Below are positions 1 through 64,000 of a DNA stretch of 64,000 nucleotides, in pieces (positions within the stretch are counted from its first letter, which is position 1; each line of letters opens with the position of its first letter). A model generated the notes under the pieces. That model did not search any database, had not been told where the DNA came from, and worked only from the letters and a program-made list of their open reading frames with translations. Location: positions 1-64,000 of the forward strand of contig SOJZ01000004.1 in assembly GCA_004376295.1 (NCBI GenBank), read 5' to 3'. Both the position numbers and the translations under genes were made by a program. The stretch is from Candidatus Bathyarchaeota archaeon (lineage in GTDB: Archaea; Thermoproteota; Bathyarchaeia; Bathyarchaeales; Bathyarchaeaceae).

Positions 1-148
1 CTGCCCCAGCCTTTTCGACTACAGCTGCAAGTCTTGAACCTTCTTGCTTTAATCCCTCAGGAAGCTGAATAAGAACCCGCTTGGAGCCACGTTCAAGTAT
101 TTCCTCCTTCAGTCTCTTCTCTTCCAACTCACAAGTCAATCTAGGCAT
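1..148 (-). CDS. dph2: Diphthamide biosynthesis protein Dph2, N-terminal fragment (runs off the window)
   Basis: The leftward reading frame enters the window's left edge, so only about 49 N-terminal residues are visible. After a short charged helix they contain RVLIQLPEGLKQEG, the strand-loop typical of the first domain of Dph2/Dph1. In archaea this radical-SAM 4Fe-4S enzyme transfers the 3-amino-3-carboxypropyl group of SAM to a histidine of elongation factor aEF2. Two in-frame ATG codons lie six bases apart. The second (148) sits five bases after GGTGA and is preferred over 154. Identification rests on one short motif, so confidence is moderate. Confidence 0.7.
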   Translation of the reverse strand, partial: MPRLTCELEEKRLKEEILERGSKRVLIQLPEGLKQEGSRLAAVVEKAGA

Positions 149-248
149 TCTCATCACCACTCAATTATCAAAGTACTGGAGAAACACACTGAATGGATGC
201 CCCCTGATTAGTAGTTTCCTTTAGATGCCCCTAGCCAGAATATCCGCC

Positions 249-2708
249 TCATCGTAGAGTCCATTTTTCATTTTGTTCGGACTTTTGAGCTACGGGACTT
301 GTGGCGCTTTTGCGCATGTAAGCCAGCTGTTCAAGCAGAATTTTCTGTTCGATGCTTGCAACCAGTTGCCTAGTACGCACCACTGCGTCAGCGTTTACCG
401 ACACGCTGTCGATGCCACATTTGACTAAGAATTCGGTGAAGTCTGGTAGGTTTGAGGGCCCTTCTCCACAGATAGAAACGGTACGTCCGTATTGGTGAGC
501 TACTCTGATTAAGTGGGCAAGTATGCGTTTGATCGCGGGGTCTCTTTCGTCGAAGTACCCCATTAGTCCCAGCCTTTCTGAGTCTCGATCAATCAGCAGG
601 ATGCCCTGAGTCATATCGTTTGAGCCTATTGAGAAACCGTCGCATAGTTGGGAGAATTCGTCAGCCATTATAGCGATAGATGGAGTCTCGGCCATAAACC
701 AGATTTGGAAATCTCTTGATTTTTCTGATCTTTCAAGTCCCTCATCTTTCATTATTTTTAGACATTTTTTGGCTTCCCAAACCGTTCTTACCACAGGCAG
801 CATGACCCAAATGTTCTTCAGGCCCCATTCTTCCCTGCATTTTTTTATCGCCTTACATTCAAGCCTGAACGCTTTTTCATACCATTTGCTTATGTATCTG
901 CTCGTTCCACGCCAACCGAGCATTGGATTTGCTTCAACTATTTCGTATTTTTCCCCGCCTTTCAGCTCTCTGTATTCATTTGTTTTGAAGTCGCTAAACC
1001 TCACAACTACTGGGCGTGGTTGTATGGGCCTTGCAACCGTTGCGATTCCTTCAGCTAACTTGTTAATGAACTTGTTAGCTTGCCCGGTTTCTAAGAGATA
1101 CATGGGATGTTCTCCAATGTAGCTTGCTAGGATAAACTCGATGCGCATAAGGCCTATTCCGTCGAAGGGCAGGTTTTTGTATTTGTCAATCATGTCCGGA
1201 ACGCCGAGGTTTAAGTAGATTTTAGTAGCGGTTATTGGAGCTGACATGATTGCTGTTGAATGTGTAATTCCAGTCATCGGTGATTCGGCTTGCCTCACAA
1301 ATTCTTTCATTATCCCCTCGTACACAACGCCGCTTCTCGCATCTACGGTGTACTCTTTACCCGTAGTCATTATTTGCGTACCGTTTTCCGTTGCAACAAT
1401 GCAGGGGATACCTAGCTCTCGACTCACTATGGCTGCATGACATGTAACTCCTCCCTTGTCTGTGACGATGGCTCCAGACAACTTCATAAATGGCACGTAG
1501 TCAGGGTTGGTCATGGTGGTGACTAGTATGTCGCCTTTCTCCATGAGCTTAGACGCATCATCAGGGGTAAGAGCAATTTTAGCTACGCCGGCTCCGACGG
1601 CTCTTTTTCCAGCCGCTATCCCTTTCACAACGACTTTCCGTTCCATCGGCCGCGAAGGTGGAGTAGGTTTCGCTTCAACTTTGGATGACACCATTTTGAG
1701 GCTCCAAACAGTTTCTGGCCTAGATTGAACAATGAATATGTTTTCCGGAAAAGCGAGATGTCTGTCGATCGCCCATTCAATGTCTTGAGGTTTCCCATCA
1801 TAATGTTTCTCGATGCGATTGGCGAGTTCGGTAAGTTTGACGATTTCTTCATCAGTTAAGCTGGATTGCCCTTGTCTCTCAATGGGCACGTTAAGACGAT
1901 TTGTTTTGCCGGTTTTGGAATCGCGAACATATTCAACCGTTTTCTTGGCAATTTTTTTGCTAATTATCTCCAGCGTGTTTTTATCTGTTATATAGTTGTC
2001 TGGAGTGATGGCTCCGGAGACAACTGATTCTCCCAAACCCCAAGTAGACTCGGTAACTATTTGATTAGGTTCTCCGGTTACAGGGTTTATGGTAAAAGTA
2101 ACGCCAGCGACTTTGGCGTCAACCATTTTCTGAACGCCTACGCTGATGAGAACTTGTTCATGCTCGAAGCCTTTCTGAGTCCGATAGAAGATGGCTCTCG
2201 GCGTGAACAGACTTGACCAACATCGGACGGTTTTTTCAACAAGCTCCTTTCCGCCCTTTACGTTGAGGTAGGTTTCCTGTTGACCAGCGAAAGAAGCGTC
2301 GGGTAGGTCTTCAGCTGTTGCGCTTGACCGCACAGCCACAAAAACTCGACTTGATTTTGTTCTTTTACCGAGTTCATTATAGGCGTTTTTAATTGCCTTT
2401 TCAATTTGGGGCAGTATAGGGGTTGATTCGATGAGTTGCCGAATTTCTTTGGATGCTTTTTCATACTGATGTGGGTCATTAATGTCGGTAACGGTTTTCT
2501 CGATGATTTTATAAATTTTCTTAGCGATGCCTGTTTCTGTGATAAATTTTTCGTAAGCTTGAGCGGTAACTGCAAATCCCGGCGGAACAGGTATTCCGGC
2601 TTGAAGCAGTTCACCTAAATTCGCGCATTTACCGCCTACGATTAGGACATCTTCTTTTCTCAAGTCCTCAAACCATAGAATGAACTTTTTCTTCAAAGAA
2701 GCCCGCAA
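249..2708 (-). CDS. ppsA: Phosphoenolpyruvate synthase (pyruvate, water dikinase)
   Basis: This enzyme makes PEP from pyruvate and ATP, releasing AMP and phosphate; it is the gluconeogenic entry point in archaea. Domains in order are: an ATP-grasp PPDK N-domain (GGKCANLGEL at 25-34, RSSATAEDLPDASFAGQQET at 127-146), the swivelling phosphohistidine domain with VTCHAAIVSRE (His424), and the C-terminal PEP-binding barrel with the catalytic cysteine in ICGEGPSN (about Cys747). At 819 aa it is slightly longer than E. coli PpsA. The start is TTG, with GAGGTGA six bases upstream. It begins 12 bases after the L10e stop, so the two are probably cotranscribed. Confidence 0.96.
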   Translation of the reverse strand: MRASLKKKFILWFEDLRKEDVLIVGGKCANLGELLQAGIPVPPGFAVTAQAYEKFITETGIAKKIYKIIEKTVTDINDPHQYEKASKEIRQLIESTPILPQIEKAIKNAYNELGKRTKSSRVFVAVRSSATAEDLPDASFAGQQETYLNVKGGKELVEKTVRCWSSLFTPRAIFYRTQKGFEHEQVLISVGVQKMVDAKVAGVTFTINPVTGEPNQIVTESTWGLGESVVSGAITPDNYITDKNTLEIISKKIAKKTVEYVRDSKTGKTNRLNVPIERQGQSSLTDEEIVKLTELANRIEKHYDGKPQDIEWAIDRHLAFPENIFIVQSRPETVWSLKMVSSKVEAKPTPPSRPMERKVVVKGIAAGKRAVGAGVAKIALTPDDASKLMEKGDILVTTMTNPDYVPFMKLSGAIVTDKGGVTCHAAIVSRELGIPCIVATENGTQIMTTGKEYTVDARSGVVYEGIMKEFVRQAESPMTGITHSTAIMSAPITATKIYLNLGVPDMIDKYKNLPFDGIGLMRIEFILASYIGEHPMYLLETGQANKFINKLAEGIATVARPIQPRPVVVRFSDFKTNEYRELKGGEKYEIVEANPMLGWRGTSRYISKWYEKAFRLECKAIKKCREEWGLKNIWVMLPVVRTVWEAKKCLKIMKDEGLERSEKSRDFQIWFMAETPSIAIMADEFSQLCDGFSIGSNDMTQGILLIDRDSERLGLMGYFDERDPAIKRILAHLIRVAHQYGRTVSICGEGPSNLPDFTEFLVKCGIDSVSVNADAVVRTRQLVASIEQKILLEQLAYMRKSATSPVAQKSEQNEKWTLR

Positions 2709-2720
2709 TATAGTTCACCT

Positions 2721-3221
2721 CTAGTTGGCCTCAATTTTCTCAATAAACACCCTACAGGGCGTTGGCAATTTGGCCCCCCCACGCTTTAACGCTTCTTTTA
2801 CAACTTCAAGGCCATCCTCATTTACATTTACTATTATAACCGCCTGGTTTGGTTTCACTCGTGCAGCGGTTCCTATGGGCTTGCCGAAGGATCTTTTCAT
2901 TCCATCTTGCAGTCGATCTGCGTGTGCTCCAAAGATCATTTTGTTTTCTCGAAGTACACAATGTGGGTACGGCATGATTTGTAAGCAGTAGTTTTTCCCC
3001 AATTTTTCCGATAGCAAACGGTTGGTTGCTATACGGGCCGCTTCTAACGCGTTGTGGCGTACTTGGACTTCTCTTTGGGCGATCAAAGAGGCTTGATACT
3101 CAAAAGTACTTGCAGGGTCGCCCATGGTGAATTTAGTAATTTTCGGCGGGGGAAAGCCTCGCATATACTTCTTTCTCGTATAGGGTTGCCCTTTCACCCT
3201 TCGATAATTGCGTGCCTTCAT
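2721..3221 (-). CDS. rpl10e: 50S ribosomal protein L10e (uL16)
   Basis: The N-terminus MKARNYRRVKGQPYTRKKYM and the following segment MRGFPPPKITKF are characteristic of the archaeal/eukaryal L10e branch of uL16, which binds 23S rRNA near the A-site tRNA elbow. Length (166 aa) is normal. The ATG follows TGAGGGG by six bases, and a TATA-like element CTTTAAATA lies about 35 bases upstream (3252-3263), so this gene heads the leftward unit that continues into PEP synthase. Confidence 0.97.
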   Translation of the reverse strand: MKARNYRRVKGQPYTRKKYMRGFPPPKITKFTMGDPASTFEYQASLIAQREVQVRHNALEAARIATNRLLSEKLGKNYCLQIMPYPHCVLRENKMIFGAHADRLQDGMKRSFGKPIGTAARVKPNQAVIIVNVNEDGLEVVKEALKRGGAKLPTPCRVFIEKIEAN

Positions 3222-3251
3222 GGTTTTTCCCCTCAGCTTACAAAGTCCGCG

Positions 3252-3263
3252 GTATTTAAAGAA
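3252..3263 (-). promoter_or_regulatory. TATA-like box for rpl10e-ppsA
   Basis: An AT-rich element reading TTTAAATACC on the minus strand lies about 35 bases before the L10e ATG, the distance expected for an archaeal TATA box with a short leader carrying the SD sequence. Position and composition only; no BRE was scored. Confidence 0.4.
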
Positions 3264-3365
3264 TTTGTTAGCAACACTCTTTATTAAAATTATGAATCCA
3301 TGATACTGTTAACTTATTTGTCATGGTAAATAGATTTCTTTAGGATTTTATTTGTCTGGTATTTT

Positions 3366-3863
3366 TCATTGTCTGTCGTATTTTTCCACTTCGTCGCTCA
3401 TTACAACGAGTCCGATCCCTGCGTCCTTGAACATTTTCACAGTATCTGCTTCAGCGTGATAATGTTTTTCTGCAACCACGCGCTTGATACCAGAATTGAT
3501 AATCATCATTGCACAAGGCCTGCATGGAACCATTTTACAATAAAGTGTCGCTCCGTCTATAGATACCCCAAATTTTGCAGCTTGGATTATCGCATTTTGT
3601 TCTGCGTGCAATGTTCGTACACAATGTTGAGTAACATTTCCAGCGTCATCAAAAACCTTACGCATGTCATGCCCAATTTCATTACAATGGGACAATCCTG
3701 CAGGCGAACCGACGTATCCTGTAGTTAGAATTCTTTTGTCTTTTACGATTACACATCCGCTCCTACCTCTATCACATGTCGCCCTTTTCGAAACAGCTTC
3801 ACATAAATCAAGAAAATACCTGTTCCAACTTGGTCTCTTGCACTCTTTCATGTTTCTGCACAT
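3366..3863 (-). CDS. dCMP deaminase family protein
   Basis: A zinc-dependent cytidine/deoxycytidylate deaminase fold. The zinc and proton-relay motifs are both present: HAEQN at residues 86-90 and PCRPC at 113-117. The insert with extra Cys/His between residues 60 and 81 matches ComEB-type dCMP deaminases, which convert dCMP to dUMP for dTMP synthesis. No SD precedes the ATG. An AT-rich TATA-like stretch about 22-30 bases upstream suggests a leaderless message starting at this ATG or at Met5. Confidence 0.9.
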   Translation of the reverse strand: MCRNMKECKRPSWNRYFLDLCEAVSKRATCDRGRSGCVIVKDKRILTTGYVGSPAGLSHCNEIGHDMRKVFDDAGNVTQHCVRTLHAEQNAIIQAAKFGVSIDGATLYCKMVPCRPCAMMIINSGIKRVVAEKHYHAEADTVKMFKDAGIGLVVMSDEVEKYDRQ

Positions 3864-4056
3864 CGATTTGGAGTTATTAATATTTTAGCGTGCGAGGATG
3901 CTGTTAACTAATTCGTGATGAAACTAATTCATGTAATATTTCGTTTTAATGATTGTGTGGAATGCGGGTTTCACAGTGTCAATAATATGTACTCGTATTT
4001 ATACTTCCTTTCAGAATGTTTAGGTCACTTTCGGGTTTTGCAGCCGACTATATAGT

Positions 4057-4503
4057 TCATTTTTGTTCCTTTTCTCTTTCTAACAGCAAATGCTCCTTCA
4101 GGAACCCGTGTTTCTTGTACAGACGTATCGCCCGCTTGTTTTCTTTCTCGGTTCCTACATGGAGTTCCATGATTCCCATTTTACCAGTCTGCTTGATAAC
4201 CTCTTTCAGCAGCTTTGAACCTATGCCTCTGCCTTGGTAGTCTTTGTGGATGAAAAGGTAGTTGATGGTTGCTTCGTTCCATTTCTCCCAAACCGACGGT
4301 AGAATGTAATAGTCGATGAAGCCGACGGTTTTGCGGTCTAGCTTAGCCACGAGGATCACGTAGTTTTCGGTTGCTAAAAGTTTCTCCAACGCTTTTCTAG
4401 CCCAAGCCTCATCTTGCAGATAAATTGTCTTTAATACCTCAATTATACCGTTAACATCATCGCTTGAGGCTTTCCGTATGACCAAATTTTTTGTATGCTT
4501 CAT
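4057..4503 (-). CDS. GNAT family N-acetyltransferase
   Basis: A 148-aa single-domain GNAT protein. The acetyl-CoA pyrophosphate loop is YQGRGIGSKLL at about residues 89-99, preceded by the beta4 strand NYLFIHKD. The substrate cannot be read from sequence; the C-terminal half (ELHVGTEKENKRAIRLYKKHGF) is the usual form of RimI-like and small-molecule acetyltransferases. It is separated from both neighbours and is likely its own unit. Confidence 0.88.
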   Translation of the reverse strand: MKHTKNLVIRKASSDDVNGIIEVLKTIYLQDEAWARKALEKLLATENYVILVAKLDRKTVGFIDYYILPSVWEKWNEATINYLFIHKDYQGRGIGSKLLKEVIKQTGKMGIMELHVGTEKENKRAIRLYKKHGFLKEHLLLEREKEQK

Positions 4504-4543
4504 AACTGTTCCTCTGAAAAGATGTTGTATTGTAACTTCAAGT

Positions 4544-5179
4544 TTATTTCATCGAGCGTTGCCTAGGTTGGCGCTCGGCTTGTATCACGACTATTGTTTC
4601 AAACGCAACCTTCTTTTTAGCTACAATCACGGCTCTTAGCCCTTCTTCTTCAAGTTTTTGAATTGTCTCATCAACATTGGAAAGAGTTGATTGAACTAAG
4701 ACAATTTTGCCTTCTTCCATCAAATAACGTGGTGCCTGAGAAATGAACTGATCGACAAGTTCCCTTCCAGAGGGCCCTCCCGCCCAAGCTCGTTCTATCC
4801 ACGTTTTCTGTTCGCTTCTTTCTGAGGGTAGATATGGAGCGTTGAAAACTATCACATTAAACTTTTCGTTTCCTTCTACGGATTCAAAGAGGTTGCCCAG
4901 CCGTATGTCCATTTTACCTGCAACCCCGTTGAGTTCTGCGTTCATTTGGGCACAGCTAACCGCGTGAGGGTTCACGTCTACGGCGACCACTTTTTTCGCT
5001 TTTTTCGCCGCAAGAATCCCTAAAATTCCACATCCTGTCCCCACATCCAGCACAACATCATTTTGGTTCAAAACGAGATTTTCAGCCAAGAGAAATGAGT
5101 CCTCGGCAGGTTCGTAAACGTCCTTCAAAACGTAAAAAACATAATTATCGAAGAAAATTTTTTTCTTAGGCGAACTCAT
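4544..5179 (-). CDS. HemK/PrmC-type protein glutamine methyltransferase
   Basis: A SAM-dependent class I methyltransferase of the archaeal HemK/Mtq2 group, expected to methylate the GGQ glutamine of release factor aRF1. The SAM-binding motif I is LDVGTGCGILG (44-54). The substrate amide-binding motif is NAPYLP (113-118), against NPPY in the bacterial enzyme. Its start overlaps the end of ksgA by 14 bases, consistent with translational coupling in the conserved rpoF-DUF655-ksgA-hemK order. Confidence 0.9.
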   Translation of the reverse strand: MSSPKKKIFFDNYVFYVLKDVYEPAEDSFLLAENLVLNQNDVVLDVGTGCGILGILAAKKAKKVVAVDVNPHAVSCAQMNAELNGVAGKMDIRLGNLFESVEGNEKFNVIVFNAPYLPSERSEQKTWIERAWAGGPSGRELVDQFISQAPRYLMEEGKIVLVQSTLSNVDETIQKLEEEGLRAVIVAKKKVAFETIVVIQAERQPRQRSMK

Positions 5180-5978
5180 CGGCTAGAACCCCAAAATCTT
5201 CTGGTGCCAACTGCCGCACTCTTTTATCGTGAAAGAGTAGGGAATCTGCCAACTTTACCATGTCTTTTTTCTTTACCCCTCGATTGCGCAGAAAAGGAAC
5301 AATTGCATTTCTCACCTTTTTGTTTCGCTGGGTAAACAATGTCCGTACGAGCTCAAAAAAGATTTTTTCATCCCTCACTCGGAAAGGAGGCTTCCTAGGC
5401 TTCAACCGCACGACTGAGGAGTCTACGTCTGGAGGTGGATAAAACATGTCTTGAGACACATAATCTAGGAGCTCCACTTCAGCCCGATAATATGTAGAGA
5501 CCGTTAGCCTTCCATAGTCTTTGCTCCCAACACGAGCCACCATCCTCTCCGCAAATTCCTTCTGAAAAGTCAAGACGGCACAGTCAAACGACCTTTCCAA
5601 AAGCCAAAACAAAATAGGAGATGAAATAGAATATGGAGGAGTGGAAACCATCTTGTTGAACGGAGGAACATTAACGCTTAGTATGTCTCCTTCTATCAAG
5701 TCCACGTTCTGCAACCCATGAAGCTGGTTTTTCAATATCTTCACCAATTTAGAATCAACTTCGACAGCAACAACTCTTTTGCATTCTTGAGAAAGAAGTT
5801 CGGTGAGAAAGCCTAATCCAGCTCCCACCTCTAAAACAACGTCCCCTTTGTTTACAGACGCGTAAGAAATCATTCTCTGCAAAAGGGCACGGTCCACTGC
5901 AAAGGTTTGTCCTAGGCGTTTTTTGGGCAAAAATTTGTGAAGGTAGATAAGTCGCTTTGCCCGTTGAAGGAGACTCAT
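5166..5978 (-). CDS. ksgA: 16S rRNA dimethyladenosine transferase (KsgA/Dim1)
   Basis: Dimethylates the two adjacent adenosines of the 3'-terminal helix of 16S rRNA late in 30S assembly. KKRLGQTFAVDR (19-30) and the SAM motif VLEVGAGLGFLTE (48-60) are canonical, as is the C-terminal LFTQRNKKVRNA. Motif IV, normally NLPY or N[IL]PY, reads TPPY (113-116), so the usual asparagine is replaced. Upstream DUF655 ends 11 bases before this ATG. Function is well supported by overall similarity and gene order; the motif change is noted as a finding. Confidence 0.93.
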   Translation of the reverse strand: MSLLQRAKRLIYLHKFLPKKRLGQTFAVDRALLQRMISYASVNKGDVVLEVGAGLGFLTELLSQECKRVVAVEVDSKLVKILKNQLHGLQNVDLIEGDILSVNVPPFNKMVSTPPYSISSPILFWLLERSFDCAVLTFQKEFAERMVARVGSKDYGRLTVSTYYRAEVELLDYVSQDMFYPPPDVDSSVVRLKPRKPPFRVRDEKIFFELVRTLFTQRNKKVRNAIVPFLRNRGVKKKDMVKLADSLLFHDKRVRQLAPEDFGVLADEFA

Positions 5979-5989
5979 AGTTGTACCAA

Positions 5990-6601
5990 CTACGGTGCTC
6001 TCGTGAACAATCTATATTTGCTTTCGCCGGGCAGTTCCTCTAAAATCCTCTTTGTCACGAGTTTAGCGGGGCTGGGTATGTTGGCGCGTTGCTGCAAATC
6101 TTCAAAGTTTTCGAAGGATTTTCTTTCTCGTTCATCAATAATTTGCCACATGTATTTCTTTCCAATCCCTGGAATCAATTCTAACGCGTGCATCCTAGGC
6201 GTTAGCGCTTGAACCATGTTGAAGAAGTTGATAAACCAGCTTTCACGACTCAGCACAATTTTTTCCACTACGCTGAAGAGCTCCATTTTTGCACTAGTCG
6301 TCAACTCGTCATAGTTAATTCTCCCGATGATATACGTAATCTTTTCACGATTACTTTTTCCAACATAGACTCTATCATATGACTTTAGGACAACACCTTC
6401 TTTTGCGATTGCCTCAAGAAGTGTGAAAAATTCTTCACCAACTACCTGAACTAAGGCGCCTGCTCGATACCTATGTCTGGCTTCCGCCCTTCCGTGAGGA
6501 AGATAGTCGAGAACGTATGCGTATTCTTCATAACGTTTTGAGAATTCGTACGCTCTCTCTCTCCTCTCTTCTCTACGTCTTGAAAACTCGTTGCCCCGCA
6601 T
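5990..6601 (-). CDS. DUF655 nucleic-acid-binding protein (OB plus HhH)
   Basis: Conserved archaeal protein of 203 aa with an N-terminal OB-like beta segment and a C-terminal helix-hairpin-helix region (LELIPGIGKKYMWQIIDER, about residues 140-158). It sits almost always between rpoF and ksgA, as here, suggesting a role in RNA metabolism or ribosome assembly; this is inference from context. The ATG is preceded by a weak GGGCGTGA. The first 15 residues are very Arg/Glu-rich. Confidence 0.85.
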   Translation of the reverse strand: MRGNEFSRRREERRERAYEFSKRYEEYAYVLDYLPHGRAEARHRYRAGALVQVVGEEFFTLLEAIAKEGVVLKSYDRVYVGKSNREKITYIIGRINYDELTTSAKMELFSVVEKIVLSRESWFINFFNMVQALTPRMHALELIPGIGKKYMWQIIDERERKSFENFEDLQQRANIPSPAKLVTKRILEELPGESKYRLFTRAP

Positions 6602-6883
6602 TTGAATTTCACGCCCTATATCAACTACTTTTTCAAAAAGTCTGTTCTAGATTCGCACTTGTGGACGGTTGTTTTGCGGGGTTTGCTTTCCAACGTTGCA
6701 TCCTTCTTGTTGTATAATATCTTTTACGAGTTCGCGTTTATTAGTTTTCTTACTTCCCAATACACTATTTCTTAAGCACATGTGGTTTTTCCATAAAAAT
6801 TGTATTCGAGCTTACGCAACGAGTCTTGTCATATGCACTTCTGGTTTGTTCGGCGAACCAGTTTTCACGCCGTTGCGAAATTC

Positions 6884-7222
6884 CTACTCCTTTTTCCTGT
6901 ACTCATCTAAGAAAGCGAGTATTGCTTCTAGCTTAGAGGTTTCCACAATCTTATGTCCGCCAGCCAAAAAAACTCGAACCTCCTGTATGCTTTCAGGCAT
7001 ACAGTTGACGAGTTGAACAGACTCCTCCTCTTCCAATTCAAACTGCTCCACAAGTTTCTTCACGATTTTTTCTGCAGTTTTAGCATCTACCTTAGAGAAT
7101 TTTGCCGCGTAATCCAGCGATCTTCGTTGGAACTGATCAAGCTGTTCTTCGCCTATTGATTCTAGCATTTTTTTAACTTCGGGAACCGTGACTATGTTTT
7201 CCTTCGTTGCTTTTCTAGGCAT
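6884..7222 (-). CDS. rpoF: DNA-directed RNA polymerase subunit F (Rpo4)
   Basis: Archaeal Rpb4 homologue of 112 aa that pairs with Rpo7 to form the RNAP stalk. The C-terminal HRDC-like helical segment (EAILAFLDEYRKKE) and the position directly after eL21 match the family. It starts three bases after the eL21 stop. About 280 bases with no recognisable gene separate its stop from DUF655, more than is usual in this cluster. Confidence 0.92.
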   Translation of the reverse strand: MPRKATKENIVTVPEVKKMLESIGEEQLDQFQRRSLDYAAKFSKVDAKTAEKIVKKLVEQFELEEEESVQLVNCMPESIQEVRVFLAGGHKIVETSKLEAILAFLDEYRKKE

Positions 7223-7225
7223 TTT

Positions 7226-7525
7226 TCATCCTCCTACGTGCGGCTTTAGATGTTCTGGGCGCACAATTATCTCTTTCACCGCTTTTCCCTGCGTGACGTT
7301 TACGATGTAGGCTCTGCCTTTCTTGTCAATTATGACGCCTATTCTTCCATGGTATCTTCGGTGAGGCATACCCTTATGAACGCTTGGATCAAGCTTAACT
7401 ACTACTTTCTCTCCCGGCTTATACTCATAAAGTATTTTACTGAGCCCTGTTTTCCCCCGTTCTCGAGGGTTTCTCCTTAAAAGGGAACGAGTTTTCCTGC
7501 GATATCCTTTCGCTTTTCTTCCCAT
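7226..7525 (-). CDS. rpl21e: 50S ribosomal protein L21e (eL21)
   Basis: The sequence MGRKAKGYRRKTRSLLRRNP followed by GLSKILYEYKPGEKVVVKLDPSVHKGMPHRRYHG is diagnostic for eL21 (SH3-like barrel, archaea/eukaryotes only). A TTG two codons upstream is also possible, but the family starts with MGR, and GGAGG lies ten bases before this ATG. It follows pus10 by two bases. Confidence 0.96.
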   Translation of the reverse strand: MGRKAKGYRRKTRSLLRRNPRERGKTGLSKILYEYKPGEKVVVKLDPSVHKGMPHRRYHGRIGVIIDKKGRAYIVNVTQGKAVKEIIVRPEHLKPHVGG

Positions 7526-7527
7526 TT

Positions 7528-8829
7528 TCAAGATCCCTCCATAACGACGTTTAAAACGTCTAACTCGAGAGGTTTAGCCTTAGCGTTAACAATCTTAGTG
7601 ACGTTGGGGTCGGTTCGACCTTCGTCGCCTGTTATTAATTCTTTAATGTAAAGTCCTCCTTGACAACGGATTCTCATTTCCACACGGCTAGGCTTTAACC
7701 TCTTTATTTTCGTCGTATATATGTGCTTTTCTCGGATGCGGTCTGCTCTTCTGTGCAGGACACGTAAAGGAGTTTGCTGATGAACAAGCAGATTGGTAAG
7801 CGTTTTCTCTAGGGCTTCTAACTCTTCATCAGAAATGTTTCTGTCAAACTCGACGATTACCTTGTAGATTTTTTGTGCTGCCTCCGCTTTCTTTAATTTT
7901 CTAACCATATCTCTATCAGCGACGCACAGATTCAGAACTTTTACTTTGTCCTCCGCCTGTTTATTGATTGTTCGTGCAAGATTTTGTAAGTTTATAAATC
8001 GTTTTTTGGGCTTTTTGACTTCTATAATGAACGGTCTTCCAGGTCCCAGCATGCGAGCGTCGACATCTTCTCGTCCAGCCGCATGAAATGCGGTCTCTTC
8101 TCCACAGGTTTTTTGTAATGTTGGTCCTGCGATGATTTCTTCGACCGATTCTGAGTACATTTTTCCTGTCCCGTTGCATCGTGGGCACCCTTTTCCTCTG
8201 CATTCAGAGCAAAGCCATTTTGACTGTGGTATTCCTCGGATCAATTTTTTGTATCTACCCATGATATACAGTGGGTTTACTTGGAGTGTGACTTGTTTGG
8301 TGAAGGGGTTGACGAGGACTACAACTTCTGGCTTTGCGTATTCTGTTGTTTTTTGTGTGATTTCTGAGAGTTTCTTGCCGATGTTACGGCTAAATTCGTT
8401 CCGCATGCTTTCTCCGTGTTTCACCGCAAACTCAGCCTTAAACTCGTCTTCCCTTTCCTCCACATTGGTTGGTAGTTCTATGCCGACCAAGAATGTGCCA
8501 TACTCGTAGTCTTGCAATTTTTCCACTGAACTGTCTACTAGTTCTTGTAAGAGTTTAAATTGGCCCTCACATAGATGACATTCCCGCCTTTTTCCGACCC
8601 GTTTTTTCGTTTTTCTTAATATTTCGGCAGCCATATCGAAGGATCCATTTGTTGCCATTGTTTTGAGGAGCGAGACTCCTGCTTTTTCCCTTAGGAGTGC
8701 TAATTTATGGCCTTTCATGGTTAACATTAGCTTGAGAGCTTCACCTCGTTTTTTGTTGTCTAATCCGTAGCCTAGGAGAGCGAATTGTCTTCCTAAGCAA
8801 TGGTTGCAGAGGGGATGTTTCTCAAGCAT
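7528..8829 (-). CDS. pus10: tRNA pseudouridine synthase Pus10
   Basis: Archaeal Pus10 makes pseudouridine 54 and 55 in the tRNA T-loop. The N-terminal THUMP/zinc region carries CNHCLGRQ and CHLCEGQ; a second zinc pair is CSECRGKGCPRCNG. The catalytic segment is FHAAGREDVDARMLGPGRPF. From the first ATG the protein has 433 aa, but the in-frame codons upstream encode FTEILERARK, which matches the family's N-terminal helix. No ATG, GTG or TTG lies between the in-frame TGA at 8887-8889 and this ATG, although AAAGGAGGA occurs at 8866-8874. The true start is therefore uncertain (see findings). Confidence 0.93.
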   Translation of the reverse strand: MLEKHPLCNHCLGRQFALLGYGLDNKKRGEALKLMLTMKGHKLALLREKAGVSLLKTMATNGSFDMAAEILRKTKKRVGKRRECHLCEGQFKLLQELVDSSVEKLQDYEYGTFLVGIELPTNVEEREDEFKAEFAVKHGESMRNEFSRNIGKKLSEITQKTTEYAKPEVVVLVNPFTKQVTLQVNPLYIMGRYKKLIRGIPQSKWLCSECRGKGCPRCNGTGKMYSESVEEIIAGPTLQKTCGEETAFHAAGREDVDARMLGPGRPFIIEVKKPKKRFINLQNLARTINKQAEDKVKVLNLCVADRDMVRKLKKAEAAQKIYKVIVEFDRNISDEELEALEKTLTNLLVHQQTPLRVLHRRADRIREKHIYTTKIKRLKPSRVEMRIRCQGGLYIKELITGDEGRTDPNVTKIVNAKAKPLELDVLNVVMEGS

Positions 8830-8911
8830 TTTTCGCGCCCTTTCAAGTATCTCCGTGAAGAACCATCCTCCTTTTACTTGAACGTGTCACAGTGTTTTTA
8901 GATGTTTTTTA

Positions 8912-10237
8912 TTACGGGATCCTAAGTTTTTTTCCAAAAAATGGAAGCTTCTTCCTTCTCAATGTTTTCATCATCTTTCTCATCATTAAGTGTTGTTTAA
9001 GAAGTTCTTTCACTTCTTTATCGGTGGCGCCTGCCCCTCGGGCTACGCGTCGTATTCTGGATGCATTGAAGATTTTTGGTTTTTCCCTCTCAGTTGGCGT
9101 CATTGATTCAATGATTACCTTCCATCTTTCTAGGCGATCTTCAGCGATGTCCATTTGGTCTTCGGGTATGTCATAAGAAAAACCGGGAATCATCTTCAGA
9201 AGATGTCGAAGCGGTCCCATGCTTTTCATGGATTCGAATTGTTCGTACATGTCCGTGAGAGTGAATCTTCCGCTCAGAAACGCTCGCATCTTCTTCTCCG
9301 GAGCCTTTATCTCTGCCTCGCGCACTTTTTCGATGAGTGTTTGGAGGTCGCCCATGCCTAACAGTCTGCCTACGAATCGTGACGGGACAAAGGATTCTAT
9401 ATCGTTGATTTTTTCGCCTGTGCCGATGAATTTTATGGGTGCTCCTATTGCTGCGACGGCTGAGAGTGCGCCTCCTCCTCTCGCGGAGCCGTCTAGTTTT
9501 GCAACTAAAATTGATCCGATTGGTGTGGCCTCATGGAATGCCTTTGCTTGTATTGCTGCTTGTTGGCCTATGGTGCCGTCGACTACTAAGATCACTTCTG
9601 TGGGTTTGACTGCTTTTTCCATTTCTTTCATTTCTTTGATCAGGCGTGTCTCGTCTTTGTGTCGTCCAGCGGTGTCGATGAGGATTACGTCGTATTTGGG
9701 AAATTGTTTTAGTCCGTCTCGGGCAACTGTGACGGAATTTTTTGTTTTCGAGTCTCCGTAGACGGGAACGTTTATGCGTTTGGCTAGTTGTTCTAGTTGT
9801 GCGAGTGCGCCTGGTCTGTAGGTGTCTGTGCAGACGAGTGCTGTTTTTAGTCCTCTTTTTTGGAAGTATCTCGCAAGTTTTGCCGCAGCTGTAGTTTTGC
9901 CTGAGCCTTGTATTCCCACAAGCATGAGGATGTTTGTTTTTCCAGTCTTTATCTTCAGTGGAGCGGGTTTTTCGCCTAGGAAGCGTGTAAGTTCTTCGTA
10001 GACCACTTTTATTACGTGTTCTCGTCTGGGCACTCCTGGTGGAAGTTTTTCTCCTAAAGCTCTGTCTTCTATTCGTTTCGAGATTTCAAGAACAAGCTTC
10101 ACGTTAACATCCGCTTGGAGTAATGCCCGTTGAATGTCACGGACCAACTCCTTTACAGTAGCCTCATCCACGATAGGAGCTCGGAAAATCTTCTTTAACG
10201 CACTGTATAGGCCTTTTCCCAGCGTTTGGAGTGCCAT
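8912..10237 (-). CDS. srp54: Signal recognition particle GTPase SRP54
   Basis: Cytosolic GTPase that binds 7S RNA and signal sequences and targets ribosomes to the membrane. The N-domain helices are followed by the G-domain: P-loop GIQGSGKTT (108-116), DTAGRH and the TKLDG-like motif VAKLDGSARGGG. The Met-rich M-domain ends MMRKMMKTLRRKKLPFF. Length 441 aa is typical. Promoter-like AT-rich sequence lies upstream at about 10265-10280 on the minus strand. Confidence 0.97.
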   Translation of the reverse strand: MALQTLGKGLYSALKKIFRAPIVDEATVKELVRDIQRALLQADVNVKLVLEISKRIEDRALGEKLPPGVPRREHVIKVVYEELTRFLGEKPAPLKIKTGKTNILMLVGIQGSGKTTAAAKLARYFQKRGLKTALVCTDTYRPGALAQLEQLAKRINVPVYGDSKTKNSVTVARDGLKQFPKYDVILIDTAGRHKDETRLIKEMKEMEKAVKPTEVILVVDGTIGQQAAIQAKAFHEATPIGSILVAKLDGSARGGGALSAVAAIGAPIKFIGTGEKINDIESFVPSRFVGRLLGMGDLQTLIEKVREAEIKAPEKKMRAFLSGRFTLTDMYEQFESMKSMGPLRHLLKMIPGFSYDIPEDQMDIAEDRLERWKVIIESMTPTEREKPKIFNASRIRRVARGAGATDKEVKELLKQHLMMRKMMKTLRRKKLPFFGKKLRIP

Positions 10238-10555
10238 CGGTTATTCATTGCCCTCTTTGTTCTTATGTTATATCTATTTCTCTGCTCACACTTCTTTATT
10301 AAGTAAGTTATTTGCTAGTAAAAAACCGAGATGCGAAATAATGCCATTATTAAGATGTGACTTTGTTCCATTCTGTAAAAGTTTGAGACTACTCACCCAA
10401 AAGAATCTGAAAAAAAGCCTACAAACAAAAACAAAACCAAAGACAACCTACAACACTTCACTAAAAATTCCTCTCAACTCTAAATACATATTTGATTCTC
10501 ATTCACCATAACCCTTTTCTCCCACAGGAACAAACCTAAACAGGGGAAACAAACC
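10238..10555. other. Divergent intergenic region between srp54 and the PAC2 gene
   Basis: About 320 bases without a supportable gene. The left part carries a minus-strand TATA-like stretch (about 10265-10280) for srp54. The right part carries AAATACATATTTG (about 10480-10492), suitable as the plus-strand TATA box, and AGGGGAAAC just before the PAC2 ATG. The middle is A/C-rich and has no RNA structure I recognise. Confidence 0.5.
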
Positions 10556-11299
10556 ATGTCACAACCCGTAAGAATCATAGAAAAAAAGCCTATACCTACT
10601 GAAGCATTGATGCTTCACGGACTTCCAGACGTGGGCCTAGTCGGACTCATCGCAACCTCCTACATAATATCTGAACTCGACCTAGACGAAATAGCATACG
10701 TAGACTCAGACCTCCTCCCACCAGTGGTTGTACTACATGAAGGCCTACCACACGCTCCACTACGAATCTACGGAGGCAAAAACATAATCGCAACAATCTC
10801 TGAGATGGCGATCCCCGCCGCGGCAATCCATCCCGTCATGCGAAAACTTACCGACTGGGCACAATCAAAAAAGGTGAAAATGATTCTGTCAATCGGGGGG
10901 ATGCCATTAGAAAACAGACAAGACATTAAGGAGCCAAAGGTTTTTTGCGCCGCATCAAACAGAGACCTTCTTGATATGTTAGATAAGAAAGGATTGAACA
11001 TTTTGAAGGAAGGCTACATGGTTGGACCTCAAGCACTTACCATGCGATATTGCGCCGAGAGAAAACTTTCAGCCATAGTCCTTCTAGCCCAATCGTTTTA
11101 TAACTACCCGGACCCAGAAGCGGCAGCCGTTGCAATCAACGAACTTGCCAAAATAGCCGAACTAAAAATAGACATTTCCAAACTGCTTGAGAAAGGAGAG
11201 GAAATCCGATTGAGAGCGAGAGACATCATGAAACGAACCCAACGCGAATTGACCCAAATGAAAAAGTCGCGGGAATACGACCTTCCGCTATACGTTTAG
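10556..11299 (+). CDS. Proteasome assembly chaperone (PAC2) family protein
   Basis: A 247-aa PAC2-fold protein. The conserved N-terminal GLPDVGLVGLIATSYII and the central LSIGGMP are typical of the archaeal family related to PbaA/PbaB, which bind proteasome-like partners. The exact role of this archaeal clade is not settled. Start ATG has AGGGGAAAC upstream. The downstream Hsp20 gene begins 12 bases after the stop, giving a protein-quality-control pair. Confidence 0.85.
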   Translation: MSQPVRIIEKKPIPTEALMLHGLPDVGLVGLIATSYIISELDLDEIAYVDSDLLPPVVVLHEGLPHAPLRIYGGKNIIATISEMAIPAAAIHPVMRKLTDWAQSKKVKMILSIGGMPLENRQDIKEPKVFCAASNRDLLDMLDKKGLNILKEGYMVGPQALTMRYCAERKLSAIVLLAQSFYNYPDPEAAAVAINELAKIAELKIDISKLLEKGEEIRLRARDIMKRTQRELTQMKKSREYDLPLYV

Positions 11300-11311
11300 G
11301 AGGAAAATGCA

Positions 11312-11764
11312 TTGACGCATAAAAGACAAAGAAAACGATCAATCTTCGATATAATGAGCGATTACGTAGAAGACTTCAAAACTTGGGCTGAAGAAATGAT
11401 CGAGTCTGCCACCAGTGAGCGTCCTAGCTGGGACATCGAATCCTGTTCGCTTGAACCGCTATGCAACATTTTCGTCACAACAAAAGAGGTAGTGGTCACC
11501 GCAGATCTCCCTTGCATAGAACCCAAAACAGTTAGGGTCGAGGCAATAGGCGAAGACCTGATCGAAATAGAGGCAAAGATGAAACGAAAGGTACATTTCG
11601 ACGACTTCGGCATTACCCATCGGAAGGGTGAGTTCTCCGCATTCCTTTGCCAAACCCGCATCCCAGTGCCCATCAAGCTTGAACAAATGAAAGTCTCCCT
11701 CAAACACGGTATTCTAGAAATACGTCTACCGAGGAAAAAAGGTTACGAAATCAAAGTAGAGTGA
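11312..11764 (+). CDS. Small heat-shock protein (Hsp20/alpha-crystallin)
   Basis: The alpha-crystallin domain covers about residues 50-150: VVVTADLPC, then the EAKMKRKVHFDDFGITHRKGEF loop, and GILEIRLPRKKG at the C-terminus. It acts as an ATP-independent holdase. The start is TTG at 11312. AGGAGG lies eight bases upstream, and the nearby ATG is out of frame and stops after two codons. It lacks a clear C-terminal I-x-I anchor beyond EIKVE. Confidence 0.88.
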   Translation: MTHKRQRKRSIFDIMSDYVEDFKTWAEEMIESATSERPSWDIESCSLEPLCNIFVTTKEVVVTADLPCIEPKTVRVEAIGEDLIEIEAKMKRKVHFDDFGITHRKGEFSAFLCQTRIPVPIKLEQMKVSLKHGILEIRLPRKKGYEIKVE

Positions 11765-11776
11765 ACTGAAAATTGG

Positions 11777-12172
11777 TTAACCTTTCGTCCGCGTTATTTT
11801 TGTCCTGCCCAAAATGCGCCAGAATTCAACCTCAACACCGGAGACAAGCTTTGACTTCAATTTTTCCTCTTCAGGAAAGGGCACTTCAAATATTTCGTAT
11901 GTTTCAAGGTCCATCACCTGAACAGCCGAGGGCAACATCGCAACGACTTGACCTCCCTTTTTCTCGATCATGGGTACCTCAACTTGTGCACTAACCGGCT
12001 TGACGAACGTTCTTTTCGCTCCATCAAATGTGCCTATGGCTACGATTCTTGCCTTTGAAGAGCCGTGTTTTCCCGGCTTTGACTTTGTTAAACCGACGAT
12101 GCGGCATGGTTCTCCGTCAAGGATTACGTAACTGCCAACTCTCAAGTCTCCTACTTCCATCGGCTTGCTCAT
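11777..12172 (-). CDS. eif5a: Translation initiation factor aIF5A
   Basis: Archaeal IF5A, 131 aa, rescues ribosomes stalled at polyproline and similar sequences. The hypusination loop is KSKPGKHGSSKA, so the modified lysine is Lys35. The C-terminal OB domain follows (VQVMDLETYEIFEVPFP). It is convergent with the Hsp20 gene, with only 12 bases between stops. ATG with TGAAAGAAAG upstream; SD is weak. Confidence 0.96.
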   Translation of the reverse strand: MSKPMEVGDLRVGSYVILDGEPCRIVGLTKSKPGKHGSSKARIVAIGTFDGAKRTFVKPVSAQVEVPMIEKKGGQVVAMLPSAVQVMDLETYEIFEVPFPEEEKLKSKLVSGVEVEFWRILGRTKITRTKG

Positions 12173-12314
12173 CTTTCTTTCACCTCGTCACACAGCAATT
12201 CTTACAACGTGATTTATAGATTAAGGTATCGCTGTAACGTTATGAATTAACGGGTGAATTAACCATTTAAATAGTTAGTTTTCGGCATTCTCTTATATCG
12301 GGTTTAAGCAGTAA

Positions 12315-13190
12315 ATGTTAGTTGTTGCGTTGGAGGAAATAGAACTGTTTAACGCCGTGGGTTTAGTTGCACGCGTTGACCGTAAAGCTGCGTTGAAACT
12401 TGCAACAAAACTAGTAACTCACCTTGAAGCTAAAGGACTGTCTATATTTCTTGAGCCAAAACTAGCAAAGCATATCAACAAGACCGAAGCCGCTATGCCG
12501 CTGAAAAAAATGAAAACTGACCTTATCGTCACAATAGGCGGCGACGGCACCATTCTGAGGACATGCCTTCGAATTCCGAAGCCTGAGCCACCCATTCTAG
12601 CCATTAACATGGGTGTGCGGGGCTTCCTAGCAGAAGTCAATCCCAAGGAAGGATTAAATGCTGTGAACATGTGTTTGGAAGGAAAATTCACGCTTGAACG
12701 TTACATGAAACTTGCATCTTTTATAGCAGGCACCCGACTGCCCGACGGTTTGAATGAAGTTTTCATTACGTCGCACACGCCGGCTAAGCTTTTGTACGCT
12801 AGAATATGGAAGGATGGTGAGGCGGTAGCAGAATGCCGAGCTGACGGAGTAGTGGTTGCGTCTCAAGCTGGCTCAACAGGATATTCATTGTCGGGAGGTG
12901 GCCCAGTGCTGGACCCGGAAGTTGACGCTTTCGTTTTAACTCCTATTTGCCCACTCACCGTTTTTCATCCTATAGTTTTTTCTGCAAAATCCACAGTTAG
13001 CATCGAGCTTCTTAAACCTAAAAGGGCGGTTGTGGTGATAGACGGGGATTATCAAATGAACATGGAACCGAAGAATCCACGCATTACGATTAAAAAGTCA
13101 GAATACGAGTCCTCTTTCGTTCGATTTGAAGGCAATTTTTATCATCGTTTGAAGGGTAGGCTTCTTTTCTCTAGAGGGGAAAAGTTCTGA
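12315..13190 (+). CDS. nadK: NAD kinase
   Basis: Phosphorylates NAD to NADP. The glycine-rich motif TIGGDGTILR (73-82) and the second conserved block SQAGSTGYSLSGGGPV are clear; length 291 aa is normal for archaeal PpnK. There is no SD before the ATG. A TATATC element about 20 bases upstream suggests a leaderless transcript. An internal GGAGG near codon 6 is not followed by a usable start. Its end overlaps the inferred nob1 start by four bases. Confidence 0.94.
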   Translation: MLVVALEEIELFNAVGLVARVDRKAALKLATKLVTHLEAKGLSIFLEPKLAKHINKTEAAMPLKKMKTDLIVTIGGDGTILRTCLRIPKPEPPILAINMGVRGFLAEVNPKEGLNAVNMCLEGKFTLERYMKLASFIAGTRLPDGLNEVFITSHTPAKLLYARIWKDGEAVAECRADGVVVASQAGSTGYSLSGGGPVLDPEVDAFVLTPICPLTVFHPIVFSAKSTVSIELLKPKRAVVVIDGDYQMNMEPKNPRITIKKSEYESSFVRFEGNFYHRLKGRLLFSRGEKF

Positions 13191-13732
13191 CGGCCATTAA
13201 GAGGAAAGCCCTCGTCTTAGATGCTTCTGCGTTTATAGCTGGCTTTGATCCTCTTTCAGTTAATGATAGACAATATTCGGTTCCTAGAGTGGGAGAAGAA
13301 CTCTTTCCAAACTCGTTGCCTTCTGTGCGGTTCAACACAGCAGTGGAAGGTGGGAGATTAAGAGTTAGGGCGCCGAGCACATCTTTCCTAGAAAAGGTTG
13401 AGGAAGCTTCTAAAAAGGTTGGAGATGTGCTCCTTTCTAAGGCGGATAGGCAGGTTTTGGCTCTGGCTCTCGAATTGAAGGATGAGGGTTATGATCCGCG
13501 GATTGTGACGGATGATTATTCTATTCAGAATGTGGCTAATCTGGTGGGAGTAGAGTTTGCTTCTCTCATGACTTTTGGCATACGATATCGTTTATATTGG
13601 ATTAAATATTGTCCCGCTTGTCATCGGAAATATCCTTCGGATTATAAACATAAACACTGTGAAGTTTGTGGCACTGAAGTTAAGAGAAGACCTCTGAAAA
13701 GAAAGCCTGTAAGAAAACAGGGAAAGAGATAG
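13187..13732 (+). CDS. nob1: rRNA maturation endonuclease Nob1, apparent CTG start
   Basis: The PIN-domain ribonuclease that trims the 3' end of 16S rRNA. The catalytic acidic residues lie in LVLDASAFIAG, SKADRQVLALA and VTDDYSIQN. A zinc ribbon follows (CPACHRKYPSDYKHKHCEVC). The conserved first strand, containing the first catalytic Asp, lies upstream of the first canonical codon (GTG 13289). In frame, only CTG at 13187 is available after the TAG at 13172; it overlaps the nadK stop and has GAGGGG seven bases upstream. I infer CTG initiation, giving 181 aa. A GTG start would delete the active site. Confidence 0.88.
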   Translation: MTAIKRKALVLDASAFIAGFDPLSVNDRQYSVPRVGEELFPNSLPSVRFNTAVEGGRLRVRAPSTSFLEKVEEASKKVGDVLLSKADRQVLALALELKDEGYDPRIVTDDYSIQNVANLVGVEFASLMTFGIRYRLYWIKYCPACHRKYPSDYKHKHCEVCGTEVKRRPLKRKPVRKQGKR

Positions 13733-14131
13733 AGTTTTGCTGCGCTTTTTTGTTATTGTCGTGCTAGAATCGCTAGTGGAAGCCGTATTCGTGCACTTTG
13801 GCATCTGACGCTATACGAACCCCACCTTCCTAGGCATTCCCTTCTGATTCCGTTTGGCTTTCGGAACGCCCACCCTGATCGGGGAGGAGCAGGTCCGCAC
13901 CATCAATTTGATGTAAGAAGAAACAAGTTCCTTGTGAGCGCACGCATTTTTGGACCAGATTAGGTGGAGACAACGAGGAAGAAAGCAAACACTTGAACGC
14001 TATTAAGAAAATGAGTCTTACAAGGCAAGAAAAGGAGAAAATCCTTAGAGAAGACATCAGAAAGGTTTTGGAGGCTGAATCATGGTAATTGACGAGTGCA
14101 CAACCGAAGATTTAAACGCAATTACATAGTT
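13733..14131. other. Intergenic region with no confident gene
   Basis: About 400 bases between nob1 and the tRNA. One plus-strand frame stays open from about 13750 to a TAG near 13950 (reading ...GFRNAHPDRGGAGPHHQFDV...), but it has no start codon. A second frame then reads EEESKHLNAIKKMSLTRQEK and stops near 14085. This could be a decayed, frame-shifted gene. A small hairpin (TTCCG/CGGAA) lies near 13850. I see no tRNA, rRNA or clear box C/D signature. Confidence 0.3.
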
Positions 14132-14186
14132 TGGCGCCGGGGAAGGGATTTGAACCCTTGAGGCTCAAAGAGCCACTGGATCTCGA

Positions 14187-14228
14187 CTCTGCCCCTCCTC
14201 CTAAGCTTCTATGATAGGAAAAAAGGGT
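14187..14228 (-). other. tRNA-Ser intron 2, anticodon loop
   Basis: A 42-nt insertion between positions 32 and 33 (31/32 is also possible), not at the canonical 37/38. Its ends pair as CCCTTTTTTCCT with AGGAGGAGGGG, allowing G-U pairs, which places both splice sites next to a helix as the archaeal splicing endonuclease requires. Confidence 0.75.
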
Positions 14229-14252
14229 GTCCAGCGCATTACCACTCTGCCA

Positions 14253-14296
14253 CCCCATGCTGAGACACGACATGTCTTGGCAACGGAGGACTAATA
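14253..14296 (-). other. tRNA-Ser intron 1, acceptor/D-arm junction (non-canonical)
   Basis: A 44-nt insertion separates the 5' acceptor strand from position 8 and the D-arm. Both borders carry GGGGT, so the exact cut can slide within that repeat. The insert contains a hairpin with arms AGACA/TGTCT. An intron this close to the 5' end is rare but known from some crenarchaeal tRNAs. I did not verify a strict bulge-helix-bulge motif. Confidence 0.75.
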
Positions 14297-14437
14297 CCCC
14301 GGCCCGAGTCTTCCCCAAACCCTCAAAGCCACTCTACATCTAAAAGCATTTTGTTCCACACAACAAGTTACGACAAACCAAAACAACAAACAATGCTCAC
14401 AAAAAAATAATCAGAAAGCAACTATAACAGAAGCCAT

Positions 14438-14501
14438 GACCCCCCTAGGTAGGGGGGTCTAGAAAGAGAGAGACGCAAAATAACGTAACAAAACATAAAC
14501 C
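14438..14501 (+). repeat. Dispersed G-run element, copy 1
   Basis: A perfect 10-bp inverted repeat GACCCCCCTA/TAGGGGGGTC (14438-14459) followed by TAGAAAGAGAGAGACGC, then ATAACGTAACAAAACATAAACCT. The same right-hand tail occurs at 48329-48388 and 58609-58677 in the same orientation. Here it abuts the 3' end of the AbrB-PhoU gene, so on the minus strand it is a pyrimidine-rich tract followed by a hairpin just after the stop codon. Confidence 0.75.
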
Positions 14502-15482
14502 TTAAACAGGCTTAGGCATCACCAAATCAGCAATATCCACGCTGTTATCATAAATCCGATTCATTAAAGAAGCCACAGCAAGAACATGCGTAGCAACATC
14601 AACAGACAAACCACCAACTTCAGCCTCAACCTCACCAAACACAGATAAAACATTCTCTCTTTCATTCCTCACAGATTCAGCCACCGAAACATTGCGAGAG
14701 AACACAGCCTTCAAGGCATTCTCATGTGCCTCATAAACCAACCTGTGAAAACGCATAACAAGCTGCAACAACTTCTTCGGAAGCTTCACACCCTTCAACT
14801 TAACCACTTTATCAGCAATTTGAACAGAACGATCACCAATTGACTCAACCAAACTAGCCATCAAACGATAATCCAAACAATCAATAGGAAGCACACCCAG
14901 CTTCTCGCTCAAACCCGGATTCTGAACAACCGTCCGCAGACTACGCACCAAAAGAAAATACAACCGATTGACCTCGTTGTCCCTCGCAACCACATTCTTA
15001 GCCAAATGCACATCGCCCTCAACCAAAGCAGTCACAGCATCCCGATGCATATCAGACGCAATAGAATATTCACGGCGAAGAACCTTCTCAGGCGGAAAAG
15101 TAGAAGGCTCCAAAAGACACTGCATAACAATTTTGGAGTAGTCTTCCTCAATGATTTCTAAGCCAACCAAACCACTCGATGCCTGCTTAACACGCTCACG
15201 ATCAACAGGGCTTATCCTATCCTTCGCCTCAACCCGAATAACATCATAACCCAACAGATACTTCCCAACAATCTCACGATCAAGATACGGAGAAGGTTTA
15301 ACCAATGCCACCCGCGGAACATGCTCCACATCATATTTCGGATCAACACAAAGCCGCCCATCAGCCATCTCAGAAACGGCAACAACGGAACTACGCTGAA
15401 GCCCACTTCGCTCAGCCCACTCTTTAGGCAAGCAAACAAAAAAAGTCCCACCACTTGTCCTCTGAACTTTCCGCAAATCCAT
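14502..15482 (-). CDS. AbrB-like/PhoU domain regulator
   Basis: A 326-aa archaeal protein with an N-terminal swapped-hairpin AbrB/SpoVT-type segment (VQRTSGGTFFVCLPKEWAERSG) followed by a helical PhoU domain carrying acidic motifs such as ESIGDRSVQIADKV. Such proteins are usually annotated as phosphate uptake regulators. No Pst transporter is present in this window, so a link to phosphate is only by family. ATG start; a short AT-rich divergent region separates it from DUF429. Confidence 0.82.
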   Translation of the reverse strand: MDLRKVQRTSGGTFFVCLPKEWAERSGLQRSSVVAVSEMADGRLCVDPKYDVEHVPRVALVKPSPYLDREIVGKYLLGYDVIRVEAKDRISPVDRERVKQASSGLVGLEIIEEDYSKIVMQCLLEPSTFPPEKVLRREYSIASDMHRDAVTALVEGDVHLAKNVVARDNEVNRLYFLLVRSLRTVVQNPGLSEKLGVLPIDCLDYRLMASLVESIGDRSVQIADKVVKLKGVKLPKKLLQLVMRFHRLVYEAHENALKAVFSRNVSVAESVRNERENVLSVFGEVEAEVGGLSVDVATHVLAVASLMNRIYDNSVDIADLVMPKPV

Positions 15483-15548
15483 ATCAAACCCTCAATGCAA
15501 ATATTAACTCAACTGAATAATAATCTATTATTAAAAGATAGATGAACA

Positions 15549-16145
15549 ATGTCAGGATTGACGGAAAACATCATAATAGGTATAGACTTGGCGGGAACAG
15601 AGACTAACCCAACAGGATGGGCTATGTGGAAAAACAAAGTTATCTCCACCTGCCACTTACACGAAAACAAACAAATCTTAGATTGTTCACTAACTCTTAA
15701 ACCAACCCTCATCGCGATAGACGCTCCCCTCAGCCTGCCGACCAAAGGCGCTATGAGAAAAGCGGATAAAGAGATGCGCAAACATGGATATCCTGTTCTT
15801 CCTCCACGCTTCCCAGCAATGAAAAAATTAACCTTAAGAGCAATAGAAATCACTAAAAAAATCATAAAAGAAGGATTCGACATAATTGAGGTTCATCTGG
15901 CATCTACTCGCAAGGCGTTGAAAATGCCCACAAAGGACTGGCAAAAAATTCAACAGATTTTCATAAGCATGGGTTTAGAGGCATACTTGAAAACACGTAC
16001 ATTGACGCCCCACGAAACTGACGCCGTGACTGCTGTCTTAACTGCACACCTTTACCTAAAAGGAAAAACAGAGCTAATAGGAGACGATAAAGAAGGCTAC
16101 ATTGTTATCCCAATAAAGAGTGGTTGGAGAACGCTACAACTATGA
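15549..16145 (+). CDS. DUF429 family protein (predicted nuclease fold)
   Basis: A 198-aa protein with the RNase H-like start IIIGIDLAGTETNPTGWA, an internal LIAIDAPLSLPTKGAMRKADKEMR and a later HETDAVTAVLTAHLY, all typical of DUF429. Biochemical function is not established. Its stop overlaps the PolD small-subunit ATG (ATGA), so the two are translationally coupled, which hints at a DNA-related role. Confidence 0.82.
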   Translation: MSGLTENIIIGIDLAGTETNPTGWAMWKNKVISTCHLHENKQILDCSLTLKPTLIAIDAPLSLPTKGAMRKADKEMRKHGYPVLPPRFPAMKKLTLRAIEITKKIIKEGFDIIEVHLASTRKALKMPTKDWQKIQQIFISMGLEAYLKTRTLTPHETDAVTAVLTAHLYLKGKTELIGDDKEGYIVIPIKSGWRTLQL

Positions 16146-17689
16146 GCGACAGACTTCAAAGAGCAGTTTCCTTTACAATAGCAGCAGGATATCAACTCGA
16201 TAAACAAGCCTTCGATTTTTTAAACACACTTTCTCAAACGGAAGATCCTGTTAAATTAATGGAAGAAGTGGTCAAAAAAATAAAAAATCTCTCTCAGAAA
16301 ACTTTGTTCATACAGCGAAGTTTTCTAGAAGAGATTGTGGAAAAGACTCTTCCAGAAGTGAAAGAAGAGAAACCTAGTTTGCCTACGCCTCCGTCGCCAA
16401 TTCTAGAAGCCAAGAAGGTTTTTCACGCATATGCGAAAGACATCGACGCGGATATAAAAGTAATAGAAGACCCTACAGATGAAATATGTGAAACCGGGTC
16501 CATTGAAGAGTATTTAGAGTATTTTCAAGATCGCTTCCAAAGAACACAGAGATTTCTAAGAAGAAGAATGGATGTCAAAGATGCCACATCCATATCGGAG
16601 GCGCTTAAATCTTCAGTTAACACAAAGGTTAAGATCATTGGCATGGTCACTGAGAAACGGCAACGAAAGCAAAGGATATTCTTGACCGTTGAAGACTTGG
16701 AAGCCAGCGCCACTGTACTTGTGACCCCAAGCACAAGCCAAGAGGTCATAAAAAAGGCACACATGTTACTATTAGACCAAGTTATTTGCATAAAAGCCAT
16801 CAAAGGAAGAAACGATTTGTTTATCGCAGAAGACATTGTTTGGCCCGACATGCCCAAAAGAAAACCCAACAAAGCCTCAATACCAGTTTATGCAGCACTC
16901 ATATCAGACTTACATATCGGAAGCAAAATGTTTATGCGAGAAGAGTTTAGCCGGTTTGTGCTTTGGTTAAATGGGAAGTTCGGAAATGAAAATTTGAAGA
17001 ATCTAGCAAGTCATGTCAAATATGTGGTGATTGCCGGCGATCTTGTAGATGGGATAGGGATTTATCCGGGGCAGTTAGACGAACTGGCGATAACAGATAT
17101 TTATGAACAGTATGGAATGGTCTCGAAATTCATTGAACAAATCCCAGATTATATCGAATTGATAATAATACCTGGAAACCACGATGCGTCCCGGAGGGCA
17201 TTACCTCAGCCCGCCATACCTAAAGATTATGCAGAGCCACTCTGTGAAGCTAGAAAAGTATATTCCCTAGGAAACCCAAGCACTGTGAGGCTTCACGAAG
17301 TCGAACTGCTTCTGTATCATGGACGTAGCCTAGATGATATTGTTGCGTCCATTCCAAACGTAAGCTTTCAAACTCCAGACAAAGCCATGAAACTTCTTCT
17401 ACAAAGCAGACATTTAGCGCCCGTTTACGGAAAAAAAACGCCTATAGCACCAGAAAAAAAGGACTTCATGATTATAGAAAGACCCCCAGACATTTTCCAC
17501 GCCGGACATGTGCACGTAATAAAATATGACACTTACCGAGGAACACTTATCGTTAACTCGGGGGCTTGGCAAAAACAGACTGAATTCCAAAAGAAAATGG
17601 GGGTTACTCCCAACCCAGGAATCGCTCCAATCGTAAACCTTCAAACATTACAAGTTACACCCATCAATTTTGCAGCATCCTATACGTGA
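16142..17689 (+). CDS. polB: DNA polymerase D small subunit (DP1), 3'-5' exonuclease
   Basis: The proofreading subunit of archaeal PolD. A variable N-terminal helical region and an OB domain (SVNTKVKIIGMVTE, about 165) precede a calcineurin-like phosphoesterase: SDLHIGSK, GDLVDGIG, PGNHDASR and HAGHVHV supply the metal ligands. Length about 515 aa. I chose ATG 16142, which overlaps the DUF429 stop, over the upstream TTG 16124. The large subunit lies 13 kb away at 29198. Confidence 0.95.
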   Translation: MSDRLQRAVSFTIAAGYQLDKQAFDFLNTLSQTEDPVKLMEEVVKKIKNLSQKTLFIQRSFLEEIVEKTLPEVKEEKPSLPTPPSPILEAKKVFHAYAKDIDADIKVIEDPTDEICETGSIEEYLEYFQDRFQRTQRFLRRRMDVKDATSISEALKSSVNTKVKIIGMVTEKRQRKQRIFLTVEDLEASATVLVTPSTSQEVIKKAHMLLLDQVICIKAIKGRNDLFIAEDIVWPDMPKRKPNKASIPVYAALISDLHIGSKMFMREEFSRFVLWLNGKFGNENLKNLASHVKYVVIAGDLVDGIGIYPGQLDELAITDIYEQYGMVSKFIEQIPDYIELIIIPGNHDASRRALPQPAIPKDYAEPLCEARKVYSLGNPSTVRLHEVELLLYHGRSLDDIVASIPNVSFQTPDKAMKLLLQSRHLAPVYGKKTPIAPEKKDFMIIERPPDIFHAGHVHVIKYDTYRGTLIVNSGAWQKQTEFQKKMGVTPNPGIAPIVNLQTLQVTPINFAASYT

Positions 17690-17847
17690 CAATTTGTGTA
17701 ACAAGTCTAGTCACCTAGGTAAGTTCAGAAATGACTTCTCCATACTTGGACAGCTGATAATGCTTTCAGATAATTTATGAATTGAACCATATTTCTTGAA
17801 GGCTCTCTCGCGAACTCACCAATCCTCAAACAGTTGTACCGTTATTT

Positions 17848-19095
17848 TCAACGCCTACTTGAAATCTCTGCCAAGTATTTAGGCGCATACTTGACTAGAC
17901 GTTCAAGCCTATCATCCGCGGTGAATGACGCTCTAACAATACTACGTGCTACGCTTAGACGAATCTTTTTTGTACGCCCGTACCGTCCCATGCTCACAAC
18001 TCGTGCGTTCAACAACCCTATCACATCCAGTTCATTCACTAAACTGCTCACCCGTCTTTGAGTTAACGGTGTAAGCCCTGACTGACTACAAAGTTCACAG
18101 TAAATTTCATAGATGTCACCAGTCACCGCACAGTTAATTTTTGCCTTGCCTAATAGATAGACGCTACATAAAACGAGTTTTGAGTGAAGTGGAAGGTTCT
18201 CTAGAGCTTCCGCAATCCGATCATGTTCAATCCTTTTTTCCGCCCGTCGTATATGATCCTCTACAACAGCTTCAGAGCCTTCGCGCTCAGCCAATTCGCC
18301 AGCAACCCGAAGAAGATCCAAAGCTCGCCGTGCATCTCCATGCTCCGCAGCGGCCAACGCGGCACACAAACTCAAAGCACCATCAAACAGAACGCCATCG
18401 TGAAATGCTGGTCGGGCACGGTCTAGAAGGATGTCTCGAAGCTCGGCTGCGTCATATGGCCTAAATACGATTTCCTCCTCGCTTAGAGAACTCAAAACTC
18501 TGGGATCAAGAAACTCTTTGAATCTAAGATCGTTGGAGATTCCCACAATTACGGTTTTGCTATAACGAAGAGTTTCGTTTATTCTAGTCAATTCGTAAAG
18601 CAGAACATCCCCCCGCGTTTTTATGAGGGCGTCGATTTCATCAAGAACAATTATAAAAAGGATTTTACATGAGTCTAAGCCAGTTTTAAATCGGTCAAAA
18701 ACTTCTCCCACAGCTAGGCCGGTAAATGGAACCTTCACGTTCAAAGTAGCACATAAACTTGAGAAAATTCTGTATTCTGTACTTATTAGTCGACAGTTAA
18801 TATAGCAGACCTTCACAGGGGCCCCAAGTTCACGAGCCTTATGACCTAGTCTGCTCAACACGTATTTTATAACCGCGGTTTTTCCTGTGCCTGTTTTTCC
18901 ATAAACCAAGACGTTAGAGCATCGGGAACCCTTTAAAACGGGGGCGCATATTTCACCAAGGTAACGGATCTGTTCCCCGCGATGTGGTAGTATGTCAGGA
19001 ATATAGTCGTGCCGCAATACCTCTCTGTCTTGAAATATGCTGTTGCCTTTCAAAAAATGTTCAAATACTTTGTCTAACACGTTAGTTTTACTCAT
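17848..19095 (-). CDS. cdc6: Orc1/Cdc6 replication initiator
   Basis: An AAA+ initiator. Walker A is GKTGTGKT (66-73 from this start) and Walker B is IIVLDEIDAL. Sensor 1 follows (VIVGISNDLRF), and a C-terminal winged helix reads TPLTQRRVSSLVNELDVIG. ATG 19095 follows GAGGG by seven bases and is preferred over TTG 19116. The protein (415 aa) is transcribed away from the adjacent intergenic region, which contains three ORB-like sites. This arrangement is typical of an archaeal origin. Confidence 0.95.
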   Translation of the reverse strand: MSKTNVLDKVFEHFLKGNSIFQDREVLRHDYIPDILPHRGEQIRYLGEICAPVLKGSRCSNVLVYGKTGTGKTAVIKYVLSRLGHKARELGAPVKVCYINCRLISTEYRIFSSLCATLNVKVPFTGLAVGEVFDRFKTGLDSCKILFIIVLDEIDALIKTRGDVLLYELTRINETLRYSKTVIVGISNDLRFKEFLDPRVLSSLSEEEIVFRPYDAAELRDILLDRARPAFHDGVLFDGALSLCAALAAAEHGDARRALDLLRVAGELAEREGSEAVVEDHIRRAEKRIEHDRIAEALENLPLHSKLVLCSVYLLGKAKINCAVTGDIYEIYCELCSQSGLTPLTQRRVSSLVNELDVIGLLNARVVSMGRYGRTKKIRLSVARSIVRASFTADDRLERLVKYAPKYLAEISSRR

Positions 19096-19142
19096 AACAT
19101 TGCCCTCAGATGTCAATTCATTGTTGAATGTTTACACTCAGA

Positions 19143-19162
19143 CCCCTACATTTCCTATGGAA
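19143..19162 (-). promoter_or_regulatory. ORB-like site 3, degenerate
   Basis: On the minus strand this reads TTCCATAGGAAATGTAGGGG. It keeps the TTCCA..GGAAA..GGGG layout of an ORB but differs in the core. It lies between cdc6 and ORB 1 and could also serve autoregulation of cdc6. Confidence 0.55.
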
Positions 19163-19322
19163 TAGCCTAGAGGTTTTACGTAATATACTTCCTTTTATAG
19201 AAGGAATAGCCTCTCAGTGGTTAGCCACTATTTTTTTATTTAATGATTATTATAGAACACTTTGAAGTGTTTTTACAGATTTTTTGTTAAAAAACATCTA
19301 CTCCCATTTTAGCAGATTTGGT

Positions 19323-19356
19323 GGTCCAGTGGAAACTTAGGGGTTGGGGTGGGGGG
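19323..19356 (+). promoter_or_regulatory. Origin recognition box (ORB) 1 with G-string
   Basis: Contains TCCAGTGGAAACTTAGGGG followed by TTGGGGTGGGGGG. This matches the archaeal ORB core (TCCAGTGGAAAC plus a 3' G-run) almost base for base. It is the best site in the region. Confidence 0.85.
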
Positions 19357-19574
19357 ATTAACCATGCTTGCTAGCAATTGTAAGCACGACGTATACGACG
19401 CGTCTTATTAGGCTCAAATAAGCATTTGTTAACACGTTAGATTGTATGAACTGTTTACTCGTTGAACACTTAACTTTTTGTGAACTGTTGTCGAATTGAT
19501 TTCCTTAATGATTTACCAACAGTCCTATTTTATGAAAATTTACTTTTTTCTGTCCTATAACGTGTAAAGAGCCG

Positions 19575-19595
19575 ACCCCCAGTCTTCCACTGGAG
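19575..19595 (-). promoter_or_regulatory. Origin recognition box (ORB) 2, inverted
   Basis: On the minus strand this reads CTCCAGTGGAAGACTGGGGG, the ORB core with a G-run, pointing toward ORB 1 across the AT-rich segment. Confidence 0.82.
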
Positions 19596-19791
19596 AATTA
19601 AGCTTACTACGCCTTTTGCGTCTATTTTGCAAACACCGCCTCTTGTGAAGTCTGTGAATCAAAAAAAATGCAAATTACGTTTATTTTTCAGTTTTAAGGC
19701 ATAATTGTCCTTTTCACCCTTCTAATATTCACCATAACTTCTATAACCTGTGACGTGTTAAATTGTAAAGAGTTTTGTTTGGTGCTTAGGG

Positions 19792-20217
19792 ATGCCTGCT
19801 AGGAAAATACGAGTGGAGGTCTTCGACGAAAATGGAAACCGTTATACAATAACCTTTACGGGTCATGTTACTAGAGACAAGGCTCTTCGTCTATTAGATG
19901 TTGTCGAACTACTCGGTGGCATGCCTGGGCTTAACCCGGGAGTGGGTGACTTTCCTTCGGAGCTGTCAAAATTTGATAAGGTTCGCTTGATTCTTGAGAA
20001 GAGTTTTCCAGTTGCGTGGTTTTCTTCTAAAGACATTCAATCTGCATATGAACAAGAGTTTAAAAAACCAATCAGTTTGAGCACAGTTTCTACATATCTA
20101 TCTCGGATGGCCCAGCGTGGTATCCTTGCAAATAGAAGTATGTCGAACCGCAAGCGTTATAGACGGATGACTAGAGTCTCGCAGGGTACATTAAGTTACA
20201 TGAAAGGTGATAAATAA
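19792..20217 (+). CDS. Winged-helix DNA-binding protein of unknown role
   Basis: A 141-aa protein. Residues 1-40 form a beta-rich segment (KIRVEVFDENGNRYTITFTG). From about residue 60 comes a winged helix: KVRLILEKSFPVAWFSSKDI, then PISLSTVSTYLSRMAQRGIL as the recognition helix, and a basic C-terminus. I do not recognise a named family. It is the first gene rightward of the origin and lies 80 bases before nurA-herA, so a role in regulating or loading that pair is plausible but unproven. Confidence 0.75.
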   Translation: MPARKIRVEVFDENGNRYTITFTGHVTRDKALRLLDVVELLGGMPGLNPGVGDFPSELSKFDKVRLILEKSFPVAWFSSKDIQSAYEQEFKKPISLSTVSTYLSRMAQRGILANRSMSNRKRYRRMTRVSQGTLSYMKGDK

Positions 20218-20297
20218 CAGTCGATTTTAAGGGTAGATAAGAGAAGAACCAGCTTCAACTTGCATCTGAAGTAGTAAGTTGCTGAGGAGATACCCAA

Positions 20298-21299
20298 ATG
20301 GAGAAGAGAATTGTAAAAGATTTGGCTGAGATGGCGAAGAAGCTGGGTGAATACGTGAATACGGGCAGAGTAACGGGAGCCTATGCCGTGGAAAAGGAAC
20401 CTGCAATTGGCATTAAGCCGGAGATGAGCCAGATAAAGCCCATAAAAACCATGGCGACATATGACGGTAGTTTTCTTGCAGTAGATTGCTCCACGAAGCC
20501 TTTGAAGAGAGCGAACAACTGGGGGATATACCTACTTCGTACAGCGTATGCTTTGGTCAGACCCGAGGGAAAGAAAGTGCTTTGGGACCATAGAGAAAGT
20601 ATTTCCACGGCAGTTGGAGATGCCCGTTCGCGGGGTAAGCAATTGGAAAATATGAGGTTTGAATACGAGAGTCAACTGGCTCTAAGTCTTATTGAACAGA
20701 TTGAACTTGGTGAAAAGGACTATCTACTTCTCGATGGTGCCAGTTATTTCGGGCGAGAAAGAAGATTCAGCCTGTCCCTTTATGAGCAATCGCAAAAAAA
20801 GAATGTTCGGCTTTTTGCGATAGCAAAACAATCGCCAAGTCTTTTGGATGAAAAGGGAAGAGATTTTATGGTTGCCGTGGAAATTTCCACGGCAAGACCA
20901 ACTTGGGTTTACCACCCTGTTAAAAAGGCAAACTTCCATGAGAGCCTTTACGGGGACATATCTGTCATAAAACTGAGTCCATCAACTTCTCGCGTCTTCC
21001 GTTGCGACATAATGCAGTACCTAACTAGCCGTGAAGTCAATGAATTACTTTCCCCCTTAACCTCTATCTCCGAAGATCCAAGGTGTTTGGGATACCCCGT
21101 CAGCCTCTTTCTAGCTCACGACTTCTCTAAACTGTCATCCCATTCAAAACTTCTTCAATACCTTGACCTAATTGAGGAGAAACTTGCTGAGGAGGGGGTA
21201 CTAGATATCATTCGTAGGGAGGAACTTTCGAGTAACTTCCGAAACGAATTGTGTGGCATAAAATATTCATTTGAGTGGGAGATGGACTGGCGTGTCTGA
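20298..21299 (+). CDS. nurA: NurA-domain 5'-3' nuclease
   Basis: NurA family nuclease (333 aa), partner of HerA in archaeal DNA end resection. The metal-binding Asp is in ATYDGSFLAVDC (Asp56); a second conserved Asp is in YLLLDGASYFG, and the C-terminal LFLAHDFSKLS supplies the HD-like block. ATG is preceded by GAGGAG with good spacing. It overlaps the herA start by eight bases, so the complex is translationally coupled. No mre11-rad50 is visible nearby. Confidence 0.85.
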   Translation: MEKRIVKDLAEMAKKLGEYVNTGRVTGAYAVEKEPAIGIKPEMSQIKPIKTMATYDGSFLAVDCSTKPLKRANNWGIYLLRTAYALVRPEGKKVLWDHRESISTAVGDARSRGKQLENMRFEYESQLALSLIEQIELGEKDYLLLDGASYFGRERRFSLSLYEQSQKKNVRLFAIAKQSPSLLDEKGRDFMVAVEISTARPTWVYHPVKKANFHESLYGDISVIKLSPSTSRVFRCDIMQYLTSREVNELLSPLTSISEDPRCLGYPVSLFLAHDFSKLSSHSKLLQYLDLIEEKLAEEGVLDIIRREELSSNFRNELCGIKYSFEWEMDWRV

Positions 21300-22830
21300 G
21301 CCTGTAGGATTTATTCGTGAAGTAAGCGGAGATCGGGTTTCATTCTTCCTTAATCGAGGAACCAACCTTTCATTTGGTCAGATAGTTCGAATAGACTCAG
21401 GCAATAGAAGCTTCTACGCACGGGTCATTGATGCTGGGAGTTCCTCTACGTTGAAAACGGACGAGCAACTCCGTGAAGCAGAGGGGAAGGAGTCCTTTGG
21501 GCCATACTCTAGCTATAGACATGTTGATGCCATTCTTTTCCTTGAGAAAGATGTCGGGAAAATTCGTTCTCCAACTTTTAACCCGGATTATATGGACAAG
21601 GTGTACGCGGCTAGTGATGAGGACTGTTCGGTTTTGAGGCTTGCAGGGGAGTTGGAGATAGGGCGTTTACGTTCAGGGGAACGCGTGCTTGGTCCTGTCG
21701 GCATAAGTGTTGAGGCTATACCTCTGATGATGGGAATGTTCGGAATGACAGGGTGTGGGAAAACGAATTGTGAATTGATGCTTAACGCTCGGATTATAGA
21801 TTCGAGCCCAAGGACTGTTGGTTTAATTTTTGACTTTGCAGGTCAACTTCTTGAGGGCAAAGGGATAGCACCTCAACGAGGCCTGAGGGATCATCCACTC
21901 TTTCACACCAAAGTTCGTTATTACTCGGCTAGAGAGCAGAAGATGCTTGTTGGTCTATATACGATTCGTCCTCAAAAACTTTCAACACTCTTTCCTGACA
22001 TTACACATCATCAAGTTAGGCTTGCTCAAAAACTTTACAAGAGTTTGGGGAACACTTGGATAGAACGGTTGCAAGAAGCCTATAGTATAGATGGGCATAA
22101 AGGAGTGGCTGAGTTCAGCGACTACAAAGGCAAAGCCGTGGTAGATGCCCTTATGCTAAAGCTTTCAAGTTTGTCTCCACATCTTTTTCCGCCGTCTGAC
22201 TACAGTTTCGTTGATGATGTAGTACAGAACGTGGGCCAAGGCGTCACCTGTCTCGTCGATATTTCAGGTCTCAGTTCTGAGGAGCAATATGATGTTACCT
22301 GTCTTACAGCTTCTAGCGTGGCCCTCCACTACAAGAGGTTGTGGGAGAGTAATTTTAGTGCGTGGAAAAAGCTTCCAACCCTTCTGATTACTCTTGAAGA
22401 GGCCCATGAGTTCCTTGATCCAAACATGCCTAAAACAATATTCTCGGATATTGCGCTGACATATCGAAAGTATCGGGTGGGGTTGAACGCAGTGACACCG
22501 CGGCCTTCAAGAATAAACCCTAATGTCTTCGCTGAGCTTTGGACCAAGGTTGTCATGAAGACGGAGTTGCGTCGTGACAGGGTCTACCTTACGGGCAACA
22601 CGCCTTATCTTGAGTACAGTGACACTGAGATAAAGATGCTCGATGTTGGGGAAGCTTTGCTTATCTCGGAGCCTAAAATCCGATTCGCAGTTCCGATAAA
22701 GGTTATTCATTATCCTGAGTACATTGACGAGAGGGGAAAGGTTGATTATAAGCTCTCTGCGTCAAAACCACTTTCTGAAATGGATGAAAGGCTCAAAAAA
22801 CTTCGTGAAGCTGGAAAAACAAATTTGTGA
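21292..22830 (+). CDS. herA: HerA-like bipolar DNA helicase/translocase
   Basis: An FtsK-HerA ATPase of 512 aa. The N-terminal HAS barrel (VGFIREVSGDRVSFFL) is followed by Walker A GMTGCGKTN (151-159), a strand VGLIFDFAGQLL where HerA usually has DPHGEY, and Walker B with catalytic Glu in LLITLEEAHEFL. A C-terminal arginine-finger region (RPSRINPN) follows. GTG 21292 with GGGAGA upstream is preferred over TTG 21271. The FDFAG variant places it away from the best-known HerA sequences. Works with NurA as a hexameric pump. Confidence 0.87.
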   Translation: MSEPVGFIREVSGDRVSFFLNRGTNLSFGQIVRIDSGNRSFYARVIDAGSSSTLKTDEQLREAEGKESFGPYSSYRHVDAILFLEKDVGKIRSPTFNPDYMDKVYAASDEDCSVLRLAGELEIGRLRSGERVLGPVGISVEAIPLMMGMFGMTGCGKTNCELMLNARIIDSSPRTVGLIFDFAGQLLEGKGIAPQRGLRDHPLFHTKVRYYSAREQKMLVGLYTIRPQKLSTLFPDITHHQVRLAQKLYKSLGNTWIERLQEAYSIDGHKGVAEFSDYKGKAVVDALMLKLSSLSPHLFPPSDYSFVDDVVQNVGQGVTCLVDISGLSSEEQYDVTCLTASSVALHYKRLWESNFSAWKKLPTLLITLEEAHEFLDPNMPKTIFSDIALTYRKYRVGLNAVTPRPSRINPNVFAELWTKVVMKTELRRDRVYLTGNTPYLEYSDTEIKMLDVGEALLISEPKIRFAVPIKVIHYPEYIDERGKVDYKLSASKPLSEMDERLKKLREAGKTNL

Positions 22831-22837
22831 CATCACG

Positions 22838-23545
22838 TTAGGTTTTAGATTCCTTTTTTAGGATTTTTTGCATCTCTTTTTTGATGCTGTAAGCATACGG
22901 AATTTTTTGTACATTGCGTTCTAGATATCCCTCTTCATACAGTTTTTTCATTAGGCGAGCAGTGTGCTCTCTTGTGAGTTTTACTCTTTCTCTAATTTCT
23001 GGGGCGGTCTTTCTCCCCTCTGCGGCAAGAATCTCGAGCACGCTTAGCTCGGTTTGCGTCAACGGAGCCAACGCGCGTTCTCTCTTGATCGGAATTGCTG
23101 CCTCTATTTTCACCTCAGGCGTTACTGTGGGCTTGCGTCTAGCTTTTTCAACCTCTTCAATTCGTTGCATAACCTTCTCTTGTTTCATGGATATTTCGGT
23201 CATTCTTTTGCCCATGTTTTCAATTTCCGCTGAAACTTTCTGTTCGACTTCTGAAATAGGTTTCATTTTGGCGGTGAACTTTGCTAGTCGTCCCTCGTAC
23301 TCCTCCATTTTTTTTGCCGTTTTTTCGCTCTGAGAAATGCTTACTTCGGTTTTGTGAGCAACAACGTTGAGCCTGTTTTCCTGTGTCCGCAACTGTTTAT
23401 TGAAACTTATGATAACGTCATCTACAACACTCTTCGCTTCGTCATACTCTTCATATGCTTTCCTTATTCGCCTATAATACAAGACAGCGGCGCCCCCGGT
23501 CATGAGCAATAGGAGAATTGTGGCTACTAAGAGTAGGTCGTACAT
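22838..23545 (-). CDS. Membrane-anchored coiled-coil protein with C-terminal winged helix
   Basis: 235 aa. One N-terminal transmembrane helix (LLLVATILLLLMTGGAAVLYY, residues 4-24) leads into about 110 residues of predicted coiled coil rich in K/E/Q. A MarR-like winged helix follows (LTQTELSVLEILAAEGRKTA, then TREHTARLMKKLYEEGYLERN). The topology puts the DNA-binding domain in the cytosol, tethered to the membrane. Convergent with herA, seven bases from its stop. The upstream region carries repeated GTGATRT motifs, suggesting autoregulation. Confidence 0.78.
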   Translation of the reverse strand: MYDLLLVATILLLLMTGGAAVLYYRRIRKAYEEYDEAKSVVDDVIISFNKQLRTQENRLNVVAHKTEVSISQSEKTAKKMEEYEGRLAKFTAKMKPISEVEQKVSAEIENMGKRMTEISMKQEKVMQRIEEVEKARRKPTVTPEVKIEAAIPIKRERALAPLTQTELSVLEILAAEGRKTAPEIRERVKLTREHTARLMKKLYEEGYLERNVQKIPYAYSIKKEMQKILKKESKT

Positions 23546-23999
23546 GCTAAAGGTTCTCCAAACAGTTTAAGCATGTGAAGATGAAAGGGCCTATGACTTG
23601 CAATATGAACCAGAAAAAGCGTGATTTAAACGTGATATCTGTGATTTGCATAAATATCACACATCACATTACGCTATGAACAAACTTAAGGATTATGGTG
23701 AAGGGAAACGAACAACGTTCATCTCTGTGACACGTGACATCACAAATGCCACGCTATTTTCAACCGATATAAATAGACAGTTGGGTATGCTCTGTGGATT
23801 GGTTCAAGACGTTTTTACTTACCGAATCTTGTTAAATACGTTCCTTTTTTGGTGGATTCAATGTTGACTAATGATGAGGATTAATGGTGTGGCCTGTAAT
23901 TAACCAGAGGGCCTTGTAAGAGGAATTTTATGGATTGTAACTTTAGAAGATTGATGTATCGCTTGGGGTGCCTTAGCATCATCGGTGTGATGTGTGATA
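23546..23999. other. Intergenic region with repeated operator-like motifs
   Basis: About 450 bases between the membrane-anchored wHTH gene and the 162-aa gene. Its main content is a set of TGTGAT/ATCACA half-sites at about 23630-23668, 23725-23743 and 23987-24004. A plus-strand open frame across the middle (73 codons) has no SD and unusual composition, and I do not believe it. Confidence 0.6.
23630..23668. promoter_or_regulatory. Operator-like inverted/direct TGTGAT repeats
   Basis: Contains CGTGATATCTGTGATTT, then AAATATCACACATCAC. The latter is the reverse complement of the GTGATGTGTGATAT found at 23987-24000. It lies about 85-120 bases upstream of the membrane-anchored winged-helix gene, a plausible autoregulatory site. 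Confidence 0.5.
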
Positions 24000-24004
24000 T
24001 CACA
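23987..24004. promoter_or_regulatory. Operator-like palindrome TGTGATATCACA
   Basis: GTGATGTGTGATATCACA ends in a perfect 12-bp palindrome and overlaps the stop codon of the 162-aa gene. A 14-base stretch is shared in inverted orientation with the site at 23654-23667. Confidence 0.5.
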
Positions 24005-24488
24005 TCTTTCCCGACATGTTCTTCGGCTTAGATAATTGTTCTAGGCTAGTTTCTAGGTCCTTGCGAAGCATACTTATCACCGTTAGATATTCATTCATTG
24101 CCTTCCGTCCTCCTAAGACTTCTCTGTAGGTGCTCATGTAGGTTTGCAGTTTGTTTGCGATTTCAATGTATGGATCTAGAAGTGTGCTTTCAAGGACTCC
24201 TAGGTAGCCGAGAAGAAGAATCGTGTAGACTGATTGAATGACATTCTTTTTGGCCTGCCTTAAGGTTCTGTTGAAAGCGCCGCGACTTACTGCTGATATT
24301 CGTAATTTGGCTTTTTCTTCGTATTTTAATGATTTTTCAGCTATATTTTCTGTTAAAGCGTCGATTAAGAGGGTTTCAAGCTGTGTTTTGGTTAAATGAC
24401 TGTTTTCTGCGAGTGTTTTCGCAATTGGGTCGTTTATAGAGCGTTTTAGCCATTTTTGGGTCTTTTCTTTTAGTCGCAATTGTTTCAC
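24000..24488 (-). CDS. Conserved hypothetical helical protein
   Basis: 162 aa, almost wholly helical. It has an HTH-like N-terminal segment (AENSHLTKTQLETLLIDAL) and a second possible HTH (ISAVSRGAFNRTLRQAKKNV), then a hydrophobic helix (VYTILLLGYLGVLE) and an amphipathic C-terminus. I do not recognise a named family. TTG/ATG choice: the ATG at 24488 lies close to an AT-rich element. The C-terminal codons overlap an operator-like palindrome. Confidence 0.7.
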   Translation of the reverse strand: MKQLRLKEKTQKWLKRSINDPIAKTLAENSHLTKTQLETLLIDALTENIAEKSLKYEEKAKLRISAVSRGAFNRTLRQAKKNVIQSVYTILLLGYLGVLESTLLDPYIEIANKLQTYMSTYREVLGGRKAMNEYLTVISMLRKDLETSLEQLSKPKNMSGKM

Positions 24489-24654
24489 CGACGAGTTTCA
24501 TTTAAAGGATACAGTTTTGTATACGGAGTAGAAAAGACTTGCGGTCTTTGTCGGCACTATGCCTACGTGGCTAATTCAACGTACTCTCCATCGAAACGTT
24601 GACAAACGTAAACATTTTATGCACAGAGGAGAATCATTGTGGTGAGGGTGCATA

Positions 24655-25827
24655 TTGGTAAAGCACTTCAAAACTGCAGGACGACTGAGAGGAATTAGCC
24701 CCTCTGATATTCGCCGCCTTTTTTCATTGGCACAGGGCATTCCTGGGGTTATTAGTTTGGGAATAGGCGAGCCAGATTTTGTGCCTCCTCCACATGTTCG
24801 AGACGCAGCTAAACAGGCTTTCGATGAAGGTAAAACGCACTATATGCATACCGCGGGTATTCCAGAACTCCGCGTAGCTCTGATGAAAAAAACAAAGCGT
24901 GACTACGGTTTGTCATATGATCCAGAGTCTGAGGTGTTAGTCACGATTGGAGGAACAGAAGCGATTTTTTTGGCTTTACTGACAGTGATAAATCCTGGTG
25001 ACGAGGTGTTGGTTCCTGATCCGGGGTTTGTCTGTTATAGACCCAGTATTTTGATGTCGGAAGGTGTTCCAGTTTCTATGCCTCTGCTTGAGGAAAATAG
25101 TTTTACGCTTAACGCCGAAACTGTGATGTCTTTGATCACGAAGAAATCACGTGTGATAATCATAAATTCTCCTAACAATCCAACAGGGTCTGTTTTCTCT
25201 CATGATGACTTGGCTGGGTTAGCAAAACTTGCTGTGGAACATGATTTGATTGTGATTTCTGATGAGGTTTATGAAAAAATGACGTATGATGATGCCAACC
25301 ATTATTGTTTGCCCACTTTTCCTAGTATGCGTGAGCGTACGATAGTTGTGAACTCTTTTTCAAAGACGTATGCAATGACAGGTCTTCGCGTTGGCTACGC
25401 GTTGGGTCCTAAAGAGTTGATTGCTCCCATGATGCTGGCTCATCAATTTACCACAGCATGTGTAAGTGGCCCAGCACAATACGCTGCGATTTCAGCCTTA
25501 GAAGGCCCGCAAAACTGTGTTAGAGATATGGTTCAGGAGTTTAAGAGGCGACGTCGTTTTCTTCATGCTAGACTTAATGAAATTGAAGGTTTTAGATGTG
25601 GTCTTCCTGAGGGAGCGTTTTACATGTTTCCAGGCATCCGAGAGTTTGAGATGTCATCTAAAAAATTCGCTGCCCACCTTCTTAACAGAGCAAAAGTGGT
25701 GACTGTACCAGGGTCTTCATTTGGCGAATGTGGCGAGGGTTATCTGCGATTTTCGTATGCTACTGCTCATGACAAAATCGAGGAAGCGTTGGACCGAATA
25801 GAAAAAGCTGTGAAAGGTTTTAGATAA
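24655..25827 (+). CDS. Pyridoxal-phosphate aminotransferase, class I/II
   Basis: Fold-type I aminotransferase, 390 aa, of the AspC/aromatic aminotransferase group found widely in archaea. Key sites: GIGEPDF near the N-terminus, INSPNNPTGSV, SDEVYEKMTYD, the PLP lysine in NSFSKTYAMTGLRVGYA, and the substrate carboxylate arginine in LRFSYA. TTG start with GGTGAGG seven bases upstream. Substrate range (Asp, aromatic or branched) cannot be read reliably. Confidence 0.93.
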   Translation: MVKHFKTAGRLRGISPSDIRRLFSLAQGIPGVISLGIGEPDFVPPPHVRDAAKQAFDEGKTHYMHTAGIPELRVALMKKTKRDYGLSYDPESEVLVTIGGTEAIFLALLTVINPGDEVLVPDPGFVCYRPSILMSEGVPVSMPLLEENSFTLNAETVMSLITKKSRVIIINSPNNPTGSVFSHDDLAGLAKLAVEHDLIVISDEVYEKMTYDDANHYCLPTFPSMRERTIVVNSFSKTYAMTGLRVGYALGPKELIAPMMLAHQFTTACVSGPAQYAAISALEGPQNCVRDMVQEFKRRRRFLHARLNEIEGFRCGLPEGAFYMFPGIREFEMSSKKFAAHLLNRAKVVTVPGSSFGECGEGYLRFSYATAHDKIEEALDRIEKAVKGFR

Positions 25828-26152
25828 GGACTTCTGCCTTTTCAAGAAGTTCCTTTAATTCTTTTTCAATGTCCCTGTTCTTTCTACGTGTTTCGAGCAG
25901 TTGATGCGTTGCGTAACCTTCTTTCCGCGACTCTTCTGTTAGGGGTTTCATTTTGAGTTCTTGAGCCTGAATATTCGGGTGGGTTTTTATGGTGATGTAT
26001 GCTCGTGAGATGTTTGCTATGGTGGCTTCTTGAAAGATTATGATTGATCCGTTTTTGAGTTTCATGCAGACTCGCGGGTGTTTATGGCTTTCAGGCGTTC
26101 CTATTAAAACTTGATTTATGTCTTCGTTTCGGATTACGTTGATTTTGTTCAC
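25820..26152 (-). CDS. Small conserved protein of unknown function
   Basis: 110 aa, with a beta-rich half (NQVLIGTPESHKHPRVCMKL then NGSIIIFQEATIANISRAYI) and a helical charged tail (NRDIEKELKELLEKAEVLI). It follows the nitrilase-like gene by ten bases and overlaps the 3' end of the aminotransferase by eight. I do not recognise the family. Its position in the nadE unit suggests cotranscription only. Confidence 0.7.
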   Translation of the reverse strand: MNKINVIRNEDINQVLIGTPESHKHPRVCMKLKNGSIIIFQEATIANISRAYITIKTHPNIQAQELKMKPLTEESRKEGYATHQLLETRRKNRDIEKELKELLEKAEVLI

Positions 26153-26162
26153 TGCGTGCGCC

Positions 26163-26996
26163 TCAAAGGTTTTCTGCCTGTTCTTTCAAGGAGTTGAAGA
26201 GTTCTGGTCGCAGATCGCGGAGGGTTGGGACAAAAGCTTCTATTCGTTCCAAGTCTGCGTAGTCGATGCTTCCTGTTGTCAAGTCTTCTTCATCATATTT
26301 GGCTTGTGTGATGATGCTGCCATTTGGGGCTATGAGTCTGCTTCCTCCCCAAAATTGTAGACCGTTTTCCACACCGACAAGATTGACGTAAGCCAGAAAA
26401 ACGGTGTTTTCAATAGCTCTGGCGGCGGTTAGTACTTCAAAGAATTTGCGCCGTCTGGCTGGAGAGGCTGATATGCAGATTATGAACTGGGCGCCTTTCA
26501 ATCTTAATAAGCGGGAGACTTCTGGGAAAAACACGTCATAGCAGATTATCAACCCCAATTTTCCGATTTCTGTCTCAAACACTGGCGCTTGATATCCTAG
26601 TCTAAAATAGCGTTTTTCTTCGAAGACGCTGTGTGTTGGCAAATGCATTTTTCGGTATTTACCAATGAATCCTTTAGGGCCTAACAGAACTGCTGTATTA
26701 TAAAGAACGGCACGTGCTTTTTCGCTTCGCTCCAGCATCCCGAAAATCATGTGGATGTTTTCTTTTTTTGCGGTTTCTTCTAAGAGTTTGACTGATGGTC
26801 CTGGGATGGGTTCTGCCAGTTCGTAAGCGAGGTCTCGGGTTGAATAGCCGGTTGATGAGAGTTCTGGGAAAATAATGATGTTTGCGTCTCTCTTTTTTGC
26901 TTCTTCAACCTTTTGCTTAATCTTGTCTATGTTATGTTTTTTGTCTCCGATTTTACAACTTATTTGTGCGAGAGCCACGTTAATCTCCTTTAACAT
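26163..26996 (-). CDS. Carbon-nitrogen hydrolase, likely stand-alone NadE glutaminase
   Basis: A nitrilase-superfamily amidohydrolase, 277 aa. The Glu-Lys-Cys triad is in IIFPELSSTGYSTRDL (Glu), YRKMHLPTHSVFEEKRYF (Lys) and GLIICYDVFFPE (Cys). The PEL..TGY..RDL, LPT.SVF.E.RYF and GLQFWGGSRLIAPNG segments match the N-terminal glutaminase domain of bacterial glutamine-dependent NAD synthetase better than generic nitrilases. It lies 48 bases downstream of nadE, so it may feed ammonia to it. The family call is firm; the partnership is inference. Confidence 0.88.
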   Translation of the reverse strand: MLKEINVALAQISCKIGDKKHNIDKIKQKVEEAKKRDANIIIFPELSSTGYSTRDLAYELAEPIPGPSVKLLEETAKKENIHMIFGMLERSEKARAVLYNTAVLLGPKGFIGKYRKMHLPTHSVFEEKRYFRLGYQAPVFETEIGKLGLIICYDVFFPEVSRLLRLKGAQFIICISASPARRRKFFEVLTAARAIENTVFLAYVNLVGVENGLQFWGGSRLIAPNGSIITQAKYDEEDLTTGSIDYADLERIEAFVPTLRDLRPELFNSLKEQAENL

Positions 26997-27044
26997 TCAT
27001 TTTCTCTCCATAATCATATTCTACTGCATTCATTGAGAAAAGGC

Positions 27045-27887
27045 TTAGTGTGGTGTGTAGGGAAGTCTAAAGTCAGCTCCAACCGTCCTATATCCGATTT
27101 TCGTTGTCAGGGGGGTCCGCCGCTTGTGCTCAGTTGCCAGCCATCGCTTCTTAATGCCATCAACCAGTTTTATAGAGAGGTTTAGCTGCTTTGCAATTTC
27201 CTCTGTTGTCATGAAGCGTTCTAAGCCGAATAGGATCAAGTCCAGTGTTTCATATTTGACGCCTAGTTCTTCCTCTGCTAGTTGGCGAGGCCAGAGTCCC
27301 GGTGTTGAAGGCTTCGTAACTATCTCAGTGGGGACGCCCATGTGCAAAGCTAGTTGCCTAACCTGCGTCTTATAAATATCCATAAGAGGTGAAATATCCG
27401 CGGCGGCGTCTCCCCATTTTGTGAAGTATCCCATCATGGTCTCGGACTTGTCTGAACTACCACACACTATCTTTTTGAGTTTATTAGCGTAATAATAGAG
27501 GTAAACCATTCGGATTCTCGCTTTTACGTTTCCCTTGCTAAGCTTATCTGCAGCATCATAAATCGGAAGAGATTGAAAACAAGCCTTTAAGGTAGGTGAG
27601 ATATCGATGACTTCTAGTTTGAAACCAAATTTTTCCGCGACCAGTTTTGCATGCTGGACATCAGTGGCGTTGTACGTTTCTTCCTCTGGTAGTGCGATGC
27701 CTAACACCTTGCGACCCCCTAGAGATCGAGCGGCGAGAGCGGCTGTTGTGCTGCTGTCAATTCCACCAGATACTCCTAAAACTACGCCAGTTGCTCCGCA
27801 TTTTTCTATGTAGTCCTTGATGAACCGTTTGATTCTAGCCTCAACCGATGGTGAATCTAATTTTAAGCGTTCTGTTGTCAGTTTCAA
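27045..27887 (-). CDS. nadE: NAD synthetase (synthetase domain only)
   Basis: Adenylates and amidates nicotinic acid adenine dinucleotide to NAD. PP-loop GVSGGIDSSTTAAL is at about 39-52; NVKARIRMVYLYYYANK and CGSSDKSETMMGYFTKWGD are the usual ATP and NaAD binding segments. At 280 aa there is no fused glutaminase. TTG start with AGGAGCC six bases upstream. The C-N hydrolase gene lies downstream on the same strand. Confidence 0.95.
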   Translation of the reverse strand: MKLTTERLKLDSPSVEARIKRFIKDYIEKCGATGVVLGVSGGIDSSTTAALAARSLGGRKVLGIALPEEETYNATDVQHAKLVAEKFGFKLEVIDISPTLKACFQSLPIYDAADKLSKGNVKARIRMVYLYYYANKLKKIVCGSSDKSETMMGYFTKWGDAAADISPLMDIYKTQVRQLALHMGVPTEIVTKPSTPGLWPRQLAEEELGVKYETLDLILFGLERFMTTEEIAKQLNLSIKLVDGIKKRWLATEHKRRTPLTTKIGYRTVGADFRLPYTPH

Positions 27888-28053
27888 TGTTAAGGCTCCT
27901 TGTATTCTGTTTCTATGATTTCTTTCATAACTAAAGGTTACTCTTTCCTACTTCTTCGTTTATGCATTGAGAGAAATATTTAAGCGATAGCAATATACTG
28001 GAGATGTGGCAAATCTCTAACCTCGATTGCCACGTTCACGCAGAGGATTTGGC

Positions 28054-28296
28054 ATGGGTAGAAGAAAAAGAAAAGTAGTTCGCATTCCTAAAAAGCGGTT
28101 ACCCAAGATTTTCTTATGTCCTAAATGCGGGAAAGAAGCTATCAGAATTGAATTCTTTGAGGGGCGTGAGCAAGCCACGGTGCGTTGTGGAAGTTGCGGT
28201 TTGAGTGAGGAGTTGCCTGCCAAACCATACTTTCAAGAGATCGATGTCTATTGTAATTTCATTGATAAATTCTACTCTGGAACCGTTGCCAAATAA
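28054..28296 (+). CDS. Elf1-like transcription elongation zinc ribbon
   Basis: 80 aa: [20 protein letters not shown], then CPKCGKEA and [10 protein letters not shown] four-cysteine zinc ribbon, as in eukaryotic Elof1 and its archaeal homologues. Expected to bind elongating RNA polymerase. ATG 28054 has GAGG seven bases upstream; an earlier in-frame codon at 28027 lacks an SD. The GGGP synthase gene begins 12 bases after the stop. Confidence 0.88.
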
Positions 28297-28308
28297 TGAG
28301 GATCGGTT

Positions 28309-29085
28309 ATGATTGGACGAGTGGAAAAGTACCTACTAAACAAAATTAAGAAAGACGGGGCTGTTCACATAACTCTCATTGACCCCGAAAAAATGTCTCT
28401 CAAATCAGCCTCTCGTATAGCCCGTGAAGCGGAGTCCAGCAAGACGGCAGCCATCATGATCGGCGGATCCACTTTTATTTCCACTTCCCATTTAGATAAT
28501 ACTATAAAAGCAATGAAGAAGACTGTTGGCATTCCAGTGATTCTTTTCCCTAACAACGTAACAGCCATCAGCAAACACGCCGATGCCATATGGTTTATGT
28601 CACTCCTCAACTCCCTAGACCCATACTTCATCGTGGGTGCACAAGTCTTAGGTGCTCCACTCATCAAAAAATTCGGTTTAGAGGCCATCCCACTCGGTTA
28701 CATAGTTGTTGGACAAGGCGCCACAGTAGGCATTATAGGACGAGCCAGCCCAATTCCATACGATAAACCAGAACTTGCTGCTGCACATGCACTGGCAGCG
28801 CAGTATCTGGGCATGCGGTTTGTGTATTTGGAGGCAGGGTCTGGAGCCAAACAATCAGTGCCAAACGAAATGATCAGGATAGTAAAGGACCTTGTTAGTG
28901 TTCCTTTGATTGTGGGTGGGGGCATAAGAAGTGGTGAGCAGGTGAAGGAGAAGGTGAACGCTGGGGCTGACATAATCGTCACTGGCAATGTTGTGGAAGA
29001 GTTTGAAGCTAAAGACAAGGTTGAAGAATTGGTAAAACAGGTGAAATGGTATCGAAGGGCCATGAAGCGGCCTAAACGTAGATGA
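28309..29085 (+). CDS. Geranylgeranylglyceryl phosphate synthase
   Basis: Makes the first ether bond of archaeal lipids from glycerol-1-phosphate and geranylgeranyl-PP. The TIM-barrel landmarks are HITLIDPEK, MIGGSTFIS, VILFPNN, YLEAGSGAKQSVP and VGGGIRSGEQV with a final ADIIVTGNVVE phosphate-binding loop. 258 aa, a group II-like GGGPS. ATG with GGATCGG upstream. Confidence 0.95.
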   Translation: MIGRVEKYLLNKIKKDGAVHITLIDPEKMSLKSASRIAREAESSKTAAIMIGGSTFISTSHLDNTIKAMKKTVGIPVILFPNNVTAISKHADAIWFMSLLNSLDPYFIVGAQVLGAPLIKKFGLEAIPLGYIVVGQGATVGIIGRASPIPYDKPELAAAHALAAQYLGMRFVYLEAGSGAKQSVPNEMIRIVKDLVSVPLIVGGGIRSGEQVKEKVNAGADIIVTGNVVEEFEAKDKVEELVKQVKWYRRAMKRPKRR

Positions 29086-29197
29086 CTAACCATCTTTTGT
29101 GAGTTCGCATGGAATAATTCTGCTGCGTTCTCTTTGACTTGTTCATGTTAGAAAAGTTGAATATGCACGTTACAAACTCTACTGAGGGAAAACCGTT

Positions 29198-32100
29198 TTG
29201 AACGTCGCGATGAGCAAGGAACACCAGCAATACGTATCCACACTAGAGAACAAACTCGCGAGTATATACGAAACTGCGAAAAAGGCGAGAGAAAAAGGGT
29301 TTGACCCCTCCCTTCATCCTGAGCCCAAAGTGGCCAAAGATCTAGCCGAGCTCGTGGAGGGACTGGTTGGTCCCCAAGGTGTTGCTGAAAGTATACGAAA
29401 CTTAAGCAAGAAATTGCCACGAGAAGAGCTTGCGTTCAAAATAGCCGAAGAAATTGTATACGGAAAATTCGGGCACATGGATGCAAGTGAAGCCGCTGAA
29501 CAGGCGATAAGAACCGCCCTTGCCATACTGACCGAAGGGATCACCGCCGCGCCTCTGCAAGGCGTAGCACAAGTAGCCGTGAAGTATAACTCTGACCGAA
29601 CGAAGTATCTGGCAATTTATTACGCCGGCCCTATACGTTCTGCAGGCGGTACGGAACAGGCCTTAAGTTTGTTGGTGGGAGATTTTGTTCGTCGCTTGCT
29701 GGGGCTGGACCGTTACAAACCAACTGAAGACGAGATTGGACGTTTCATCGAAGAAATGCGATTATTTGAGCGGTCAGTAAGTCGGTTTCAATATCACGTG
29801 TCGGATGAAGAATTGAGAAGAGCACTTCAATTTCTCCCCGTGCAAGTTACCGGGCTGGAATCTGATCCAGTTGAGGTTTCTGCCTACCGCGATCTTCCTC
29901 GAATCGAGACAAACCGAGTACGAGGTGGTGCACTCCGTGTTGTAAATGATGGAGTTGTGGGGCGTTCTGCAAAAGTGTGGACGATTGTAGAAAAACTGGG
30001 AATTGAGGGCTGGGACTGGTTGAAGAGCGTTCGGGAAATCGAACGGAAGAAGAATGCTGGTTTTATGGAGGACATTATTGCGGGGCGTCCCATCTTTTCG
30101 TTTCCTTCGAGGCGTGGAGGTTTCAGGCTTCGCTATGGAAGGTCCAGGAACACTGGTTTAGCTGCAGTGGGGGTCCATCCGGCAACAATGATGGTTCTTC
30201 AGAACTTTCTTGCAGCAGGCACTCAATTGCGCATTGAAGGTCCTGGGAAATCTGGGGTTGTTCTTCCGGTAGATACGATAGAGCCTCCAATTGTACGATT
30301 GAGGGATGGATCTGTTGTTCGTGCTTCACTTGAAAACTTTGCACAAATAAAAAACGTGGTTGACAAGATTCTATTTTTAGGCGACATCCTCATCGGGTTT
30401 GGCGACTTTCTATATACCAACAAACCGCTTCTCCCATCAGGAGTCACCGAAGAGTGGTGGTGTCAGGAGCTTCAAGCGGTCATTAAACAGAAATTTGGTG
30501 GAGACCTGAAGGAGGTTGCGACGAGGGCGAAAATTTCTACAGATCGCCTCGAAGAATTTCTCATAGACCCTTTTAGAAACAAGCCAACCGCCAAAGAAGC
30601 AGTATCATTAGCCTTGGCCCTCGGAGTTCCTCTTCATCCGTTTTTTACGTTCTTCTGGGCGAACATTTCTTCTGATGAACTCCGAATGTTACGGAAGTGG
30701 CTCTTGAACTCTCGAAAAGAGGTTGAGAACGAAAGTGTTCGTGAAATATCTGGCGAGATGAACGAATCAGTAAAGCAGGTGCTTGAAAAGCTATGTATTC
30801 CCCATAAAGTTGTGGAGGGCAACATTAAGATAGAAGGGGATGAAGCGTACGTCTTTGCATTTTGTCTCGGATTAAACGACTCCAAAGCGAGAATAGTTAG
30901 TGCGAAGTCTGTTCTCGAAAACATTGGAAAACTCTGTGGTGTTAACGTCAGAGACAAAGCTCCGACGTTTGTAGGCGCGAGAATGGGGCGTCCGGAAAAA
31001 GCGAAGAGGCGAGAGATGAGGCCTCTGGTTCACGTGCTTTTCCCAGTTGGGCTTGCTGGTGGTCCTCGACGAAACATTGTAAAGGCGTTAAACAGAGTTG
31101 CGATTGAAGTTGAGCTTGTGAAGCGGCGATGTCCTGACTGTCGAACGGAAACCCGTAGAATAAAGTGTCCTAAATGTGGGGCCGAGACGGTTTTGGAGAA
31201 GTGCTGTCCTCAGTGTGGCAAGGTTCTAAAACAAGATGTCTGTCCGATCTGTAAAGTTTCAACAAGGAACTACAGTAAACAATCAATCAACCTAAGGGAG
31301 TTGATGAACGAGGCGAGTGAAAGGCTGAACCTTCCTGTTCCAAAGCTTGTGAAAGGCGTAAAGGGTTTAATAAACGAAACAAAGACGGTTGAGACACTTG
31401 AAAAAGGGATTTTGCGAGCCAAATATGACCTCTCGGTTTATAAAGATGGAACAATTCGGTTCGACGCTACAAACGCGCCATTAACACATTTCAAGCCAAA
31501 AGAAATCGGTGTTTCTATTGAAAGGCTTCGGCAAATGGGGTATCTTCTTGATTGCTGCGGAAGTCCCTTAACTGACCCTGATCAGATATGCGAGCTTAAA
31601 GTTCAAGATGTAGTTATTCCGGTGGGAAATGCGGAATATTTTGTTCGTGTGGCCAATTTCTTAGATGATCTTCTTGAGAAGGTGTATGAGCTTCCTCCAT
31701 ACTACAACGTTAAACGTATTGGCGATCTAGTTGGGCATTTAGTCGTAGGCTTGGCACCACACACCTCAGCAGGCATTCTCGGCAGAATAATCGGGTTCAC
31801 AAGTCACAGTGTTTGTTATGCTCATGTCCTTTGGCATTCAGCGAAGCGTCGGGACTGTGACGGTGATGAGGATGCTTTGATGCTGGCTTTGGATACTATC
31901 TTGAACTTTTCTAAGGCTTACTTACCCGCTCAGATAGGTGGAATAATGGATGCGCCACTTTTCATCATTCCGTTGGTGAACCCTGTGGAAGTGCAGCGGC
32001 AGGCTCATGAGGTGGATGTTGCTGCGACGTATCCGCTGGTGTTTTATGAGAAGACTTGGCAGAAAGTTATGCCTCGTAAAATCGGTGAACTCATAGACCT

Positions 32101-32611
32101 AGTTGAGTATCGGTTAAACAGTGAAGCACAGTTTCAAGGCTTCAACTATACGATTCCTGTTTCAGATATTAACATGGGTAATCGTGAGAGTATCTACAAG
32201 AGGCTTGGACGAATGCTTGACAAGTTGAGCAGTCAACTTACGTTGGCGGAGAAGATTGAGGCTGTAGATGCTGAGACCGTGGCGAGGAAGGTTTTGACCA
32301 CGCATTTCATGCGAGACATTGTGGGCAATTTGCGGGCGTTTACCACCCAAAGCTTTCGGTGTAAGAAATGTAACAGACGTTTCAGACGGTTGCCTCTTCG
32401 GGGTAAGTGTTCCGCGTGTGGAGGTGATGTAGCTTTGACGGTTCATCGTGGTGGAATTGAAAAATACTTGGAAGCGGCGCGTCAGCTTGTGAAGAAGTAT
32501 GGGTTAGCCGATTATTATGCTCAGCGGCTTACGCTTGTGGAGGAGGAGATTAGGTCTTTGTTTGAAGGCGATAAGCCTAAGCAGGTAAGTCTCTCTGACT
32601 TTATAGCCTGA
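29198..32611 (+). CDS. polC: DNA polymerase D large subunit (DP2)
   Basis: The catalytic subunit of PolD, 1137 aa and without an intein. The N-terminal YAGPIRSAGGTEQAL block is conserved. A long zinc module lies at about residues 645-684 (CPDCRTE, CPKCGAE, CPQCGK, CPICK). The catalytic double-psi barrel holds RRDCDGDEDALML (about 883-895) and a further zinc ribbon is at about 1054-1075. The extreme C-terminus QVSLSDFIA fits a PCNA-interacting PIP box. The start is TTG 29198 (GAGGG ten bases upstream) or ATG 29210. Confidence 0.97.
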   Translation: MNVAMSKEHQQYVSTLENKLASIYETAKKAREKGFDPSLHPEPKVAKDLAELVEGLVGPQGVAESIRNLSKKLPREELAFKIAEEIVYGKFGHMDASEAAEQAIRTALAILTEGITAAPLQGVAQVAVKYNSDRTKYLAIYYAGPIRSAGGTEQALSLLVGDFVRRLLGLDRYKPTEDEIGRFIEEMRLFERSVSRFQYHVSDEELRRALQFLPVQVTGLESDPVEVSAYRDLPRIETNRVRGGALRVVNDGVVGRSAKVWTIVEKLGIEGWDWLKSVREIERKKNAGFMEDIIAGRPIFSFPSRRGGFRLRYGRSRNTGLAAVGVHPATMMVLQNFLAAGTQLRIEGPGKSGVVLPVDTIEPPIVRLRDGSVVRASLENFAQIKNVVDKILFLGDILIGFGDFLYTNKPLLPSGVTEEWWCQELQAVIKQKFGGDLKEVATRAKISTDRLEEFLIDPFRNKPTAKEAVSLALALGVPLHPFFTFFWANISSDELRMLRKWLLNSRKEVENESVREISGEMNESVKQVLEKLCIPHKVVEGNIKIEGDEAYVFAFCLGLNDSKARIVSAKSVLENIGKLCGVNVRDKAPTFVGARMGRPEKAKRREMRPLVHVLFPVGLAGGPRRNIVKALNRVAIEVELVKRRCPDCRTETRRIKCPKCGAETVLEKCCPQCGKVLKQDVCPICKVSTRNYSKQSINLRELMNEASERLNLPVPKLVKGVKGLINETKTVETLEKGILRAKYDLSVYKDGTIRFDATNAPLTHFKPKEIGVSIERLRQMGYLLDCCGSPLTDPDQICELKVQDVVIPVGNAEYFVRVANFLDDLLEKVYELPPYYNVKRIGDLVGHLVVGLAPHTSAGILGRIIGFTSHSVCYAHVLWHSAKRRDCDGDEDALMLALDTILNFSKAYLPAQIGGIMDAPLFIIPLVNPVEVQRQAHEVDVAATYPLVFYEKTWQKVMPRKIGELIDLVEYRLNSEAQFQGFNYTIPVSDINMGNRESIYKRLGRMLDKLSSQLTLAEKIEAVDAETVARKVLTTHFMRDIVGNLRAFTTQSFRCKKCNRRFRRLPLRGKCSACGGDVALTVHRGGIEKYLEAARQLVKKYGLADYYAQRLTLVEEEIRSLFEGDKPKQVSLSDFIA

Positions 32612-32664
32612 CGCGTTAGTGGAAACCTTTTCTATGTGAACAGAGAATTTTGTTTTGAGGAACC

Positions 32665-32943
32665 ATGTTAAAAGGAGACTATCATCCTAAAGCTTTTCTG
32701 TCTTTGAAGAGGAATGTTCGACCTGGGTTAGTTGCTAGAACAAAGATTCTTTTGTTTCTAGAGAAAGGTTCGTCTAACACTAAGGATATTTTGAAGAAGA
32801 GTAAGCATAGTTACGCGTCTGTTTTGCATCATCTTCATCTTCTTGAGACTGAGAACATACTTGTGCATAAGGGTAAGAGGCTGTATGTTTGGGAGTTGAC
32901 TGGTGCTGGGCAACAAAGATTAACGAATGTTACGGAGACCTGA
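32665..32943 (+). CDS. Winged-helix transcriptional regulator (ArsR-like)
   Basis: 92 aa, a single winged helix: RTKILLFLEKGSSNTKDILK, recognition helix SYASVLHHLHLLETENI and wing VHKGKRLYVWELT. No metal-binding cysteines. Targets unknown. It starts 54 bases after polC and overlaps the convergent MazG gene by 14 bases. Confidence 0.8.
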   Translation: MLKGDYHPKAFLSLKRNVRPGLVARTKILLFLEKGSSNTKDILKKSKHSYASVLHHLHLLETENILVHKGKRLYVWELTGAGQQRLTNVTET

Positions 32944-33226
32944 AAGGACATTTGCAAGGTGACTGTTGACATTTAGGGCATCGGTCGCTATACTTTGCCA
33001 GCGCAGCCTTTTCCAAGTCTATGTTAACAACATTTGCTAACGATGCCAGCCAAGCGAGAGCATCGGCAAACTCGTCTTCCAGCGCTTTTTTATCTTCTCC
33101 TTTTAGGGCTTCTTCCAATTCTCCTATTTCCTCTACAAGCCACTTGTATGTTCCCACGGTTCCACGCTTCGAGTCTCGGTGAAAATAAATCCGTCGCATC
33201 ATATTCTGAAACTCGCTAACACGCAT
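32930..33226 (-). CDS. MazG-type nucleotide pyrophosphohydrolase
   Basis: 98 aa. The metal-binding helices carry WLVEEIGELEEAL and EDEFADALAWLASL, the E-x3-E...E-x2-D pattern of all-alpha NTP pyrophosphatases. A Cys-rich tail (CPKCQQSPCKCPF) follows, a possible small zinc site that typical MazG lacks. Probably house-cleaning of aberrant nucleotides. Confidence 0.85.
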   Translation of the reverse strand: MRVSEFQNMMRRIYFHRDSKRGTVGTYKWLVEEIGELEEALKGEDKKALEDEFADALAWLASLANVVNIDLEKAALAKYSDRCPKCQQSPCKCPFRSP

Positions 33227-33357
33227 GTTCTTCTCTTCCTCCGCTATTCTTCTTCTATTGCGTCTGTAAGCTTCATAAGGCTTGTTTGCCCCTTCTCGAG
33301 TATTTATGTCACGTTAACACCTTGTCACGAATGCATAAAATCCTGATTGAATGTCTC

Positions 33358-33837
33358 TCACATGTTCCTTTTCAGTTTCATAAACGCTTTTTCCGTTAGT
33401 CCTTCTATGCTGAAGAGCTTCGCATCAGGTATCGAGCTGATTTTTCTCGCGGTTTCTTCCATTCTCTCTGGGCCTCCATCCAGAAGTTCCGCTTTGAGGC
33501 TTTGGAAAACCTTTGTTTTCATTTTCACTTGAATGGTCCGATGTTTTGTATGAAATGCAGCTGAGACTTCGCTGAGATTTGTTACAGTTATGTTGCCTTT
33601 TCCAAGTGTGCATCCTGTTGCCACCTGTATGCCGTCGACTACACAGGATAAGGGTGGTTTGTTCCCGGTATTTACAGTCACAGATAGGTCGCTGAATCCG
33701 TTCGATTTGAGAGTCTGTTTTGCTAACAATCCCATTCGAACTCCGATTGTCAAGAACGGGCCGAGGTGGCCGTGGAATTCCGCTGCTTTTTTCAGTATAT
33801 CTTTCAGTTCTATGTTCATGTTTTGTCCAGATGTCAT
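33358..33837 (-). CDS. FmdE-like protein
   Basis: 159 aa, FmdE domain: AAEFHGHLGPFLTIGVRMG and CVVDGIQVATGCTLGKGNI, with Cys/His likely to bind a metal. It lacks the C-terminal zinc ribbon of FmdE from molybdenum formylmethanofuran dehydrogenase operons. No Fmd/Fwd genes are in the window. Its ATG overlaps the stop of the upstream membrane gene (ATGA), and NikR is divergent beyond that, so metal handling is a reasonable guess. Confidence 0.82.
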   Translation of the reverse strand: MTSGQNMNIELKDILKKAAEFHGHLGPFLTIGVRMGLLAKQTLKSNGFSDLSVTVNTGNKPPLSCVVDGIQVATGCTLGKGNITVTNLSEVSAAFHTKHRTIQVKMKTKVFQSLKAELLDGGPERMEETARKISSIPDAKLFSIEGLTEKAFMKLKRNM

Positions 33838-34394
33838 GGTAGTTTGCTCCTTGCAGTTTGTTTCGGGTGGCTTGGGATAGTTATTCTGGTTTTAAGGGCG
33901 TTGACTATGATGAGTCCGAATATGCCTCCGATGATGCCGCCGATTGCGTGGTTTGCGGCGAATGTGATGACTGTCCAGATGGGGTTGAGGTTCATGAAAA
34001 TGCTTCCGATGATTAGGCCGGCTGCGCCTGCGCATATTGTGGAAAATGAGATCATGCTTATGGTGCTGGGTATTGGTTTTTCGAAGCAGTTACTGTAACC
34101 TATTATTCTTGTTAGGATGTCGAAGAGTATGCTTGCTGCCATGAAACCGAGCATGTGGGAGCCGCCTCGTAGTGCGAACGTTAGTATTGTGACTATCAGT
34201 CCAGTCAGTGAGATTGCGCCAAACTTTCTTGTCCACCATGCAACTAGTATTAATGATGTGAAGGCTAGAAAATCGCATAGAAATGGCATGTGGGTCATCC
34301 GCCAGAAAATTGGAGAGAATGTGTTATTCAAAACCGCCCATAAAGCGGCGTACATGACTATGGCGGTTATGTCTCGCGTGTTGAAGTAAGCCAC
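33834..34394 (-). CDS. Multi-pass membrane protein, ECF substrate-binding (S-component) like
   Basis: About 186 aa with five or six hydrophobic helices (ITAIVMYAALWAVLN, LAFTSLILVAWW, LTGLIVTILTF, MISFSTICAGAAGLIIG, WTVITFAANHAIGGIIGGIFG). The topology and small residues resemble ECF-transporter S-components. No ATPase or T-component is adjacent. GTG 34394 has AAAGGTG six bases upstream and is preferred to GTG 34403. Translationally coupled to the FmdE-like gene and divergent from nikR. Confidence 0.7.
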   Translation of the reverse strand: MAYFNTRDITAIVMYAALWAVLNNTFSPIFWRMTHMPFLCDFLAFTSLILVAWWTRKFGAISLTGLIVTILTFALRGGSHMLGFMAASILFDILTRIIGYSNCFEKPIPSTISMISFSTICAGAAGLIIGSIFMNLNPIWTVITFAANHAIGGIIGGIFGLIIVNALKTRITIPSHPKQTARSKLP

Positions 34395-34481
34395 GGGTAA
34401 CACCTTTTTTACAAAAAGTATTACTGTGCTTGATAAAAGCTTTATGGTAACGTGCCAAACAGTTCAATGGGGAAAAAGGAT

Positions 34482-34886
34482 ATGAGCAAAATTGTTCGTG
34501 TCGGCGTTACTTTTCCGCCTGATCTGCTTAAAGAGCTTGATGAAGTGCTTGAGGGGATGAGTTATGAGAGCAGGTCTAAGGCGATTCAGGACTCTGTGAG
34601 CGCTTTTGTCAGCGAACACAAGTGGCTTCGGGAGCAAAAGGGAATAAGAGTTGGCGTCTTAGTGGTACTTTATGACCATGAGGTGAAGGGCTTAAATGAA
34701 GCTCTTATCGACACTCAACATGAGCATGCTGACGTGATCTATTCCTCCATGCATATTCATCTAAGCGAACGAAACTGCCTCGAGGCCATAGCGGTAAAGG
34801 GCGAGGCCGAAGAAATTAAAAAACTAACCCAAGAGTTGAAGACAAAGAAGGGAGTGAAACAGGTCAAATTATCCATAGTTTACTGA
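34482..34886 (+). CDS. nikR: Nickel-responsive regulator NikR
   Basis: Ribbon-helix-helix N-terminus (IVRVGVTFPPDLLKELDEVL) plus ACT-like metal domain. The nickel ligands are preserved: His in DTQHEHAD, His-x-His in SMHIHLSERNC and the Cys of the same segment. 134 aa from ATG 34482, which has GGGG nine bases upstream; further in-frame starts lie at 34452 and 34467. Divergent from the membrane/FmdE pair, which is therefore a candidate target. Confidence 0.92.
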   Translation: MSKIVRVGVTFPPDLLKELDEVLEGMSYESRSKAIQDSVSAFVSEHKWLREQKGIRVGVLVVLYDHEVKGLNEALIDTQHEHADVIYSSMHIHLSERNCLEAIAVKGEAEEIKKLTQELKTKKGVKQVKLSIVY

Positions 34887-35078
34887 ATAATTCAGCAAAA
34901 TGTTTCTTACTCCATCCATTATTCTAAGCTTTGATGCCATTTTGCATGCATGCAGTTATTTTGCAGGTTCTTCCATTAGCATCAACATCAACTCCTCCGC
35001 AAAAGCTGCAAAAATAATGTATATCTCTTTCCATGCATGCATCCGCAAGTGACATGACAAAAAACGTACACGTAGACA
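34887..35078. repeat. Convergent gap with two TGCATGCA tracts
   Basis: Between the nikR and glyA stops lie a perfect 12-bp TGCATGCATGCA palindrome (34943-34954) and ATGCATGCAT (35033-35042). Both genes end here, so these are not promoter elements for either. See the finding on this motif family. Confidence 0.6.
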
Positions 35079-36395
35079 TTAACGAATCTTAACATACTTA
35101 TACGCTTCAGTCATATTCTCAAAGCAGAAGTGAACCTTCTGGAAATCTTTCCGAAACTCAATGACATCCTTCTTCACTTTGTTCACGTCTTCTTTGTCAA
35201 TGACAACCCTTTTCATAAACTCCGCAATATCAGCCATTTCATTCTCCTTCATTCCCAACCTCGTAACCTCGCTAGTTCCTAAACGAATACCGCCAGGGTG
35301 CATAAAATGACGGCCAGCCTTGATGTCCCAAGGAAGCAGATTTCGATTCAAAATGACATTCGCCTTCTCTAATTCTCCTTCAATATTACCCCCGTCACCA
35401 TACTTTGTAATATCAACCAAAACCACATGTGACTCAGTGAAGCCCTTATGCTCAGCCAAAACATTAAAACCACGCTCAAACAAAGCCTGACCCAAAGCTT
35501 TCGCATTCCTAACAACCTGTTTAACATACTCCTTACCAAACTCAAGCAACTCAGCACAAGCTATAGCAACACCAGCCACAGCGTGAAGATGATGATTACT
35601 CGAAAGCCCAGGAAATGTCGCCCGCTTAATCCTATCCGCATACCGGTCCCAAGACAACACACCACCATGCTGAGGACCAAACAACGTCTTGTGAGTACTT
35701 AACGTAACAACGTCAGCCCCTTCCCTCAAAGGATCCTGAAAACACCCTCCAGCAATCAAACCAGCCACATGAGCCGCATCATACGCCACAGTTGCTCCCA
35801 CATCACGAAACGTATCAGCCAACTCACGCACAGGATGCGGAAACGGAAAAACACTGGCACCAAACATCACTAGCTTAGGAGCCTTTCCCTTCTCCACGAG
35901 CTTCTTAACCCTCTCCTTCGTCCTATCAACATCAATATTCAACTCCTTATGATCTAAAGCAAGATATTCCACCACCAAGTCGCGAACAGCCCCAGCAGTT
36001 CCCCCAAACTTCTTCTTCCCCATGCTAATGTGACCCCCGCAAGGAATAGGCAAAGCCATCATAACATCACCAGGGTCTGTGAACGCCGTATAAAGCACCA
36101 AATTCGACATAACACCTGATATGGGGCGGACATCAACAAACTCCGCCTTGAACAGTTTCTTCATCAACTCAATGCAAAGAAGCTCCACTCGATCAATGTA
36201 CACGCATCCCGCGTACACACGCTCTTCAGGCCAGCCTTCCGCATATCGATTTCCAAAATCGGTTACTAATGCCTCACGCACAGCCGGGCTTGGCACATTC
36301 TCGCTTGCAATCAGCGGAACCGCCTCTCTGAACCATCTATGATGCTGTTGAAGGAACCCAAACGTTTGATCATAATACTCACGAGCAGACGTCAT
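35079..36395 (-). CDS. glyA: Serine hydroxymethyltransferase
   Basis: Archaeal SHMT, 438 aa, interconverting serine and glycine with a pterin one-carbon carrier. N-terminal VPLIASENVPSP and the PLP lysine in TLSTHKTLFGPQHGG are canonical; GTSEVTRLGMKE near the C-terminus is the usual glycine-rich end. It is a single gene with glycine metabolism links to kbl/tdh 6 kb away. The sense strand is markedly G/T-rich compared with its same-strand neighbour at 33.8 kb. Confidence 0.97.
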   Translation of the reverse strand: MTSAREYYDQTFGFLQQHHRWFREAVPLIASENVPSPAVREALVTDFGNRYAEGWPEERVYAGCVYIDRVELLCIELMKKLFKAEFVDVRPISGVMSNLVLYTAFTDPGDVMMALPIPCGGHISMGKKKFGGTAGAVRDLVVEYLALDHKELNIDVDRTKERVKKLVEKGKAPKLVMFGASVFPFPHPVRELADTFRDVGATVAYDAAHVAGLIAGGCFQDPLREGADVVTLSTHKTLFGPQHGGVLSWDRYADRIKRATFPGLSSNHHLHAVAGVAIACAELLEFGKEYVKQVVRNAKALGQALFERGFNVLAEHKGFTESHVVLVDITKYGDGGNIEGELEKANVILNRNLLPWDIKAGRHFMHPGGIRLGTSEVTRLGMKENEMADIAEFMKRVVIDKEDVNKVKKDVIEFRKDFQKVHFCFENMTEAYKYVKIR

Positions 36396-36516
36396 AAACG
36401 CACCTAAACATCATATCGACCTTGACAAAAATAAAACCTTTGGAATGGACATAACTTTAATTAAAGGGTAGCCATCCAGCTTATAACCAAAAGAACCAAG
36501 CCTGAGGCCGTCATTG

Positions 36517-36711
36517 ATGAGTAGCTCACGAAAGAAAAAACGCGAGAAAAAGGCGCCTATGCCGATGCAAAGCGCTGGCTTACTTCGATTCTTTGAAGAG
36601 GAGACTCGTGGTGTAAAAGTAAGACCCGAGCTAGTTATGATCTTTACAGTGGTATTGATAGTGTTTTGTATTTTGCTGAAACTAGGTATTGTTCCAGGTC
36701 TTCCTCCTTAG
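36517..36711 (+). CDS. secG: Preprotein translocase Sec61-beta (SecG)
   Basis: 64 aa: basic N-terminus, the signature PMQSAGLLRFFEEETRGVKV and a single C-terminal transmembrane helix (LVMIFTVVLIVFCILLKLGI). This is the typical archaeal Sec61-beta. ATG 36517 follows GAGG by nine bases; a TTG just before it is unnecessary. Confidence 0.95.
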   Translation: MSSSRKKKREKKAPMPMQSAGLLRFFEEETRGVKVRPELVMIFTVVLIVFCILLKLGIVPGLPP

Positions 36712-36766
36712 TGTTTGTAACGTTTCACAGTCTAGAAAATGAGATAAAAATGAGATAGTACTGAAA

Positions 36767-37048
36767 CTATTTACTTTTGTGCAAAACTTCGATACGTTGA
36801 ACAGAGTTTAGATTGATAAATATCTCGCTTCTTTTTTCTTTGCTCGTAACTTGCGGTATTGGTTGCGCTATCGTGGACCGCAGTATTATCGCGTCGGCGT
36901 CGGAAAGCCAAATTCCAGGTGGTTGTCGCGTAACTGCAACTAGTGTTCCTTCAAATCCATATGAAGCATCTAAGATCGCCACCATTCGCCGACCTATATT
37001 TCGTTCAAGCATGTGAAATACCGTTGGAGGCAGACCAGTCTCAGACAT
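36767..37048 (-). CDS. LSm/Sm-like protein
   Basis: About 93 aa. LERNIGRRMVAILDASYGFEGTLVAVTRQPPGIWLSDADAII fits the Sm1 motif (strand, G-x-L-x-x-D/V pattern), and a short C-terminal strand (IFINLNSVQRIEVLH) fits Sm2, though both are divergent from the standard archaeal SmAP. Probably an RNA-binding ring former. Start either ATG 37048 or GTG 37057. Confidence 0.65.
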   Translation of the reverse strand: MSETGLPPTVFHMLERNIGRRMVAILDASYGFEGTLVAVTRQPPGIWLSDADAIILRSTIAQPIPQVTSKEKRSEIFINLNSVQRIEVLHKSK

Positions 37049-37150
37049 TGCAACCACTATGATGTTGTGATTTCAACAATAAAACTTTATCCTACCTTCT
37101 CGGCTGTTAAATGTCAGGGGCTTGCTGTAAATGATGAAGAGTTTATCTGG

Positions 37151-37396
37151 TCACAGAAATATTCGTCTAATGTATCCTGCGTAGATGTTAAAAGTGATTA
37201 CTCCGTTTACTGAACGTGTTCTAATTCCTGTCATTTCACTAATCTGTCTAACCGTCAAAGGTTTTTGTGATCTATGCAATGAACGAAAGATTTTTTCCGT
37301 GTAACCTTTATACGTCGTAGTGTCTTGTAAATAGAATTCACTCTTAATGCATCTCCTTTCTCCTGTTTTCGTTAAAGTATACTTATACCTTAACAT
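37151..37396 (-). CDS. Small helix-turn-helix protein
   Basis: 81 aa. The N-terminus is short and basic; a winged-helix-like unit follows (IFRSLHRSQKPLTVRQISEM, TGIRTRSVNGVITFNIYAGY). A TATATTATTATG box sits about 27 bases before the ATG, suggesting a leaderless transcript, which supports reality. No family recognised. Confidence 0.6.
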   Translation of the reverse strand: MLRYKYTLTKTGERRCIKSEFYLQDTTTYKGYTEKIFRSLHRSQKPLTVRQISEMTGIRTRSVNGVITFNIYAGYIRRIFL

Positions 37397-37594
37397 ATCT
37401 AGACCAGCTTGGGAGCCTGTCTACATAATAATATAGGCCGAGTTTATTTAAGGGTTATGAAGAAAATCTCTACTCAAGGCTGAACATGTAAAATTTCAGC
37501 ATTGAACACTTTCTAGATTACCGCTTTGCAACCCCAATCTTTTTGAACTCATATTTCAACAAATTTATAAAACCATTACCAGGCGATGCTCAAC

Positions 37595-39418
37595 ATGGCT
37601 TCTGATAAGTCACTAGATGCGTACATAGGTAAGGCAGCTAAGCGCTATTCATCATTGTTTACGCTTCCATCTCGAAGAAAGATTATTCTTTCACTATGTA
37701 CACTATGCATATTTGGCGGGGTTCTAGCAATTCTACCTTTGTCCCTTTCCTACCATGGGCTTATGCTAAGCTTGATGTTTGGTGCATCTTTCTTTTTCAT
37801 CGTAGTATTATCTGATTCTATAATTGCTCATAGTTGTATGAAAACGGATCATGTTTTTAATTTAAGACGTTGCTTGGTCCTCTCTTTTTCTTCCAGCCTA
37901 TTATGGTTTGGATTGATTTTTCTCGGCGATATCATCAGCATCTTTTTTGGAAATTCAGATTTTTGGATCAAGTTTTTCCTTTTAGGTTTTTGTGCAGCGT
38001 TGATTCTTCGTTTGCTAGTCTTTTTCACAGCTTCATTTGCTGACCGTGGAAGAGCTATTCTTTCTTCTCTCCTGCAACCCGCATTGTGTATTGTCCCTAT
38101 TTTTTTCATGCACTCGGTAATAAAGTATGATTTAGCTTCCCTTTTCATTTTCTTCTCGCTTTCCATTCCAATCGCTGTGCTGACGATTTTTCTTTTCAGT
38201 TTCCTTTTGGACAATGTTGGCAAAAAAACTCTGGGGGTACCTTCTCTTTCTCTCTTCAAGGCATTTTTAGTAAATTGGACGGAAAATATGAACGCACCTC
38301 TTGAAATTTTCCTTGAGAGGCTTGGCGATGAAATGGACATAAAGCTTTCTTTGCTGGCGTTCAGAAGTGGTGAAAAAGTAAAGGCGGTGATTGTTGTTCC
38401 GGAGTGTCATCCGGGTCCACTCAGAAATGTTGGTAGCAGTCTTCTCCCATATATGATTCAAGATGCGCTAGAAGATAAATTACAGTGTGTAGCTTCTGTG
38501 CCTCACGGATTGCTTGGGCATGGTTTCGACCTTTCCTCCCAGTTTCAGAGTCAAAAAGTTGTGGAAGGTGTTCTTTCTTGCGTGGATTTTTCTCATTTCA
38601 ATTCTGAGGTTACTCCTTTCATTCGAATCCGAAAGAACGGGGCGACTGCAAGTTGCCAAATATTTGGGGATTGTGCTTTTGTTACGTTAACCATTGCGCC
38701 TAAAACTATGGAAGATTTGCCTCACGAATTAGCCTCACTTATTGTCAGCGAGGCTAAGAACCGAGGTTTGTCTTCTACGATAGTCGTTGATGCCCATAAC
38801 AGTATAAATGGGCCCTTCAAACTTGACGAAGCAATACGGTCTCTTAGAAAAGTCGCGGTGACGAGTCTTGAGGAAGCGCTTTCAGCTAAGCGTTCTCCAT
38901 TTGAAGTGGGCACTGCAAAGGTTGTTCCTAAAGAGTTTGGCGTTAAGGAAGGTATGGGACCCGGGGGAATAAGCGTGATCGTGACGAAGGTGGGTGACCA
39001 GAAAACCGCATGTGTGACCATTGACGGAAACAACATGATATCTGGGCTACGGGAGAAGATTCTTGCAATGCTTCGGGAAATCGGCATCGTTGATGGAGAA
39101 GTTCTCACTACCGACACGCATGTCGTGACTGGTGTTGTGCCAACCGCACGTGGCTATTATCCTATTGGCGAGGCGATAGATCATACAAAGCTGATTGGTT
39201 ATATTAGAGAGGTTGCGGTGAAAGCGTTAGATGATCTGATGCCTACAGAAGTGTCGAGGCGTACAGGCACTGTTCCAAACGTCAAGGTTATTGGAGAAAA
39301 GCCCATAGCAGACTTGTGTCTCCTTATCGACGAAGCGATGAAACAAGCCAAAAGACTGGCGGTTTCTCTCTTTTCGGCAGCTGCTATTCTTTTAATTGGT
39401 CTGCTTATGCTTCTTTAA
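37595..39418 (+). CDS. DUF2070 family archaeal membrane protein
   Basis: About 607 aa. Six or seven N-terminal transmembrane helices (residues 25-220) precede a large soluble domain (VVPECHPGPLRNVGSSLLPY, VVDAHNSINGPF, TDTHVVTGVVPTARGYYPIG) and a final membrane helix. The soluble part has conserved His/Asp that could bind metal. DUF2070 is widespread in archaea and its function is unknown. ATG 37595 has AGGCGAT seven bases upstream; ATG 37586 is an alternative. Confidence 0.88.
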   Translation: MASDKSLDAYIGKAAKRYSSLFTLPSRRKIILSLCTLCIFGGVLAILPLSLSYHGLMLSLMFGASFFFIVVLSDSIIAHSCMKTDHVFNLRRCLVLSFSSSLLWFGLIFLGDIISIFFGNSDFWIKFFLLGFCAALILRLLVFFTASFADRGRAILSSLLQPALCIVPIFFMHSVIKYDLASLFIFFSLSIPIAVLTIFLFSFLLDNVGKKTLGVPSLSLFKAFLVNWTENMNAPLEIFLERLGDEMDIKLSLLAFRSGEKVKAVIVVPECHPGPLRNVGSSLLPYMIQDALEDKLQCVASVPHGLLGHGFDLSSQFQSQKVVEGVLSCVDFSHFNSEVTPFIRIRKNGATASCQIFGDCAFVTLTIAPKTMEDLPHELASLIVSEAKNRGLSSTIVVDAHNSINGPFKLDEAIRSLRKVAVTSLEEALSAKRSPFEVGTAKVVPKEFGVKEGMGPGGISVIVTKVGDQKTACVTIDGNNMISGLREKILAMLREIGIVDGEVLTTDTHVVTGVVPTARGYYPIGEAIDHTKLIGYIREVAVKALDDLMPTEVSRRTGTVPNVKVIGEKPIADLCLLIDEAMKQAKRLAVSLFSAAAILLIGLLMLL

Positions 39419-39542
39419 CTCATTAATTATCAAATCGAAGGCTAACACTAATATTGATAGGACTCGTATTTTCATTTCTAAAACCGAGAGAAAATAGGGT
39501 GTTAAGGAGAGTCATGGTGAAGCGTGACAAGGTGATCATCAT

Positions 39543-39791
39543 ATGATTGCTCTGAAAACTTTGCCGAAAGAAGAGAAAAGACGAAAGGGAATGATCGTGA
39601 TTAATGAGGAGTTATGTAAAGGGTGCGCACTCTGTGTAAGCGTTTGCCCTTTCCATCTTATTCAAATCACGGACCATATCAGCTCTAAAGGCTACTATCC
39701 AGCAAAATTCGTTGATTCAGAAGGGAAGTGCACGGGATGTACTTTGTGTGCTATAATGTGTCCTGACGTGGCTATAGAAGTTTATCGGTAG
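39543..39791 (+). CDS. korD: 2-oxoacid:ferredoxin oxidoreductase, delta (ferredoxin) subunit
   Basis: 82 aa with two 4Fe-4S binding motifs, CKGCALCVSVCP and CTGCTLCAIMCP. It carries electrons from the ThDP centre to ferredoxin. ATG 39543 has AGGTGATC five bases upstream; Met17 is an alternative. First gene of the korDABC operon. Confidence 0.92.
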   Translation: MIALKTLPKEEKRRKGMIVINEELCKGCALCVSVCPFHLIQITDHISSKGYYPAKFVDSEGKCTGCTLCAIMCPDVAIEVYR

Positions 39792-39811
39792 AAAAAGATG
39801 GAGGTAGGAAT

Positions 39812-40873
39812 ATGGGCAAGAAAACGTTAATGACGGGAAACGAGGCTATAGCTGAAGCCGCTGTTCAAGCAGGGTGCAAATATTTTTTCGGCTATCCAAT
39901 AACCCCGCAAAGCGAAATTCCTGAATACCTGTCAAGGCGGCTTCCTGAAGTTGGAGGCTGCTTCCTTCAAGCAGAAAGCGAAATAGCCTCAATCTACATG
40001 GTTTTTGGGGCAGCGGGAACTGGTACGAGGGTGATGACCTCCTCTTCAAGCCCCGGGATCAGTCTAATGCAAGAAGGCATCTCCTATATTGCAGCCGCTG
40101 AACTTCCATGCGTAATTGTTAACATGATGCGAGGAGGTCCAGGGTTAGGAGGAATTCAGCCGTCCCAATCAGATTATTTTCAAGCAACTAAGGGAGGAGG
40201 GCATGGAGATTACCACGTACTTGTGCTTGCACCGTCTACGGTTCAAGAGGCAGCTGACCTAATGATGGAAGCTTTTGATTTAGCGGATAAATACCGTAAT
40301 CCAGTTATGATCTTGGGGGACGGTTGCTTAGGTCAGATGATAGAGCCGGTAGAGTTTAGGCGTAGATCATCCACTGATCGGCCAGCTAGGGATTGGACAA
40401 TTACGGGTGCAAAGGGGCGACCTCAAAACGTTGTGAAAAGCCTATATCTTAAACCTGAGGTCCTAGAACAGCATAACTTGGGGCTTCAGCGCAAATATCA
40501 AAGGATGATCAAAAACGAAACTCGTGTCGAGACGTATTTGACAGAGGACGCAGAAATCGTCATCGTGGCATTCGGGATGGCTGCAAGAATAGCGAAGACA
40601 GCTATCACGATTCTGCGTGAGAAAGACATCAAGGGGGGGTTAGTAAGACCAATCTCGCTTTTTCCCTTTCCATATCAAACTCTTGAAAAAGTAGCTGAGA
40701 AAGTGGATAAGCTACTGGTTGTTGAAATGAATTTAGGGCAGATGATTGAGGACGTTAAACTCGGGGTTTGTGGGAAAGCAGAGGTTCATTTCTATGGTAG
40801 AGTCGGAGGTATGGTCCCAAGTTACGATGAAATCGTAGCTGAGGTAGAGAAAATCGTAAAGAAGAGGCGGTGA
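39812..40873 (+). CDS. korA: 2-oxoacid:ferredoxin oxidoreductase, alpha subunit
   Basis: 353 aa. Pyrimidine-binding and CoA-related region: GNEAIAEAAVQAGCKYFFGYPITP, ASIYMVFGAAGTGTRVMT and a long transketolase-C-like end (VVEMNLGQMIEDV). The subunit split delta-alpha-beta-gamma and the lengths suit KorA, but VorB-type enzymes are very similar, so 2-oxoglutarate versus branched-chain oxoacid is not decided. SD GGAGG precedes the ATG. Confidence 0.92.
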   Translation: MGKKTLMTGNEAIAEAAVQAGCKYFFGYPITPQSEIPEYLSRRLPEVGGCFLQAESEIASIYMVFGAAGTGTRVMTSSSSPGISLMQEGISYIAAAELPCVIVNMMRGGPGLGGIQPSQSDYFQATKGGGHGDYHVLVLAPSTVQEAADLMMEAFDLADKYRNPVMILGDGCLGQMIEPVEFRRRSSTDRPARDWTITGAKGRPQNVVKSLYLKPEVLEQHNLGLQRKYQRMIKNETRVETYLTEDAEIVIVAFGMAARIAKTAITILREKDIKGGLVRPISLFPFPYQTLEKVAEKVDKLLVVEMNLGQMIEDVKLGVCGKAEVHFYGRVGGMVPSYDEIVAEVEKIVKKRR

Positions 40874-40879
40874 TATAAG

Positions 40880-41638
40880 ATGAAGAAGATTTTTGAACGC
40901 CCTAAATCCATGTACCCGGTATCAACTCACTATTGCCCCGGATGTGGTCACGGAATAGTCCATCGTTTAATAGCTGAAGTAATTGATGAGTTAGGGATTT
41001 TAGAAAAAACAGTTGGAGTGGCACCAGTGGGTTGTTCTGTTCTTCTGTACAATTATATTAGTTGCGATATGTATGAGGCAGCTCACGGCAGAGCACCAGC
41101 GATTGCAACGGGGTGTAAACGAGTGCATCCTGAACTTGTTGTTTTCACCTATCAGGGAGATGGTGACTTGGCCTCCATTGGGACAGCTGAAATTATTCAC
41201 GCGGCTGCTCGAGGGGAGAAGATCACGACGATTTTCATCAATAATGCTATTTATGGGATGACTGGTGGGCAGATGGCCCCAACGACTCTTATTGGTCAGA
41301 AGACAACTACTTCACCCTTTGGACGAACTTCAGAAGAAGCAGGCTATCCCTTGAAAGTGTCGGAGATTCTTGCAACTCTTGATGGGGCAGCTTATATCGC
41401 ACGAGTGGCAGTAAACGATCCAAAAAACATCATACGGGCAAAGAAAGCAATAAAGAAGGCGTTTGAAACTCAGATGAAAGGTTTGGGCTTTTCCTTAGTA
41501 GAAGTCTTATCTCAATGTCCAACGCCTTGGAGAATGTCTCCTCGCGAAGCGGTAAAGTGGGTGGAGGAAGCGATGATGCCTTACTATCCACTTGGCGAAT
41601 TCAAATCTCCTAAGGAGGAGGGGGTGAGAAGAGAATGA
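40880..41638 (+). CDS. korB: 2-oxoacid:ferredoxin oxidoreductase, beta subunit
   Basis: 252 aa. ThDP-binding: [13 protein letters not shown] near the N-terminus and the GDG-N motif [17 protein letters not shown] followed by [11 protein letters not shown]. It begins six bases after korA and overlaps korC by four (ATGA). Catalyses decarboxylation of the 2-oxoacid with ferredoxin reduction and acyl-CoA formation. Confidence 0.93.
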
Positions 41639-42186
41639 AAGCACCTTTCTATGAAGATATCATACTGGCAGGTTTTGGTGGACAAGGAATCATGTTCATT
41701 GGAAAACTGCTGATACATGGTTCAATGAAAGAAGGGAAAAACGTGACATGGATTCCATCCTATGGTCCTGCAATGCGAGGAGGAACAGCTAACTGCACGG
41801 TAGTCATTTCAGACGAAGCAATTGGATCACCCGTTATCACGTCTCCTCACTCTTTAATCGTGATGAACAATCCATCATTAGATGCTTTTGAACCTCGGCT
41901 AAAAGAAGGGGGCGTGCTAGTAATGAATAGTTCCTTGATCACTCGCAAAGTCAAGAGAAAAAACATCACTGTGATTGGAGTGCCAGCAAATGAGATTGCT
42001 TCTGAAATTGGTGACAAAAGAGCTGCTAATATGGTGATGTTAGGAGCATACGTTGCACACACAAAGACCGTGTCTAAAGAAAAGATTCTTGAAGGATTGA
42101 TAGATCTTTTAGGAGAGAAAAAAAGGCAACTGTTTGAAGTAAACAAGAAAGCCTTCGAAAAAGGAATGGAGTTTGGGCAGGTTTAG
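41635..42186 (+). CDS. korC: 2-oxoacid:ferredoxin oxidoreductase, gamma subunit
   Basis: 183 aa. [17 protein letters not shown] and the [17 protein letters not shown] block are the standard gamma-subunit motifs. Last gene of the operon; GGAGGGGGTGAG precedes its start inside korB. Convergent with kbl, 12 bases between stops. Confidence 0.93.
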
Positions 42187-42198
42187 CTCGTTGAACAA

Positions 42199-43401
42199 CT
42201 AAATTAAACCGAGCTTTTTGCCACCTTCCTCAAACACCTCAACGGCTTTGTCCAACTGTTCTCTCGTATGCTTGGTGCATAACTGAGCCCGAATTCTTGC
42301 CTTATCACGGGCCACCATCGGATAGACTATTGGTAGCGCAAAGAAACCCTTCTTCCAAATGAAATCTGCGAGATCCTTTGCCTTCTTGCTTTCGCCACAC
42401 ATCACTGGCACGATTGGTGTTTCGCTGTTCCCTGTGTCAAAGCCTAGGTCTTGCATTGCTTTTATGAAGTAGTTGCGATTTTCCCAAACTTTCTTGACGT
42501 GTTGTGGCTCAGATTCGAGAACGCTGATTGCTGCACTGCATGCCGTAGCGACTCCTGGGGGTACGCCTCCGCTGAGTAACCATGTTCTTGACTTGTTGTA
42601 AGCGAAGTTTCGTAGGTCTTCACAACCAGTAATGTGTCCGCCGACAACTCCAAAGGCTTTTGAAAACGTTCCCATTTCGACATGCACTTGCTTGTGGTCA
42701 AGGTGGAAATGACTGACAATACCGCGACCGCCGTCTCCAAGTACGCCTTCTCCGTGTGCATCATCTACGTACACGCCTGCACCGTGTTCTTCAGCGATTT
42801 TCGCGATTTCGGGCAGTGGAGCGAGGTCGCCATCCATGCTGAAGACGCCGTCAGTGAAGATCCAGATGTGCTTGTAAGGGGGTTTGTGTTTTTCTGATTC
42901 ATTCATAACCCGTTCCAAGTCTTCAACATCCTTGTGTTTGAAGATAGCGCGATCTGCATGAGTCAGTCTTACACCGTCAATGATGGAGCCGTGGTTCAAC
43001 TCGTCTGACACGAAAAGATCCCCTCTGCCACCAAGTTGAGGGATAAGGCCCTCATTTGCCATGAAGCCTGTTTGATAAGTCAACGAGGCGGGTGCCCGTT
43101 TAAATCTTGCAAGATGACGGTCCAGCTCTTCATGAACTGTCATGTTGCCAGCGATCGATCGGTCACTACCGGCCCCTGCTCCGTACTTTTCGGTTGCTTC
43201 GAGCATTGCTTTAACGACTTTTGGATGGGTAGACAGATTGAGATAGTTATTGGCGCAGAGCATGATGACTTCTCTGCCGTCGACGGTACAGACAGGTTCG
43301 CTGGCGGTCTGTAGTTCTCTAAGTTCCCAATTAAGGCTTTCACGGACTAAGCGCTGATATTCCTCGCCCAAATATCCTGTTGGATGTCGTTTTACTGACA
43401 T
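42199..43401 (-). CDS. kbl: 2-amino-3-ketobutyrate CoA ligase (glycine C-acetyltransferase)
   Basis: PLP enzyme of the alpha-oxoamine synthase family, 400 aa. It cleaves 2-amino-3-ketobutyrate with CoA to glycine and acetyl-CoA. Motifs: ANNYLNLSTHP, GAGAGSDRSIAGN, YVDDAHGEGVLGDGGRG and PLP lysine in MGTFSKAFGVVGG. ATG 43401 follows AAGAGGTGA by five bases. The upstream tdh gene makes its substrate. Confidence 0.95.
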   Translation of the reverse strand: MSVKRHPTGYLGEEYQRLVRESLNWELRELQTASEPVCTVDGREVIMLCANNYLNLSTHPKVVKAMLEATEKYGAGAGSDRSIAGNMTVHEELDRHLARFKRAPASLTYQTGFMANEGLIPQLGGRGDLFVSDELNHGSIIDGVRLTHADRAIFKHKDVEDLERVMNESEKHKPPYKHIWIFTDGVFSMDGDLAPLPEIAKIAEEHGAGVYVDDAHGEGVLGDGGRGIVSHFHLDHKQVHVEMGTFSKAFGVVGGHITGCEDLRNFAYNKSRTWLLSGGVPPGVATACSAAISVLESEPQHVKKVWENRNYFIKAMQDLGFDTGNSETPIVPVMCGESKKAKDLADFIWKKGFFALPIVYPMVARDKARIRAQLCTKHTREQLDKAVEVFEEGGKKLGLI

Positions 43402-43470
43402 GTGAATCACCTCTTAATGAACAGTTTACACTTCTCTTTCTAATCTGACGAACATTCTCTTAACATTTAC

Positions 43471-44541
43471 CTATTCCCACTTAGGCTCAAGGACAACCTT
43501 TCCAGCTTGCTTAGAATGAATTACTTCCATGCCTTCAGCTATGTCCTTAATTGGAAATCGATGCGTAATAATTGAGGCAATCTTGTTTCTAAACGTGGGA
43601 TTAGAGAGCAATCCCCTCACTTGATACCATGTTTGAAACATCCTTCGTCCAGAGATGCCGTAAACAGTTGCAGCTCTAAAAACCACCGCGTTATTCAAAT
43701 CGAATTCCACGGGTCTATCAAACAAACCAAAGAGAGAAACCCTTCCACCGGGAGTAAGTATTTCAAAAGCTTGTTTCAAAGCCGACGGAGCACCCGACAT
43801 CTCTAGTGCAACATCCACACCATTACCATCCGTCGCATCCCGTATGATCTTCACAATGTTCTCGCCCTCTTCTCTGGCGTTGAGAACCATATCAGCCCCT
43901 AACTTCCTTGCCAATTCCATACGCACCCTGTTTCGACCACCACCGGTTGCAAAAATTTTCTCAGCTCCTAATGTGTCAAGAACTGCTATAGCCATCAAAC
44001 CTATTGGACCACAGCCCAAAACTGCCACGGTTTTTCCCGCAATGTCTTCAACATGATCTTTCGGTAGAACTGTTTGAACCGCATTTCCTAGCGGTTCTTG
44101 AATAGAGGCAATGGCTGGATCTAAATCAGGGGGATTCTTCCAAGCGTTTCTTTCAGGTAGTGCGGCGTATTCGGCGAAAACTCCGTCTGTGTCTACACCT
44201 AGGATTTTTAGGTGTTGGCAGATGTGCATGCGGTCGGTTCTGCATTGATAGCATGTGCCGTCTGCAATGTGGGTTTCTGCTGACACCATGTCTCCTACTT
44301 GCACGCTGGCTACGTCTTTGCCAACTTGGGTTACTTCACCCGTGAATTCATGGCCTATTATGAGTGGGATTTTTTTTATGCGGTTTTGTGCCCATTCGTT
44401 CCAGTCCCATATGTGTACGTCTGTTCCGCATATGGAGGCTATTTTGGTTTGGACGAGAACTTCTTTGTTGCTGATTTTAGGGGTGTTTACTGTTGTGATT
44501 TCGGCTTTTGGTTCTCGTTTTTTCTTGACTACTGCGTACAT
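43471..44541 (-). CDS. tdh: L-threonine 3-dehydrogenase
   Basis: Zinc alcohol-dehydrogenase family, 356 aa. Catalytic zinc: SICGTDVHIWDWNEWA and GHEFTGEV; structural zinc: CYQCRTDRMHIC; NAD site: VLGCGPIGLMAI. ICGTDVHI.DWNEW is specific for Tdh. The reading frame stays open 75 codons further upstream, but that stretch is low-quality sequence and the family starts at MYAVVKKK. No clear SD. Forms a threonine-degradation pair with kbl. Confidence 0.95.
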   Translation of the reverse strand: MYAVVKKKREPKAEITTVNTPKISNKEVLVQTKIASICGTDVHIWDWNEWAQNRIKKIPLIIGHEFTGEVTQVGKDVASVQVGDMVSAETHIADGTCYQCRTDRMHICQHLKILGVDTDGVFAEYAALPERNAWKNPPDLDPAIASIQEPLGNAVQTVLPKDHVEDIAGKTVAVLGCGPIGLMAIAVLDTLGAEKIFATGGGRNRVRMELARKLGADMVLNAREEGENIVKIIRDATDGNGVDVALEMSGAPSALKQAFEILTPGGRVSLFGLFDRPVEFDLNNAVVFRAATVYGISGRRMFQTWYQVRGLLSNPTFRNKIASIITHRFPIKDIAEGMEVIHSKQAGKVVLEPKWE

Positions 44542-45039
44542 TTTTATCAGACTCGTGGTTTTTGCATGTGAATGTGTGACTGTTTTGAGTTTTTTGTTGT
44601 TTGGGTATTTGATTATGGGTGTTGTATTAAAGATTTGTTTTGTGGGGTTGCTGTATGCTTGCTCAGGGAGTGTTTTTGTGTGTTTTGCGCCAGGCTGAGA
44701 CTTCTGAATTCTCCATGGAAACCAGCAAACTTGCACCCAATTGGTGCAACCAGACCACGTTTGCATGCATGCATTTTATAAACTTTGCCAGATATGAATT
44801 GACAAAAACCATAACTTACTGGGCCTGTTTTAGTATTCTCATATGCACGCATGCATGTTTGGAGTGTTTGATACTCAAGTAAAAGTTACGAGGGTGTTAC
44901 TCTGATTCGCAACATTTTCCACAAAAACTGTGCAGAAAGTATCTCACGCGCATTAGCTAAAAGTATAAGATAGTTCTTGAACCCTGAATATACACGAGGA
45001 ATAAGAAAGACATACAGAAGTTCTATGGTGATAAGCAAC
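44542..45039. repeat. Divergent region with TGCATGCA tracts
   Basis: About 500 bases upstream of both tdh (leftward) and the NAD-kinase-like gene (rightward). It holds TGCATGCATGCA at 44763-44774 and GCACGCATGCATG at 44845-44857. A TATA-like AAAAGTATAAG (about 44955-44966) suits the rightward gene. The open frame that extends tdh leftward start across 44542-44766 shows no protein-like pattern. Confidence 0.55.
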
Positions 45040-46158
45040 TTGAAAATGGGCTTCATCGTAAACCCCATCGCAGGCATGGGCGGCAAAGTAGGATTAAAAG
45101 GAACAGACGGAGTCTCGAAAAAAGCTGCTAAGATGGGTGCAGATCCAATAGCACCCGCAAGAGCAGTCGAATTCCTAAAAAAATTGAAAGAACTCCATGT
45201 TAAACCACCTATCGAAATCTTGACATGTCCCAACGTCATGGGCGAAACCGAGGTAAAATCCACACGGCTCTCCGCCGAAATCCTCAAGATGCCTCTAAAA
45301 TCCGAGACCACAGCGGAGGACACAAAACTAGCCATCAAACTGATGCTCACGTCAAAAGTTGATCTGATAGTCTTTGTAGGAGGCGACGGTACAGCAAGAG
45401 ACATCCTAGATGCGATGAAAGGCTTAAGCGAAACGCCCGTTCTCGGCGTTCCATCAGGCGTCAAAATGTACAGCGGCATATTCGCCGTGAACCCTTTGGA
45501 CGCAGCAGAAATCGTTGAAGCCTTCACCAAAGAAACGACCGAGATGATGGACTTTGAAATAATCGACGTAGACGAAACCGCCATCCGAAGCGACCACTTT
45601 TCAATGAGACTATATGGACTTCTGAAAGGACCCTTTGTACCCATGCGCATACAAGGAAGCAAACAAATCAGCCCAGAGACAGTAGACGAATACGAAAACC
45701 AGACGGCAGTAGCAAGGTTCATAATAGAAGAGATGAATCCAAAGGGAACATACATCCTCGGCCCAGGCACAACAATCAAACGCCTCGCAGACTTACTCGG
45801 CATAGAAAAAACCCTACTCGGCATAGACATCTACAAGAACGGAACCGTGATAAAAGACGTAAACGAAAAGAAAATACTACAGGAAATCAAAGACTGGCAA
45901 AACACATGGATAGTACTCTCCCCCATAGGCCGTCAAGGCATGCTACTTGGACGCGGGAACCAGCAGATAAGCCCCGAAATCATAAAACGAGTTGGAAAAG
46001 AAAAAATAATCGTCGGAGCGACCAAAAGCAAAATCCACGGCATCGAAGGCGGCATATTACGAGTCGACACCGGCGATATGAAAGTTGACACTTCACTCAG
46101 AGGCTACATAAAGGTCGCAACGGACTACAGAGAATGGAGACTAATGCGAGTACAATAG
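45040..46158 (+). CDS. ATP-NAD kinase/AcoX-like protein
   Basis: About 372 aa. The nucleotide-kinase fold shows MGFIVNPIAGMGGKVGLKGTDG at the N-terminus, VFVGGDGTARDIL (the GGDGT motif) and GVPSGVKMYSG; a longer C-terminal domain (GPGTTIKRLADLLGIEKTLLG, SPIGRQGMLLGRGNQQISPE) distinguishes it from NAD kinase. The substrate is unknown. The true NAD kinase is at 12315. TTG 45040 has GGTGAT seven bases upstream; ATG 45025 is the alternative. Confidence 0.82.
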   Translation: MKMGFIVNPIAGMGGKVGLKGTDGVSKKAAKMGADPIAPARAVEFLKKLKELHVKPPIEILTCPNVMGETEVKSTRLSAEILKMPLKSETTAEDTKLAIKLMLTSKVDLIVFVGGDGTARDILDAMKGLSETPVLGVPSGVKMYSGIFAVNPLDAAEIVEAFTKETTEMMDFEIIDVDETAIRSDHFSMRLYGLLKGPFVPMRIQGSKQISPETVDEYENQTAVARFIIEEMNPKGTYILGPGTTIKRLADLLGIEKTLLGIDIYKNGTVIKDVNEKKILQEIKDWQNTWIVLSPIGRQGMLLGRGNQQISPEIIKRVGKEKIIVGATKSKIHGIEGGILRVDTGDMKVDTSLRGYIKVATDYREWRLMRVQ

Positions 46159-46231
46159 TTTATGAGAGGTTAAACGAAGCAGAAGTATTTTAAACCATAC
46201 ATGCATGCAAGTGTAGAATAGAGTTAATCTA

Positions 46232-46732
46232 TTATTTTTCTACAAGTTCTGCTATGTATTTTAGAGATAAGGGTTTCACTATGAGTTCAGGTCTGCTCAC
46301 GCTGATTATGAAAGGTGATATCTCTTTTAGGTCAGGTTGCCAATCTAATCTAAGTTTGTCTATTAATCTTGTTAGGCAAGCGTAGTTTTCGTGCACTGAT
46401 ATCATAATGGCGCTCATTCCTGAACCTTCACCATCTCCCGCAAAAATTATGTTTGGCTGCTTCTTAGCCCATTCTCGCCCTTTTTCTATCAATTCTGGGG
46501 TTCTTTGTGAAAATCGGAGCAGAGTGAACGCAACAATTTCGTAACCCATTTTTGCCAAGTCGGGTATTACGGTGAACTCTTTTATCACACCTTCCTTTAC
46601 AAGCCTACTTCTTGTTCTGGTTACAGTTGGCTGTGACACTCCAACAAGGTCTGCTAGTTTCCTATCACTCTTCTTGGAATTCTTTAGCAATTCCACAAGA
46701 ACCTTTTTCATTATCTTTTTCATCAGCGTCAC
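46232..46732 (-). CDS. Lrp/AsnC family transcriptional regulator
   Basis: 166 aa. N-terminal HTH: VLVELLKNSKKSDRKLADLV and SQPTVTRTRSRLVKEGVI. A C-terminal RAM-like domain follows (EIVAFTLLRF, then SAIMISVHENYACLTRLIDKL). The ligand is not predictable. The surrounding genes handle amino acids, so an amino-acid effector is plausible. RY-alternating tracts lie both at its 3' side (46201-46209) and upstream (about 46780). Confidence 0.85.
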   Translation of the reverse strand: MTLMKKIMKKVLVELLKNSKKSDRKLADLVGVSQPTVTRTRSRLVKEGVIKEFTVIPDLAKMGYEIVAFTLLRFSQRTPELIEKGREWAKKQPNIIFAGDGEGSGMSAIMISVHENYACLTRLIDKLRLDWQPDLKEISPFIISVSRPELIVKPLSLKYIAELVEK

Positions 46733-46961
46733 CTCTCAACTGCACGTATTTGTATCACTTGCAAATTAATCTTTCTGCGTGCATGTATGCTGCACTTTAG
46801 TCACTCCAACAGAAAAAAGGGGGGTTTGCGGGGGATATCTCCACTCACATCACAATATACGTTTATCATAAGTGATTTGCGTGCGTGCACTATGTTTGTG
46901 TTCTGCATGAATAAAACACGGTAGACGAGATAAATTATGAAAAAGATGTATTTACAAGATG

Positions 46962-47483
46962 TTAGCCGTATGTCCTTGCTCTCAAAGGATATTTCCTTCT
47001 GAAAAGCTTATCCGCTTCTATGGCAAGCTTCGCTTCCAGCTCCCTCTGCCTCTTAGAAATAGCGCTAAGATTTGGATGGGCAACAAGCGGCCCAGTTACC
47101 ACAGCCTCAGGTCTTTTTTTATCTATCTCCCAAGTCGGCACAGGCTTCATCTCTAACAATTCCTTAATCCGCTTGTCTGTAGGCCTGCCTCTCCGATGGA
47201 TGGCAGAGAGTAAATCCCTTGTTTCCTCACGCGACAACGGTCTGAACCCGTATGGTGGAAGGTTCTTCACCATTTTCTGCAGCCCTTTAGACCTTCCAAA
47301 TTTCACTCCTACGCCAGTATACTCCTGGGGGCTGAGAGGAACCAGCTTAAGTCTGTAACCCGAGCTTGGGCCTATAACAAGTACATTTCCTTTATTGTCA
47401 ACTAAGACGCTCCAACCCTCAGGATGCCTGTTATACTGATCCAAGATTCTTCTGGTTATCTGCTCAACGGGCTCAAAAAGCAC
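46962..47483 (-). CDS. Conserved hypothetical protein
   Basis: 173 aa, basic. N-terminal helix plus beta hairpin (WSVLVDNKGNVLVIGPSSGYRLKL), a helix with repeated Arg (LLSAIHRRGRPTDKRIKELLE) and a charged C-terminal helix. No family recognised. GTG 47483 has AGAGGT eight bases upstream. An overlapping out-of-frame ATG is not used. Confidence 0.65.
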   Translation of the reverse strand: MLFEPVEQITRRILDQYNRHPEGWSVLVDNKGNVLVIGPSSGYRLKLVPLSPQEYTGVGVKFGRSKGLQKMVKNLPPYGFRPLSREETRDLLSAIHRRGRPTDKRIKELLEMKPVPTWEIDKKRPEAVVTGPLVAHPNLSAISKRQRELEAKLAIEADKLFRRKYPLRARTYG

Positions 47484-47565
47484 TCCGACATACCTCTAAC
47501 CATCCTTAACGAATCCTCTCCTAAAAATCCATCGCACAAGCTGCTCGGATCGTGCACTTACACAT

Positions 47566-48024
47566 TCATTGACGCTTCTTTAGATACCATGCCACAACGG
47601 ATCCTAACGCTCCAACAGCCACATCTGCCGCTCCATCAACATTGCTCAAGGTTATTGGGAAGCTAAAGAACGGATCAGCCGTAAACCCAAACAAAGGGAA
47701 AACAAAACGCTCACTGAACTCCCACAACACACCCCCAATCAAGAAGAACCCAAACAATCTGACCAGCAAATCCGCTCGCCGAGAATCTTTCCACCCCACA
47801 TTCCTAGATACCATCTTATTCAAACCCATCGAGTCAGCGGTCTTGCTTACACATTCAGACAACACAAAGCCAAACAGAAAATGCTCCAAAATGTCAAGCT
47901 CCGACACAATCGAGCGCAAAACAAGAAAATCCAAAAAAACAAGCGCCAAAAGCAAAAAACCTAACGAAACCAATCTTCTATCCAACAAAATCGCATTGAC
48001 TAGAACCCATATTTCCTTCTTCAA
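47566..48024 (-). CDS. Four-helix integral membrane protein of unknown function
   Basis: 152 aa with about four hydrophobic helices (LVSLGFLLLALVFLDFLVL, LEHFLFGFVLSECV, LLVRLFGFFLIGGVLWEF, VAVGALGSVVAWYL). The DILEHFLFG and WEFSERFVFP segments resemble VanZ/DUF2238-type proteins. ATG start. Upstream, toward alba, lie the decamer array and G-run element. Confidence 0.7.
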   Translation of the reverse strand: MKKEIWVLVNAILLDRRLVSLGFLLLALVFLDFLVLRSIVSELDILEHFLFGFVLSECVSKTADSMGLNKMVSRNVGWKDSRRADLLVRLFGFFLIGGVLWEFSERFVFPLFGFTADPFFSFPITLSNVDGAADVAVGALGSVVAWYLKKRQ

Positions 48025-48194
48025 TCTTCACCGATACAAGTAAAATGACACTGCATATGAAAGCTTTGCGAGTACTTCGCAAGTATATGACGCATGAACG
48101 GAATACTTAACCTGCCACAGGGAATCTATGGTCAAGACACCACACGCCCCATTGCAACATCACACGAAAACCTGCATTCTCTGATACAGCCGCC

Positions 48195-48258
48195 ATCTTT
48201 CGCTATCTTTTCGTATCTTTTCCTATCTTTCTGCATCTTTTCCCATCTATTCCTATCG
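48195..48258 (+). repeat. Six-unit 10-bp tandem array (ATCTTTTCNT)
   Basis: Successive units ATCTTTCGCT, ATCTTTTCGT, ATCTTTTCCT, ATCTTTCTGC, ATCTTTTCCC, ATCTATTCCT and a final ATCG start exactly every 10 bases. The period is close to one helical turn, so T-tracts fall on one face of the DNA. Confidence 0.85.
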
Positions 48259-48328
48259 TGGGATAAACCGTTTTCAAGCTTATTTTCAAAAAACAAACGA
48301 AAAACAAGCTTTTCGAAGAACCAAAAAA

Positions 48329-48388
48329 TTATAGGGGGGGGGTCTAAAGAGAGAGACACACACAAGATAACATACTAAAACGGTCAAC
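48329..48388 (+). repeat. Dispersed G-run element, copy 2
   Basis: TATA followed by nine G, TCTAAAGAGAGAGACACACAC, then ATAACATACTAAAACGG and ACCT. Same order and orientation as the copies at 14438 and 58609. Unlike copy 1 it has no left hairpin arm. It lies about 130 bases before alba. Confidence 0.75.
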
Positions 48389-48515
48389 CTAAGAAACCAA
48401 CACCCAACAGATCAACATTAATACAAAGGTTCCAATAGAAACCTATAAGAAGCCCAACCCCGAGGTATAATTATTAACCCAAAGAAAAACAATACATCAA
48501 CATAGAGGAAGAAAC

Positions 48516-48869
48516 ATGACAGAAAAAGAGCAGAAAAAACCGAAAAAAGAGACAAAACCCGCAGAACCTGAAAAAAAGGAAGCACCAGTAGGTAGAGCTG
48601 AGAACGTCGTCTACATCGGAAGAAAACCCCCCATGAGTTACGTACTAGCACTCATGACAAGCTTCAGCAACTCCAACATCAAAGAAGTTACATTGAAGGC
48701 AAGGGGGCGATCAATAACAACCGCAGTCGACGTAGCCGAAATAGCCAAACGCAGATTCGTAAAAGACTCTAAAGTCAGCAAAATCACCATAGGAACCGAA
48801 GAACTAACACAAGAAGAAGGCGGAACAAGAAACGTTTCAACAATCGAAATAGTAATAGTCAAAGCCTAA
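48516..48869 (+). CDS. alba: Chromatin protein Alba
   Basis: 117 aa. Alba core: [21 protein letters not shown], then [20 protein letters not shown] and [20 protein letters not shown]. The lysine in YIGRKP corresponds to the acetylatable DNA-binding region (Lys16 in Sulfolobus Alba). A 25-residue Lys/Glu/Pro-rich N-terminal extension is unusual for the family. ATG preceded by GAGGAAG. Confidence 0.95.
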
Positions 48870-48922
48870 TCCAAACGACTTCTTCAAACGAATTCAGGTT
48901 CCCAACGAACAATTGGCTCATA

Positions 48923-48938
48923 ATCTGATACGTCAGAT
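48923..48938. promoter_or_regulatory. Inverted repeat upstream of the class III aminotransferase
   Basis: ATCTGA-TACG-TCAGAT has perfect 6-bp arms. It lies about 35 bases upstream of the TATA-like CTATAAAAATCC (48971-48982) and about 80 before the ATG. The size and position suit a dimeric regulator site. The Lrp protein at 46232 is a candidate, by inference only. Confidence 0.5.
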
Positions 48939-49018
48939 CAGGTCAGCCAAGACAAACACACACAGATACCTATAAAAATCCCTTTTTCTAAACACATAAT
49001 CTCTTACGGTGAGAAACA

Positions 49019-50353
49019 ATGAGCGATTACCCAAAGATCATTGTCCGACCACCAGGTCCAAACGCAAGAAAGCTTGTGAAAAAAGACGAAACACTAATTT
49101 CACCCTCCTACGGCCGTTTCTACCCACTCGTCATCGAATCCGGAAAAGGCTGCATACTAAAGGACGTGGATGGAAACGAGTACATAGACTTCAACTCTGG
49201 CCTAGTATGCCTAAACGTCGGGCACAACCACACTAAGGTCACTGACGCAATAAAGAAACAATGCGACCGATTCTTGCACTACTCAAACACAGACTTCTTC
49301 TACAGAGAAGTTGTAAACCTAGCTGAAAAACTATCTGAAATCACCCCAGGACAATTTGAGAAAAAAGTATACTTTGGAAACAGCGGAACAGAAGCAGTAG
49401 AAGCAGCAATCAAACTATCAAAATGGCACACACGCAAACATCGATTCCTCGCTTTCATCGGAGCCTTCCACGGACGAACACTAGGAGCATTATCTTTCAC
49501 AGCAAGCAAACCCGTTCAAAGAAGAAACTTCTTTCCCCTACTTCCCGGAGTAACCCATATACCTTATCCCTACTGCTACCGATGCCCCTTCAAACTATCC
49601 TACCCAAACTGCAACTACTGGTGCGTAGACTTCATCGACGAATACATCCTCCAAAAATACGTACCACCCGAAGAAGTCGCCGCCATCATCTTTGAACCCA
49701 TCCAAGGCGAAGGCGGATACGTGACCCCACCCCCCGAATACTTCCAACGCCTCAAAAAAATAGCAGACAAATACGACTTCATAATGATCGATGACGAAGT
49801 TCAAGCAGGAATAGGCCGAACTGGACGATGGTTCGCCATAGAACACTGGAAAATTGAACCAGACGTGATTTGTTCAGCCAAAGCCCTCGCATCAGGGCTG
49901 CCATTAGGCGCAACAGTGGCTCGAGCTCGATTCATGGATTGGGAAGGAGGCTCCCACGCCAGCACTTTCGGCGGAAACCCCTTAGCCTGTGTCGCATCCC
50001 TTGCAGTTATCGACGTGATCAAAGAGGAGAAGCTTCTTGAAAACGCTACAAAACAAGGTAATTACATCATGAAGCGGCTGAATGACTTGAAGGAAGAATG
50101 TGACATTGTTGGAGATGTCCGCGGGAAAGGATTGATGATCGGCGCCGAGATTGTTGAAGACAAAGAAACCACAAAGCCTGCAGGAGACAAAACAAAAGAA
50201 ATCATGATGCGATGCTGGAAACGCGGAATCGCCATCATAACATGTGGGGCATCAACGATCAGAGTAGCTCCTCCACTTACCATAACAAGAGAACTCGTTG
50301 ACGCAGGCATGGAGATCATTGAAGACGTTATCAAAGAAGTTGAAAAAGAATAG
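49019..50353 (+). CDS. Class III (omega) aminotransferase, GabT/amino-acid racemase-like
   Basis: 444 aa, fold-type I PLP enzyme. FGNSGTEAVEAAIKLSKW, EPIQGEGGYVTPPPEY, MIDDEVQAGIGRTGRW and PLP lysine in CSAKALASGLPLG are conserved. A Cys-rich insert (YPYCYRCPFKLSYPNCNYWC) matches the thermococcal group that includes broad-specificity amino-acid racemases and ornithine aminotransferase, so the GABA name is not safe. ATG with GGTGA six bases upstream. Confidence 0.9.
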   Translation: MSDYPKIIVRPPGPNARKLVKKDETLISPSYGRFYPLVIESGKGCILKDVDGNEYIDFNSGLVCLNVGHNHTKVTDAIKKQCDRFLHYSNTDFFYREVVNLAEKLSEITPGQFEKKVYFGNSGTEAVEAAIKLSKWHTRKHRFLAFIGAFHGRTLGALSFTASKPVQRRNFFPLLPGVTHIPYPYCYRCPFKLSYPNCNYWCVDFIDEYILQKYVPPEEVAAIIFEPIQGEGGYVTPPPEYFQRLKKIADKYDFIMIDDEVQAGIGRTGRWFAIEHWKIEPDVICSAKALASGLPLGATVARARFMDWEGGSHASTFGGNPLACVASLAVIDVIKEEKLLENATKQGNYIMKRLNDLKEECDIVGDVRGKGLMIGAEIVEDKETTKPAGDKTKEIMMRCWKRGIAIITCGASTIRVAPPLTITRELVDAGMEIIEDVIKEVEKE

Positions 50354-50357
50354 AGAA

Positions 50358-51662
50358 CTATTTTTCACCAAGAATTATTTCTTGATAGGCTAAGATGTCC
50401 AAGAATCCGTGGCCACTGATATTCATGCAGATGACTTTCTCCTCGCCAGTTTTTTCATTTCTCAAAGCTTCATCAATGGTTGCTCTGACAGCGTAACTGG
50501 ATTCAGGGGCTATAAGCCATCCCTCGCTTTGTAGGAAGATTTTTGCCGCCTCAAACGTTGCTTTTTCATCTCTTGGGTAAGCTATTGCCTTTACAATTCC
50601 ATGGTGTCGAAGTAGACTTATGATGGGGGCGGCACCATGGTATCGCAACCCGTCTGCTTTGATAGGAGACATCTCTGTCTTATGCCCAAGCGTATACATT
50701 TTTAGGAGTGGAGTATGTTCGGCTACATCTGCGAAGTCATACTTGTATTCCCCCCGAACGAGGTTTGGAGCTGCTACTGATTGTGACGCAAGAAACTCAC
50801 ATTCACGCTTTTTCCTCAAGACCTCTCCAGCAAACGGTAAGGCGATGCCCCCGAAGTTGGAGCCACCACCAAGACAACCAACGATCAAGTCTGGTTCGTC
50901 ATCGATCATTTCAAACTGCTTTATAGTTTCAAGGCCGATGACGCTTTGGTGCATGAGGACGTGATTCAGGACGGAGCCGAGGCAGTAAACAGTTTCCTCA
51001 TGTTTCTCAGTATACTCTAATCCTTCGGAGACCGCGATACCCAAGGAGCCTTGATGGTTAGGGTTCCTTGCAAGAATTTCTCTTCCAATACTGGTTTGTT
51101 TGCTTGGTGACGCGTACACTGTGGATCCATAAAGTTTCATGAGAGTTTTACGATCGGTTTTCCAGTCATACACCGACCTGACCCAGAAGACTACACAGTC
51201 CATATCCATTAATCTAGCAGCATATGACAAAGCGGTTCCCCATTGACCCGCTCCAGTTTCAGTGACAAGCGTATTTTTCCCCTCTTTTGCTGCAAAATAT
51301 GCTTGAACGATGGCGGTATTGGTCTTGTGGGATCCTGTGGGAGACAAGTCCTCTCTCTTGTAGTATATTCTCGTCTTTTTTAATCCAAGATACTTTTCAA
51401 GTCTTCTAGCTCGGTGCAGCGGTCTTGGCCTGCCCATTTGAATGTAGAGCTCTCTTACCTCTTCTGGTATTGAAATCCATCGTTGACTTGAAGACTCTTG
51501 TTTCAGACATTCTTTTATCATGGTTCTTGAGAGAAATTCGAGGCGGGACGGGCCTTCTTTCGGTTCCTTTGGAGGGGGAAGTGGCTCGGGCAAGTCTGGT
51601 ATGATGTTGTACCATTTTGTGGGTAACTCATCCACGGGAAGTGATATCTGGTTTTTGTTCAT
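50358..51662 (-). CDS. trpB: Tryptophan synthase beta chain, TrpB2 type
   Basis: 434 aa. Long N-terminal extension (GRPRPLHRARRLEKYLGLKK) and the PLP lysine in SPTGSHKTNTA identify the TrpB2 branch, which joins indole (or serine-derived aminoacrylate) chemistry without an obligate TrpA. VTETGAGQWGTALSY and CLGGGSNFGG follow. ATG 51662 has GGTGA four bases upstream; a longer frame begins at 51719. No other trp gene is nearby. Confidence 0.94.
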   Translation of the reverse strand: MNKNQISLPVDELPTKWYNIIPDLPEPLPPPKEPKEGPSRLEFLSRTMIKECLKQESSSQRWISIPEEVRELYIQMGRPRPLHRARRLEKYLGLKKTRIYYKREDLSPTGSHKTNTAIVQAYFAAKEGKNTLVTETGAGQWGTALSYAARLMDMDCVVFWVRSVYDWKTDRKTLMKLYGSTVYASPSKQTSIGREILARNPNHQGSLGIAVSEGLEYTEKHEETVYCLGSVLNHVLMHQSVIGLETIKQFEMIDDEPDLIVGCLGGGSNFGGIALPFAGEVLRKKRECEFLASQSVAAPNLVRGEYKYDFADVAEHTPLLKMYTLGHKTEMSPIKADGLRYHGAAPIISLLRHHGIVKAIAYPRDEKATFEAAKIFLQSEGWLIAPESSYAVRATIDEALRNEKTGEEKVICMNISGHGFLDILAYQEIILGEK

Positions 51663-51723
51663 GTTTTCACCAGGTAAGAAGAGCATATTATAGACAGTGT
51701 GTAGAGATAAAGTTTTCACTCTT

Positions 51724-52593
51724 TTATGTAGATGGTTTTTCTGGTTTAGATAGAATCTCTATTGAAGTCAACATGCGTGAAGTGAGTTCTATCTGATCGG
51801 AAAAGCCCTTTTTTGCATACGCGTTTTTTATTTTGATCCAAGTTCCTGGTGTTAAATTCTTTACAGTATTCACAAGCGTTCTCCACGCAGAAACCCGAAT
51901 TTTTCCCGTATCATCTCCCAGTTCAAAAGAGGAAACTGCAACCGTCTCACCTCGGGATGTGACAACATCCCTTGTTATTGGTGTAGTTACCACAGTTCCT
52001 TCAACAGTGATGGGGCCATTCGCCCCCTTTACCTCAGCAACCTTTTTTGTTTCTTCGTGGAAATTCTTGATTGATGCATATTTATTCTCTAAGGCATCAG
52101 AAGGAAAAATTTGAATACTTCCCCGCGAGCCCACGTGTAACTCAAGCTTTCCACTTCGCCCTTCTCGCACATATCCATGTGAAACCCTTATTATCTGCTC
52201 TTGTTCAACGTTTCCAGCCTCTACGAGGCTCGTCTTTTCATCCCAAAGAACAACTTTCAATGTTCCAGTTTTGTCCGCGATGAGTAAATGCGCAACTCTG
52301 CCTTCTGTCCAATCTGAACGCGTGAAGGTCTTGGGAGGGTAAACAGCTATCACACATCCTGTTACTGTTACGTCTCTTAACCCTGATACAAGGTCTCGGA
52401 CTAGAACTTCGGATTGAAAAGGCTCGTGTCGAATTTCCAACCCTAACTCTGAGGCGACGAGTCGCGTTGCAACTTCATTTGTGAAAAATCCCCTTGCTTC
52501 CTTTTTTTTCTTTTCGATCATCTTTAAGACTTCTTCGCGCGTAAGGTCTGGTTTGGACGATAGAATTTGTTCGATGACTTCGTTGAAACTCAT
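51724..52593 (-). CDS. Single-stranded DNA-binding protein (RPA1-like, two OB folds)
   Basis: About 289 aa. A helical N-terminal segment with a repeat of EEVLKMIEKKKKEARGFFT type, common in archaeal RPA, precedes OB fold 1 (VTGCVIAVYPPKTFTRSDWT, then LLIADKTGTLKVVLWDE) and OB fold 2 (TVEGTVVTTPITRDVVTSRG, VSAWRTLVNTVKNL). No zinc finger is present. A TATATTTAAA box about 35 bases upstream favours ATG 52593 over 52617. Confidence 0.88.
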   Translation of the reverse strand: MSFNEVIEQILSSKPDLTREEVLKMIEKKKKEARGFFTNEVATRLVASELGLEIRHEPFQSEVLVRDLVSGLRDVTVTGCVIAVYPPKTFTRSDWTEGRVAHLLIADKTGTLKVVLWDEKTSLVEAGNVEQEQIIRVSHGYVREGRSGKLELHVGSRGSIQIFPSDALENKYASIKNFHEETKKVAEVKGANGPITVEGTVVTTPITRDVVTSRGETVAVSSFELGDDTGKIRVSAWRTLVNTVKNLTPGTWIKIKNAYAKKGFSDQIELTSRMLTSIEILSKPEKPST

Positions 52594-52715
52594 GTTGTCC
52601 ACTAAAAATCGTGGCATGTCGATTTAAATATATGTTTGTTGAGCATTTAGGAATTTTAAGAAAAGGTTTGGTTTAAAAATCCATGGTATGTCAAAAGTAC
52701 AACAAGGTTGCATGC

Positions 52716-52868
52716 ATGCCCAGTGGTTCGGGGGCCTTTGTGTAGATACCGCCACTTTCACCGATAGGATTCGGTGTTGGGCCGTACGTTTTTTGGATGA
52801 TGATACTCGGTGTTGCCGTAACAGTTCTGGGCATTGTTCTATTTGTTGTGTTGCGGAACCGAACGTGA
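52716..52868 (+). other. Possible small membrane peptide frame with in-frame TAG
   Basis: From ATG 52716 the frame reads MPSGSGAFV, a TAG at 52743-52745, then IPPLSPIGFGVGPYVF and a transmembrane-like WMMILGVAVTVLGIVLFVVL ending in RNRT. The part after the TAG looks protein-like; its only canonical start is ATG 52797. It may be a 23-aa peptide, a readthrough product or chance. Low confidence. Confidence 0.25.
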
Positions 52869-52875
52869 AAAAAGG

Positions 52876-52992
52876 CTATGTGGTTTTTTCTTCTCTGCCG
52901 TAAACCATGTGTAAAAAGGCTAAAAATAACACGAGAAAGGCTACTACCATCATGATGTTGATGATAATCGTGAAGTACGCTGCTATGTCCAT
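52876..52992 (-). CDS. Single-pass membrane microprotein (38 aa)
   Basis: MDIAAYFTIIINIMMVVAFL followed by VLFLAFLHMVYGREEKTT: one transmembrane helix with a short charged tail. ATG has ATAGGG seven bases upstream and GGTGAT just before that. It is too short for routine gene callers. It lies between the RPA-like and SWIM genes on the same strand. Function unknown. Confidence 0.55.
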   Translation of the reverse strand: MDIAAYFTIIINIMMVVAFLVLFLAFLHMVYGREEKTT

Positions 52993-53030
52993 GACGGGTC
53001 CCTATCACCTTATTTTTGCAAGACCCCTAT

Positions 53031-53441
53031 TTAAGGTGTAACCTTTTTCCACTCCTCTATCAAAGAGTCATATAGTTGGTCATTTTCCTCCACCAGATCA
53101 TAAACTTCTAGGGCTTCCGCCAGCTTTTGTGCAATAAGATGATAACACAAATGAATTTTCCTATTCATCGCACGGAAGTAAAAATCGTCGCAGGAACAAA
53201 AATCAGCGGCTGGCATGACAAGGTATTCTCGCTCTTTACCGACCACAATCCAAACGACCCTACCACTCGGCTTAAAAACGTATTTTTTTATTCTTCTCTT
53301 GTTTAATGCTTCCCAAGCCTTCGTAAATCGCGAGCCAAACACTGTGGAAAGTCGACTGAGATGAGCTTTTATCACTCGTTTTTTCATTTTAGCTTCTTTA
53401 CAAACGTGTTCGAGCACTTCGGTCTCCGATGCTTTTTTCAT
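53031..53441 (-). CDS. SWIM zinc-finger protein
   Basis: 136 aa. The SWIM motif is CxCx(14)CxH with Cys82, Cys84, Cys99 and His101 (DFCSCDDFYFRAM...CYHLI). Archaeal SWIM proteins and the eukaryotic Sws1 group work with RecA/Rad51 paralogues in recombination. No RadA paralogue is in this window, but an RPA-like gene lies just downstream on the same strand. Basic N-terminal HTH-like helices may bind DNA. Confidence 0.85.
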   Translation of the reverse strand: MKKASETEVLEHVCKEAKMKKRVIKAHLSRLSTVFGSRFTKAWEALNKRRIKKYVFKPSGRVVWIVVGKEREYLVMPAADFCSCDDFYFRAMNRKIHLCYHLIAQKLAEALEVYDLVEENDQLYDSLIEEWKKVTP

Positions 53442-53652
53442 AGGTCTCTCTATTAACTATAATGTGAAAATATAATAGCATTTATGCATGTGCTATTGCT
53501 CTGTCTCTTTGAAGATAATGGAATGTGGTGATTTTCTATCTTTACAACGAGCTAGAAAATAAAGTTCAGTTTAAGGATTCTGAAGTGCGATCTTAAGGAG
53601 GTGTTTTTGTTGTTGTGTCTTCCCTAGTTTCGCTGATACTTTGTCTTTTTTT

Positions 53653-54279
53653 CTATTCGATTTTTATTGGTTCTCCTTTTGTCTTCTTTTTCTCTCTAAT
53701 TTTCGGTAGAGTAACCTCTAAGACTCCATTTTTATAAACCGTCTTAGCCTTGTTAGGAATGACCGCCACTGGCAACTTGATTTCTTTGAAGTATTTACGT
53801 TTAGGTGTGTCAACTGAGACAGTTAACGTGTTTTCTATTCCATGCAGTTTGATATCTTCCTTTTCAACCCCAGGCAATTCAGCTACAACTTTGACTTCAT
53901 CGTCGGTGCTTATCACATCTACGAGTGGTTCACGTTCCTCTTTAACGTCAAAAGTAGGTCTTGTGAGCCCGAAGGCTTCGGGTTTAAGCGAAGGCTTGAT
54001 GTTGCCAAATTCCCTTATCTTCGGTTTTCCATCTGGGCCGATGGTCATGCTGTAGCCATAGACGAAGGGCCCCCACTCACGGATGGTTGAGCCGTCTGGA
54101 AGCTTATGTTCACGTACCAAATCCTTTGGGACACGGGTGCGGAATTCCTTAAATTCTCTCTCCATTATCTTCTCCATGTCTTTGATCATCTCATCGATGT
54201 CTCCGAGAAACCAGCTTCCGAAATAGGGAAAGCGACGCATCCTTCTTCTGAACCATTCTGGAAAATATTCCCAACTCAT
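53653..54279 (-). CDS. Archaeal Hsp20 family protein
   Basis: 208 aa. The N-terminal arm (WFRRRMRRFPYFGSWF, then WGPFVYGYSMTIGPDGKPK) is typical of the longer archaeal Hsp20 branch. The alpha-crystallin domain spans about 112-200 (PLVDVISTDDEVKVVAELPG, then KTVYKNGVLEVTLPK), and the C-terminus ends in EPIKIE, an I-x-I-like anchor. A second Hsp20 is at 11312. Confidence 0.92.
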   Translation of the reverse strand: MSWEYFPEWFRRRMRRFPYFGSWFLGDIDEMIKDMEKIMEREFKEFRTRVPKDLVREHKLPDGSTIREWGPFVYGYSMTIGPDGKPKIREFGNIKPSLKPEAFGLTRPTFDVKEEREPLVDVISTDDEVKVVAELPGVEKEDIKLHGIENTLTVSVDTPKRKYFKEIKLPVAVIPNKAKTVYKNGVLEVTLPKIREKKKTKGEPIKIE

Positions 54280-54385
54280 AATCGTTCACCTTTGCCAAAA
54301 AAACACATAATTAGAATTCTATAAAAATCTATCTACTCTTAATACTTGTATGTGGGCCGCTGAATGTTTGATTCGTGAAAGATGT

Positions 54386-54526
54386 ATGTTAAGAATGATA
54401 GAGCAACTGGTAAAGCAGTTGGCTAATCCTAGCGAATTTTTCAATAGCGTGCGAATTGAGAATTGGAAACCCGGCTTCGTTTTCTTTCTGCATGCATCAA
54501 GAGTTATACAGAACAGAAAGAGCTAA
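54386..54526 (+). pseudogene. N-terminal remnant of a YIP1-family membrane protein
   Basis: A 46-codon frame reads LVKQLANPSEFFNSVRIENW followed by KPGFVFFLHAS, matching the start of archaeal YIP1 proteins (P-x-x-FF...E.W..AF.FFL), which normally run to about 200 aa with several membrane helices. It ends early at TAA and the rest is missing. A TGCATGCAT tract (54489-54497) lies inside it just where homology stops. Confidence 0.55.
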
Positions 54527-54586
54527 TAGACTTCTGGAAGACACAAAAGAAATACTATGACTAGCCTTTCTGAACGAGGGGTTGTA

Positions 54587-54748
54587 ATGGTGCACATTAG
54601 AACAGTCGCAGCCATTCTGATGTTGTTCGTCGTAGCATTGCTCATTCTAAACAAATTCTTAAGATCAGAATGGATATGGCTCATATCCATTGCTATAATG
54701 ATAATGGCAGTTCTAATTTATTTCATTCCTCGGCTAAGGAAAATGTAG
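54587..54748 (+). CDS. Small two-helix membrane protein
   Basis: 53 aa with two hydrophobic helices (VAAILMLFVVALLILNKFL and WIWLISIAIMIMAVLIYFI) and a basic end. ATG 54587 has GAGGGG five bases upstream; the frame also opens at 54557. No family recognised. Confidence 0.65.
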   Translation: MVHIRTVAAILMLFVVALLILNKFLRSEWIWLISIAIMIMAVLIYFIPRLRKM

Positions 54749-54860
54749 AGACCCTGTCGTCAATGCCGAAAGACTATTCACGAAAGCAAGCTACTGGTTG
54801 CCATAGTCTACAGAAGAAAACCTAAATCCAACTGTTGTTGAATCTTTCAGTGGTGATTAC

Positions 54861-55187
54861 ATGTCTTTGACTTTACGTGATGCTCAGCATCTCTGTTGGA
54901 AAAACTTCAAGAGGATTAATGAGGGGCTTGACCCAAAAAGGGGTAAAGGCTGGACGCCTTTTGTCATGGTTACGGATTTACTTGAAGAGGCTGGCGAGGT
55001 GGCTGCTGCGGTCAAGGGGTTAGAAGGCTTTAAGCCGCCTGACAAGCCTAACACAAAAGAGATGTTAGCCACAGAGCTTTCAGACTTGCTTTACATAATC
55101 TTCGTTTTGGCTGAGCATTACGGAATAAACCTAGAAGAATCGTTTCTGCAAACAGTAAACGACTACATACTCAGGTTCATAAGCTAA
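54861..55187 (+). CDS. MazG-like nucleotide pyrophosphohydrolase
   Basis: 108 aa. TDLLEEAGEVAAAVKGLEGF and ATELSDLLYIIFVLAEHYGI give the E-x2-E...E-x2-D metal-binding pattern. Second MazG-type protein of the window (the other is at 32930), with a different tail. Its substrate is not known. Confidence 0.85.
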   Translation: MSLTLRDAQHLCWKNFKRINEGLDPKRGKGWTPFVMVTDLLEEAGEVAAAVKGLEGFKPPDKPNTKEMLATELSDLLYIIFVLAEHYGINLEESFLQTVNDYILRFIS

Positions 55188-55441
55188 ACAAATAGGCACT
55201 GCTCCAACATCCCTACAAGATATATACGAGGATTTGTATGGGAGACGCCACACAGCATTCTAATGCATGCGTAGTAGTCACTTGCTGCTGGGACATAGAA
55301 AACAGCTGGATCAGAAGTAACAGGTTTTCTGAAGTAGCACACTTAGCGCGCACACTACTTAGTAGTCCTAATTGCGGTTTCATAAGCTTTAACTCCAATT
55401 ATATTACGAACACTATATGAACAAGTAATAGGTGATTAGTG

Positions 55442-55864
55442 ATGAAAATCCATAAATTGATGGTTAAAGACGTTATTACTCTGCAAACAGATGCATCAGC
55501 TTATGACGCTGTAAAGCTTATGAATAAGAATAGAATAGGTTGCTTAGTGGCTTTAGATAACGGCAAGATCGTTGGGATTTTAACTGAAAGAGACCTGCTT
55601 GAAAGAGTTTTAGAAAAATGCAAGAATCCAAAAGAAACTAGGGTTTCAGAAATAATGACAAGACAGGTCATAGTTGGAAAGCCAGACATGCAACTTGTCG
55701 AAGCTACGAGACTTATGTTTGAAAACAAAGTGAAGAAACTACCTATAGTAGAGGGAAACCGATTAGCAGGTCTAGTTACCTTGACCGACATAGCTCGCGC
55801 TACAAGTGTTGACAAAAAAACCTTAGAACTAATTGAAGCACTGTCAAACATGCATATGATCTAG
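55442..55864 (+). CDS. Tandem CBS-domain protein
   Basis: 140 aa: two CBS motifs (VITLQTDASAYDAVKLMNKN with CLVALDNGKIVGILTERDLL, then VIVGKPDMQLVEATRLMFEN with LPIVEGNRLAGLVTLTDIAR). Such pairs bind adenine nucleotides and regulate partners. ATG has GGTGAT five bases upstream. No obvious partner nearby. Confidence 0.92.
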   Translation: MKIHKLMVKDVITLQTDASAYDAVKLMNKNRIGCLVALDNGKIVGILTERDLLERVLEKCKNPKETRVSEIMTRQVIVGKPDMQLVEATRLMFENKVKKLPIVEGNRLAGLVTLTDIARATSVDKKTLELIEALSNMHMI

Positions 55865-55936
55865 TAAGTCTATGCTGTTTGCGCGCGCAATTGTATGAAA
55901 GAGAGTTTTCGGTAAATCTTCTTGTTTAGGGCATTG

Positions 55937-58021
55937 TCACAATTTTTTGCGATGTTTTTCCCAGAAGTTCCTTATTTGTTCAGCGCAGTCGATTGAACCT
56001 CTCACGATTTTCATCTCCTTCTGGAAGTAGCTTGGGAGTTGCTGTTTGATGCTTGGGCGAGTGACACGCTCATCCAAGATGGCTATACATCCTTTATCAC
56101 TGGATGATCGGTGAACTCGCCCACAAGTCTGAATCAGTCGAAGTATTGCAGGGGTTAGGTAAGCGTAGGTTCTGCCTTCTCTTGGAAACTGGCGACTGAA
56201 GTAGCCTATCAAGGCCTTTTGATAAACATTCCAAGTTGCATAAGGTAGGCCCACAGCTACTACGCATGTTAAGAGGTTGCCTGGATAATCTATTCCCTCA
56301 CTGAACTTTCCACCCATAACCCCAAACAATACGTTGTTCGCTGACCTAGTTAACTGCTCCATCACCTCGCCTCTCTTAGTCCTGCGTTGTTCCTCGATTT
56401 CTTTTCTGTTAGTTTTGACCAGTGGTAAAATGGTGTGCATCAGTTTGTAACTGGTGAAGAATACAGCCATATTGCCTTCATTCGCCTTGGATATGGCTTC
56501 AATGTAGTCTTTCCACTTCTCAAGCATTTTATCGGTCCTCTTTTCAAACCTTGATGACACGTCCTTCGCGGCTAAAATCAGCCTATTCTCAGGCGGGAAT
56601 GGAGAATCAAACTCTTTGAGATAGACGCCACCGTGGTTATGGAGCATCAAGTCTCTATAGACTTTTGGAGGAGAAAGAAACCCACTCATTAGGATGCTTC
56701 CCCGCGCCTGTTGCAAAACAGGATCTGTTATCTCTCTTCCATCGAAGCTCCTGACCTCTAAAACGATTCTGCCCCTCCAATCCCTCCGAATCAAATGAAT
56801 GTACGCCGATCCAACTTTTTCGAAGAAGTTCTCCATGAACTCGCCCACCCGGTGGTTGTAGCTGAAAATCCTCTCGTAGCCCTGTTCGCGTCGCGTCTCT
56901 CTCACATAATCTCCATATTCATGAAGTGTTTCTGCGGCTTCAGAACCGGATGCTCCACTTCGGTTAAGAAACACGTCACCAACTTCCTGGGGGTTAAGCC
57001 GCCTAAGCTTTTCTTTTATCAAGACCTCTCGGGCGCGTTGAAAAACTTCATCGTTTAACACGCTTAAATACTCTTGAACTAATGGCACAGCTTCATGCTC
57101 GAACGTTTCGGTTTCTCTGAGAGCCCCCTCCAACGTGTTTTGTGTCAATCGGTTAGAAAGTAACTCCCTAGAAAACGCTGGGATGTTGTGCGCCTCATCC
57201 ACAATAAGATAGACGTTAGACAGATTCACTCCGAAGCTCTTCAGCAGCGTCTCCCTAACCGATGGATTAAAGGTGTAGTGGTAGGTTCCAAGGAAGATGT
57301 CCACTCGGTCGAGAACACGTTTTAACGCCTCATAAGCGCAGAACCCGTGCCGAGCCATCCACCTAACCGCCTCTCTCGGAGCAAGAATTTTTCGGGCGCA
57401 ATCCAAGGCCAGTTCTTCAACTTCCTTCTTTCTTCTGTTTATGTTCCAATAAAATTTGCAATAAGGCTTAATAGAGGACTCACAGTTATCCTTCAGCCTA
57501 TGACACTCCTCGAGAAAGTCAAAATAGGAGAGTTCGCCTTTCATACGCAACGGGCACATGTCCTGTTTGCTGAAGAAGGATACGGCTGAGGAATTACTTC
57601 CAAGCGCCCTTAACTCTTTGAGATAAATGTGTAATTGGTTTCTGGTTCTGAAACAGATCAAGAGTTTGTTCTCCCCAAGCTGGGGCAGAACAGCCAGCAG
57701 GGAGGCCAGAGACTTTCCTACGCCGCAGGGAGCACTTACGAGCAGGATATCATTAGTTTTGATGGCTTTGGACGCTGACGAAATAAACTCCATCTGTCCT
57801 TTCCGCGGTTCATAGCCTTCAGGAAGCCAGTCCACCTTCGAGACTTTGCCTCGCACCTTTTTTTCCAGTGCCTCGCGCATTCCATTAGGAAGCTTAGAAA
57901 ACTTCCTATTAGACATTAGGTATGTTCCACAACTGCGGCAAAACCGGCTTTGCTCATACTCTTGATAGGAATATCTCCTTCCACACCTTCGGCAAATATA
58001 GGCTTGAGACAACTTCCTCAC
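55937..58021 (-). CDS. XPD/Rad3-like Fe-S DNA helicase with N-terminal zinc ribbon
   Basis: 694 aa, superfamily 2. Walker A APCGVGKS (97-104), DEAH box VDEAHN (275-280), and four cysteines between them (about 156, 173, 180, 188) that fit the XPD 4Fe-4S cluster. Motif VI is QTCGRVHRS. A C-x2-C...C-x2-C ribbon (10, 13, 28, 31) is added at the N-terminus and is unusual for archaeal XPD. Starts GTG. Role in repair or R-loop/secondary-structure removal is by family. Confidence 0.92.
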   Translation of the reverse strand: MRKLSQAYICRRCGRRYSYQEYEQSRFCRSCGTYLMSNRKFSKLPNGMREALEKKVRGKVSKVDWLPEGYEPRKGQMEFISSASKAIKTNDILLVSAPCGVGKSLASLLAVLPQLGENKLLICFRTRNQLHIYLKELRALGSNSSAVSFFSKQDMCPLRMKGELSYFDFLEECHRLKDNCESSIKPYCKFYWNINRRKKEVEELALDCARKILAPREAVRWMARHGFCAYEALKRVLDRVDIFLGTYHYTFNPSVRETLLKSFGVNLSNVYLIVDEAHNIPAFSRELLSNRLTQNTLEGALRETETFEHEAVPLVQEYLSVLNDEVFQRAREVLIKEKLRRLNPQEVGDVFLNRSGASGSEAAETLHEYGDYVRETRREQGYERIFSYNHRVGEFMENFFEKVGSAYIHLIRRDWRGRIVLEVRSFDGREITDPVLQQARGSILMSGFLSPPKVYRDLMLHNHGGVYLKEFDSPFPPENRLILAAKDVSSRFEKRTDKMLEKWKDYIEAISKANEGNMAVFFTSYKLMHTILPLVKTNRKEIEEQRRTKRGEVMEQLTRSANNVLFGVMGGKFSEGIDYPGNLLTCVVAVGLPYATWNVYQKALIGYFSRQFPREGRTYAYLTPAILRLIQTCGRVHRSSSDKGCIAILDERVTRPSIKQQLPSYFQKEMKIVRGSIDCAEQIRNFWEKHRKKL

Positions 58022-58058
58022 ACATAATCACTCTACTACATGCAACATATGCTCTAGC

Positions 58059-58337
58059 TTAATGTGTGCGTGCATTCGCTAAATTTGATTTACTATAAAA
58101 ATTCACTAATCGTTGTTTCTTGCTGTGGCTGAGCGTTTTGATCTCTCGTTCTCTCTTCATAGCCTCGCTACGACTGTCGAACTCCTCCACGTACACTATC
58201 TTCTCAAACTGATGTACCCTCGTATACTTGGCGCCTTGACCCTTTCTATGCCGTTCAAATCGCCGTTCCACGTCCTTGGCGTATCCAGTGTAATAGCTAC
58301 CATCTTTGCAAAGAAGGATGTAGACATAGTAAGGCAT
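58059..58337 (-). CDS. GIY-YIG endonuclease domain protein
   Basis: 92 aa, YhbQ/UPF0213 type: YYVYILLCKDGSYYTGYAKD then RFERHRKGQGAKYTR, with the catalytic Arg and later Glu (EREIK) in place. It lies just downstream of a TGCATGCATGCA palindrome (58414-58425) and upstream of the helicase, 37 bases away on the same strand. Confidence 0.88.
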   Translation of the reverse strand: MPYYVYILLCKDGSYYTGYAKDVERRFERHRKGQGAKYTRVHQFEKIVYVEEFDSRSEAMKREREIKTLSHSKKQRLVNFYSKSNLANARTH

Positions 58338-58544
58338 CCATCATCAACTCACAGCCAATAAACAAACCTAACAGTCTCTTTTAAAGAGGGTTGTATACTG
58401 CACAAGATTGGAGTGCATGCATGCACTAGGGGAATTTCTACAGCGGAAAATAATAGACCTTAAATGTTCACATCGGGGGATGTCTTCACACTTATGTCTA
58501 TAGAACCTCATACCCTGCAAGACAAGTTCGGAATGTTAAATCTA

Positions 58545-58580
58545 TCCCCCTACCCCCCTCTATAGGGGGGTCTATAAGAG
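58545..58580 (+). repeat. Dispersed G-run element, partial copy 3a
   Basis: CCCCCC-TCTATA-GGGGGG hairpin followed by TCTATAAGAGAGAGAATG. It carries the left hairpin and AGAGAGA of the element but lacks the ATAACGT tail. It lies 30 bases left of copy 3b. Confidence 0.65.
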
Positions 58581-58608
58581 AGAGAATGAGTGACTGCGAA
58601 AAAAATTG

Positions 58609-58677
58609 TAGGGGGGGGGCTATAGGGGGGTCTATAAAAAGAGAGATACACACAAATAACGTGACAAAACGGATAAC
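58609..58677 (+). repeat. Dispersed G-run element, copy 3b
   Basis: A run of nine G, CTATAGGGGGGTCTATAAAA, AGAGAGATACACACA, then ATAACGTGACAAAACGG and ATAACCT. Best preserved tail of the family. On the minus strand it lies about 80 bases past the thrS stop. Confidence 0.75.
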
Positions 58678-58756
58678 CTCAAAACTCAACACTAACGAAA
58701 CAGACACACTTTCCTTCATCTTTCGCTTCAAAAAGTCTTGCCGTAACCTTAACCTA

Positions 58757-60583
58757 TCACCAAAACTGAGGTCTCTGAGACAACAATCTAGGAAGAGTCA
58801 AAGATCTAAAAGGTTTACCCTCCAATTTCTCCTTCACTTCATCCATCAACTCACGAAGTGACATTTCCCTAATCTTCCTAGTCTCTCGGTCTCTCACCGC
58901 AAGCATCCCAGAATCAACTTCCTTTTGACCAATGACAACTATATAGTTGACCCACGCCATCTCCGCTTCTCTAACCTTCTTCTGCATCGTTAATGCCCTA
59001 TCATCCACATCAACTCTTATTTGATACCCCTCAATCTCATCTGCAATTTTTTCAGCATCTTTGGCAAAACTATCTGAAACAGGTATTACCCTTATCTGAA
59101 TAGGGGAAAGCCACAAAGGCAAACGAGGGATCTTTTGTTTCAACGCCGTGTCAAAGACGGTGAAAATATACCGTTCAATCCCCCCTAAAACAGCAATGTG
59201 CAAGATTGGTGGGTAAACCTTCTCCCTATTTTTATCCACGAACTTTATACCAAATCTCCGTGCATTGCCAATGTCGATTTGGAAAGTAGCGATTTCTCTC
59301 GGTCTCTTTAATTCATCAATAATGTTATACTCAACGTTTATGACCCAGTAATACTTCTTTTCAGGAACAAAACGCAGAAGAACCGGTTTCTTCTCAATTT
59401 CAACCAACTGTCCTAGAAACTCTCTGTTCTTCTCAAAGAAACTCTTCGTTAAGTTATACACCGAAACATAATCGTTTCCAAGTTCCCTGATCTTCTCGTA
59501 AATTTTCTTATGAACCCCTATTGAAACCTGCTTCGCATGTTCCAAACCTCTACAGAAAATATGATAATCCGGCATGTAAAATCTTCTAAGCCTAAACCCT
59601 AGCAAACATTCACCAGACTGCTCCAACCTGTAACTATCAGCAATCTCAAACATTCCAACCGGTATCTGCTTGTAACTAATTGTCCAATCTTTTATCATCG
59701 AAAATTGCTGAAAGCAAGCTGCATATTTTAGAACATACTCTTCATTGCCAACCCGAACAGTATACAGTCTTTCACCAAACAAATCAGCATGTTCCTTAAT
59801 CGCGGGAATATTCAGATTAAACAAATTCGTCCCTTTAATAGAAAAACTTGGTATTCCCATTTCAGTCACACTTTGCCAAGCGTAATCTCCAGCCAAATCA
59901 ACCATCAACGCAGCTTTCGGACCATATCGCATATGACCAGAATCAGAACTCGACTCCCACTCAAACCCAAACTTCTTCAATACACTGATAAACCTAGGCT
60001 CTCCACCAACAGCCTCCTTTTTAAAAGCCTCCTTTTCTACTAATGCCTTAAAGTCTTCTTCACTTTTTCCGAATTTGTAATTTTCAGCGAGCACAGTTCT
60101 GCCATCTAGCGTTAATATTAAATACTCTGGCTTGGGGATTTTCCATTTCTTTTTCTTTTCTTCTTTTAATTCACCTGGCAGAATTATTTTCGCCTGCTCA
60201 GCTAGAGGATGTCCCTTTATTGAAATTGAAAACTGTTTGCACCAACCAAATGGAGTTCTATAGGTTTCGATGTCTACTTCTTTTGCATATTTCTCCATCG
60301 CTTTGACTATTCTTAAGGCAGTCGTGGGGTTCGCCAAATTGTTGCTCAGATGAGCGTAAGGGTATATCAGAATCCGGTTGACCTTCAATTTCTCAAGAGA
60401 TGATTTAATTTCTTCTATTGCTTTTTTGGCAACAGTCTCGTCGTCTCCTTGCTCAATGCAAGTGAACAGGACAACAAGTTCTTCGAGTCGATGCTTCTTT
60501 TTCTCGCACTCTTCAGCGATTGCAGCCTCTTTCTTTACAGGCTTATATTCTATGAAGTTTGAGTGCAGTTGAAGTATCCTCAA
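58757..60583 (-). CDS. thrS: Threonyl-tRNA synthetase, archaeal type
   Basis: 608 aa. The N-terminal domain (MRILQLHSNFIEYKPVKKEA, with AHLSNNLANP) is the D-aminoacyl-tRNA deacylase-like editing domain of archaeal ThrRS. The catalytic zinc ligands are Cys in KYAACFQQFS, His in MPDYHIFCRG and His in PPILHIAVLGG. A C-terminal anticodon-binding domain follows. Both editing and synthetic sites appear whole. Confidence 0.96.
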   Translation of the reverse strand: MRILQLHSNFIEYKPVKKEAAIAEECEKKKHRLEELVVLFTCIEQGDDETVAKKAIEEIKSSLEKLKVNRILIYPYAHLSNNLANPTTALRIVKAMEKYAKEVDIETYRTPFGWCKQFSISIKGHPLAEQAKIILPGELKEEKKKKWKIPKPEYLILTLDGRTVLAENYKFGKSEEDFKALVEKEAFKKEAVGGEPRFISVLKKFGFEWESSSDSGHMRYGPKAALMVDLAGDYAWQSVTEMGIPSFSIKGTNLFNLNIPAIKEHADLFGERLYTVRVGNEEYVLKYAACFQQFSMIKDWTISYKQIPVGMFEIADSYRLEQSGECLLGFRLRRFYMPDYHIFCRGLEHAKQVSIGVHKKIYEKIRELGNDYVSVYNLTKSFFEKNREFLGQLVEIEKKPVLLRFVPEKKYYWVINVEYNIIDELKRPREIATFQIDIGNARRFGIKFVDKNREKVYPPILHIAVLGGIERYIFTVFDTALKQKIPRLPLWLSPIQIRVIPVSDSFAKDAEKIADEIEGYQIRVDVDDRALTMQKKVREAEMAWVNYIVVIGQKEVDSGMLAVRDRETRKIREMSLRELMDEVKEKLEGKPFRSLTLPRLLSQRPQFW

Positions 60584-60636
60584 TTATCATCTATCTCCTC
60601 GTTGGTCCCCTCAATGAGACTCATTAATAAAGACAG

Positions 60637-60897
60637 TTATCCTATTGAAAATTTATCTATTTGGGATCGATTCAATATGCGTGAAGAACCTTGTCCCTTG
60701 AACCTCCATTTCTCCGCCATCTTCTCTCTTTTGGTTTTTCGTTTATATTCCTTGTAGTGCGCTTTGCACAGATACGCCCGTCTTCCTCTACCAACTTTTA
60801 ATCCAGCGGCGCTCACTTTCTCAGTAGACAGAGAGCGAATCGCCTGTTTGTCACATCCGACTACGCTGCAATTTACCCCTTTAGCAACTCGACCCAA
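60637..60897 (-). CDS. Small putative zinc-binding protein
   Basis: 86 aa, very basic. CSVVGCDKQAIRSLS and YLCKAHYKEYKRKTKREK give a C-x4-C...C-x2-H zinc knuckle. It is followed by a Lys/Arg helix and ends IDKFSIG. Similar short proteins occur in many archaea; no function known. It lies between pfkB-type kinase and thrS on the same strand. Confidence 0.75.
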   Translation of the reverse strand: MGRVAKGVNCSVVGCDKQAIRSLSTEKVSAAGLKVGRGRRAYLCKAHYKEYKRKTKREKMAEKWRFKGQGSSRILNRSQIDKFSIG

Positions 60898-60915
60898 CAG
60901 TGATACCTCAATTTT

Positions 60916-61830
60916 CTATTCTAAACGCTCAAGTCCCTTTTCATAGATTCCCGCGGCTCTCTTATAGATTTCTTTCGTTTCCCCAAACACAGCTGGTCCC
61001 ACGCTTTCAACGACAAAAGATGCGACAGCTGAGCCAACGCATGAGCACCATACTGGGTCTTTCTCTTGAATGAATTCAGCTAAGAAAGCTCCAATGTATG
61101 CGTCACCAGCTCCTGTAAAATCACGGATAACTCTTGGCTTGCATGCTAGAACCTCGTAGAACGTTCCTTCAAAAAGTAACGCTGAACCCTCCGTACCCTT
61201 GGTCACCACAACTATTCTCGCACCGTAATTTTGAATTTTTTTCATAGCCAGCTTCAAATCAGCCAATCCTGTCACCATCTTGATCTCGTTTAAGGATGAT
61301 TTATACAAGTCGATCAACTCAAGAACATGTGTATCCGTCCATCTCTTCAAGTGCACGTTTCCCTTTTGATCAAACTCTCGCACAAATCCCTGTGGATCCA
61401 GAGATAATACGTCCGTCATTGTTCGCAGTTTGCCAATAACGTCATATGACAGTTCGTTTGTAATCGGTGCTACGTGGATGATTCTGGCTCGTAAAGAATC
61501 CGATACATCCTTCAGAAAAATAGGTGGAGCTTGACTCTGTAACTGGAGCTGGCGCTCATCGCTCTTATACTTCAACACGAACCTTGTCGTGAAAGCACCC
61601 TTGACCACTTTTAACCCAGATAGATCCACACTGTTAGATTTCAACCACGTGAAGTACTCTTTAGGAAAGTCTTCTCCAACCTTAGATATGACCGAGACTC
61701 GTGCACCCAGTTTCTTTGCTGCCAACGAAACATAGGTTGGAGGCCCACCTAAGGCATATTTAGAAGTAACTAGTCTTGGTGAAGATATCAGATCGATCGC
61801 GAAGTGACCTACTGTAACCAGATCGAACAT
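60916..61830 (-). CDS. PfkB/ribokinase family carbohydrate kinase
   Basis: 304 aa. N-terminal GGPPTYVSLAAKKLGARVSV and the C-terminal DFTGAGDAYIGAFLAEF with catalytic Asp in GAGD are diagnostic. The substrate may be a sugar, nucleoside or similar and cannot be chosen from sequence. ATG start, promoter facing eS26. Confidence 0.92.
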   Translation of the reverse strand: MFDLVTVGHFAIDLISSPRLVTSKYALGGPPTYVSLAAKKLGARVSVISKVGEDFPKEYFTWLKSNSVDLSGLKVVKGAFTTRFVLKYKSDERQLQLQSQAPPIFLKDVSDSLRARIIHVAPITNELSYDVIGKLRTMTDVLSLDPQGFVREFDQKGNVHLKRWTDTHVLELIDLYKSSLNEIKMVTGLADLKLAMKKIQNYGARIVVVTKGTEGSALLFEGTFYEVLACKPRVIRDFTGAGDAYIGAFLAEFIQEKDPVWCSCVGSAVASFVVESVGPAVFGETKEIYKRAAGIYEKGLERLE

Positions 61831-61924
61831 GGCTTTTTTCCTTTACTAGTTAGGAACTTAGGATATATGAATCTCGTGTAAAACTATAAATCACACAGTC
61901 AAAGATAATGGTTGAGGGTACAAT

Positions 61925-62224
61925 ATGCCTATGAAGCGCAAGAGTAGAGGGCGATCCAAGGGTAGCAAGGGAAAAAGTGGCTTTGTTCAATGTAGCGGGT
62001 GTGGACAACTTGTGCCTCGTGACAAGGCTAAGAAACAGTCTCGCCGAATATCATTGGTTGACTCCGCGCTATTTAGAGAGCTTCGACAGAAAGGCACGTA
62101 CGTAGCTAGCCGGACCGCGACAAAATTTTACTGCGTTTCATGCGCAGTTCATCGTGGCGTAGTGAAGGTGCGTGCTCGAGGTGAACGAAAAAAACCTTTT
62201 AGAAAAAAACGGTTTAGAAACTAA
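61925..62224 (+). CDS. rps26e: 30S ribosomal protein S26e (eS26)
   Basis: 99 aa. MKRKSRGRSKGSKGKSGFVQ, CSGCGQLVPRDKAKK and YCVSCAVHRGVVKVRARGER show the four-cysteine zinc site and basic tail of eS26. In archaea this protein is limited to TACK/Asgard lineages, which helps place the organism. Start either ATG 61925 or 61931. Confidence 0.95.
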   Translation: MPMKRKSRGRSKGSKGKSGFVQCSGCGQLVPRDKAKKQSRRISLVDSALFRELRQKGTYVASRTATKFYCVSCAVHRGVVKVRARGERKKPFRKKRFRN

Positions 62225-62236
62225 CCCCCGTAACAA

Positions 62237-62839
62237 CTATTTCTCTTTCTGTTGAGAAGCCTTGTAAAAATGAATTACACGCTGAAGTACGGTCAAGTTT
62301 GCAAGAACAGCTAGAACAATTACACCCCAACTTAAAGCTTCTAGCCAAACAATGCTAAGAAAACTCGCTATTACAAGTATGAGTAAGCGTTCTGCACGTT
62401 CGGCGACGCCTACAGCTTCCATTTCGACCCCTTTTGCTTCTGCCCTCGCTCGAACATAACTCACCAGCAATGAACCCGTTAGCGCAGTAAGCCCCCAAAA
62501 AGGATCACACAACCCACCAAGGATAATGCCACATAAAACAAAGGCGTCAGCATATCTGTCAAGCAGAGAATCAAGGAAACCGCCGAAGGTCGTGGTTTCT
62601 CCATAAATTCTTGCGAGCGCACCATCTAACGCGTCACAGAAGCCTGAAATCAACAGAAGAATAGGAGCTACTATCGGAAGGATTTGATGTAACTGCCAGT
62701 TCCAGTATGCAAGCGTTGAAGATATTGCGAAGAGTATTCCAACTGCGCTTACATGATTTGGGGTTAAGCCTAGGCTGTGAGCGATTTTTGCTTCTGAGGC
62801 TATCCAGAACTGAAATCGTTGCTTGAGTTTTGTCAGCAA
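62237..62839 (-). CDS. CDP-alcohol phosphatidyltransferase (archaetidylinositol-phosphate synthase like)
   Basis: 200 aa membrane enzyme. The CDP-alcohol motif D-G-x2-A-R-x8-G-x3-D-x3-D is DALDGALARIYGETTTFGGF, then LDSLLDRYAD. Six hydrophobic helices. In archaea such enzymes place polar heads on CDP-archaeol; inositol-phosphate is the likeliest by similarity. Pairs functionally with GGGP synthase at 28309. Confidence 0.88.
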   Translation of the reverse strand: MLTKLKQRFQFWIASEAKIAHSLGLTPNHVSAVGILFAISSTLAYWNWQLHQILPIVAPILLLISGFCDALDGALARIYGETTTFGGFLDSLLDRYADAFVLCGIILGGLCDPFWGLTALTGSLLVSYVRARAEAKGVEMEAVGVAERAERLLILVIASFLSIVWLEALSWGVIVLAVLANLTVLQRVIHFYKASQQKEK

Positions 62840-62918
62840 TTCATTTCCTCACAATCATAAAAGTTTATGGTCGTAATATTTATTTAAGAACGCCTATGCG
62901 GTTGTGCTGGAGGACTTG

Positions 62919-63248
62919 ATGATAAACGTGACTTCGTTGAAGATAGATGATAAAGTGGCGATTGGTTTAGAAGTGGAGCTGCCGGATTCTCCAACCCTTC
63001 TTATGATAATCGGGCAGACAGGATTTGTGATGTGCGGTTTTCTCAACATGGGCACGGCTGAAATACTGGATGTGGCCGCGGCTATGGTGAGTGGTGTAAG
63101 AAACTTTGACGATGTTCTTGGAGCTGAAATTAAGGCGGCAACATCCAAGGTTCAGATCAAGGGAATAAAAGTTGGAATGAAGAGAAAAGAGACCGTCAAA
63201 CTGCTTTTTAGGTCTATATACCATTTAACTCCCACCTTCGTCCCCTGA
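62919..63248 (+). CDS. DUF1805 family protein
   Basis: 109 aa. TLLMIIGQTGFVMCGFLNMG and VSGVRNFDDVLGAEIKAATS match DUF1805 (YunC-like), a small alpha/beta protein of unknown function common in archaea. ATG 62919 has GGAGG five bases upstream. The last ten residues (YHLTPTFVP) extend past the usual end. Confidence 0.83.
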   Translation: MINVTSLKIDDKVAIGLEVELPDSPTLLMIIGQTGFVMCGFLNMGTAEILDVAAAMVSGVRNFDDVLGAEIKAATSKVQIKGIKVGMKRKETVKLLFRSIYHLTPTFVP

Positions 63249-63271
63249 GGTAACAACATGCACGAAAGAAA

Positions 63272-63283
63272 CTTTTATATAAC
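63272..63283 (+). promoter_or_regulatory. TATA-like box upstream of proS
   Basis: CTTTTATATAAC is a strong archaeal TATA-like sequence 128 bases before the proS ATG. The implied leader is longer than usual here. No second TATA closer to the gene was obvious. Confidence 0.4.
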
Positions 63284-63398
63284 TTCCCTGCATCACCTTT
63301 GGATAAGTGATCATAATGGGTGACTTTGTTCCACAACGCTGATTTCTTTAACACCCATTTTATATTACTATTTGATTTTTCCAATAACATGTACCTGA

Positions 63399-64000
<602 letters not shown>

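Follow-up and report, generated by a model that had tools for sequence, protein, structure and literature searches.

The closest described systems to the locus considered here are the Pyrococcus oriC, the haloarchaeal oriC1 and the Sulfolobus oriC1, in which opposed ORBs likewise flank AT-rich DNA beside a cdc6 gene, and in many Euryarchaeota the gene for the PolD small subunit (DP1) also lies beside cdc6, as it does here (PMC4010727, PMC2643942, PMC6742236). A further type of origin-associated protein is represented by UBP, a small beta-rich saddle protein with more than 300 genomic sites that is described as having been acquired recently in the Desulfurococcales and Sulfolobales, and the paper on this protein ends by asking whether divergent archaea possess analogous origin proteins (PMC12141716).

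The DNA analysed, which we refer to as the window, comprises 64 kb at the start of contig 4 (134,706 bp) of an archaeal MAG of 1.89 Mb in 44 contigs, and those relatives of its Cdc6 that carry names belong to Candidatus Bathyarchaeota and Bathyarchaeum. In the open-access papers searched we found no prior description of any Bathyarchaeia origin, and the B. tardum genome paper makes no mention of replication or of Cdc6. The original prediction for this region, a candidate ORB origin linked to cdc6, is supported by a conserved ORB triad and by a strand switch in a relative, and on sequence grounds the locus is very likely where a Bathyarchaeia archaeon begins to replicate its chromosome, an origin of the cdc6-linked ORB type. 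That type is known; what is new is an array of TGTGAA boxes and an undescribed protein, wH141, which the prediction had missed and without which it was incomplete. More surprising than the origin itself is this combination of a conserved second element with an origin-locked winged-helix protein, in which box and helix co-vary.

The cdc6-linked ORB triad

The genes and sites on which the origin assignment is based are the following:

16124–17689, plus strand: PolD small subunit, DP1 (Pfam PF04042, NCBIfam NF003118), convergent with cdc6
17848–19095, minus strand: orc1/cdc6 initiator gene (NCBIfam NF001625, ORC1-type, 518 bits; Pfam Cdc6_C and Cdc6_lid)
19137–19161, minus strand: ORB1, TCCATAGGAAATGTAGGGGTCTGAG, 28.9 bits, directly upstream of the cdc6 start, conserved in relatives
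19162–19324, no strand: ORB1–ORB2 interval, candidate unwinding region, 70% AT and the AT-richest, with 76% in its best 100 bp (19221–19320)
19325–19349, plus strand: ORB2, TCCAGTGGAAACTTAGGGGTTGGGG, 36.3 bits, conserved in relatives
19350–19569, no strand: ORB2–ORB3 interval, candidate unwinding region, 65% AT, between converging ORBs and containing box U1
19570–19594, minus strand: ORB3, TCCAGTGGAAGACTGGGGGTCGGCT, 20.0 bits, position conserved in relatives
21271–22830, plus strand: HerA-like ATPase (Pfam DUF87, E=1.4e-7; NCBIfam HerA below cut-off)

The cdc6 gene starts at an ATG at 19095, with the reading frame also open from a TTG at 19116, and the alignment of its product with most relatives begins at about residue 8. 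Of the neighbours named in the original prediction, the PolD small subunit is borne out by both of its family matches, and HerA holds as a HerA-like ATPase carrying DUF87 that does not reach the NCBIfam HerA cut-off; this gene is missing from the loci of several relatives. The name NurA for 20298–21299 finds no Pfam or NCBIfam match; the label is suggested solely by adjacency to the HerA-like ATPase. A search of Rfam with the region between cdc6 and wH141 gave no match to an RNA element.

Upstream of cdc6 lie three ORBs in the order −,+,−. They were scored with a matrix built from 25 training sites taken from other genera only, the window's own genus being left out, and they are the only sites above 15 bits in the 64 kb, the next best scoring 13.0 bits and the top score in 200 Markov-shuffled windows being 19.5 bits. 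Two of them, ORB2 and ORB3, are the opposed near-consensus sites predicted at 19323–19356 (plus) and 19575–19595 (minus). A third site near cdc6 had been foreseen as degenerate; it exists, but at 28.9 bits it outscores ORB3. The G-run said to accompany the ORBs is present beyond ORB2 at 19340–19357, but is not conserved, even where Cdc6 is 96% identical, and a G-quadruplex considered at these positions was rejected because the run is unconserved among relatives. A motif search for further ORBs, which the original prediction had proposed, returned three occurrences of the exact pattern TCCANNNGAANNNNNGGGGT genome-wide, all upstream of cdc6.

Where the locus is intact, nearly every relative has the triad upstream of cdc6; this holds for different genera and families of the order and also for other orders of the class Bathyarchaeia, so that the absence of ORBs at this locus from close relatives, named in advance as evidence against an origin, is not what is seen. 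A relative without the triad, G016, has a locus broken by a 100-N joint. The spacing between ORB1 and ORB2 is 163–197 bp in 25 of 26 genomes, and that between ORB2 and ORB3 varies from 173 to 291 bp. In the same-family relative G022 the exact pattern occurs twice, both times at cdc6, and a matrix scan of a 73% sample of this genome, with its own triad falling just beyond the sampled part, gave no site above 14 bits. Further afield, at a Njordarchaeota locus (L059) whose Cdc6 is 47% identical, no ORB of the Bathyarchaeia type scores more than 6 bits within 1.5 kb upstream of cdc6, and seven near-complete genomes of the same class (G034, G067, G138, G141, G142, G143 and G145) have neither a close Cdc6 (E <= 1e-60) nor wH141.

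Two intervals are candidates for the site of unwinding. ORB polarity favours the ORB2–ORB3 interval, where the two sites converge with their G ends inward, whereas composition favours ORB1–ORB2, which is the richer in AT in 21 of 26 relatives as well. The description of an AT-rich segment between facing ORBs is accordingly right about the converging sites, but the segment is only moderately AT-rich, at 65% against 56% for the window. The ORB1–ORB2 pair is kept at cdc6 where ORB3 has been lost or displaced (G135, G006, G062 and G066).

Counting the origin-linked cdc6, the genome of the window encodes three Orc paralogs, and it may hold further minor origins. The other two (G000:C31:104888-105994 and G000:C5:20446-21549) are possible regulators or element-borne initiators, and the matrix found no ORB above 10 bits near them in the sequenced stretches examined. 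A weak ORB-like site of 9.9 bits at 17586–17610, within the 3′ end of the gene for the PolD small subunit, may reflect coding constraint; in Thermococcales, ORBs have been reported inside this gene (PMC2643942).

Strand asymmetry at the locus

The strongest test of strand asymmetry was made not in the window MAG, which is in 44 contigs, but in G022, a single contig of 2,202,057 bp (73% sampled) from the same family, in a genus that it shares with the MAGs G015 and G021 of B. tardum. A symmetric two-arm model of keto-skew has its optimum at 990 kb in this genome, where cdc6 lies at 989.9–991.1 kb; none of 2000 block shuffles was equally strong, and bootstrapping gave a 95% range of about ±170 kb. 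At fourfold-degenerate sites T–A skew has its best change point about 4 kb away from the ORBs, none of 1000 permutations being equally strong, and the opposite switch, which marks the terminus, lies about 3 kb away from the antipode. T–A skew at these sites is +0.098 in leading-strand genes and −0.077 in lagging-strand genes and keeps the same sign in both arms whatever the direction of the gene, so that its source is replication and not transcription. The switch and its antipodal terminus match the pattern predicted for a single bidirectional origin.

A cumulative skew with its maximum elsewhere had been named in advance as evidence against an origin here. The keto and T–A curves do switch at cdc6, but GC skew alone is weak in G022 and does not mark the cdc6/ORB locus, the signal being one of T over A; GC skew was rejected as an origin test, being both weak and off the locus. 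Leading strands in G022 are T-rich over A at synonymous sites with GC skew nearly silent, and 57% of the coding length is co-directional with replication. The best switch also lies within 2 kb of the ORBs on the window contig (G000:C4), where the sign is the same, on G003:C15 and on G013:C2, none of them significant singly, and in G032 the sign of the skew at the ORBs agrees but a stronger switch lies elsewhere. The CP070xxx ‘chromosome’ records were excluded from the skew analysis, since G016 has a 100-N joint and several records exceed the length of the corresponding contigs by 100 bases; such single-contig ‘chromosome’ MAGs are apparently contigs joined by 100 N, and their skew and synteny are untrustworthy.

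These results bear on the reading in which the ORBs serve only as Cdc6 operators for cdc6 and wH141, with replication beginning elsewhere. ORB1 is no more than about 70 bp from the start of cdc6, a position that an operator might occupy, but asymmetry in G022 switches at this locus and at its antipode, at synonymous sites and irrespective of gene direction, and the exact pattern gives no ORB-like sites elsewhere in the genome, so that we regard an operator-only role as highly improbable.

The TGTGAA array and the wH141 protein

Once the ORBs had been masked, word counts in 27 intergenic regions showed TTGTGAA to be strongly enriched, with 134 strand-doubled counts against 11.7 expected and occurrences in 24 of the 27 genomes. 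In the window the boxes and the gene towards which they point are:

19479–19494, plus strand: U1 box pair, TGTGAA at 19479 and a diverged TGTCGA at 19489, −105 from the ORB3 start
19644–19658, plus strand: U2 box pair, TGTGAAGTCTGTGAA, intact copies at 19644 and 19653, +50/+59 from ORB3
19738–19770, plus strand: U3 element, TTCTATAACCTGTGACGTGTTAAATTGTAAAGA, +155 from ORB3, at the putative wH141 promoter, the window copy reading TGTGAC (19749)
19792–20217, plus strand: wH141, a 141-aa predicted winged-helix protein (AlphaFold2 secondary structure), divergent from cdc6 across the origin

The boxes at these three conserved positions are all oriented toward the right-hand gene, wH141, and are set in a rigid register with ORB3, the mean offsets from its start being −104.1 (sd 0.7) for U1, +58.8 (sd 0.4) for U2 and +155.1 (sd 0.6) for U3. 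An exact TGTGAA lies within 1 bp of −104, +59 and +155 in 67–70% of the 27 genomes, against a mean of 0.4% at other offsets, and no offset counted from ORB2 gathers more than 5 of the 27. With mismatches allowed, U1 is found at −103 to −105 in 22 genomes (at least five of six letters matching); U2 is found at +58 to +59 in 24, and U3 at +154 to +156 in 25, with the consensus TCTATAACTTGTGAAgTGTTAA. The composite forms of the box are rare or absent outside the origin in the sequence examined, U2 being the sole exact TGTGAAN3TGTGAA in 195 kb of its own genome.

The wH141 protein belongs to no Pfam or NCBIfam family at cut-off, and a search of the PDB gave it no name. Its AlphaFold2 model is of moderate quality (pLDDT about 72), in which a beta-beta-alpha part at the N-terminus is followed by a winged helix at the C-terminus, whose predicted recognition helix spans about residues 96–108 and includes Thr98; a deeper alignment brought no better model (pLDDT 72.5 to 71.9). 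Foldseek returned only generic winged-helix repressors, the best at E of about 1.6e-3 and none below 1e-3, the nearest folds being repressors of the MecI/ArsR type. The window protein misses the gathering score of Pfam Penicillinase_R (19.6 against 22.6 bits), the best Pfam E among wH141 members being 6.5e-5. A wH141 gene is present in 51 of 61 relatives, 106 of 128 genomes of the class and 251 of 397 of the phylum, single-copy in nearly all genomes searched (G005 has additional fragmentary matches). Throughout the class it is linked to cdc6 and the ORBs, and it remains beside the origin where the NurA- and HerA-like genes have been lost. Of 25 genomes sampled from other classes, 18 have it divergent from cdc6 and about 470–650 bp away, counting those that span a contig start.

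Residue 98 was compared with box counts at 58 loci. The 45 genomes with Thr98 have 4.3 TGTGAA against 1.0 TGTTAA per 450 bp, and the nine genomes of families f23 and f51 with Ile, Val or Leu98 have 5 to 12 TGTTAA and 0 to 2 TGTGAA each. G136 (Gly97-Val98) has four TGTTGA and no TGTGAA, and G049 (Ala98) mostly TGTTAA; G032, with Ala98 and TGTGAA, is an exception, and G013, with Met98, is uninformative. Family f58, which lies beside f23 and f51 in the tree, keeps Thr98 and TGTGAA, which implies about three independent shifts. Families f23 and f51 resemble ammonia-oxidising archaea in genome size and completeness, and most of their intergenic regions contain 8–12 TGTTAA against about one expected, with ORB-like sites also present. 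Supported by this co-variation, wH141 likely binds the TGTGAA boxes.

The shift of the box letters along with the recognition helix also speaks against another protein being the one that binds the boxes (an Orc1/Cdc6 paralog, a UBP-like abundant nucleoid protein or MCM), with wH141 a bystander. Such a binder would have precedents in Sulfolobus, where Orc paralogs, WhiP and UBP have additional sites at the origins (PMC6742236, PMC12141716), and candidates in the two additional Orc paralogs of this genome; given the co-variation, and the rarity or absence of full composite boxes elsewhere in the sequence examined, we consider it improbable.

Loci that have been rearranged amount to a natural experiment on whether the origin belongs with cdc6 or with wH141. 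In family f15 (G075 and G077) every ORB found is upstream of wH141, at 3.3 kb from cdc6, and in f10 an ORB with boxes lies upstream of wH141, 3.9 kb from cdc6; on the cdc6 side, ORB1 and ORB2 are kept in G062 and none was found in G061 and G065. At the loci of f15 (L187, L193, L209, L210) and f10 (L190–L195, L211–L215), parts of the origin leave cdc6 and follow wH141. G135 keeps cdc6 and ORBs without ORB3, boxes or wH141, as does G006, a possibly defective MAG from which all three are missing, and G136 keeps wH141 and two ORBs with neither ORB3 nor TGTGAA. Across these rearranged loci ORB3, the boxes and wH141 behave as one unit.

A unit of this kind could belong to an ordinary origin next to which wH141 is merely a self-regulated transcription factor, its operators overlapping the origin, ORB3 providing control of wH141 by Cdc6 and the boxes having no role in replication. 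In keeping with this, in almost every lineage examined U3 is located at the wH141 promoter, ORB3 and the boxes travel with wH141 and not cdc6 in f10, and the closest folds are those of MecI/ArsR-type repressors. Boxes also lie 260–310 bp upstream, however, past ORB3; U1 stays fixed to ORB3 within 1 bp although ORB2–ORB3 ranges over 173–291 bp; a plain repressor would not usually stay linked to an origin in two or more classes; and in f15 all of the ORBs found follow wH141. We judge simple self-regulation to be unlikely, though it is the weightiest of the alternatives considered. The reading that we prefer, and hold with considerable confidence, is of an ORB-type oriC together with a TGTGAA array that is most likely bound by wH141, which may thereby modulate the origin.

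The sites, their rigid spacing, conservation and linkage, and the strand switch are established by computation, and the following mechanism is proposed for them. The Orc1/Cdc6 encoded by the adjacent gene would bind the three ORBs of alternating polarity and would recruit MCM, as in other archaea, to the AT-rich stretch that separates oppositely oriented ORBs, where we infer that it is loaded; two forks would then depart from the origin and meet opposite it. When bound to U1, U2 and U3, wH141 would flank ORB3 on both sides and also occupy its own promoter, where it would control its own level, and any effect on initiation would most likely be exerted through the assembly or timing of the origin.

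Comparison with other origin-binding proteins

Three features distinguish this locus from known archaeal ORB origins, namely the fixed −,+,− triad, the TGTGAA array in rigid register with ORB3, and wH141 across the origin. Its abundant class, Bathyarchaeia, gains from it a concrete origin and terminus that are testable in an existing enrichment.

The weak resemblance of the C-terminal winged helix of wH141 to BlaI/MecI (Penicillinase_R) and ArsR-type repressors is accompanied by clear differences, as wH141 adds a beta-beta-alpha part at its N-terminus, is locked to the origin and, in the window, falls below every curated family cut-off. Among proteins that act at origins, WhiP is a winged-helix initiator, comparable with wH141 only in that a winged-helix gene stands beside an origin. 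At Sulfolobus oriC3 it is encoded next to the origin at which it acts, and it replaces Cdc6 in driving that origin, whereas wH141 accompanies cdc6 (PMC4010727, PMC6742236).

The Sulfolobus ucm/UBP system is alike in plan in having a second sequence-specific element between ORBs with its own candidate binder (PMC12141716). The predicted fold of wH141 differs from the beta-strand saddle described for UBP, and no UBP entry occurs among the PDB matches listed, so that homology is not indicated; in contrast to UBP, wH141 is predicted to be a winged-helix protein, is encoded at the origin, and has boxes that are several and rigidly spaced, with composites specific to the origin in the sequence examined. 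It is thus a specific and testable candidate for the analogous origin protein raised by the UBP paper. We tentatively suggest, as a possibility that is somewhat short of probable, that wH141 is an ancient and dedicated second origin-binding factor of the Thermoproteota (of Bathyarchaeia and, by inference from genome size and completeness, of ammonia-oxidising archaea). Such a factor would be encoded at the origin, would read TGTGAA or TGTTAA boxes (in rigid ORB register in Bathyarchaeia) and would participate in initiation or in its timing, filling the place of UBP or WhiP in lineages without these proteins.
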